27,601 nucleotides of DNA from a virus, in the IMG/VR virus record IMGVR_UViG_3300008954_000224, positions 1 to 27,601 of that record. The stretch is one strand, 5' to 3'. The notes under the pieces were generated by a model. That model saw only the letters and a list, made by a program, of their open reading frames with translations, was not told where the DNA came from and made no database searches. Position 1 is the stretch's first letter. Every line of letters starts with the position of its first letter. Of the stretch, positions 1-27,601 are shown piece by piece. A program made the translations under genes and the position numbers.

Positions 1-14
1 TATATATATAATAC

Positions 15-41
15 ACGCATGCGTTTTTTGGGGTGGGGTGG
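15..41. repeat. Palindrome followed by G-rich tract
   Basis: ACGCATGCGT (15-24) is a perfect 10-bp palindrome. It runs into six T and then GGGGTGGGGTGG (30-41). This is the only GC-rich island in the first 470 bases. The palindrome has no loop, so it is a poor hairpin; a protein-binding site is more likely than a terminator. The role is unknown. Confidence 0.5.
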
Positions 42-264
42 TGCAATTCCTTTTATAATAATGCAAATCATTCTCAATCAATACCTTATTAAAAAGAATC
101 TTTTAAAATTTAATATAATCTATGTAATTCTTTTTATATTGGTTATTACTTCATAAATTATCATCAAGAAGAAGTGTATTATGTATTAAATCAATCTATA
201 AACCTATATAAAGCAAGGTAGTGACTACAATCTAATAATAACCAGTCATTATTATTATTTATTC

Positions 265-288
265 TATTGATTATTATATTGATTATTA
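265..288. repeat. 12-bp tandem direct repeat
   Basis: TATTGATTATTA occurs twice back to back (265-276 and 277-288) without mismatch. In DNA this AT-rich a short repeat can arise by chance. It lies in the non-coding region, where iteron-like sites would be expected if this were an origin. Confidence 0.4.
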
Positions 289-414
289 AAATCTATTTAA
301 AAGCATTAAATAAGCTTATACAAAGCTTTCTTTAGTTTGTAGTATGTTAGTATATTAAATGTATTTATGGCTAGTGCATGGCTATTTATGAACCATTAAA
401 CACTATATTATATA

Positions 415-457
415 TAAAAAAAGAGTTATTAAAATCAATCAATAACTCTTTTTATTT
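415..457. terminator. Bidirectional hairpin terminator
   Basis: The stem AAAGAGTTATT (420-430) pairs perfectly with AATAACTCTTT (441-451) around a 10-base loop. An A-run precedes it and a T-run follows, so it has a U-tail in both directions. It lies 16 bp beyond the stop of the leftward gene ending at 473 and most likely ends that leftward transcript. Confidence 0.8.
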
Positions 458-472
458 GTAAGGTTTAAAAGT

Positions 473-670
473 TTATTTTTTTAATAAATATTCATGTACT
501 AATTCCTTTGTAAATTCATATGACAAACCAAACTTTTCAACTATTTCATTTATAATAGTCTCAGAATGAAAGCCATTGCTTATATATCTTTTATTGTCTG
601 GAAAGTAAGAGCCAGTTTTAAAAGCTTTATTTTTATAATTATCTATATAATTTGTTATTTCATTATTCAT
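473..670 (-). CDS. Small hypothetical protein (65 aa)
   Basis: I do not recognise this protein. It is charged and probably helical in its C-terminal half, with no membrane segment or cysteine motif. The ATG has a good Shine-Dalgarno (GAAGGA about 10 bases upstream on the minus strand). It is the last gene of a three-gene leftward cassette and is followed by the hairpin terminator at 415-457. Confidence 0.7.
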   Translation of the reverse strand: MNNEITNYIDNYKNKAFKTGSYFPDNKRYISNGFHSETIINEIVEKFGLSYEFTKELVHEYLLKK

Positions 671-702
671 TGTTATTTTTCCTTCTTTAATTAATATTAA
701 TA

Positions 703-716
703 ATCTATATATAGAT
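703..716. repeat. 14-bp palindrome between leftward genes
   Basis: ATCTATATATAGAT is perfectly palindromic and lies in the 69-bp gap between two leftward genes. It may be a binding site for regulated expression of the distal gene, or a chance product of AT richness. Confidence 0.35.
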
Positions 717-739
717 AAAAAAATATTAATGCAAGTTAT

Positions 740-1597
740 TTATTCAACTAACATAAAATTATTATCTTTAAAGCTAGGTAAAAAACCTTTTGCTTTTAAA
801 TATAATGTACTATTCTCAGGTTTTAAAAATGTTAAGTCGTTACTATCACCTGAAATCATATTACTATATAAAAAACCTTGCTTTACATATTTATCTATAA
901 CTTTTTCATGTATTACAATAGCTATTCTCATTTTTTTACTTAATGCTATATCAACATATTTTTTATATTTACTTTCATTGCTATAGGAAAATGTTAAGTC
1001 AATAAAACCTTTGGTATTTCTTAATGGTTTTTTGGTATAGTCATAATATTTAATATTATGTTGTATAGTATAATATTTTATATAATTAAATATGTTAGAG
1101 TCTTTTTCAAATTCAATGTCACTTGTACCATTTAATCTAATACAAGGTTTTAAATTCTTTTTATTAGCTATTCTTAAAAGTTTTTCAGTATCTTTTTTTA
1201 ATAGTTTTAAATATTCTTTTGGATATTGTATTTTAAATAATGCTTTTATTAATCTATATATATTTATATTTTCAAATATAATAGCATTGCCAGTATGCAA
1301 AATACAAGTTTTAAAACAATTAGCAATTTTTGCATGTGTACAAAATTGCTTTAAATTATATAAATATTGTATCCCTGTAATATATCCATTTTTAGAGTTT
1401 TTACTTGTCTTTAAATCTTTTTCAATAGATAAAAGAGAATTAGGGAATTTACAGAAAGCATTATATATTTTTTTATCAGTAAATATTTTATGCTTTATTC
1501 TGGTAGCTATTTCTTTTGATGTTTCCTTTTTACTATCAAATAATAAATTTTCTAAATTATCTATATTATATATTATTTTTGTTTTATCAAATTTCAT
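740..1597 (-). CDS. Conserved phage protein with Cys cluster and RLNGTSDI motif
   Basis: This 285-residue protein matches, from memory, a widespread phage family of unknown function (I believe annotated DUF7227). Its hallmarks are a GYITGIQYL-type segment (71-79), a cysteine cluster C86-x7-C94-x3-C98, and the motif RLNGTSDI (154-161) followed by a YYDYTK segment. The cysteines suggest metal or Fe-S binding, but no enzymatic function is known to me. The start has an AAGGA ribosome binding site just upstream. It is the middle gene of the leftward cassette and lies 4 bp after a 43-residue gene. Its C-terminus ends in a hydrophobic, aromatic stretch. Confidence 0.8.
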   Translation of the reverse strand: MKFDKTKIIYNIDNLENLLFDSKKETSKEIATRIKHKIFTDKKIYNAFCKFPNSLLSIEKDLKTSKNSKNGYITGIQYLYNLKQFCTHAKIANCFKTCILHTGNAIIFENINIYRLIKALFKIQYPKEYLKLLKKDTEKLLRIANKKNLKPCIRLNGTSDIEFEKDSNIFNYIKYYTIQHNIKYYDYTKKPLRNTKGFIDLTFSYSNESKYKKYVDIALSKKMRIAIVIHEKVIDKYVKQGFLYSNMISGDSNDLTFLKPENSTLYLKAKGFLPSFKDNNFMLVE

Positions 1598-1601
1598 TTT
1601 T

Positions 1602-1733
1602 TTAATTCCTTATTAAAATTTTAAATGCATATAATAAATTTAATTCTTGCATTTGTTTATATGTAATTTTTTTATTTAAAAATAATTGCATAGTTTTATT
1701 CAATATTTTATTTAATTGTTTTTCTTTTTGCAT
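1602..1733 (-). CDS. Small basic protein (43 aa), first gene of leftward cassette
   Basis: A short leftward frame starts MQKEKQLNKI and ends just before the next gene's start. It has an AAAGG Shine-Dalgarno about 7 bases upstream and is the first gene after the divergent control region. It is Lys/Gln/Asn-rich and helical, a size and composition that would suit a small DNA-binding or antirepressor-like protein, but no motif proves that. Supported by position, spacing and ribosome binding site only. Confidence 0.5.
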   Translation of the reverse strand: MQKEKQLNKILNKTMQLFLNKKITYKQMQELNLLYAFKILIRN

Positions 1734-1784
1734 TTTTTTAAACCTTTATAAATTAAAAACTATATATAGAGTATACTAATTAAT

Positions 1785-1889
1785 TATAATTACAACCTAT
1801 ACTTGAGATAGGAAAAACCTATAACTAAAAAGATATATAATAATGTATGATATAGGAATTTCCTATGTAACATATAGGTTGAAATTATA
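1785..1889. promoter_or_regulatory. Divergent operator region: 40-bp inverted repeat
   Basis: Positions 1785-1824 and 1850-1889 are inverted copies of each other: 32 of 40 bases match, separated by 25 bp. Each arm carries three half-sites of CCTAT/ATAGG with the same 12- and 10-bp centre spacing (1796, 1808, 1818 and 1852, 1862, 1874). The inner pair of the right arm forms ATAGGAA-T-TTCCTAT (1852-1866). The outer ends read ATAGGTTG(A/T)AATTATA outward on both sides, so the candidate -35 boxes are inside the repeat. This is the layout of repressor operators between two divergent transcription units. Confidence 0.75.
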
Positions 1890-1906
1890 TCTAGCTGTGC
1901 TATGGT
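1879..1906 (+). promoter_or_regulatory. Candidate rightward sigma70-type promoter
   Basis: TTGAAA (1879-1884), a 16-bp spacer and TATGGT (1901-1906), with TG upstream as in an extended -10. The -35 overlaps the outer end of the right operator arm. It would drive the gene at 1941. The mirror position on the left arm (TTGTAA, minus strand) has a less clear -10. Confidence 0.5.
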
Positions 1907-1940
1907 AAATCATATTAAACAAAAATAAGGAAAACAAATA

Positions 1941-2138
1941 ATGAAAACATTATTTAAAAATATAAAGTACAGACCAAGACCAAATAGAATGTTTACTAGA
2001 GGTAAATGTGAAACATGGTATGGTATTAAAGGTAAAGGTAAAGATACGCTATGTTCTATATACTTTGGAAGTTTAGCTCTATATGTATACAAACCTAAAA
2101 CATTTTGGAGTTTAGATAGACTAAACTTTGAAGGTTAA
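1941..2138 (+). CDS. Small basic hypothetical protein (65 aa)
   Basis: First rightward gene after the divergent control region. It is rich in Lys, Arg and aromatic residues, which suggests nucleic-acid binding, but I do not recognise the family. An AAGGA ribosome binding site lies about 10 bases before the ATG. Possible host-takeover or regulatory role, inferred only from its first position. Confidence 0.6.
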   Translation: MKTLFKNIKYRPRPNRMFTRGKCETWYGIKGKGKDTLCSIYFGSLALYVYKPKTFWSLDRLNFEG

Positions 2139-2146
2139 AATAATAC

Positions 2147-2186
2147 TTGACAGGTTTTGCTAGTTCCTGTATTTTAAAAACTAGCA
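2147..2186 (+). promoter_or_regulatory. Promoter with inverted repeat over the -10
   Basis: TTGACA (2147-2152), a 17-bp spacer and TATTTT (2170-2175). A perfect 8-bp inverted repeat, TGCTAGTT (2158-2165) and AACTAGCA (2179-2186), brackets the -10. A second short pair, ACAGG/CCTGT (2150-2154 and 2166-2170), lies within. The string AATAATACTTGACA is shared with the promoter at 3330. The geometry suits a repressor site on an early promoter. Confidence 0.6.
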
Positions 2187-2227
2187 TATAAAGGAAAAAT
2201 AATTAGAAAATTTAGAGGAGAATAAAA

Positions 2228-2344
2228 ATGACTAAAGAATATAAAATATACAATGAAGACAATGAATTAGTAGCTAAAGGAAAACTGTTAGAGATATTGC
2301 AGTTACTAATTAATCTAGGATATAGAATAGAGGAGAAAGTATGA
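2228..2344 (+). CDS. Small hypothetical protein (38 aa)
   Basis: A frame of 38 codons beginning MTKEYKIYNE, with a strong AGGAG ribosome binding site 8 bases before the ATG. It ends directly before the next start, at 2345. Not recognised; the N-terminus looks like a short beta hairpin and the rest a helix. Probably the first gene read from the 2147 promoter. Confidence 0.6.
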   Translation: MTKEYKIYNEDNELVAKGKLLEILQLLINLGYRIEEKV

Positions 2345-2554
2345 ATGAGTAGATTATCAGACCAAATACTAGACGAAGAAAACACATGGTATCTTGCAGT
2401 AGGTAAGATATTTGATGAGGGTCATAAACACTTCGCAGAATTTGCAAGTGAAGTGACACAAAGAAAACCACACCCAAATCCTAATATTCCTACACATGAA
2501 GTGGAAGAAGAACTAGAGGAATTTTGGAATGAAAAATGGAGTATGTTAAGATGA
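2345..2554 (+). CDS. Small acidic hypothetical protein (69 aa)
   Basis: Begins MSRLSDQILD directly after the previous stop, with GAGGAG upstream in the preceding gene's last codons. Acidic and Trp-containing, with a Pro-rich middle (residues 41-50). No recognised domain. The last codons overlap the next start by 4 bases, indicating coupled translation. Confidence 0.65.
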   Translation: MSRLSDQILDEENTWYLAVGKIFDEGHKHFAEFASEVTQRKPHPNPNIPTHEVEEELEEFWNEKWSMLR

Positions 2555-2688
2555 AACATGAACTATATAAAGACTATGCACTAGGCATGGACATTGCTTG
2601 TCTAGGGTCTAGGTATAATCTAACTTGTGAAGAAGTTAGAGAACTACTAGGCATAGAAGAAGATGAGGAGAATGAAGATGATTATTAG
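2551..2688 (+). CDS. Small hypothetical protein (45 aa)
   Basis: Frame starting MKHELYKDYA at an ATG overlapping the previous stop region. The helix-turn-helix-like run at residues 11-37, with spacing like YNLTCEEVRELLG, may hint at a mini DNA-binding fold; this is weak. Its last codons (EEDEENEDDY) also encode the ribosome binding site of the next gene. Confidence 0.55.
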   Translation: MKHELYKDYALGMDIACLGSRYNLTCEEVRELLGIEEDEENEDDY

Positions 2689-2971
2689 CAGAGGATATAA
2701 ATTAACAGAGTTCAGAGATAAATGGAAAACTATTTATAGTAAAACATTTCTGAACAAGTATATACCTATCCATGAAAATGTATGGGTAGATGATAAAGAG
2801 TTTATAGAAACTATGAAGAAACCAGAAGGTGAAAGATACATATGGACAATAGGAGAACAAGATTGTGTCTGGTATGTAACAAGTGGCTACCATTGGGTTA
2901 ATAGAATAGGTTTTATAATAACTAAAAATAAATGGGAGCATGACATGAACATAGAAGTAAAAGGATATTAA
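2678..2971 (+). CDS. Hypothetical protein (97 aa)
   Basis: Upstream ATGs at 2663 and 2672 lie on or against the Shine-Dalgarno; the AGGAG at 2666-2670 is 7 bases before the ATG at 2678, so that start is chosen. Aromatic-rich with several Trp (WVDD, WTIG, WYVT, WVNR), likely a compact beta-rich fold. Not recognised. It overlaps the previous gene by 11 bases. Confidence 0.65.
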   Translation: MIISRGYKLTEFRDKWKTIYSKTFLNKYIPIHENVWVDDKEFIETMKKPEGERYIWTIGEQDCVWYVTSGYHWVNRIGFIITKNKWEHDMNIEVKGY

Positions 2972-2972
2972 T

Positions 2973-3113
2973 ATGAATGAAGATTTATACGAAATGAGTA
3001 ATAAGTTATTAGCTTTTTGTGAGAAGTACAAAGATGAAATTCCTTATGATGACTTAAATAATTTCCATGAGTTATGGAGTAGAATTTATAATAGTTTACA
3101 AACAGGAGAATGA
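2973..3113 (+). CDS. Small hypothetical protein (46 aa)
   Basis: Starts MNEDLYEMSN one base after the previous stop; AAAGGA lies 6 bases upstream. Acidic and predicted helical. Its last residues (TGE) encode the AGGAGAA that serves the next gene. Confidence 0.6.
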   Translation: MNEDLYEMSNKLLAFCEKYKDEIPYDDLNNFHELWSRIYNSLQTGE

Positions 3114-3116
3114 AGA

Positions 3117-3326
3117 ATGATAACATTTATGAAAGTTGTTGGAGTATTTGCTTTGTTTCATTCAATAACAAGTGTAATACTTCTTATGTATTTTAAATAT
3201 CCTATTGATTTATTTATGTTTTTTATATTTGCTACTGAATTTGCAATAGGTATTATGATGTTTATAGGAATAAAAATATTAAGAGATGAATATTACCATA
3301 TTGGTAACAAAAATGGTAAAAAATAA
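3117..3326 (+). CDS. Small membrane protein, two TM segments (69 aa)
   Basis: Two hydrophobic segments, about residues 6-25 and 31-54, followed by a basic tail (GNKNGKK), suggest an inner-membrane hairpin with both ends inside. Size and topology resemble class II holins or superinfection proteins, but it lies away from the hydrolase gene at 7845. Function not assigned. Confidence 0.6.
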   Translation: MITFMKVVGVFALFHSITSVILLMYFKYPIDLFMFFIFATEFAIGIMMFIGIKILRDEYYHIGNKNGKK

Positions 3327-3329
3327 TAC

Positions 3330-3357
3330 TTGACATTAAAATTTATATGAGTATAAT
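3330..3357 (+). promoter_or_regulatory. Sigma70-type promoter
   Basis: TTGACA (3330-3335), a 16-bp spacer and TATAAT (3352-3357): both boxes are perfect consensus. The predicted transcript start is near 3364, a few bases before the gene starting at 3381. Confidence 0.7.
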
Positions 3358-3380
3358 ATATATAATTTATGGAGAATAAC

Positions 3381-3572
3381 ATGATAAAAAAATATAAAAC
3401 ACATACAGAAATTGATACATCTATTGAGAGTATTATACAAGGTGCTTTTGATACGACTAATATAAAAGAAATTCCTATAGAAAAAATAAATACTTTCATA
3501 AAGGAATATGATAAAGAAATGTCTAGAGATTTAGACAATCAACATTATAGTGAAGGAGAAGTTTATGACTAA
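3381..3572 (+). CDS. Small hypothetical protein (63 aa)
   Basis: An ATG at 3369 is possible, but it would leave almost no leader; GGAG at 3371-3374 lies 6 bases before the ATG at 3381, which is preferred (MIKKYKTHTE). Acidic, helical, no recognised domain. Probably the first gene from the 3330 promoter. Its end overlaps the next start by 8 bases. Confidence 0.6.
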   Translation: MIKKYKTHTEIDTSIESIIQGAFDTTNIKEIPIEKINTFIKEYDKEMSRDLDNQHYSEGEVYD

Positions 3573-3699
3573 AGAACAAGCACTAGAAAATATTCGTTGG
3601 GCATTAGTAAATTATCTTGATGATAATCCTAGCGAAGATGGAGAATTAATTGATAAATCATTTAATAAAATAAGAGAGGATATAGACAATGAAGATTAG
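3565..3699 (+). CDS. Small acidic protein (44 aa)
   Basis: Begins MTKEQALENI with AAGGAG 6 bases upstream inside the previous gene. Fully helical and acidic, ending DIDNED. Not recognised. Overlaps both neighbours by 8-11 bases, a pattern of translational coupling. Confidence 0.6.
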   Translation: MTKEQALENIRWALVNYLDDNPSEDGELIDKSFNKIREDIDNED

Positions 3700-3973
3700 A
3701 GATTTAATAGAACTACAAGAAGTTATAGAGAAAAAGAATACACCTATTGATATACATGAATATGATTTTAAATACTATTCAAGTTCAGAAGGTAAAGAAC
3801 GTGACATATTAGACATGGATTTAATTCATGTTATCAGAGCTTTATCCAAGACTAACAATACTTCTACAAAGGATAAAGATATAATAGAAGGACAATTATC
3901 TAGAATAAAAAACCATGTAGATAATGTTAGAGTATTAGTTAATTCAATAGAGGAGGATATTAAAGATGGATAA
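3689..3973 (+). CDS. Hypothetical helical protein (94 aa)
   Basis: Starts MKIRDLIELQ with GAGGA about 9 bases upstream. Mostly charged, with coiled-coil-like stretches at residues 1-17 and 65-90. I do not recognise the family. Ends GAGGAGGATATTAAAG, which carries the ribosome binding site for the next gene. Confidence 0.65.
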   Translation: MKIRDLIELQEVIEKKNTPIDIHEYDFKYYSSSEGKERDILDMDLIHVIRALSKTNNTSTKDKDIIEGQLSRIKNHVDNVRVLVNSIEEDIKDG

Positions 3974-4121
3974 ACTAACAGAACATGAACTATTAAATAG
4001 ACTTGATAATGAATTTTATGATGTTGATTTTCAAGTTGTAACAAGTGCAACAAGAGGTGTTGTAGCTACTGTTCAATTTTATGAAGATAAATTAGATGAG
4101 GAGTGTTGTACAGATGAATAA
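3966..4121 (+). CDS. Small hypothetical protein (51 aa)
   Basis: Begins MDKLTEHELL, with GAGGAGG about 9 bases upstream in the preceding gene. An amphipathic helix (residues 1-16) is followed by a probable beta-hairpin (19-41) and an acidic end with paired cysteines (EECCTDE). Not recognised. It overlaps the next gene by 8 bases. Confidence 0.55.
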   Translation: MDKLTEHELLNRLDNEFYDVDFQVVTSATRGVVATVQFYEDKLDEECCTDE

Positions 4122-5463
4122 AGATAATCATTATGTACTTATTACTTCCTTTAATGAAGAGGGATATAAACTTTATGCAAAAGATATGCTTAAAAGTTTT
4201 AAAAAGTTTTGGAATAAAGATGTAGAACTAGAAGCATGGTATCATGATTGTAAACTACCTGCTGATATTCCACGAGCTTCTAACATTATTTATAAAAATT
4301 TAAATGATGTAAAGGATATGATTAATTATAGAAAAAATATGGCTAGATATGATGGTACTCTTGGTGGCACAGTTGAATATGATTGGAGAAGAGATGCTAT
4401 TAAATGGTGTCATAAAGTTTATGCTATGACTGAAACAGCTAGAATGAGTAGTAGTAAATGGTTGATATGGTTAGATGCTGATACAGTTACTCATAAACCA
4501 GTACCAAAAAAATTTCTTAATGAGTTATGTAAAAAAGAAATAGATATACTTCATTTAGGTAGAACTGCAATAGATTATAGCGAAACTTCTTTCGTAGGAT
4601 TTAATTTACTTTCTGTGATGGCACAAGAATTTTTAGAAGATATGCGTGGTTGTTATAACATGGGTGAAACTATTGCATATAGAGAATGGCATGATGGTTT
4701 TATATTTGAACGTCTTCTCAAAATTCATATGGCTCATGGATTAGTAGCCCATAATCTTACGCCAAGTGTAAGAGGATTAGATGTATTTAATCAATCTTCT
4801 TTAAATAATTATCTACAACATTTCAAAGGATTTAAAGATATAAATGCTAGTAGATATACATTTCTTTATGATATGATAGAAAAATATAAAGCTAATAAAA
4901 TAATAGAAACTGGTACTTGGAATGGTGGTCGTGCTATCAAAATGGCAGATGCATCATTTAAACATACAGATGTAGTGCAATATATTGGATATGATTTATT
5001 TGGACTAGCTAATAATGAACTAGATAAAAAAGAATTTAATACAAAGACGCACCATACTTTAAAAGAAATACAAGATAGATTAGATAAGTATGCAAGAGAA
5101 AAGAAAAAACTAGGAAAAACATTTGAATATGTTCTTCATGAAGGAGATACAAAGGATACACTAAAAGAAAAAATGGATGCTGATTTTGTCTTTATTGATG
5201 GTGGACATTCATATGAAACAGTTAAACATGATTTTGAAATGTTAAAACATAATCCTCAAATTGTTCTTGATGATTTCTTTTTAGAGGATGATAATGGAAA
5301 GAAACCAAGTGAAGAACATTGTGGAGTTAATAAACTCTTTGAAGAAATTACATTACCAAAGAAAGTTTTAAAGACAAGAGACCCTGTAATGAGTGGGGGA
5401 GTTATTGGACTAGCTTTAGTAACTCAATGGAAACAACTCTTACATAATAAGGAGAATGTATAA
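4114..5463 (+). CDS. Glycosyltransferase-like plus methyltransferase-like fusion protein
   Basis: Start at 4114 (MNKDNHYVLI) is chosen because GAGGAG at 4098-4103 is 10 bases upstream; 4096 has none. Residues 1-235 resemble a GT-A glycosyltransferase: a VLITSFNEE start, a WLDADT segment with a DxD-type DAD at 121-123, and YREWHDGF near 195. Residues about 245-435 resemble a class I SAM methyltransferase (Methyltransf_24 type): IIETGTWNGG near 262 as the SAM loop and FIDGGHS near 361 as the acidic motif. Such two-domain proteins would modify a sugar or peptide on host or virion surface. A longer paralogue lies at 20516. Activity and substrate are inferred. Confidence 0.7.
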   Translation: MNKDNHYVLITSFNEEGYKLYAKDMLKSFKKFWNKDVELEAWYHDCKLPADIPRASNIIYKNLNDVKDMINYRKNMARYDGTLGGTVEYDWRRDAIKWCHKVYAMTETARMSSSKWLIWLDADTVTHKPVPKKFLNELCKKEIDILHLGRTAIDYSETSFVGFNLLSVMAQEFLEDMRGCYNMGETIAYREWHDGFIFERLLKIHMAHGLVAHNLTPSVRGLDVFNQSSLNNYLQHFKGFKDINASRYTFLYDMIEKYKANKIIETGTWNGGRAIKMADASFKHTDVVQYIGYDLFGLANNELDKKEFNTKTHHTLKEIQDRLDKYAREKKKLGKTFEYVLHEGDTKDTLKEKMDADFVFIDGGHSYETVKHDFEMLKHNPQIVLDDFFLEDDNGKKPSEEHCGVNKLFEEITLPKKVLKTRDPVMSGGVIGLALVTQWKQLLHNKENV

Positions 5464-5615
5464 TGAATGAATATATATTTACAACAAAGCATACTGTTTT
5501 AATTGAAGCAGATAGTAAAGAAGAAGCAACAGAAATCTATGAAAATCTTGATGACTATGGAGATATTTCTGATGTAGAAATAGAGGAGAATGAAGATGTT
5601 CCTAGTAACATATAA
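5463..5615 (+). CDS. Small hypothetical protein (50 aa)
   Basis: Begins MNEYIFTTKH at a TAATG junction with the previous stop; AAGGAG lies 7 bases upstream. The pattern of a strand, then a helix with SKEEATEIYE, then a strand resembles small phage proteins with a beta-alpha-beta unit. Not recognised. Its last 20 bases overlap the next gene. Confidence 0.6.
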   Translation: MNEYIFTTKHTVLIEADSKEEATEIYENLDDYGDISDVEIEENEDVPSNI

Positions 5616-5868
5616 AATCCAAGATGGAGAGCATGAATACCATGAGTACTCTTGGTTCTCTATGGGTACTCAATCTGATTATGATGTGGGAGTTATTAAA
5701 GATAAGGTACTGATAGAGGAAGTTTATGGTGGAGAAGTTGAACAAGAAGAAGGAACAAATAAATATTTTTCAAGAGATTGGGATACATATATACAAGTAT
5801 ATTCTGTAAAAGATATAACACCAAAAGAATTAGATGTGTTAGATAAGTTTGGAGTGGTATATAAATGA
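5596..5868 (+). CDS. Hypothetical protein (90 aa)
   Basis: GAGGAG (5583-5588) is too close to the ATG at 5590; the ATG at 5596 is 7 bases away and gives MFLVTYKIQD. Acidic, beta-rich start (a ferredoxin-like or DUF-type small fold is possible). Not recognised. Ends in an ATGA overlap with the next start. Confidence 0.65.
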   Translation: MFLVTYKIQDGEHEYHEYSWFSMGTQSDYDVGVIKDKVLIEEVYGGEVEQEEGTNKYFSRDWDTYIQVYSVKDITPKELDVLDKFGVVYK

Positions 5869-6053
5869 GAATTAAAATTTCAAGAGTAGCTAAAGATATA
5901 GATGGTATACCACGAGCATTTACAATTAAAATAAATGGTAAAAAATATCCTAGAAATGTTAAAGGATTTTATTTTCCTGATGATAGAAAAAAAATTACTG
6001 CTATAAACCAAGCTATAGAAGATTATAAAATTGAGGAGAATGAATTAGCATGA
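5865..6053 (+). CDS. Small basic hypothetical protein (62 aa)
   Basis: Starts MRIKISRVAK at an ATGA overlap with the previous gene, with TTGGAG upstream. Basic, with a strand-rich centre and a C-terminal helix. Not recognised. It shares a 4-base ATGA overlap with the following SSB-like gene. Confidence 0.6.
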   Translation: MRIKISRVAKDIDGIPRAFTIKINGKKYPRNVKGFYFPDDRKKITAINQAIEDYKIEENELA

Positions 6054-6892
6054 GTACTATACAAGGTAAAGCATATTGGGCTTCAATCATTACTCCAAAT
6101 ACTACATTTGATACAGATGGAGTATGGTCTATAGATGTTGGTAATCTTAATAAAAAAAATAAAAAAAGAGCTGAAGAGAATGGATTAACTGTTAAGAATA
6201 GAGGTGATGATAGAGGTGATTTTGTTATCATTAAAAGAAAAGTTAGGCGTGCAGATGGTGATAAAAATAAACCACCAAAAATTATTGATGCTCAAAAGAA
6301 TGATATGTCTACAACTAGAGTTGGTAATGGTTCATTGGTTAATGTATTATATTCTACTTATGAATGGGAATTTAAAGAGCATAAAGGAGTTTCAGCAGAT
6401 TTACACGCAGTTCAAGTAATAAATTTAGTACCTTATAATTGTGATAATGAAGATGAAGCTTTTGAAGTAGTTCCTGAAGATAAAACTAAAACAAAAAAGG
6501 AGAAAGAAATGACTGAAGAAAATAGTTTTAAAATAAAGAGAGGTGAATTTGGTTATATTTATTGTATAACAAATGAGTCTTGGAAAGATTGGGTTAAAAT
6601 AGGTATGACTACTGGACTTAAATCTCGTATAGCAGGTTTTAATGCATGTAATCCTACTGAATGTAAAGTTATAGATTATCACATAACAGATAAGTTACAC
6701 TTTAATGAGCATGAAGTACACAAACATTTTAATAAGTTTATTAAGAAAAAGAAACGAAAAGAAAAAGTTAGTTCTACTAATACAACTTCGTTAGAGTGGC
6801 ATAATGTTTCTGTTGCAGAAGCTAAAGAATTATTTTCAAGTGCTATACAAAGTGTTAAAGCTACACATTTAGAAGAACAACTTGGAGAATAA
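6050..6892 (+). CDS. ssDNA-binding-like protein fused to GIY-YIG-type (T5orf172/MUG113) domain
   Basis: Residues 1-145 closely match the separate SSB at 13947 (KAYWASI, NTTFD.DGVWSIDVGNL, NRGDDRGDFV, LYSTYEWEFK, NLVPYN), a T7 gp2.5/DUF2815-like family. Its acidic C-terminal tail is replaced by a Lys-rich linker (KTKTKKEKE). Residues 163-280 carry a GIY-YIG-superfamily unit of the T5orf172/MUG113 kind: GYIYC (168-172), VKIGMT about 12 residues later and an acidic NEHEVHKHF further on. An internal, perfectly placed ribosome binding site at 6497 precedes an in-frame ATG at 6509, so the C-terminal part could also be made alone. Overlap ATGA with the preceding gene. The nuclease activity is inferred. 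Confidence 0.75.
   Translation: MSTIQGKAYWASIITPNTTFDTDGVWSIDVGNLNKKNKKRAEENGLTVKNRGDDRGDFVIIKRKVRRADGDKNKPPKIIDAQKNDMSTTRVGNGSLVNVLYSTYEWEFKEHKGVSADLHAVQVINLVPYNCDNEDEAFEVVPEDKTKTKKEKEMTEENSFKIKRGEFGYIYCITNESWKDWVKIGMTTGLKSRIAGFNACNPTECKVIDYHITDKLHFNEHEVHKHFNKFIKKKKRKEKVSSTNTTSLEWHNVSVAEAKELFSSAIQSVKATHLEEQLGE
6497..6511 (+). promoter_or_regulatory. Internal ribosome binding site and in-frame ATG
   Basis: AAGGAG at 6497-6502 followed 6 bases later by ATG (6509-6511), in frame with the fusion gene. It would give a 127-residue protein starting MTEENSFKIK that holds only the GIY-YIG-type domain. This is the strongest SD/ATG pair in the vicinity and is unlikely by chance. Confidence 0.65.
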
Positions 6893-6894
6893 AG

Positions 6895-7173
6895 ATGACT
6901 GATGATATGATGTTTGGAGAAAGTAATATAATTAAACCAACAAAAGAAAAACAAGTTACCATAGACAGAGAAGTTTATAAAAGTTTTGTTAGAGAAATAG
7001 CAGAAGAAATGTTTCGTAGGTCTACTATGCAATGGAGTTACCATGACCTGCATGACATCATGGGAGATGGAAAGAGATTACCTAAAGCACAGAAGATATA
7101 TAGACAACACTATGATTTTGTAAGGGCTTGTTTGAAAAGACACTATATAAATCAAGAGGTTAAGAGTGATTAA
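6895..7173 (+). CDS. Hypothetical protein (92 aa)
   Basis: Starts MTDDMMFGES, 2 bases after the previous stop, with GGAG upstream. Helical and charged, with aromatic and His residues in a WSYHDLHDIMGD segment (about 48-59). Not recognised; possibly a small regulator of replication. Its end contains the GTG start of a small membrane gene. Confidence 0.6.
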   Translation: MTDDMMFGESNIIKPTKEKQVTIDREVYKSFVREIAEEMFRRSTMQWSYHDLHDIMGDGKRLPKAQKIYRQHYDFVRACLKRHYINQEVKSD

Positions 7174-7276
7174 TATAATAATAAAAAAACTATTTGACTT
7201 ATGCAAGTATATTGTGTTACTATGGGTATTATATATTATAGTTATGATGTTTTTAGGTACGTTTGGAGTAGTATAA
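7166..7276 (+). CDS. Small membrane protein, GTG start (36 aa)
   Basis: Frame starting GTG (read as Met) with sequence INIIIKKLFDLCK, then a membrane segment around residues 14-33. It overlaps the end of the 92-aa gene by 8 bases and its stop (TAATG) overlaps the ATG at 7276, which argues that it is translated. Purine-rich GAGG lies upstream. The size suits a small holin-like or membrane-associated protein a few hundred bases before the SleB-like hydrolase, but the role is not known. Confidence 0.55.
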   Translation: MINIIIKKLFDLCKYIVLLWVLYIIVMMFLGTFGVV

Positions 7277-7467
7277 TGTTTATAATAGGTTATCCAACAA
7301 AAGATGAAGATGTTATCATAGAACAGCTAACACATTTTAATGGAGAAACTATAATTTTTAAAACAGAAGCAGAAGCTAGAGCATACATCTCCAAATTATA
7401 TGTAAAAACAGGTGTTAATGTAGAGCCATTTGAAGATGATGGTTTATTAATAATGAGAGTACAATAG
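7276..7467 (+). CDS. Hypothetical protein (63 aa)
   Basis: The ATG at 7276 (MFIIGYPTKD) has GGAG 7 bases upstream and a TAATG junction with the preceding gene. An upstream ATG at 7201 lies inside that membrane gene and lacks a ribosome binding site. Mixed alpha/beta with an EAEARAYISKLY helix; small phage proteins of this look are common. Not recognised. Confidence 0.6.
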   Translation: MFIIGYPTKDEDVIIEQLTHFNGETIIFKTEAEARAYISKLYVKTGVNVEPFEDDGLLIMRVQ

Positions 7468-7469
7468 AG

Positions 7470-7546
7470 TGTGGGTGTGATAGGTTATCCTAGGGCAATT
7501 CACTTAATGAGAACTCAACGAAATGCAGACCAAGTTCTCGCCCACA
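7470..7546 (+). ncRNA. Candidate structured RNA / leader (77 nt)
   Basis: A closing helix, TGTGGGTG (7470-7477) with CGCCCACA (7539-7546, one G-U), encloses a hairpin TAGG-TTAT-CCTA (7481-7492) and a 7-bp helix GAGAACT/AGTTCTC (7509-7515/7533-7539). C7539 is shared, so one pair must give way. This non-coding gap of 102 bases stands out as more GC-rich and more paired than its surroundings. It may be a cis-regulatory leader of the gene at 7570 or a small RNA. It has the length of a tRNA but no T-arm, anticodon arm or CCA. Confidence 0.45.
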
Positions 7547-7569
7547 AATTAATTTAAAGGAGAAAAATA

Positions 7570-7848
7570 ATGCATAAATCACAGATACATGAGAGTGTAT
7601 TAAAATTAGGAGAAGATGCCACGTTCAATGTAAGAACTGTATTAGAATGGTTGGAATATAATAAGAAACTTTTACCTTCACTTAAACGTAGAGTTAGAGA
7701 AAAAGAAAAGGGAGCTATAGCAGAGAAAGCAAATGTTGAAGGATATATAAGAATGATTAATCATTATCTACGACATGGAGATTGGTGTAGTGATTTCTTT
7801 GGATATAGACAGGAATTAAAAACTAAATGGAAAGTTATTAAGAAATGA
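7570..7848 (+). CDS. Hypothetical basic helical protein (92 aa)
   Basis: Begins MHKSQIHESV with AAAGGAG 7 bases upstream, the best ribosome binding site nearby. Highly basic around residues 33-50 (LKRRVREKEKG). Not recognised. Sits between the structured element and the hydrolase gene, with which it overlaps by ATGA. Confidence 0.6.
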   Translation: MHKSQIHESVLKLGEDATFNVRTVLEWLEYNKKLLPSLKRRVREKEKGAIAEKANVEGYIRMINHYLRHGDWCSDFFGYRQELKTKWKVIKK

Positions 7849-8339
7849 GATATATAATAGGAAGTATTTATTTTTTTATATTTATCCTCATGTTATATGT
7901 TTGGACAATAAGTGTAATGGCTGATGATGGGAGAGATTGTTTAGCTGAAGCAGTTTATTATGAAGCAAGGTCAGAAAGTTTTGAAGGTAAATTAGCAGTA
8001 GCTAATGTAATACTTGAAAGATTAAGAAGAGATGATTTTCCAAATACTATTTGCAAAGTTGTGCATGATGGTGTATATTGGAAGAATAATATAGTAAGAA
8101 ACAGATGTGCTTTTTCTTATTATTGTGATGGAAAACATGAACGTATGTTAAATATAAAAGCTAAAGCAGATGCATATACAATAGCTGATTTTGCTTTGAA
8201 TGGTGTAGAACTACATGATACATTAGGTGCTACACATTATCATGCAGTTTATGTACGTCCTAAATGGGCAAATAAATTTTATTTTATTAATAAAATAGGT
8301 ACACATTTATTTTATTTAAAGGATTATGATGAGAATTAA
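7845..8339 (+). CDS. SleB-like cell wall hydrolase (Hydrolase_2) with N-terminal anchor
   Basis: A hydrophobic segment at residues 4-22 then a short spacer acts as signal anchor or signal-arrest-release sequence. Residues 30-164 match the Hydrolase_2 (SleB, PF07486) family: CLAEAVYYEARSES with the catalytic Glu, GKLAVANVILERL, FPNTICKVV and CAFSYYCDG. These enzymes cut peptidoglycan glycan strands. Here it most likely serves as endolysin, exported through its N-terminal segment. Starts in an ATGA overlap with the upstream gene; Shine-Dalgarno is weak. Unusual position: among early small genes, ahead of replication. Confidence 0.8.
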   Translation: MRYIIGSIYFFIFILMLYVWTISVMADDGRDCLAEAVYYEARSESFEGKLAVANVILERLRRDDFPNTICKVVHDGVYWKNNIVRNRCAFSYYCDGKHERMLNIKAKADAYTIADFALNGVELHDTLGATHYHAVYVRPKWANKFYFINKIGTHLFYLKDYDEN

Positions 8340-8460
8340 TTTTGTTTACAGAAACGAACACGTCAGAAAGAAAACTACTATTGGTCGTTCACCTTTGAGC
8401 AGACCATTAAATAAACATAAACGTAGAACATGGAAAAAATATAGAGGACAAGGAAGATGA
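8326..8460 (+). CDS. Small strongly basic protein (44 aa)
   Basis: Frame starting MMRINFVYRN (8326, or 8329 for the second ATG), after AAAGG about 5 bases upstream. Rich in Arg and Lys (RKKTTIGRS, KHKRRTWKKYR), so nucleic-acid binding is plausible. It overlaps the end of the hydrolase gene and its stop (ATGA) overlaps the next start. The tight packing supports translation. Confidence 0.55.
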   Translation: MMRINFVYRNEHVRKKTTIGRSPLSRPLNKHKRRTWKKYRGQGR

Positions 8461-8678
8461 TTAAAAGATTTAATGAAATAGAATTGTTACGTAAAAATGT
8501 AAAGGATTTACAAGGACAATTACAAAATGCTTACATAAGAATAAAAGAATTAACAGAAGCATTACATGAAGAAAGAAAAAGAGCAGGACATAATGACCAT
8601 TATACAACACCATCAGGATGGGCTATGCCTAATGAAAATCCTGATGCTACACATATAGAGGAGAAAAAAGATGAGTGA
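8457..8678 (+). CDS. Coiled-coil protein (73 aa)
   Basis: Residues 1-44 form a clear heptad-patterned coiled coil (IELLRKNVKDLQGQLQNAY and following); the rest is polar and acidic. GGAAG lies just upstream. Likely oligomeric scaffold or adapter; function unknown. Ends by overlapping the next gene by 8 bases, whose GAGGAG it encodes. Confidence 0.65.
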   Translation: MIKRFNEIELLRKNVKDLQGQLQNAYIRIKELTEALHEERKRAGHNDHYTTPSGWAMPNENPDATHIEEKKDE

Positions 8679-9117
8679 TGCCAGAGGATTTTGGTTTGAC
8701 TTTGATGGTACACAAAGAAAACTTTTAGAAAAAAGAAAGGAAAAAAAGATGTCTAAAAATAGTTTTATCCAATGGATAGAAAACGAAGCTAAAGCATATG
8801 AAAGGAGTAAAAACATGGCTAAAGCAACAACACCTAAAGTAGAGATGACTTTAAATGATAAACAAAAGAAAGGATTGCTTGATATTTTTAATGCAGGTAA
8901 TGACTTTCTACAAAGTTATAGAGACTCAGGCATTAAGTATGTGACTGCCTGGGAAATAGAAAACCTTTTAGATTTACTAGATGACATGAAAGAATTATAT
9001 GGTATCTCACCTAAAATATCTGCTGAAGCAGACAGAGAGGGTGACCACTATCCTAATCATTGGGGTGACCATGTATTTTCTGACGACCCAAGAGCATGGA
9101 AACGTAAGGTAGACTAA
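8671..9117 (+). CDS. Hypothetical protein (148 aa)
   Basis: Starts MSDARGFWFD with GAGGAG about 9 bases upstream. Residues 1-55 are basic and helical; the remainder is mixed, ending with an acidic and His-rich stretch (EGDHYPNHWGDH). ATGs at 8749 and 8815 are alternative starts but are less supported. Not recognised, though similar short proteins with FWFDFDGT-like starts could bind metal. Confidence 0.55.
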   Translation: MSDARGFWFDFDGTQRKLLEKRKEKKMSKNSFIQWIENEAKAYERSKNMAKATTPKVEMTLNDKQKKGLLDIFNAGNDFLQSYRDSGIKYVTAWEIENLLDLLDDMKELYGISPKISAEADREGDHYPNHWGDHVFSDDPRAWKRKVD

Positions 9118-9119
9118 AG

Positions 9120-9305
9120 ATGATTGAAGATTTGAAGAGAGAGCAAAGTCAAGTTTATCGTGAGTTTCTAAAAGAATATCTGACAGAAGGATATGATTTA
9201 GAAGAAGCTAAAACATTAGCTAAACAAGACACTAAAGAAGTTATGCAAGATAAGCTTGACTTTGTAGAAGAATTGTGGGATAATTCATTTGATGAATTGG
9301 AATAA
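9120..9305 (+). CDS. Small acidic helical protein (61 aa)
   Basis: Starts MIEDLKREQS two bases after the previous stop. Almost entirely helical and acidic (YLTEGYDLEEAKTLAKQD), without a recognised domain. Its 3' half contains a promoter-like sequence for the primase-helicase gene, whose first ATG lies 5 bases beyond its stop. Confidence 0.6.
   Translation: MIEDLKREQSQVYREFLKEYLTEGYDLEEAKTLAKQDTKEVMQDKLDFVEELWDNSFDELE
9256..9284 (+). promoter_or_regulatory. Candidate promoter for replication genes
   Basis: TTGACT (9256-9261), a 17-bp spacer and GATAAT (9279-9284) within the coding sequence of the 61-aa gene. Predicted transcript start about 9291, giving a leader of about 19 bases to the ATG at 9310. 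Because it lies in coding DNA, a chance match is possible. Confidence 0.4.
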
Positions 9306-9309
9306 TAAC

Positions 9310-10911
9310 ATGGATAAAAAATGGTTAGACAGAGGTGCTTGTCCTAAGTGTGGCTCTAGTGATGGTAATGTAAACCATTCAGAGGGATATAGCTTTTGCT
9401 TTGTCTGTGAAACTAGATTTGGAGAGAGTATGCAAACAGAAACAATAATACCTATGAAGAGAGAAAGTAATATAAAAACTGTAGGTACTTTAGGTGCATT
9501 AACTGAACGTAGTATATCTAAAGAAACTGCACAAAAATATAATACAGATGTGAAGGTAAATGGAAATATGAATACCCATCACATCTATAAATACTTTGAT
9601 GAGAGTGGAAATAATATAGGAAATAAAGTACGTAATGTTTCTACCAAAGATATGTGGGTTGAAGGTAATATGACTGAAGCATTATTGTTTGGTCAGAATA
9701 TCTTTGCTCCTAATGGTAAATATATAACTATAACTGAGGGTGAAGTAGATGCCATGTCTGCTTACGAATTACTAGGTAGCAAGTGGGCATGTGTTTCTAT
9801 TAAGACAGGAGCAGGGTCAGCATTACGTGATTGTAAAAAAGCATTTGAATATCTTGATAGCTTTGACCAGATAGTTATATCATTTGATATGGACAAGCAA
9901 GGTAGAGAAGCAAGTGAAAAGGTTGCACAATTATTTTCACCTAACAAGTGTAAGATTATGCATATGGAACACAAAGATGCGAATGAATATTTACAAGTAA
10001 ATAAACGTGAAGAATTTACTAGAGCATGGTGGAATGCACAACCATTTACACCTGCAGGAATAGTTAATCTAAAAGATTTAAAGAGTACATTATTTGAAGA
10101 AGAGTATTGTGAGACATGTCTTTATCCTTGGACTAAATTAAATGATAAGACTTATGGTATGCGTACAGGTGAGTTAATTACCTTTACAAGTGGTGCAGGT
10201 ATGGGTAAGTCTTCTATTATGAGAGAGTTGATGTATCATATGTTAAAGAATACAAATGATAATGTAGGTATACTTGCATTGGAAGAAGGTATAAAAAATA
10301 CTACCTTTAATATCATGTCAGTAGATGCTAATGCTAGATTATATATTAATGAAGTACGTAAGAAATATAGTCAAGAAGAATTAGATACATGGTTTGATAA
10401 TACTGTAGGTACAGGAAGGTTCTTTGCTTTTGACCACTTTGGTTCTATTAATAATGATGAAATACTTTCAAGAGTTAGGTTCATGGCACAGGCATTGGAT
10501 TGTAAATGGATATTCCTTGACCATCTATCTATCCTTGTATCAGGTCAGGAAGATAATGATGAAAGAAAATCTATTGATATTCTTATGACTAAGTTACGTT
10601 CATTAGTAGAACAAACAGGTATAGGATTACTATTAGTGTCACACTTACGTAGACCTACAGGAGATAGAGGACATGAGGATGGGAAGGAAGTCTCTCTATC
10701 ACATCTTCGTGGTTCTGCTTCTATTGCTCACCTATCTGATAGTGTTGTAGCATTAGAGAGAGACCAACAAGCTGAAGATGAAGTGTTAGCAAATACAACT
10801 ACCATACGCATATTAAAGAATAGATATACAGGAGATACAGGTATAGCTACACACTTATTTTATGATAGAGAGACAGGTCGTATGAAAGAAATTTCTATCC
10901 TTATGAAGTAG
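9310..10911 (+). CDS. DNA primase-helicase (T7 gp4-like)
   Basis: Single-protein primase and replicative helicase. N-terminal zinc-binding motif with C11, C14, C30 and C33; TOPRIM acid motif TEGEVDAM (E143, E145, D147) and the SFDMDKQG segment; RecA-like helicase with Walker A SGAGMGKSS (294-302), Walker B-like WIFLDHLS and the LLVSHLRRP motif. A TTG at 9289 and an ATG at 9292 extend the frame, but ATG 9310 fits the predicted leader and weak GGA ribosome binding site. The frame ends ISILMK at 10911; the typical acidic C-terminal tail is found in the -1 frame just downstream (10890-10949). This suggests a frameshift or sequence error near 10889-10894. Confidence 0.9.
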   Translation: MDKKWLDRGACPKCGSSDGNVNHSEGYSFCFVCETRFGESMQTETIIPMKRESNIKTVGTLGALTERSISKETAQKYNTDVKVNGNMNTHHIYKYFDESGNNIGNKVRNVSTKDMWVEGNMTEALLFGQNIFAPNGKYITITEGEVDAMSAYELLGSKWACVSIKTGAGSALRDCKKAFEYLDSFDQIVISFDMDKQGREASEKVAQLFSPNKCKIMHMEHKDANEYLQVNKREEFTRAWWNAQPFTPAGIVNLKDLKSTLFEEEYCETCLYPWTKLNDKTYGMRTGELITFTSGAGMGKSSIMRELMYHMLKNTNDNVGILALEEGIKNTTFNIMSVDANARLYINEVRKKYSQEELDTWFDNTVGTGRFFAFDHFGSINNDEILSRVRFMAQALDCKWIFLDHLSILVSGQEDNDERKSIDILMTKLRSLVEQTGIGLLLVSHLRRPTGDRGHEDGKEVSLSHLRGSASIAHLSDSVVALERDQQAEDEVLANTTTIRILKNRYTGDTGIATHLFYDRETGRMKEISILMK

Positions 10912-10949
10912 ATGATAATAATTCTGGTGATGAGGAGATACCATTTTAA
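10890..10949 (+). other. Out-of-frame acidic tail of the primase-helicase
   Basis: In the -1 frame, from 10890, the sequence reads NFYPYEVDDNNSGDEEIPF and then stops (TAA 10947-10949). It is acidic with a terminal Phe, as in T7-type helicase tails, and closely resembles the SSB C-terminal DDDIPF motif. Its stop overlaps the next start as TAATG, the junction form common in this genome. One base missing in AAA (10889-10891) or TTT (10892-10894) would explain the shift. Confidence 0.65.
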
Positions 10950-11212
10950 TGAAATGTTGGTATTGTAATACAGAATTAATATGGGGTGGAGACCATGACA
11001 TTGAAGAAGAAGATTCTGAGTACTGTATAGAAACAAATTTACATTGTCCTCAATGTGATTCTTTTGTAATGGTTTACCTACCTAAAGATAAAATGTGGGA
11101 TCACTATTGTCCTGTGGAAGAAACAGAAATGTCTATTGGTAAAGATGAAGAATGTAATTGGTGTGGTGCAACAGAAGATTGTGAGTGGAAGGAAAATGAG
11201 AGCAGTAGTTGA
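10949..11212 (+). CDS. Zinc-ribbon-like protein (87 aa)
   Basis: Cysteine pairs CWYC (3-6), CPQC (33-36), a single C54 and CNWCGATEDC (69-78) suggest two small zinc knuckles or ribbons in an acidic protein. The start overlaps the out-of-frame helicase tail (TAATG) and has GAGGAG 12 bases upstream. It overlaps the polymerase gene by 17 bases. Probably a replication accessory protein by position; family not recognised. Confidence 0.65.
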   Translation: MKCWYCNTELIWGGDHDIEEEDSEYCIETNLHCPQCDSFVMVYLPKDKMWDHYCPVEETEMSIGKDEECNWCGATEDCEWKENESSS

Positions 11213-12830
11213 TATAGAAACAGACAGTTTAAATCCTACAGTAGTTCATTGTGTAGTGGCTAAAGATATAGATACAGGTAAGGTCTATCCTTTTCCACCT
11301 GACCTGTTGCATGGATTTAGAGATTGGTCACATGGAGTAGACCAATTTATTATGCATAATGGTTTATCTTTTGATGCACCTATTCTTAATAAGTTATTGA
11401 ATACAAATATAAAACCTAGTCAGATTGTAGATACGTTAATACTATCACAACTATTTAATCCTATTCGAGATGATGGTCATAGCTTGGAAGCATGGGGTAA
11501 GAAATTACAAATGCCTAAAGGAGAAGTAGAAACTTTTGATATATATACAGATGATATGTTAGAGTATTGTAAACAGGATGTGAATATAACTCATAAACTT
11601 TATGATATTTTAAAACAGGAAGGTAAAGGATTTTCTAAATCTTCTATCAATCTTGAGCATAGAGTAAGATTAATTGTTAATCAACAAGAATCAAATGGGT
11701 TTGCTTTAGATTTACAGAAGACTATGTGTTTATTTAATCAATTAAAAGATGAAGCATATGAGTTAGAGAAGTGGGGAAGAACACATTTTGATCCAACAGT
11801 TATAGAATTAAAAACAAAAACAAAATATATACCATTTAATATAGGTTCAAGACAACAGATTGCAGAACAATTAGTAAATCTAGGTTGGAAACCAACACAT
11901 CATACAGATAAAGGTAACATAATAGTAAGTGAAGAAGTATTAGATAGTTTAGATATACCTGAAGCTAAAAAGTTTTCAAGATTTTTATTATTACAAAAAC
12001 GTATAGCACAAATTAAGTCATGGATAGAAGCATGTAGTGATACAGATGGTAGAGTACATGGGAGAGTACATACATTAAAAACTATTACAGGTCGTATGGC
12101 ACATCATTCACCTAACATGGCTCAAGTTCCTGCAGTTCGTTCTCCCTATGGAAAAGAGTGTAGGGATTGTTGGACTATTGATAATCCTTATACTCATTCT
12201 ATAGTAGGTACTGATGCAAGTGGATTAGAATTAAGATGTCTTGCTCATTTAATGAATGATAAAAAGTTTACAGATATATTATTAACAGGAGATGTCCATA
12301 CAGCTAATATGAAAATGGCAGGATTAACTAATCGAGATCAGGCAAAGACATTTATCTATGCATTTATGTATGGTGCAGGTGCATCTAAGATAGGTAAGAT
12401 TGTTGGAGCAGGTGCAAAGGAAGGACAGATATTAATTAATAAATTCCTTTCTAATATGCCAGCATTAAAAAGAGTACGTGATTCTGTTACGAAAGCATCA
12501 AGGAAAGGTGTTATTAAGGGTATAGATGGTAGGTTATTACGTATAAGAAGCCCACATAGTGCTTTAAACACCCTTATACAGGGTGCTGGAGCAGTAGTAT
12601 GTAAGCTATGGTTAATCAATATGATTAAACGTATTAAACAAACAGGTGTGGATGCTAAACTTATTGCATCTATACATGATGAATACCAATTTGAAGTAGC
12701 TAACAAAGACATTAATAAATTTGGAAGAGTAACAAAGGATGCTATGAAAGATACTGAGATACAATTACAAATGAAATGTCCTCTAGATAATGAATGGAAG
12801 GTAGGAAAGACATGGGCACAGACACATTAG
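11196..12830 (+). CDS. DNA polymerase, family A (T7 gp5-like)
   Basis: The frame is open from 11136, but MRAVVDIETDS at 11196 is the real N-terminus: AAGGA precedes it and the exonuclease motif must be near the start. Exo I DIETDS (D6, E8), Exo II NGLSFDAP (D60), Exo III YCKQDVN (Y124, D128). Polymerase motif A DASGLELR (D340), motif B near K384 with YAFMYGAG, motif C HDEY (494-497). All catalytic acids are present, so proofreading and synthesis should both be active. At 544 residues it is shorter than T7 gp5 (704). It overlaps the next gene by 19 bases. Confidence 0.95.
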   Translation: MRAVVDIETDSLNPTVVHCVVAKDIDTGKVYPFPPDLLHGFRDWSHGVDQFIMHNGLSFDAPILNKLLNTNIKPSQIVDTLILSQLFNPIRDDGHSLEAWGKKLQMPKGEVETFDIYTDDMLEYCKQDVNITHKLYDILKQEGKGFSKSSINLEHRVRLIVNQQESNGFALDLQKTMCLFNQLKDEAYELEKWGRTHFDPTVIELKTKTKYIPFNIGSRQQIAEQLVNLGWKPTHHTDKGNIIVSEEVLDSLDIPEAKKFSRFLLLQKRIAQIKSWIEACSDTDGRVHGRVHTLKTITGRMAHHSPNMAQVPAVRSPYGKECRDCWTIDNPYTHSIVGTDASGLELRCLAHLMNDKKFTDILLTGDVHTANMKMAGLTNRDQAKTFIYAFMYGAGASKIGKIVGAGAKEGQILINKFLSNMPALKRVRDSVTKASRKGVIKGIDGRLLRIRSPHSALNTLIQGAGAVVCKLWLINMIKRIKQTGVDAKLIASIHDEYQFEVANKDINKFGRVTKDAMKDTEIQLQMKCPLDNEWKVGKTWAQTH

Positions 12831-13378
12831 AACAATTTACTTTGTTTGATATGAATGAAGAAGATTATATATCTGATGATATATCTACACATAAATGTAG
12901 AGAGTGTGAAAAAGTTAAACCTGTTCATTCTTTTAATACTAAAAATATAATACCTCCTCAAAAAAAAGAAGGAAGTTTTTTTCCTGTTCGTAGACAAACA
13001 CATAAAGGAGATGTTCAGCTATTTGTTTTATTTAATACTTGTAAAGAGTGTGATGCTAAAGGAAGAGCAGGAAGACATGCTAGATTACGTATGTATCCTA
13101 ACCCTCCTGAAGGTTATCATTGTCCTATATGTAAAAAAAATGAAGAAGAAATTTTTAGTAATCAAATAATTGTAGATAAAGACTATAATATTTATAAAAG
13201 AAAATATGATTTAAAGAGTGCTTGGCATCTTGACCATGACCATAAAACAGGAGAGTTTAGAGGTTGGTTATGTAGAACTTGTAATACAGGATTAGGAGCA
13301 ATGGGAGATACTATAGAAGGTCTTGAGAGAGCTATTAAATATTTGAAAGGAGACTTTGATGGAAGTACAGGAATTTAA
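12812..13378 (+). CDS. Recombination endonuclease VII (HNH type)
   Basis: C-terminal core WHLDHDHKTGEFRGWLC with H139-D141-H142-H144 and a downstream CRTCN, together with CPIC, forms the zinc-bound His-Me finger nuclease of phage endonuclease VII (PF02945). A second zinc module, CREC near residue 24 and CKEC near 73, sits in the N-terminal half. The protein resolves branched DNA and debranches concatemers. AGGA 5 bases upstream supports ATG 12812 (MGTDTLEQFT) over 12794. It starts inside the polymerase gene. Confidence 0.85.
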   Translation: MGTDTLEQFTLFDMNEEDYISDDISTHKCRECEKVKPVHSFNTKNIIPPQKKEGSFFPVRRQTHKGDVQLFVLFNTCKECDAKGRAGRHARLRMYPNPPEGYHCPICKKNEEEIFSNQIIVDKDYNIYKRKYDLKSAWHLDHDHKTGEFRGWLCRTCNTGLGAMGDTIEGLERAIKYLKGDFDGSTGI

Positions 13379-13901
13379 AGGTAGAAAAGATCATGCTGAT
13401 TATATCAAACGTGGTATAGCAGTAGAAAACTATTTTGTTAAGGAAGCAAAGAAGAGAGATTATAATATATGGATTGCTTCTGAAGAACAAAATATAAAAC
13501 AGCATATAGATTTAGTGCTACAAAAAGATGGAAAGGAGTTTAGTGTAGATGTAAAAGCTATAAGGACAGGGAATAAAAGTAGAGTACCTGATGATACTTG
13601 GATTGTTGTAGAATTTTTAAATACTATGGGTGATAAAGGTTGGCTCTATGGTAGTGCTGACTACATAGTGTTTGAAAGAATAAAAGATTTTGTATTTTGT
13701 AGTACAAAAGAATTAGTAGTTCTGGCACATAAACTTGTGAATAGAAATGACAGAGTTTCTAGTTATAAGGATGCTGAATACAAAGTTTGGGGTAGATTAT
13801 ATCAGGGTAAAAAAGATTTAATATCTAGGATGGAGATGTCCAAGATATTAGAATTAAAAAATACTTTTATATGGAAAAAAACTGTTGACATTTCTAATTA
13901 G
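13359..13901 (+). CDS. PD-(D/E)XK nuclease-like protein (180 aa)
   Basis: HIDLVL (D51) followed by SVDVKA (D64, K66) is a PD-(D/E)XK signature; upstream E25 could complete the site. The T7 equivalent in this gene position is endonuclease I, the Holliday-junction nuclease; a similar role is inferred, not shown. AAGGAG 6 bases before ATG 13359 fixes the start; a TTG at 13356 is not needed. Its end contains the -35 of the SSB promoter. Confidence 0.65.
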   Translation: MEVQEFKGRKDHADYIKRGIAVENYFVKEAKKRDYNIWIASEEQNIKQHIDLVLQKDGKEFSVDVKAIRTGNKSRVPDDTWIVVEFLNTMGDKGWLYGSADYIVFERIKDFVFCSTKELVVLAHKLVNRNDRVSSYKDAEYKVWGRLYQGKKDLISRMEMSKILELKNTFIWKKTVDISN

Positions 13902-13913
13902 ATGTGTCATAAT
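13885..13913 (+). promoter_or_regulatory. Promoter of the SSB unit
   Basis: TTGACA (13885-13890), a 17-bp spacer and CATAAT (13908-13913). The string TGTGTCATAATTAC here is identical to that at the Hsp20 promoter (19198 region), with the same spacer length. It begins in the last codons of the upstream nuclease gene. Leader of about 27 bases to the SSB start. Confidence 0.75.
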
Positions 13914-13946
13914 TACTTTATTAATAACTAGAAAAGGAGTACACCT

Positions 13947-14426
13947 ATGAGTGTAATAAAAGGAAACGCATATTGGGCATCAATCGTCAGCCCAAATACT
14001 ACATTCGATTCAGATGGAGTATGGTCAATAGACGTAGGTAATCTTGATAAGAAAAACATTGAGATTGCTAAAAATGATGGTCTCGAAATTAAGAATAAAG
14101 GAGATGATCGTGGAGATTTTGTTACTGTTAAACGTAAAGTTAGACGTAAGGATGGTAGCATGAATAAAGCACCTGAAGTTAAGGATGCACAAAAACGTAC
14201 CATGATTAATACATTAATTGGTAATGGTTCAGAAGTCAATGTACTTTATAGTACATATGAATGGGAGTTCAAAGGTCGTTCTGGAGTATCTGCTGATTTA
14301 CGTGCTATACAGGTAACTAATTTAGTACCTTACAATGTAGACGCTGATGCAGATGAAGCTTTTGAAATAGTTCCTGATGGATTTGTAAGTAATGAATCTG
14401 ATGAGGAAGTGTCTTTCGCTTCTTAA
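13947..14426 (+). CDS. Single-stranded DNA-binding protein (T7 gp2.5/DUF2815-like)
   Basis: Residues 1-130 match the phage OB-fold SSB family (GNAYWASIVSPN, DGVWSIDVGNL, GDDRGDFV, NGSEVNVLYS, GVSADLRAIQV). The tail after 130 is acidic (DADADEAFEIVPD ... ESDEE), as needed for partner binding in this family, although it ends SFAS rather than Phe. Expressed from its own promoter with a strong AAAGGAG and followed by its own terminator, it is probably made in large amount. A fused paralogue lies at 6050. 159 residues, close to the usual length. Confidence 0.8.
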   Translation: MSVIKGNAYWASIVSPNTTFDSDGVWSIDVGNLDKKNIEIAKNDGLEIKNKGDDRGDFVTVKRKVRRKDGSMNKAPEVKDAQKRTMINTLIGNGSEVNVLYSTYEWEFKGRSGVSADLRAIQVTNLVPYNVDADADEAFEIVPDGFVSNESDEEVSFAS

Positions 14427-14440
14427 CCAACCAAGAAAGG

Positions 14441-14482
14441 ATGGAGAGGTGCTACTGAACGAGTATCTCTCCATTATTTATT
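14441..14482 (+). terminator. Hairpin terminator after SSB
   Basis: ATGGAGAGGT (14441-14450) pairs with ATCTCTCCAT (14465-14474), 10 bp with one G-U, around a 14-base loop, then TATTTATT. It closes the SSB unit and at the same time is the leader of the exonuclease gene at 14483, which has no visible Shine-Dalgarno. Confidence 0.7.
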
Positions 14483-15346
14483 ATGAAAACAATAGATACA
14501 TTAGTCAAAGATATTTATTCTTTATTTGATTCTAATATTGATAATAAAATAGATGAGAAAAAATTAGAAGAAAATTTAGATATATTTGTGAATGGTTTAA
14601 AAGAAGTTGTAACTGAATTTTTTAAAGAGAAACCTGCAGTAAAACGTAACTTACGTTTATCTTCTATAGGTAGACCTGCAAGACAACTTTGGTATGATAA
14701 AAATTCAGACAAAGATGTAATACCATTAGAACCTAGTACACGTATTAAGTTTTTATATGGTCATATTCTTGAGGAAGTATTACTTCTCTTCACACGTGTT
14801 GCAGGACATACAGTAACTGATCAACAAAAACAAATTGATGTTGGTGGTATTAAAGGACACCAAGATTGTATGATTGATGGTGTATTGGTTGATTGTAAGA
14901 GTGCATCAGGTAAAAGCTTTGAGAAGTTTGCTAAAGGAAATCTTCATGCTGATGATCCCTTTGGATATATAGCACAAATATCAGCTTATGCTGAAGGTAA
15001 TAATGTAGATGCAGGAGCATTCCTTGTTATAAATAAACAGAATGGAGAGATATGTTTAACACATGTACATTCAATGGAAATGATTGATGCTAAAGAAAGA
15101 GTTGAATATCTTAAAGGAGTTATGGAGAAAGACAATCCACCTGATAAGTGTTATCCTGATGTGCCTGATGGAGCTAGTGGTAATCGTAAGCTTGCTATTG
15201 GTTGCATCTATTGTCCACATAAGCGTACTTGTTGGAGTGATGCGAATGAAGGTAAAGGGTTACGTGTATTTCAGTATGCAAAAGGTTACAGGTTTCTTAC
15301 GCAAGTTAATAGGACACCTGATGTAGAGGAAGTTACAACATGGTAA
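14483..15346 (+). CDS. PD-(D/E)XK exonuclease, Cas4/RecB-like with Cys cluster
   Basis: Nuclease core GHQDCMIDGVLVDCKSASG (D131, D140, K142) preceded by GHILEE, typical of RecB/Cas4-family exonucleases, and QISAYA further on. Cysteines 223, 241, 244 and 250 (C-x17-C-x2-C-x5-C, in CIYCPHKRTCW) suggest a metal or Fe-S centre. It probably processes DNA ends in recombination or degrades host DNA, replacing T7 gp6. No Shine-Dalgarno is visible; the start directly follows the SSB terminator hairpin. Its last 7 bases overlap the homing endonuclease gene. Confidence 0.8.
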   Translation: MKTIDTLVKDIYSLFDSNIDNKIDEKKLEENLDIFVNGLKEVVTEFFKEKPAVKRNLRLSSIGRPARQLWYDKNSDKDVIPLEPSTRIKFLYGHILEEVLLLFTRVAGHTVTDQQKQIDVGGIKGHQDCMIDGVLVDCKSASGKSFEKFAKGNLHADDPFGYIAQISAYAEGNNVDAGAFLVINKQNGEICLTHVHSMEMIDAKERVEYLKGVMEKDNPPDKCYPDVPDGASGNRKLAIGCIYCPHKRTCWSDANEGKGLRVFQYAKGYRFLTQVNRTPDVEEVTTW

Positions 15347-16116
15347 ACCATTGGGTTAGGTATGATACTGAAGAATCTTTCGTACCTAATCTTGATAAGT
15401 TTGGTTTTGTTTATATCATAACCAATATGAAATCAGGTAAAGCATACGTAGGTTGTAAGCAATATTTTAGAGGTAAATCTAAAAAGAAAATGCAATGGGA
15501 AACTTATATAGGTTCTTCCAAGTATCTTAAAGCTGATATAGAAAAGATAGGTAAAGAACATTTTACTTTTGAAGTTATAGCAGAATATAAAAACAAAAGA
15601 AGTTTACGATACTATGAAGCATACTATCAAATGAAATGGGATGTACTTACTGCTGTGATAGAAGGTACAGATGAACCTGCTTATTATAATTCTTATGTAG
15701 GTGGTAAATTTTATAGACCTGTTGAAAGTTATCAAGATCCTGACTATTTAAAAAAACTTAGTGACTCTCATAAAGGACAGAAAGTATCTGATGAAACAAG
15801 AAAAAAACTTAGTGAGAAATTAAGTGGTTCTAATAATGGTATGTTTGGAAAGAAACAAACAGATGAAGCTAAAAAAAAGATAGGTGAATTTCAAAAAAAA
15901 TTAAGTCGTAATGGTAGACCACCAGAAGTAAAAGAAAAGATACGTCAATCTTTATTAGGACATAAAGTATCTGATGAAACCAGAAAGAAACTTAGTAAAG
16001 CTCATAAAGGTCATCCAATTTCAAATAAAACTAAAGGTATACTTTCTAAAAAAATGAAATTAATTTGGAAAAAAAGAAAGGAGGTAAAAGATGTCAGTAA
16101 AAAAGTCAATGTATGA
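15340..16116 (+). CDS. GIY-YIG homing endonuclease with NUMOD3 repeats
   Basis: GFVYIITNMKSGKAYVGCKQ (residues 22-41) is a GIY-YIG catalytic start, with a conserved E near YYEAYY. The C-terminal half contains NUMOD3-type DNA-binding repeats: KLSDSHKGQKVSDETRKK, NGMFGKKQTDEAKKKIGE, and a further SDETRKKLSKAHKGH. 258 residues is standard for Seg/GIY-type free-standing mobile endonucleases. It overlaps the upstream exonuclease by 7 bases, so it appears to have inserted between replication genes. It probably spreads itself into related phages by cutting their homologous locus. Confidence 0.85.
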   Translation: MVNHWVRYDTEESFVPNLDKFGFVYIITNMKSGKAYVGCKQYFRGKSKKKMQWETYIGSSKYLKADIEKIGKEHFTFEVIAEYKNKRSLRYYEAYYQMKWDVLTAVIEGTDEPAYYNSYVGGKFYRPVESYQDPDYLKKLSDSHKGQKVSDETRKKLSEKLSGSNNGMFGKKQTDEAKKKIGEFQKKLSRNGRPPEVKEKIRQSLLGHKVSDETRKKLSKAHKGHPISNKTKGILSKKMKLIWKKRKEVKDVSKKVNV

Positions 16117-16321
16117 ATCAGCATTATCTGAGTTTGAATCAACAAGAGATAAAGCTATTTCTACTGCACGTATATACTTGGAACATCCTGTTGGTATAGG
16201 AGAACATCCCCAAGTTATTGATGAATTTATTAAGCAAATAAAAATAGCTGCTGAAAATGAAGAAGCTATTTATATGTTGCAAAATGCATTCCAAGACGAG
16301 ATAAGTCCAAAAGAAAAATGA
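16091..16321 (+). CDS. Small conserved-type hypothetical protein (76 aa)
   Basis: Begins MSVKKSMYES with AAAGGAGG about 7 bases upstream inside the homing endonuclease gene. Helical and acidic; no recognised domain. Overlapping the homing endonuclease end by 26 bases suggests the mobile gene's end was fitted to this gene's existing ribosome binding site, or took it over. Confidence 0.6.
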   Translation: MSVKKSMYESALSEFESTRDKAISTARIYLEHPVGIGEHPQVIDEFIKQIKIAAENEEAIYMLQNAFQDEISPKEK

Positions 16322-16324
16322 TAG

Positions 16325-16660
16325 ATGGAACAAGACTATTTCAGTATAACATTGGATGTATCTTCTAAGAATGGGGAACGACCAGAAAGAGTTTTATTTT
16401 TATCTGTTATACTACAAGCATTGTTAGATGCTACTAAAACAAAGAGTAAAGTTGAAACTCCTCAAACAAGTATTGAGAGAGAACGAGCACGTGCCTGGTT
16501 TTTCTGTAGTGTAGGTGTAACGTGTGATGATTTTGAGGATGTATGTTATAATGCAGGTCTTAGTCCTGAATATACAAGAAGCTTTGCATATAAAGTAATT
16601 CATTCAAAGGAGATAGGATATGTCAGACAAAAAATTAAAAGAGTTCTCGATAAAAAATGA
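16325..16660 (+). CDS. Hypothetical protein (111 aa)
   Basis: Helical, with an ERERARAWFF segment near residue 51 and cysteines in VTCDDFEDVCYNAGL. The latter, with GLSPEYTRSFAYKV, resembles a helix-turn-helix-like arrangement, so a DNA-associated role is possible but unproven. Family not recognised. Weak Shine-Dalgarno; overlaps the next gene by 41 bases. Confidence 0.55.
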   Translation: MEQDYFSITLDVSSKNGERPERVLFLSVILQALLDATKTKSKVETPQTSIERERARAWFFCSVGVTCDDFEDVCYNAGLSPEYTRSFAYKVIHSKEIGYVRQKIKRVLDKK

Positions 16661-16940
16661 GAGACATAGAGATTATATGAAAAGAAAAAATGCTGAAGAA
16701 CAAATGATTGCAGAAGAAAAAGTATTAGCAAGTAATCAACAGATAGGTGGTAGTCATTACAAAGATTGTGCTATACAACCCATTGATTTTATCATGGCAA
16801 ATAACTTTGGATTTTGTGAAGGTAATATAATAAAATATACTACCAGACATAAGAAAAAAGGTGAAGGTAAAAAAGATTTAGAAAAAGTAATTCACTATGC
16901 ACAACTATTAATTGAAAAGAAATATGGAGATGAAAGATAA
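16620..16940 (+). CDS. DUF3310 protein (T7 gp1.7-like nucleotide kinase family)
   Basis: Residues 40-100 hold the DUF3310 pattern: GGSHYKD, IQPIDFIMANN, EGNIIKYTTRH and KKGEGKKDLEKVIHYAQLLI. T7 gp1.7, a member of this family, phosphorylates dTMP/dGMP in vitro, so a nucleotide-metabolism role fits its place before the ribonucleotide reductase. The 35 N-terminal residues are charged and helical. AAGGAG 7 bases upstream of ATG 16620 supports the start. TAATG junction with the next gene. Confidence 0.75.
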   Translation: MSDKKLKEFSIKNERHRDYMKRKNAEEQMIAEEKVLASNQQIGGSHYKDCAIQPIDFIMANNFGFCEGNIIKYTTRHKKKGEGKKDLEKVIHYAQLLIEKKYGDER

Positions 16941-18865
16941 TGGCAAATAATTATTTACCTACTGAATATCAATCATTTATACATCTATCAAGATACTCAA
17001 GATGGTTAGAAGAAGAAAGAAGAAGAGAAACGTGGGTAGAAACTGTTAATAGATTAATAACATTTTTTAGAAATCATATTGAAAATAATATTGAAGCAAA
17101 GGTAAATGCTAGTGCATGGAATATGCTTGAAGAATCCATATTATCTTTAGATGTTATGCCTAGTATGAGAGCTTTAATGACTTCAGGTAAAGCATTAGAG
17201 AGAGAACATATAGCAGGATATAATTGTTCTTATATTCCTATTGATAGTCCTAAAGCATTTGATGAAGTTTTATATGTTCTTATGAATGGAACAGGTGTAG
17301 GATTTTCTGTTGAACGACCATATATAAATGGTTTACCTACTATACCTGATAGAGAATTTGAACATACAGATGATGTTATATCTGTTGCTGACTCTAAAGA
17401 AGGATGGGCTAGAGCATTTAGAGATTTAATATCATATCTTTATACTTGTCGTATTCCTAAGATAAGTGTATCAAAAGTAAGATCTGCAGGTGCAAGATTA
17501 AAAACATTTGGTGGTAGAGCAAGTGGTCCTCAACCTTTAGTAGACTTATTTGATTTTACTATTAATAAATTTAAAAATGCTAAAGGTAGAAAGCTTACCA
17601 GTTTAGAGTGCCATGATATAGCTTGTAAGACAGGAGAAGTTGTAGTAGTTGGTGGTGTTAGAAGGTCAGCATTAATATCTTTGTCTAATTTATCTGATGA
17701 TAGAATGAGAGTAGCTAAAAAAGGAGAGTGGTGGAACATAAATCCTGAGAGAGCATTAGCAAATAATTCTGCTGTTTATGATGGTCAACCTGATACAGGA
17801 ACTTTTATGAAAGAATGGTTGTCTTTATATGAAAGTAAATCAGGTGAACGTGGAATATTTAATAGAGCATCTGCTCAAGAAAAAGCAAAACAAAATGGTA
17901 GAAGAAATGCTGATGCAGCTTTTGGAACTAATCCTTGTAGTGAAATTATACTAAGACCAAATCAATTCTGTAATCTAACTGAAGTTGTATGTCGTTCTAC
18001 AGATACACTAGATACATTAAAAAATAAAATAAAAATAGCTACCATACTAGGTACAATACAATCTACCTTTACAAACTTTGGTTATTTAAGGAAGAGATGG
18101 ATTGATAATACAGAAGAAGAAAGATTATTAGGTGTATCTCTTACAGGTATTATGGATAGTTCTGTATTAAATGGAACTGAAACAGGATTAGAAAGTACAT
18201 TACAAACTCTTAGAAAAGTAGCTGTTAAAACAAATAAAGAATGGTCAGATAAATTTGGTATACCTCAGTCAACTGCTATTACTTGTGTTAAACCTTCAGG
18301 TACTGTTAGTCAATTAGTTGATAGTGCTAGTGGTATACATGCAAGACATAATCCTTATTATCTTAGAACAGTTCGAGGAGATAATAAAGATCCTCTTACA
18401 CAATTTATGAGGGAATCTGGCATACCCAATGAACCTGATTATCTTAAACCAGAACATACAACTGTATTTTCTTTTCCTATGATGGCTCCTAAAGGTTCTG
18501 TATGTCGTAATGATATGACTGCTATTCAACAATTAAAACTATGGAGAACTTATGCTGAACATTGGTGTGAACATAAACCTTCTGTAACTATTAGTGTTAA
18601 AGAAGAAGAGTGGGTTCCTGTGGGTGCATGGTGTTGGAATAATTTTAAATATTTAAGTGGTGTATCTTTTTTACCACATTCTGATCATACATATCAACAA
18701 GCACCTTATCAGGATATTACTCAAAGAAAATATAATAGTTTAATGAAGAAGATGCCAACGAAAATAAATTGGAATTTACTTCAAGACTTTGAAACAGGTG
18801 ATAATACAAAAGGATCACAACAACTTGCCTGTACTGCAGGTGTATGTGAGTTAGTAGATATATAA
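16940..18865 (+). CDS. nrdJ: Adenosylcobalamin-dependent ribonucleoside-triphosphate reductase (class II, monomeric)
   Basis: Makes deoxyribonucleotides from ribonucleotides, using coenzyme B12 as radical source. All key residues of the Lactobacillus-type monomeric enzyme are here with the right spacing: redox C96 (YNCSY), thiyl C333 with E335 (NPCSE), second redox C344 (FCNLTEV, 11 residues on) and the C-terminal shuttle pair C631 and C636. Also FGGRASGP and RRSALISLS. 641 residues, somewhat shorter than the cellular enzyme. No NrdA/NrdB pair is seen. B12 would have to come from the host, which is informative about host physiology. Confidence 0.9.
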   Translation: MANNYLPTEYQSFIHLSRYSRWLEEERRRETWVETVNRLITFFRNHIENNIEAKVNASAWNMLEESILSLDVMPSMRALMTSGKALEREHIAGYNCSYIPIDSPKAFDEVLYVLMNGTGVGFSVERPYINGLPTIPDREFEHTDDVISVADSKEGWARAFRDLISYLYTCRIPKISVSKVRSAGARLKTFGGRASGPQPLVDLFDFTINKFKNAKGRKLTSLECHDIACKTGEVVVVGGVRRSALISLSNLSDDRMRVAKKGEWWNINPERALANNSAVYDGQPDTGTFMKEWLSLYESKSGERGIFNRASAQEKAKQNGRRNADAAFGTNPCSEIILRPNQFCNLTEVVCRSTDTLDTLKNKIKIATILGTIQSTFTNFGYLRKRWIDNTEEERLLGVSLTGIMDSSVLNGTETGLESTLQTLRKVAVKTNKEWSDKFGIPQSTAITCVKPSGTVSQLVDSASGIHARHNPYYLRTVRGDNKDPLTQFMRESGIPNEPDYLKPEHTTVFSFPMMAPKGSVCRNDMTAIQQLKLWRTYAEHWCEHKPSVTISVKEEEWVPVGAWCWNNFKYLSGVSFLPHSDHTYQQAPYQDITQRKYNSLMKKMPTKINWNLLQDFETGDNTKGSQQLACTAGVCELVDI

Positions 18866-19044
18866 TGAAAACAATTTGGTTGTTGTATATACTTGTTTCT
18901 TTTAATAGTGATCCTCAATTACAAATAGAAGAGTATAATACAGAAGAAGAATGTATACAAGAGAAAGCAAGGGTCTTAAAAGAAATTAAAGAGGTATATA
19001 ATATAGAGGATGCTCAAGTACATTGCATATTAAGTACACGATAG
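18865..19044 (+). CDS. Small secreted-type protein (59 aa)
   Basis: Starts MKTIWLLYILVSFNSD at a TAATG junction with the reductase stop; the first 13 residues are hydrophobic, like a signal peptide. The rest is acidic, with cysteines at 30 and 54 that could pair in the periplasm. Similar in layout to the protein at 24298. Role unknown, possibly host-envelope or lysis-related. Confidence 0.55.
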   Translation: MKTIWLLYILVSFNSDPQLQIEEYNTEEECIQEKARVLKEIKEVYNIEDAQVHCILSTR

Positions 19045-19058
19045 AAGAATGGAAAGAA

Positions 19059-19178
19059 ATGAAGGAAATGTTTAAAATTGTAGGACTTCCAAATCCTAAA
19101 CATTATCCTCAAAGTTTTGCTTATTATTATAAAGTTTATTTACTTAGTAAATATGGTTTACAAGAAAAAAGTTCTTGA
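19059..19178 (+). CDS. Small hypothetical protein (39 aa)
   Basis: Frame starting MKEMFKIVGL (ATG 19059), rich in aromatic residues (PQSFAYYYKVYLL). A TTG at 19023 in the same frame would add residues with a plausible coiled pattern (YTIEEWKEMKEM), so the real start is uncertain. Shine-Dalgarno weak (GGAAAG). Its stop overlaps the Hsp20 -35 box. Confidence 0.4.
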   Translation: MKEMFKIVGLPNPKHYPQSFAYYYKVYLLSKYGLQEKSS

Positions 19179-19203
19179 CTTTTATAATAAAGTGTGTCAT
19201 AAT
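19175..19203 (+). promoter_or_regulatory. Promoter of the Hsp20 unit
   Basis: TTGACT (19175-19180), a 17-bp spacer and CATAAT (19198-19203). It shares TGTGTCATAATTAC with the SSB promoter. Predicted transcript start about 19210. Confidence 0.75.
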
Positions 19204-19208
19204 TACAC

Positions 19209-19235
19209 TATAGAATGCCAATTATGGATTCTATA
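19209..19235 (+). promoter_or_regulatory. Hairpin at the 5' end of the Hsp20 leader
   Basis: TATAGAAT (19209-19216) pairs perfectly with ATTCTATA (19228-19235), loop of 11 bases, at the predicted first bases of the mRNA. Further on, CTC near 19237 can weakly pair with the GAG of the AAAGGAG ribosome binding site (19248-19254). A 5' stabiliser or a temperature-sensing leader are possible; neither is shown. Confidence 0.45.
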
Positions 19236-19260
19236 ACTCGCTTAATGAAAGGAGAAAAGC

Positions 19261-19677
19261 ATGAGTTTATTTCATAACATAAATAGATATGCTATAGGAT
19301 TTGATCATTTGATGGATCATATGGTAGCTCTGCAAAATAATGATGTCTTAGCTGGTAATGATTATCCACCTTATGATATTGTTAAAGCAGGAGAAGATAA
19401 ATATACTATAGAATTAGCAGTTGCTGGTTTTAAAAAAGATGAATTATATCTTGAGGTTAAAGATCAATACTTAACTATTAAAGGTGATTCTAATAAACGA
19501 CATTCTAATGAAGAATATCTTCATAAGAATATAGCACGAAGATCTTTTCATAAAAGATTTTCTCTAGCAGAAAACATAGAAGTTGAAGATGCTAGAATGG
19601 AAGATGGTGTATTGATTGTTAGTCTGACACATAATATACCTGAAGAACAAAAACCAAAGAGCATTACTATACAGTAA
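19261..19677 (+). CDS. hsp20: Small heat-shock protein, Hsp20 / alpha-crystallin family
   Basis: A chaperone that holds unfolding proteins. Residues 38-130 form the alpha-crystallin domain: PPYDIVKAGEDKYTIELAVAGF, KGDSNKRH, RSFHKRFSLAENIEVEDA and the GVLIVSLTH strand, followed by a C-terminal KPKSITIQ tail. 138 residues is normal for IbpA/Hsp20. It has its own promoter, strong AAAGGAG and terminator. Marine cyanophages also carry Hsp20, where it is structural or assembly-related; that role here is inference. Confidence 0.9.
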   Translation: MSLFHNINRYAIGFDHLMDHMVALQNNDVLAGNDYPPYDIVKAGEDKYTIELAVAGFKKDELYLEVKDQYLTIKGDSNKRHSNEEYLHKNIARRSFHKRFSLAENIEVEDARMEDGVLIVSLTHNIPEEQKPKSITIQ

Positions 19678-19722
19678 TAAAATACTAGAGAGGGTGTTTT
19701 ATTACATCCTCTCTTATTTATG
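19675..19722 (+). terminator. Terminator after Hsp20 with alternative pairing
   Basis: AGAGAGGGTG (19687-19696) pairs with CATCCTCTCT (19705-19714), 10 bp with one G-U, loop TTTTATTA, then TATTTAT. The whole loop (19697-19704) is also perfectly complementary to TAATAAAA (19675-19682), which contains the stop codons. The two pairings exclude each other or form a pseudoknot. Confidence 0.65.
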
Positions 19723-19730
19723 GAGATATT

Positions 19731-20519
19731 ATGAGTAAAAAAAAGAAAAGTATAAATACAGTTTATATAGGATATGATCCTAGAGAATATGCTGCTTACG
19801 AAGTTCTAAAGTTTTCAATAGAACGAATATCAATGGAACCTGTTAGAGTTTTACCAATTAAGAAACCTATTGTAGAACGTATGGGTTTATATAATAGAAA
19901 ACATGAGATACTACAAGGTCAACCTTACGATATAATAGATGGAAGACCTTTCTCAACTGACTTTTCTTTTACTAGATTTTTAGTACCTGCTCTTAATATG
20001 TATGAAGGATATGCATTATTTATGGATTGTGATATGTATGTTCGTACAGATATATCTGAATTATTTGAAATGTGTGATAATAAATATTATCCTTTGTGGT
20101 GTGTACATCATAAGTATGAACCTAAAAAAGGTTTAAAGATGGATGGTAAATTACAAGAACCCTATCGTAGAAAGAACTGGTCAAGTCTTATGATGTTTAA
20201 TTGTGGACATGATTTAAATAAAAGACTTACAGTTGAAGATGTTAATACTAAATCAGGTAGATGGCTACATGGATTTGAGTGGCTACCAGATAAAGAAGCA
20301 GATATAGGTAGAATACCTGAAGAATGGAATTGGTTGGATGGACATTCAGATGTTAAGTTAGAAGCAAAGAATGTACACTTTACAACAGGTGGTCCTTGGT
20401 TTAAAGATTGGGGTCCAAAGAGAGACCAAGATACTAAGTATGGTATTGAATGGGTTAATGATGCCAGATGGTTACAGATGAATGGATTATTAGATGAAGC
20501 AAAGGACTATGTTATATGA
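19731..20519 (+). CDS. Glycosyltransferase-like protein (GT-A fold)
   Basis: Start VYIGYDPREYAAYEVL (residues 11-26) and MDCDMYVRTD with a DxD-like D99-x-D101 mark a GT-A-type, GT8-like nucleotide-sugar transferase. Further motifs: SSLMMFNCGH and VHFTTGGPWF, the latter with His for sugar or metal contact. 262 residues, soluble. GGAG upstream of the ATG follows the Hsp20 terminator. It overlaps the GT-MT-DUF115 gene by ATGA, so they probably work as a pathway on the same glycan. Confidence 0.75.
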   Translation: MSKKKKSINTVYIGYDPREYAAYEVLKFSIERISMEPVRVLPIKKPIVERMGLYNRKHEILQGQPYDIIDGRPFSTDFSFTRFLVPALNMYEGYALFMDCDMYVRTDISELFEMCDNKYYPLWCVHHKYEPKKGLKMDGKLQEPYRRKNWSSLMMFNCGHDLNKRLTVEDVNTKSGRWLHGFEWLPDKEADIGRIPEEWNWLDGHSDVKLEAKNVHFTTGGPWFKDWGPKRDQDTKYGIEWVNDARWLQMNGLLDEAKDYVI

Positions 20520-22864
20520 CAAAAATAAATTTTGTTACTTCATTTAATGAAGATATTTTAAAGAATGTTGGACATCATTTTTTAAAATCAATTAGTGAAC
20601 ATTGGGAACCTTCTTTAAATCTTGCATGTTATACACATGACTGTTCATTAGAAAGTTATTCTCTTCCTAAAAATAAATCTATTTCTTATAAACAATTAGA
20701 TAATATAGAAGATTATAAAACTTTTAAAGAAACTAATTCAATACATGATGGTACAGAGAATGGACAAGTTGCTTATAATTGGAGACTTGATGTTATCAGA
20801 TGGGCACATAAAGTATATGCTCTAACAGAATATGCTTTTGAATTAGCAGAAAAAGATAAAGAAGCAGGTTGGTTAATATGGATTGATGCTGATTCTTTTG
20901 CTAAGAAAAGATTAGTATCTGATGATATACTTGCTATGCTACCTGAAGCTTGTGATGTAGCTTATGCAGGTATCAGAACAACAGATGATAATGTACAATA
21001 TCTTGATACATCTTTTATGGCTTTTAATTTAAATAAAAAACCTGCTCTTGATTTACTAGGTGATTTAAGAGGTGCTTATAATTCAGGAGAATTAATTTCT
21101 TATAGAGAATGGCATGATGCATTTATAACAGAAAGATTATTAAATATTTATAAAGCACATGGAATGAAGATTATATCTTTGAATGGTATATCTGATTATG
21201 TTATGCACTTTAAAGGTATTCAAGATATAACTATGTTACCTGTTAGAGATAGTTCTGGTAGAAGATTATTTAATTTATCTGATGATGATACAAGTCCAGA
21301 TATTATGCCCACGAGATATAAACAAATTTTAGAAATTATAGAGGAGTATAAACCTAAATCAATTATCGAAGTAGGTACATGGAATGCAGGTCGTGCTATT
21401 GAAATGGCTCTTACTTCTTTCAAACACCATGATGAAATAGTTTATAAAGGTTTTGATTTATTTGAAGATGCTACTACTGAAACAGATATAGAAGAATTTA
21501 ATGTTAAAGCTCATAATACTCAGTCTGCAGTAATAAAAAGACTACAAGAATTTAGAGCTAAGATGATGAAAGATAAAAAAGTATTTACATTTGAAATAGG
21601 TAAAGGTAATTCCAGAGATATATTAAAAGATCGTACTGATTTAAATGCTGACTTTGTTTTAATAGGTGGTGGCAATAGTATTAAAACAGTAGCAAGTGAT
21701 TACAAACATTTAAAACACAATCCTATTGTTATGATTGATCATTATTTTTTAGAAGATAAAGATGGTAATCAAACTCCTGAAGAATTTCAAGGTGCAAATA
21801 AAGTATTAGATCAACTTAAAAAAGAAAAGAATAAAAGTATTAGACAATGGGTATTACCTTCAGCAGATAAAGTTCGTGGTGGTGGTCACACACATCTAGC
21901 TATTATTTTAAATGATAAAAAATTATCTAACATTCCTAAATCTCTTTTAAATGTACCTATTGTAGTTAATCCTAGAGATTGTGTATCAAAAGATTATATA
22001 CGTAATAATATAAAAGAGAATATGACTTTAATAGATGAGAAAAAATGGTTAGGAAAATATCTTTATCATTCAGGTAGAGCTATTATAGTTTCAGGAGGAC
22101 CTTATACAAACTATGATGAATTAAAAGCTACTATTAAAAAGTATGATGGTGAAGCAAAGATTGTATGTGTTAAACATTCTTATTTAAATTTATTAAAACA
22201 TGGAATACAACCTTGGGCTTGTGTTGTTCTTGATCCTAGACCTATTACAGGTACAAGTACACATGGTATAGTAAGAAAAGATTTATTTAAAGAGGTTGAT
22301 TCGAAAACTAAATTCTTTGTAGCTTCTATGACTGATCCTTCTGTTACAAAATATCTAAAAGAAAAAGATGCAAACATATGGGGATGGCACGCATTTACAG
22401 AATCATTAAGAGACCCTGAAGAACAGAAAAAAGGTATACAAAATAATGCAGTTAAAGTAAATGAAGAGTTAGGTATACCACTAGGAGCTACTCTTATAAC
22501 AGGTGGTACGTGTGCTGCTATGAGAACCATAGGTATCATGCACACTATGGGCTTTAGAGCTTTTGATTTATTTGGTTTTGATTGTAATATGGAAGAACCT
22601 ACTAAAGAAATGAAAAAAGAAACTACTGGTGCTGAAGATGAAGAACCAAGACCAAAGTATTTTCAAGTAGGTGTAAAGGATAAAAGTTATTGGACAACAG
22701 GAGAACTATTAGCTATGGCTCAAGATTGTGAAAGAACTTTTGCTGATCAAAAAATGGAAATGGATTTTACTTTTCATGGAGAGAATACATTAGTAGCTTC
22801 TTTATGGGAAATAGCTCAAGAAAATAAACAACATAAAACTTTTGAGGAAATATTTAATGACTGA
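20516..22864 (+). CDS. Three-domain GT / methyltransferase-like / DUF115 protein (782 aa)
   Basis: Residues 1-240 are a GT-A-like domain with WLIWIDADS (DAD 124-126) and YREWHDAF; 275-460 a class I methyltransferase-like fold with IIEVGTWNAG; 515-700 a DUF115/MptE-like domain (RAIIVSGGPY, WACVVLDPRP, LITGGTCAA, FDLFGFDC). The first two domains are a paralogue of the protein at 4114. In that one the acidic methyltransferase motif is FIDGGHS; here it reads LIGGGNS (near 383), so catalysis is doubtful and the domain may only bind. DUF115 members act in flagellin or surface glycosylation. Overlaps neighbours at both ends. Confidence 0.75.
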   Translation: MTKINFVTSFNEDILKNVGHHFLKSISEHWEPSLNLACYTHDCSLESYSLPKNKSISYKQLDNIEDYKTFKETNSIHDGTENGQVAYNWRLDVIRWAHKVYALTEYAFELAEKDKEAGWLIWIDADSFAKKRLVSDDILAMLPEACDVAYAGIRTTDDNVQYLDTSFMAFNLNKKPALDLLGDLRGAYNSGELISYREWHDAFITERLLNIYKAHGMKIISLNGISDYVMHFKGIQDITMLPVRDSSGRRLFNLSDDDTSPDIMPTRYKQILEIIEEYKPKSIIEVGTWNAGRAIEMALTSFKHHDEIVYKGFDLFEDATTETDIEEFNVKAHNTQSAVIKRLQEFRAKMMKDKKVFTFEIGKGNSRDILKDRTDLNADFVLIGGGNSIKTVASDYKHLKHNPIVMIDHYFLEDKDGNQTPEEFQGANKVLDQLKKEKNKSIRQWVLPSADKVRGGGHTHLAIILNDKKLSNIPKSLLNVPIVVNPRDCVSKDYIRNNIKENMTLIDEKKWLGKYLYHSGRAIIVSGGPYTNYDELKATIKKYDGEAKIVCVKHSYLNLLKHGIQPWACVVLDPRPITGTSTHGIVRKDLFKEVDSKTKFFVASMTDPSVTKYLKEKDANIWGWHAFTESLRDPEEQKKGIQNNAVKVNEELGIPLGATLITGGTCAAMRTIGIMHTMGFRAFDLFGFDCNMEEPTKEMKKETTGAEDEEPRPKYFQVGVKDKSYWTTGELLAMAQDCERTFADQKMEMDFTFHGENTLVASLWEIAQENKQHKTFEEIFND

Positions 22865-23543
22865 TTATGTATTACCACGTAAACCAGAACCCTCTCAAGA
22901 GTATATAGAATTACTTGATGCTTATAAAGATTTGCATAATGATACAGGTGCATTTAAAGGTATAAGTTTAGTACCTTTTATTCTTGTTATTAAAGATCTT
23001 ATAAAAGAAAATAAATGTAAAACATTATTTGATTATGGTTGTGGTAAAGGTATACCTTATCATAAAGAATATTTTAAAGCTGCTGATCCTAAAAATAAAT
23101 GGAAAGAGTTTGATAAACCTATACAAGATGTATGGGGAATAGATGAATTTTTTCTTTATGATCCTGCTTATCCTGACCATGATAAATTACCTAATAAAAA
23201 ATATGATATAGTATTATGTACTGATGTTCTTGAACATATACCTGAAGATGATTTAGATTGGGTGATAAGAGAAGTATTAAGTTATGCAAATAAAATTGTA
23301 TTTATAAATGTCTGTGCTATGAAAGCATTAAAGACATTTCCAAAAGGAAAACATAAAGGAAGAAATGTTCATGTATCTCTCTTTAGTCACAATGAATGGG
23401 TAGAAAGACTAGCAAATATATGGAGAGATTTTAAACATTTAAAAATTTATTTAGCTACAACAGGAGATCAAGGTGAAAAAAGTTTAAAAGGAGTTTGTAT
23501 TAAACGTAATACAGATCCTATTAAAAAACCAAAGGTACTATGA
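22857..23543 (+). CDS. Class I SAM-dependent methyltransferase (228 aa)
   Basis: ATG 22857 (MTDYVLPRKP) has GAGGAA 7 bases upstream; an in-frame TTG at 22842 is not needed. DYGCGKG is the SAM-binding glycine loop, YDIVLCTDVLEHI the acidic motif and post-motif region. Likely methylates a sugar or other small acceptor together with the preceding glycosyltransferases. Overlaps the three-domain gene by 8 bases. Confidence 0.8.
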   Translation: MTDYVLPRKPEPSQEYIELLDAYKDLHNDTGAFKGISLVPFILVIKDLIKENKCKTLFDYGCGKGIPYHKEYFKAADPKNKWKEFDKPIQDVWGIDEFFLYDPAYPDHDKLPNKKYDIVLCTDVLEHIPEDDLDWVIREVLSYANKIVFINVCAMKALKTFPKGKHKGRNVHVSLFSHNEWVERLANIWRDFKHLKIYLATTGDQGEKSLKGVCIKRNTDPIKKPKVL

Positions 23544-23572
23544 ACATTTAAATAGAAAGGAGTAAAATAAAA

Positions 23573-23734
23573 ATGTTCCCTTATAATGAAGATGAATGGC
23601 TGTGGTTATCAGCTAAAAAAACTTTACAAGGAGAAATAACATGGCTAAACAAACAAAGAAAGTTGTTCAGCATACCAAGAATACTATTCAAAATCTTATG
23701 GGCAAACCTTCGTCTAAAGGTTTGGTATTCTTAA
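23573..23734 (+). CDS. Possible small protein overlapping the next gene (53 aa)
   Basis: Starts MFPYNEDEWL with AAAGGAG about 11 bases upstream. The first 22 residues look like real protein; the remainder is read in a different frame over the first 94 bases of the gene at 23641. That next gene has its own ribosome binding site, so the overlap is a genuine dual reading or this one is spurious in its second half. Confidence 0.4.
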   Translation: MFPYNEDEWLWLSAKKTLQGEITWLNKQRKLFSIPRILFKILWANLRLKVWYS

Positions 23735-24027
23735 TAGGTATTATTTTAGTACTTATTATATTTTCTATGCTTGGAAAACCTAAAGACGCAGAATCTGCTG
23801 AAGAGATGCGAAGTACTCTTCCTGGTTGGTCTCTTGGGTATAGATATTGGTATGATATGGATGAGAATGAGAAATCCAAACTAAGACTGTTTGGAAAATA
23901 TAAACAAAGAAGTGGTAATACTTTTAGAATTGGTTGGGATAGACAGGTTGGTAAAGATTTAAATCAATTTGAATTGAATCCTGATGATGATGGAGTTATA
24001 TTCTTTGAACAGGAGATTAAATTTTAA
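23641..24027 (+). CDS. Membrane-anchored hypothetical protein (128 aa)
   Basis: Basic N-terminus (KQTKKVVQHTK), one membrane segment at about 27-44 (LVFLIGIILVLIIFSMLG), then a periplasmic domain with repeated YRYWYD/RIGWDR aromatic strands, beta-barrel-like or lipocalin-like in pattern. AAGGAG upstream. Not recognised. First of a run of five envelope proteins before the terminase gene; a spanin or assembly role is conceivable. Confidence 0.65.
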   Translation: MAKQTKKVVQHTKNTIQNLMGKPSSKGLVFLIGIILVLIIFSMLGKPKDAESAEEMRSTLPGWSLGYRYWYDMDENEKSKLRLFGKYKQRSGNTFRIGWDRQVGKDLNQFELNPDDDGVIFFEQEIKF

Positions 24028-24170
24028 TGAGATTTTTATTAATATTAATTAGTACATGTTTTTTTTCAGCATGTGCTCTTGACTCAAGTCAGGTAGATAG
24101 TACAGTCATACAAGATAGTACTGTTATAAAATCTACTGAAGCTTGTACAGATAAAGGAACATGTAAATGA
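24027..24170 (+). CDS. Small lipoprotein (47 aa)
   Basis: Hydrophobic start MRFLLILISTCFFSAC with lipobox F-S-A-C16, then a polar Ser/Thr/Val-rich tail containing two further cysteines. Typical outer-membrane lipoprotein of o-spanin size. The ATG overlaps the previous stop (TAATG) and its own stop overlaps the next start (ATGA). With the following membrane protein it could form a two-component spanin; this is inference. Confidence 0.65.
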   Translation: MRFLLILISTCFFSACALDSSQVDSTVIQDSTVIKSTEACTDKGTCK

Positions 24171-24298
24171 TAAAATATATAATAGCAATCCTAATTATAG
24201 GAGCACTTGCTTTTGGTGGGTGGTATCTATATCAAGAACATACAACTGAAGAAGTTATGTTACCAGAACCAGCACCAATAACTACTCAAGCAGAATAA
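24167..24298 (+). CDS. Small inner-membrane protein (43 aa)
   Basis: One membrane segment (about 3-22, IIAILIIGALAFGGWYLYQ) then a short acidic, Pro-rich tail. Single-pass N-in topology. Overlaps both neighbours (ATGA and TAATG), so coupled translation is likely. Could be an i-spanin-like or phage envelope protein; too short for a full i-spanin. Confidence 0.6.
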   Translation: MIKYIIAILIIGALAFGGWYLYQEHTTEEVMLPEPAPITTQAE

Positions 24299-24639
24299 TG
24301 CCTGAGATATTTCATGTAGCTATGCTTCTCATTTGCTTTCATGGGGAGTGTACTACATTTGAGAGTGCACCTTATTCAAGAAATATAAGTGCAGATCAAT
24401 GTCAAAAAATGTTAATATATACTTTTCAAACTCAAGTTGGTCCTTACTATGATAAGATTATTGATTTTGAAAAAGATAACCCTGAAGATATAGTAATTAA
24501 ATATGCAGGTTGTGATACAACGCATAGAAACCCTGAAGATGATAATGATTGGAGGATAACACCTAATGTTGATCCAAAACTTCACACGCCAGATCAAAAC
24601 GATCTTAGGTGGCAACAAGAAAAAGGAAAAGAACTCTAA
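24298..24639 (+). CDS. Small secreted-type protein with Cys (113 aa)
   Basis: Hydrophobic start (IFHVAMLLICFHG), then cysteines 13, 18, 35 and 71 that could form disulphides in the periplasm. Similar in layout to the 59-aa protein at 18865. Acidic and polar C-terminus. TAATG junction, weak Shine-Dalgarno. Not recognised. Confidence 0.6.
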   Translation: MPEIFHVAMLLICFHGECTTFESAPYSRNISADQCQKMLIYTFQTQVGPYYDKIIDFEKDNPEDIVIKYAGCDTTHRNPEDDNDWRITPNVDPKLHTPDQNDLRWQQEKGKEL

Positions 24640-24715
24640 TGTCTTTGTTGTTGCTTTTTATTATGCTGTTATAACAGGTCTTGTTGCAGGTTTATTTCAT
24701 TGGATAGTTAATTAA
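24566..24715 (+). CDS. Small membrane protein nested in preceding gene (49 aa)
   Basis: Frame starting MLIQNFTRQI inside the 113-aa gene, with a GGAGG ribosome binding site (24551-24555) about 10 bases upstream. Basic residues 8-22 precede a membrane segment NVFVVAFYYAVITGLVAGLF (25-44). The first 25 codons overlap the upstream gene in another frame; its stop forms TAATG with the terminase start. The ribosome binding site, membrane segment and junction make it credible. Confidence 0.6.
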   Translation: MLIQNFTRQIKTILGGNKKKEKNSNVFVVAFYYAVITGLVAGLFHWIVN

Positions 24716-25131
24716 TGGCATTAAACGAAAAACAAGAACGCTTTGCTCAAGCATATATTCTACATAGGAATGCTAAAGAAGCTGCGAAAGCTGCAGGATA
24801 TACAGCAAATTCAGGACAAGCTTTAGCTAATCAAGGGCATAGACTTATTCATAATGATGAAGTTAAAGAACGTATAGAAGAATTAGAAAATAATCTTGAG
24901 ACAAATGTAGATGTTATATCTGAAATAGAAACACAGTATACCTATGCTAAAAACAATGGACATACAAATAGTGCTATTAAAGCATTGGAATTATTATCAA
25001 GAGTAAGAGGAGCTAAGAGTGACAAAGAAATTGATATGTCACCTGAAGGTCTTGAAGCTAATATAGTTGATACTCTAAAGATATTAGGTAAGAAAAAGGT
25101 TATGGAATTTGTTAAGAAATGTGGGTTTTAA
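24715..25131 (+). CDS. terS: Terminase small subunit
   Basis: Residues 1-60 match the small terminase family (LNEKQERFAQAYI, RNAKEAAKAAGYTANSGQ as helix-turn-helix, LIHNDEVKERIEEL). It recognises the packaging site on concatemeric DNA and recruits the large subunit. The C-terminal part (DMSPEGLEANIVDTLK) is helical, for oligomerisation. 138 residues is on the short side but normal for the family. The large subunit is not downstream in this window: a leftward gene begins at once. Confidence 0.8.
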   Translation: MALNEKQERFAQAYILHRNAKEAAKAAGYTANSGQALANQGHRLIHNDEVKERIEELENNLETNVDVISEIETQYTYAKNNGHTNSAIKALELLSRVRGAKSDKEIDMSPEGLEANIVDTLKILGKKKVMEFVKKCGF

Positions 25132-25710
25132 TTATTGACCAGCTAAAGGATTATCTAAAGCTCGTTGTAACATCTCACGTAACTTTGATTCTAATTCTGA
25201 TAGTTTACTATCTATTAGTTCTATTCTTCGTTGTGCATCAGACTCGATTGCTGTACGTTTAGAATCAAATCTGTCACTTGCATGGTCAATCATAGTTCTT
25301 AAATCTGTTTCAGTTTGTCTAAGAGAAGTTCTTACTTCTTGATCCATATTACGAGAACGTCTATCAACTCCAGCAACTTGATCTTGTACTTCATTAATAT
25401 CTTTTCTTAAATCTATACGTATAGTTCGTGCATCATCTTGTGCTGCACCTACAAGTTCTTTTACAGTACGTAATTCTGTACCCATATTATCTTCTAAAGA
25501 TATTATTCTTTCTTCTAATACATCTAATTTTAAATTAAAACCAGAAAGATCAGGAGCAATATATTCATTTATCTTATCCTCCATAGCAACCCACCTAGCA
25601 TATCCCTCAAATCCTGCCCATATAGCACCACCTAAAGTTCCTAGTAATGGGAAAATTAAAAATAATCTACCACCTTTTATCTTAATACCTTGATATTCTA
25701 CTTCACTCAT
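25132..25710 (-). CDS. Membrane-anchored coiled-coil protein (192 aa)
   Basis: One membrane segment near residues 15-35 (LFLIFPLLGTLGGAIWAGF) and then a long predicted coiled coil (50-190) with many charged heptads (LDVLEERIISLEDNMG, RTSLRQTETDLRT). Such proteins may act as holin-antiholin partners or virion-associated spacer proteins. The stop abuts the terminase stop (TAA|TTA) with no gap, so no room exists for a terminator between the convergent genes. Start overlaps the previous gene by 8 bases. Confidence 0.7.
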   Translation of the reverse strand: MSEVEYQGIKIKGGRLFLIFPLLGTLGGAIWAGFEGYARWVAMEDKINEYIAPDLSGFNLKLDVLEERIISLEDNMGTELRTVKELVGAAQDDARTIRIDLRKDINEVQDQVAGVDRRSRNMDQEVRTSLRQTETDLRTMIDHASDRFDSKRTAIESDAQRRIELIDSKLSELESKLREMLQRALDNPLAGQ

Positions 25711-27202
25711 ATTGTTGCTGAATCATCCTTTCCATTTGTAAGTTTGATCTAACACTTAGATAATCTCCAAGAGGATCAGGCATTAATTGATCAGTATAAA
25801 TCTCTTCTTCTACATACCATTGCATTTGTTGTACTATATCTTGTTGTTGATATTGTTGTATATCAGGACCAAGAGCAGTCACTAATGCTATGGTTGTCAT
25901 CTGTGCTACAGGATCATATTGTGATTGAATTGTAGCAAGTATTTCATTTGCTTTAGCTTGTTTCTTTTGTTGTTGTTTTGTAGTTTCTAATTTCTTTGTT
26001 TCTGTTTTCTGACCCACCTCTTCTGCATCCACATCCTTACTCGCAGTTTTCTTTTCTTGTGGTTCAATCTCTTCTTTAGCTTCGTCTTTAATCTCTTCCA
26101 TATTATTGTCTTCAGAAACATCAGCAACCTCCTTTGTAGGTTCTTCGTTAGTTTCTTCTACAACTTCTACTTCTACTGGTTCTTGTTCAATAGCAGGTTC
26201 TTTAACCTCTTCTAATGTTGGCATAGATACGTCAACATCCATCCCTATATCTTGTATCTCTTCTACCATTTCCTGAACTTCTGTTATAACTTCTTCATAT
26301 GATATAGTACCTTCGTTATATTCTTCCATCATTGCACCCATTTCTATTGGCACGTCTACCATCATCTCTTCCATAGGTTGTTCCATAGTAGGTATATCAA
26401 ATGTCATAACTATATCAAACTCTTCCATCATCTCATCCATTTGATACTGTTCTTCTGGTGTAGCTATATCATATTGTTCAATAAGTTCTATTGTTATTTG
26501 ATCTTCCATTAATCCTGGTTGAACAATTTCTATCCATGTTTCTACTGATGTTGTTATATGATTGTAATTAACTGTGTATTCTACATTATCAAAATAATAA
26601 TTCTTTGCTCCACCTATTCTTATAAATACTTTATCTAAATCTCCTGCAAAATCATATGTTCCTGAATATGTTGTAGGTGTTTGATTATTTTCTAATGTAA
26701 TCTGTCCTGTATCCCATTGTAAAACATTATTATTATAACCTTTTGTTTGAAAATATCCTGTAGTATTAGCTTTTGAATGATGCATCTGTAATTCCCATTC
26801 TAATGCACCTCCATCTGATATATGAAAATCTGATATGTCTACATATTGATCAAAGGTTGTGAGAGAATTTGATGTACCTTTTCCACACGTACCTGTACCA
26901 AAATATGCATTACAATTTGGCATACTCGCAGGACCTAGCCCACCCCAATCTAGATCCATATCTCCCTCGTAACGATTTGCTACGATACCTGTATCTTTAT
27001 GTAGTATATCACCTGTTGTTTTATGTTCAACAGTTGTAGTAGTTTCTGTTATTGTATCTATATGTCCTTCACCTAGATGCTCAGTCTCTATCTCTTGGGT
27101 AACTGTATCACCCTCTTCAAGCATTTGTGCATTAGATGAGTAACAATATAAGAAGAACAGAGAAAATACCAAGAGCATTTTCATCAGTAATATATTCTTC
27201 AT
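25703..27202 (-). CDS. Secreted, acidic-repeat phage protein (499 aa)
   Basis: Signal peptide of about 25 residues (LLMKMLLVFSLFFLYCYSSNAQ). Residues 80-230 look like a beta-sandwich (CNAYFGTGTCGKGTS, WELQMHHSKANTTG, YFDNVEYTVNYN), a domain I recall from uncultured marine phages. Residues 240-430 are Glu/Met/Val-rich low-complexity, then KETASK-like Lys/Gln stretch, then a helical end (YQQQDIVQQMQWYVEEE). Likely a structural or host-interacting protein. It starts inside the upstream gene by 71 bases. Confidence 0.65.
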   Translation of the reverse strand: MKNILLMKMLLVFSLFFLYCYSSNAQMLEEGDTVTQEIETEHLGEGHIDTITETTTTVEHKTTGDILHKDTGIVANRYEGDMDLDWGGLGPASMPNCNAYFGTGTCGKGTSNSLTTFDQYVDISDFHISDGGALEWELQMHHSKANTTGYFQTKGYNNNVLQWDTGQITLENNQTPTTYSGTYDFAGDLDKVFIRIGGAKNYYFDNVEYTVNYNHITTSVETWIEIVQPGLMEDQITIELIEQYDIATPEEQYQMDEMMEEFDIVMTFDIPTMEQPMEEMMVDVPIEMGAMMEEYNEGTISYEEVITEVQEMVEEIQDIGMDVDVSMPTLEEVKEPAIEQEPVEVEVVEETNEEPTKEVADVSEDNNMEEIKDEAKEEIEPQEKKTASKDVDAEEVGQKTETKKLETTKQQQKKQAKANEILATIQSQYDPVAQMTTIALVTALGPDIQQYQQQDIVQQMQWYVEEEIYTDQLMPDPLGDYLSVRSNLQMERMIQQQYE

Positions 27203-27601
27203 CTTTAATATTTTCCTTTAACCACTTCTCATAATCAGGTCGTTTTTCTGGATTTTCTAACCATTCTTTTGCAGCGTCTACACCAATTTTTCCCATGTAT
27301 GGGCATGGTGTTCCTGCCATTTCCATTGCTCTAAAGACTCTTTCATCTTGACATAACATGGATACTGCTGCAACTTTCATACCCATAAAATATAAAGATC
27401 TACTTAATTTTAATCTTTCACAATTTAAATCTCTTATAGATGTACCACCTGCTATTCCTAGTATCTGTGATTGTATAGCAGCAGATGCAGCAAAGCTACA
27501 GACATCTTGATTACTGTTCATAATAGATGGAGCACTTGCAGTTGATGGAGTTCTATCAACGCTAGTTGTTCCACTAACAGTAGAGGTAGTAGATGTTACT
27601 G
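27132..27601 (-). CDS. Phage conserved protein, 5' end outside the window (partial)
   Basis: The frame is open to the right edge, so the listed start is the window end; an ATG at 27521 is internal. The readable part begins with a Thr/Ser-rich linker, then the motif NCERLKLSRSLYFMGMKVAA and CQDERVF..MEMAGTPCPY, a family I recall from marine phages. The C-terminus is hydrophobic (ALGIFSVLLILLLI), a membrane segment. Its last 71 bases encode, in another frame, the signal peptide of the next protein. Confidence 0.7.
   Translation of the reverse strand, partial: VTSTTSTVSGTTSVDRTPSTASAPSIMNSNQDVCSFAASAAIQSQILGIAGGTSIRDLNCERLKLSRSLYFMGMKVAAVSMLCQDERVFRAMEMAGTPCPYMGKIGVDAAKEWLENPEKRPDYEKWLKENIKDEEYITDENALGIFSVLLILLLI

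Follow-up and report, generated by a model that had tools for sequence, protein, structure and literature searches.

A T5orf172 GIY-YIG nuclease domain joined in frame to a gp2.5-type SSB paralogue in a phage resembling Pelagibacter phages

The phage and the locus

The window analysed here, a 27.6 kb stretch of DNA with a GC content of 30%, is an IMG/VR virus fragment from a marine phage and is nearly identical along its full length to the 59.6 kb contig G002. It encodes a primase-helicase, a family A polymerase, endonuclease VII, a gp2.5-type SSB and a Cas4-like exonuclease, as well as a class II ribonucleotide reductase, an Hsp20-like protein and TerS. Both gene content and gene order are like those of the Pelagibacter phages HTVC115P, HTVC104P and HTVC103P, and the polymerases of these three are the closest among isolates (45% identity). 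An intact gene for a SegE-type GIY-YIG homing endonuclease with NUMOD3 motifs (15340-16116) lies 3' of the Cas4-like gene, a neighbourhood where relatives carry the TerS-GIY genes described below. The phage also encodes two glycosyltransferase/methyltransferase-like proteins (4096-5463 and 20516-22864) that share 37% identity with one another. The features considered here are listed in Table 1.

Table 1. Features of the SSB-GIY gene and of the canonical SSB gene in the window
Feature	Position	Strand	Basis
SSB-GIY fusion gene, 280 aa	6050..6892	+	open frame; whole in L001-L003, L005-L009
gp2.5/Enc34-type SSB domain, residues 1-142	6050..6475	+	BLASTP to own SSB, gp2.5 profile, Foldseek, conserved positions
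Disordered lysine-rich linker, residues 143-167 (KTKTKKEKEM...)	6476..6550	+	pLDDT; in-frame length variation
Internal Shine-Dalgarno AAGGAG (6497-6502) and ATG (6509-6511)	6497..6511	+	sequence; kept in L005, L008
Candidate free nuclease, 127 aa, if the start is 6509	6509..6892	+	size class of standalone T5orf172 proteins
T5orf172 GIY-YIG nuclease domain, residues 168-262	6551..6835	+	Pfam PF10544, PF13455; alignment; model
Sigma70-like promoter TTGACA-17-CATAAT before canonical SSB	13885..13913	+	11/12 matches, best in scanned region
Canonical SSB of the phage, 159 aa; the type from which the duplicated half derives	13947..14426	+	BLASTP, tree, conserved positions

The two halves of the fusion protein

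The fusion gene is a single frame with no internal stops. A sequence-only reading had taken its N-terminal part for a second SSB, and this identification held. The SSB half is 65% identical to the canonical SSB of the same phage over 156 residues (BLASTP, E 8e-75), and its profile matches T7 gp2.5 (1je5; HMM, E 3.5e-7). The AlphaFold model of the 280 aa protein, which has a mean pLDDT of 87, matched gp2.5, Enc34 SSB and DUF2815 structures in Foldseek (E 5.6e-7 to 1e-4). By profile, structure and identity to the phage's own SSB, this half is an OB-fold domain homologous to gp2.5. In a Pfam search, it scored 15.9 bits with PF10991, the model for this SSB family, which is below the cut-off of 26. 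When the 63 positions conserved among 59 canonical SSBs were used as a reference, the fusion half in the window retained 54, and the halves in the two further fusion lineages described below retained 55 and 46. The likeness to the T7 gp2.5/Enc34 family (PF10991, DUF2815) is confined to the N-terminal half; in place of the acidic C-terminal tail with its terminal Phe, the fusion has a linker and a nuclease. The terminal Phe is missing from all three fusion lineages, and the L005 fusion retains an internal DDNDLTF.

The C-terminal half had been described as T5orf172/MUG113-like, and both Pfam profiles exceeded their cut-offs, PF10544 (T5orf172) at 45.2 bits against 20 (1.4e-11, residues 168-262) and PF13455 (MUG113) at 29.4 bits against 22.3 (1.2e-6). 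The GIY and YIG motif residues (G168/Y171 and K183/G185) and the conserved Arg (R193) and Glu (E220) are present, and in the alignment these six, together with E249 and W250, are invariant among relatives. The first helix lacks the His/Tyr that GIY-YIG nucleases usually have there. Modelled in isolation, the domain has a pLDDT of 87 and the expected order beta-beta-alpha-beta-alpha. Most of the top-ranking PDB structures for it were GIY-YIG proteins (Slx1, UPF0213), but the matches were not significant, with E values of 1.6 and worse; the nuclease profile found no relevant match among PDB sequences. The earlier reading had hinged on a GIY-YIG fold at this end, and by profile the domain is indeed GIY-YIG. 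No relatives of the GIY domain were found in host genome contigs. The domain also matches the PADLOC candidate defence model PDC-S57 (6536-6892, E 1.5e-11).

Both halves are confidently modelled in the full-length protein, except for the linker, where residues 143-159 have pLDDT values below 50, and one loop. As the pTM is 0.51, no fixed arrangement of the two halves is predicted. The segment from the SSB core to the KEKEM of the linker is 20, 37 and 22 residues long in the three lineages. These differences of 17 and 2 codons are in frame, and the segment contains no stops.

The AAGGAG and ATG that were proposed as an internal start are exactly where the sequence-only reading placed them, at the domain junction and with a spacer of 6 between them. 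They are kept in all three SSB-type lineages (AAGGAA in L005 and AAGGAG in L008) and are missing from L035, where the partner of the nuclease is not an SSB. An internal Shine-Dalgarno sequence is by itself not rare, as SD-like matches of at least five bases precede 8 of the 135 internal in-frame ATGs in the window. The conserved pair is thus no more than suggestive of a working start, which would yield a product of the size of the standalone T5orf172 proteins of other phages (about 100-130 aa).

Recurrence of the fusion and selection on its halves

An identical gene was found in four other metagenomes (L001-L003 and L007), and L004, from a fifth, has the 3' part. Two divergent lineages of the fusion, each from two metagenomes, are 63% (L005/L006) and 58% (L008/L009) identical to it. 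As the gene is present in contigs from five other metagenomes and the fusion in two divergent lineages, it is not an assembly artefact, and the homologous fusion elsewhere on which the earlier reading also depended does exist. The fusion is known only from these three lineages of one phage group. No earlier description of an SSB joined to a GIY-YIG domain was found in the NAR Genom Bioinform survey text or in the full-text literature accessible without subscription.

Selection was examined by codon maximum likelihood (ML; GY94/F3x4) with three sequences, those of the window, L005 and L008. Omega was 0.27 for the SSB half (95% CI 0.18-0.42; LRT against 1, 27.7) and 0.08 for the nuclease half (0.05-0.125; LRT 73.6), indicating purifying selection on both, and the two halves differed from one another (LRT 10.1). 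The primase, polymerase and Cas4-like genes gave reference values of 0.07-0.10. Because both halves are under purifying selection and the linker indels are in frame, we consider it very probable that the fusion is translated in full and that a joint 280 aa protein is made. The SSB half would then not be a relic, though it is less constrained. As constraint on it is approximately 3-fold weaker than on the nuclease half, it could be partly degenerate.

Two other interpretations of the substitution data were rejected. Diversifying selection on the SSB half was suggested by an NG86 dN/dS of approximately 1, but ML with F3x4 gave the value of 0.27 reported above, and we take the NG86 value to be an artefact of the AT-rich codon composition. 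Recent horizontal exchange of the fusion gene, suggested by low NG86 dS, was not upheld by ML dS; fourfold differences are fewer in two of the three pairs, a count that is confounded by low GC3.

The canonical SSB and its upstream gene

In many relatives, the canonical SSB shares an open frame with an upstream PD-(D/E)XK-like gene (approximately 20 of 70 distinct SSB ORFs), as in L005 (6266-7345), L008 (9967-11043) and L035 (5383-6483). A stop separates the two genes in the window (13356-14426). We considered this arrangement as a second SSB-nuclease fusion and rejected it. The conserved 'linker' coincides with the sigma70-like promoter, and as the conserved junction is promoter-like sequence, the joint frame is probably read-through.

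The canonical SSBs of L005 (6866-7342) and L008 (10567-11040) are of an outlier type, 45-51% identical to the rest, although the primases of these phages closely resemble that of the window. The fusion halves of L005 and L008 resemble the SSBs of other phages more than their own canonical SSBs. The possibility that the SSBs of carriers have diverged as a means of escape was set aside, as fast evolution and ancestry account equally well for this pattern.

An optional gene with exchangeable partners

In L142 (contig G009), which has a primase 87% identical to that of the window, the genes that flank the fusion in L005/L006 to the left and right are only 125 bp apart and the SSB-GIY gene is absent. 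Thus, occupied (L005/L006) and empty (L142) alleles of one site exist, as expected of a homing gene, and the SSB-GIY gene is optional at a fixed locus. The same neighbour genes are also adjacent in L035. There, the nearest other nuclease domain of the same GIY subtype (50-55% identity) is found slightly downstream, in the interval of the lysozyme and 8457-like genes, fused to two TerS-like domains. This type was found at L035 1-978 and L100 3037-4104, and the motif KVEDIPI directly upstream of the nuclease is common to L035 and L008. A second GIY subtype (approximately 30% identity) is carried on a TerS paralogue in L025 (3279-4043), L058 (5162-5914), L062 (6096-6836) and L107-L117, and G016 and G017 have a TerS-GIY gene plus a separate TerS.

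The nuclease module is therefore seen alone, with an SSB and with TerS-like domains. As it occurs standalone (approximately 100-130 aa) or with other partners, we conclude that it has been captured and shuffled. In the SSB tree, no canonical SSB groups with the fusion halves; the halves of the window and L005 are together (96/86), and that of L008 is on a long branch. The sequence-only reading had proposed that a mobile nuclease gene was captured in frame behind a duplicated SSB. The capture itself is well supported, with an in-frame junction, homologous fusions elsewhere, and standalone forms and other partners of the nuclease in its favour. Mobility is supported in the sense of presence or absence at a fixed place, rather than as homing.

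Comparison with known systems

The best precedent is Odn of vibriophage ICP1, whose T5orf172 domain, attached to a RepA_N domain, cleaves the origin of a satellite (PMC8263062). Both proteins are short and accessory, and combine a T5orf172 domain with a copy of a replication-protein domain; the nuclease domain of Odn is also without the usual helix-1 His/Tyr (PMC8263062). However, the partner in Odn is the sequence-specific initiator domain of the satellite, whereas here it is an ssDNA-binding paralogue of the phage's own SSB. By analogy, the fusion may be read as a chimera of the Odn kind in which the targeting module is new and would bring the nuclease to ssDNA or to replication intermediates.

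Exchange of modules is common among T5orf172 genes (PMC10448857). The T5orf172 homing endonucleases of ICP1, T5-like and Aeromonas phages resemble the fusion in their domain, their exchange of partners and their position near essential replication or packaging genes, but 87% of those surveyed have CapR/DUF723/DUF4397 zinc-finger modules, and the part of the survey examined describes none with an SSB partner. The TerS-GIY chimeras of related marine phages (L035, and the L058, L062 and L025 types) likewise join a T5orf172 domain to the paralogue of a phage protein that handles DNA. In these, the partner is a small-terminase DNA-binding domain rather than an SSB, and the L058-type nuclease is only distantly related.

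What the fusion protein may do

We tentatively favour, at a little less than an even chance, a chimeric nuclease in which a mobile T5orf172 cutter is targeted by a diverged duplicate of the phage's own gp2.5-type SSB. The SSB half would hold the nuclease on ssDNA or on SSB-coated replication or recombination intermediates, either directly or through contact with SSB or replisome proteins, and the flexible linker would let the GIY-YIG domain nick or cut DNA nearby. The most likely use would be Odn-like, in conflict with a related phage or satellite replicating in the same cell, possibly assisted by homing into gene-free genomes. A role in competition is plausible, as an intron-encoded homing endonuclease contributes to viral competition in co-infection (PMC11620839). 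The internal ribosome-binding site and ATG are probably left over from a separate nuclease gene and may still give some free nuclease. A more specific version, in which one frame gives two products and the full-length protein marks ssDNA or SSB-coated intermediates and so attacks rival replicons at their forks rather than by sequence, seems unlikely to us. As far as is known, gp2.5 binds ssDNA without sequence preference. The favoured chimera would therefore, unlike Odn, have no obvious way to spare its own genome; sparing could come from a preference of the GIY-YIG domain for certain cut sites, from timing or from low expression. The missing helix-1 His/Tyr (missing from Odn as well), the weaker constraint on the SSB half and the restriction of the fusion to three lineages of one phage group also count against the favoured reading.

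The same locus could instead belong to a selfish homing endonuclease that spreads by cutting the gene-free locus upstream of the primase, with the SSB half a captured DNA-binding aid to cleavage or recombination. The occupied and empty versions of one site fit this, T5orf172 genes lie near replication genes and are in many phages regarded as homing endonuclease genes (PMC10448857), and the intact SegE-type gene is nearby. However, an SSB does not supply sequence specificity, the flanking DNA revealed no fixed cleavage sequence, and as related TerS-GIY genes lie elsewhere in the same region a single conserved target site is not evident. We consider this explanation rather unlikely, though it carries appreciable weight.

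Two further explanations appear improbable. The gene's place in the replication region, its tight operon-like overlap with its neighbours and the purifying selection on it would suit an enzyme of phage DNA metabolism, an SSB-tethered nuclease that trims flaps, resolves replication or recombination intermediates, or breaks down host DNA where it is single-stranded. Branched DNA is a substrate of GIY-YIG enzymes like Slx1 (PMC1564403), to which the nuclease domain has a weak structural similarity. Distribution argues against such a role, which we think quite improbable, as the gene is patchy and was not found in relatives whose primase and polymerase are 75-87% identical (though not all of these contigs are complete), and endonuclease VII and Cas4-like nucleases are already among the phage's own products. 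Equally doubtful is the suggestion that the SSB paralogue has lost its function and that the real product is free nuclease from the ATG at 6509, the upstream frame being incidental. The Shine-Dalgarno sequence and ATG at the junction in every SSB-type lineage are consistent with it, as are the absence of a Shine-Dalgarno sequence ahead of the SSB start in L008 and the commonness of standalone T5orf172 proteins of this size, and the read-through in relatives indicates that in-frame joins can be incidental. Against this, omega for the SSB half is significantly below 1, 46-55 of the 63 conserved SSB positions are kept, and indels are in frame and the linker free of stops in every lineage.

Implications

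The SSB-GIY fusion adds to the known modular T5orf172 nucleases. These were already known to exchange sequence-specific DNA-binding modules, and in Odn such an exchange became an anti-parasite weapon. A swap to an SSB paralogue that is under selection, paralleled by the TerS chimeras, suggests aiming at a state of DNA (ssDNA, forks or packaging substrates) and not at sequence alone. If the less likely, two-product reading given above were correct, the SSB and TerS chimeras would represent a wider strategy, in which a T5orf172 cutter is placed on paralogues of the phage's own DNA-handling proteins.
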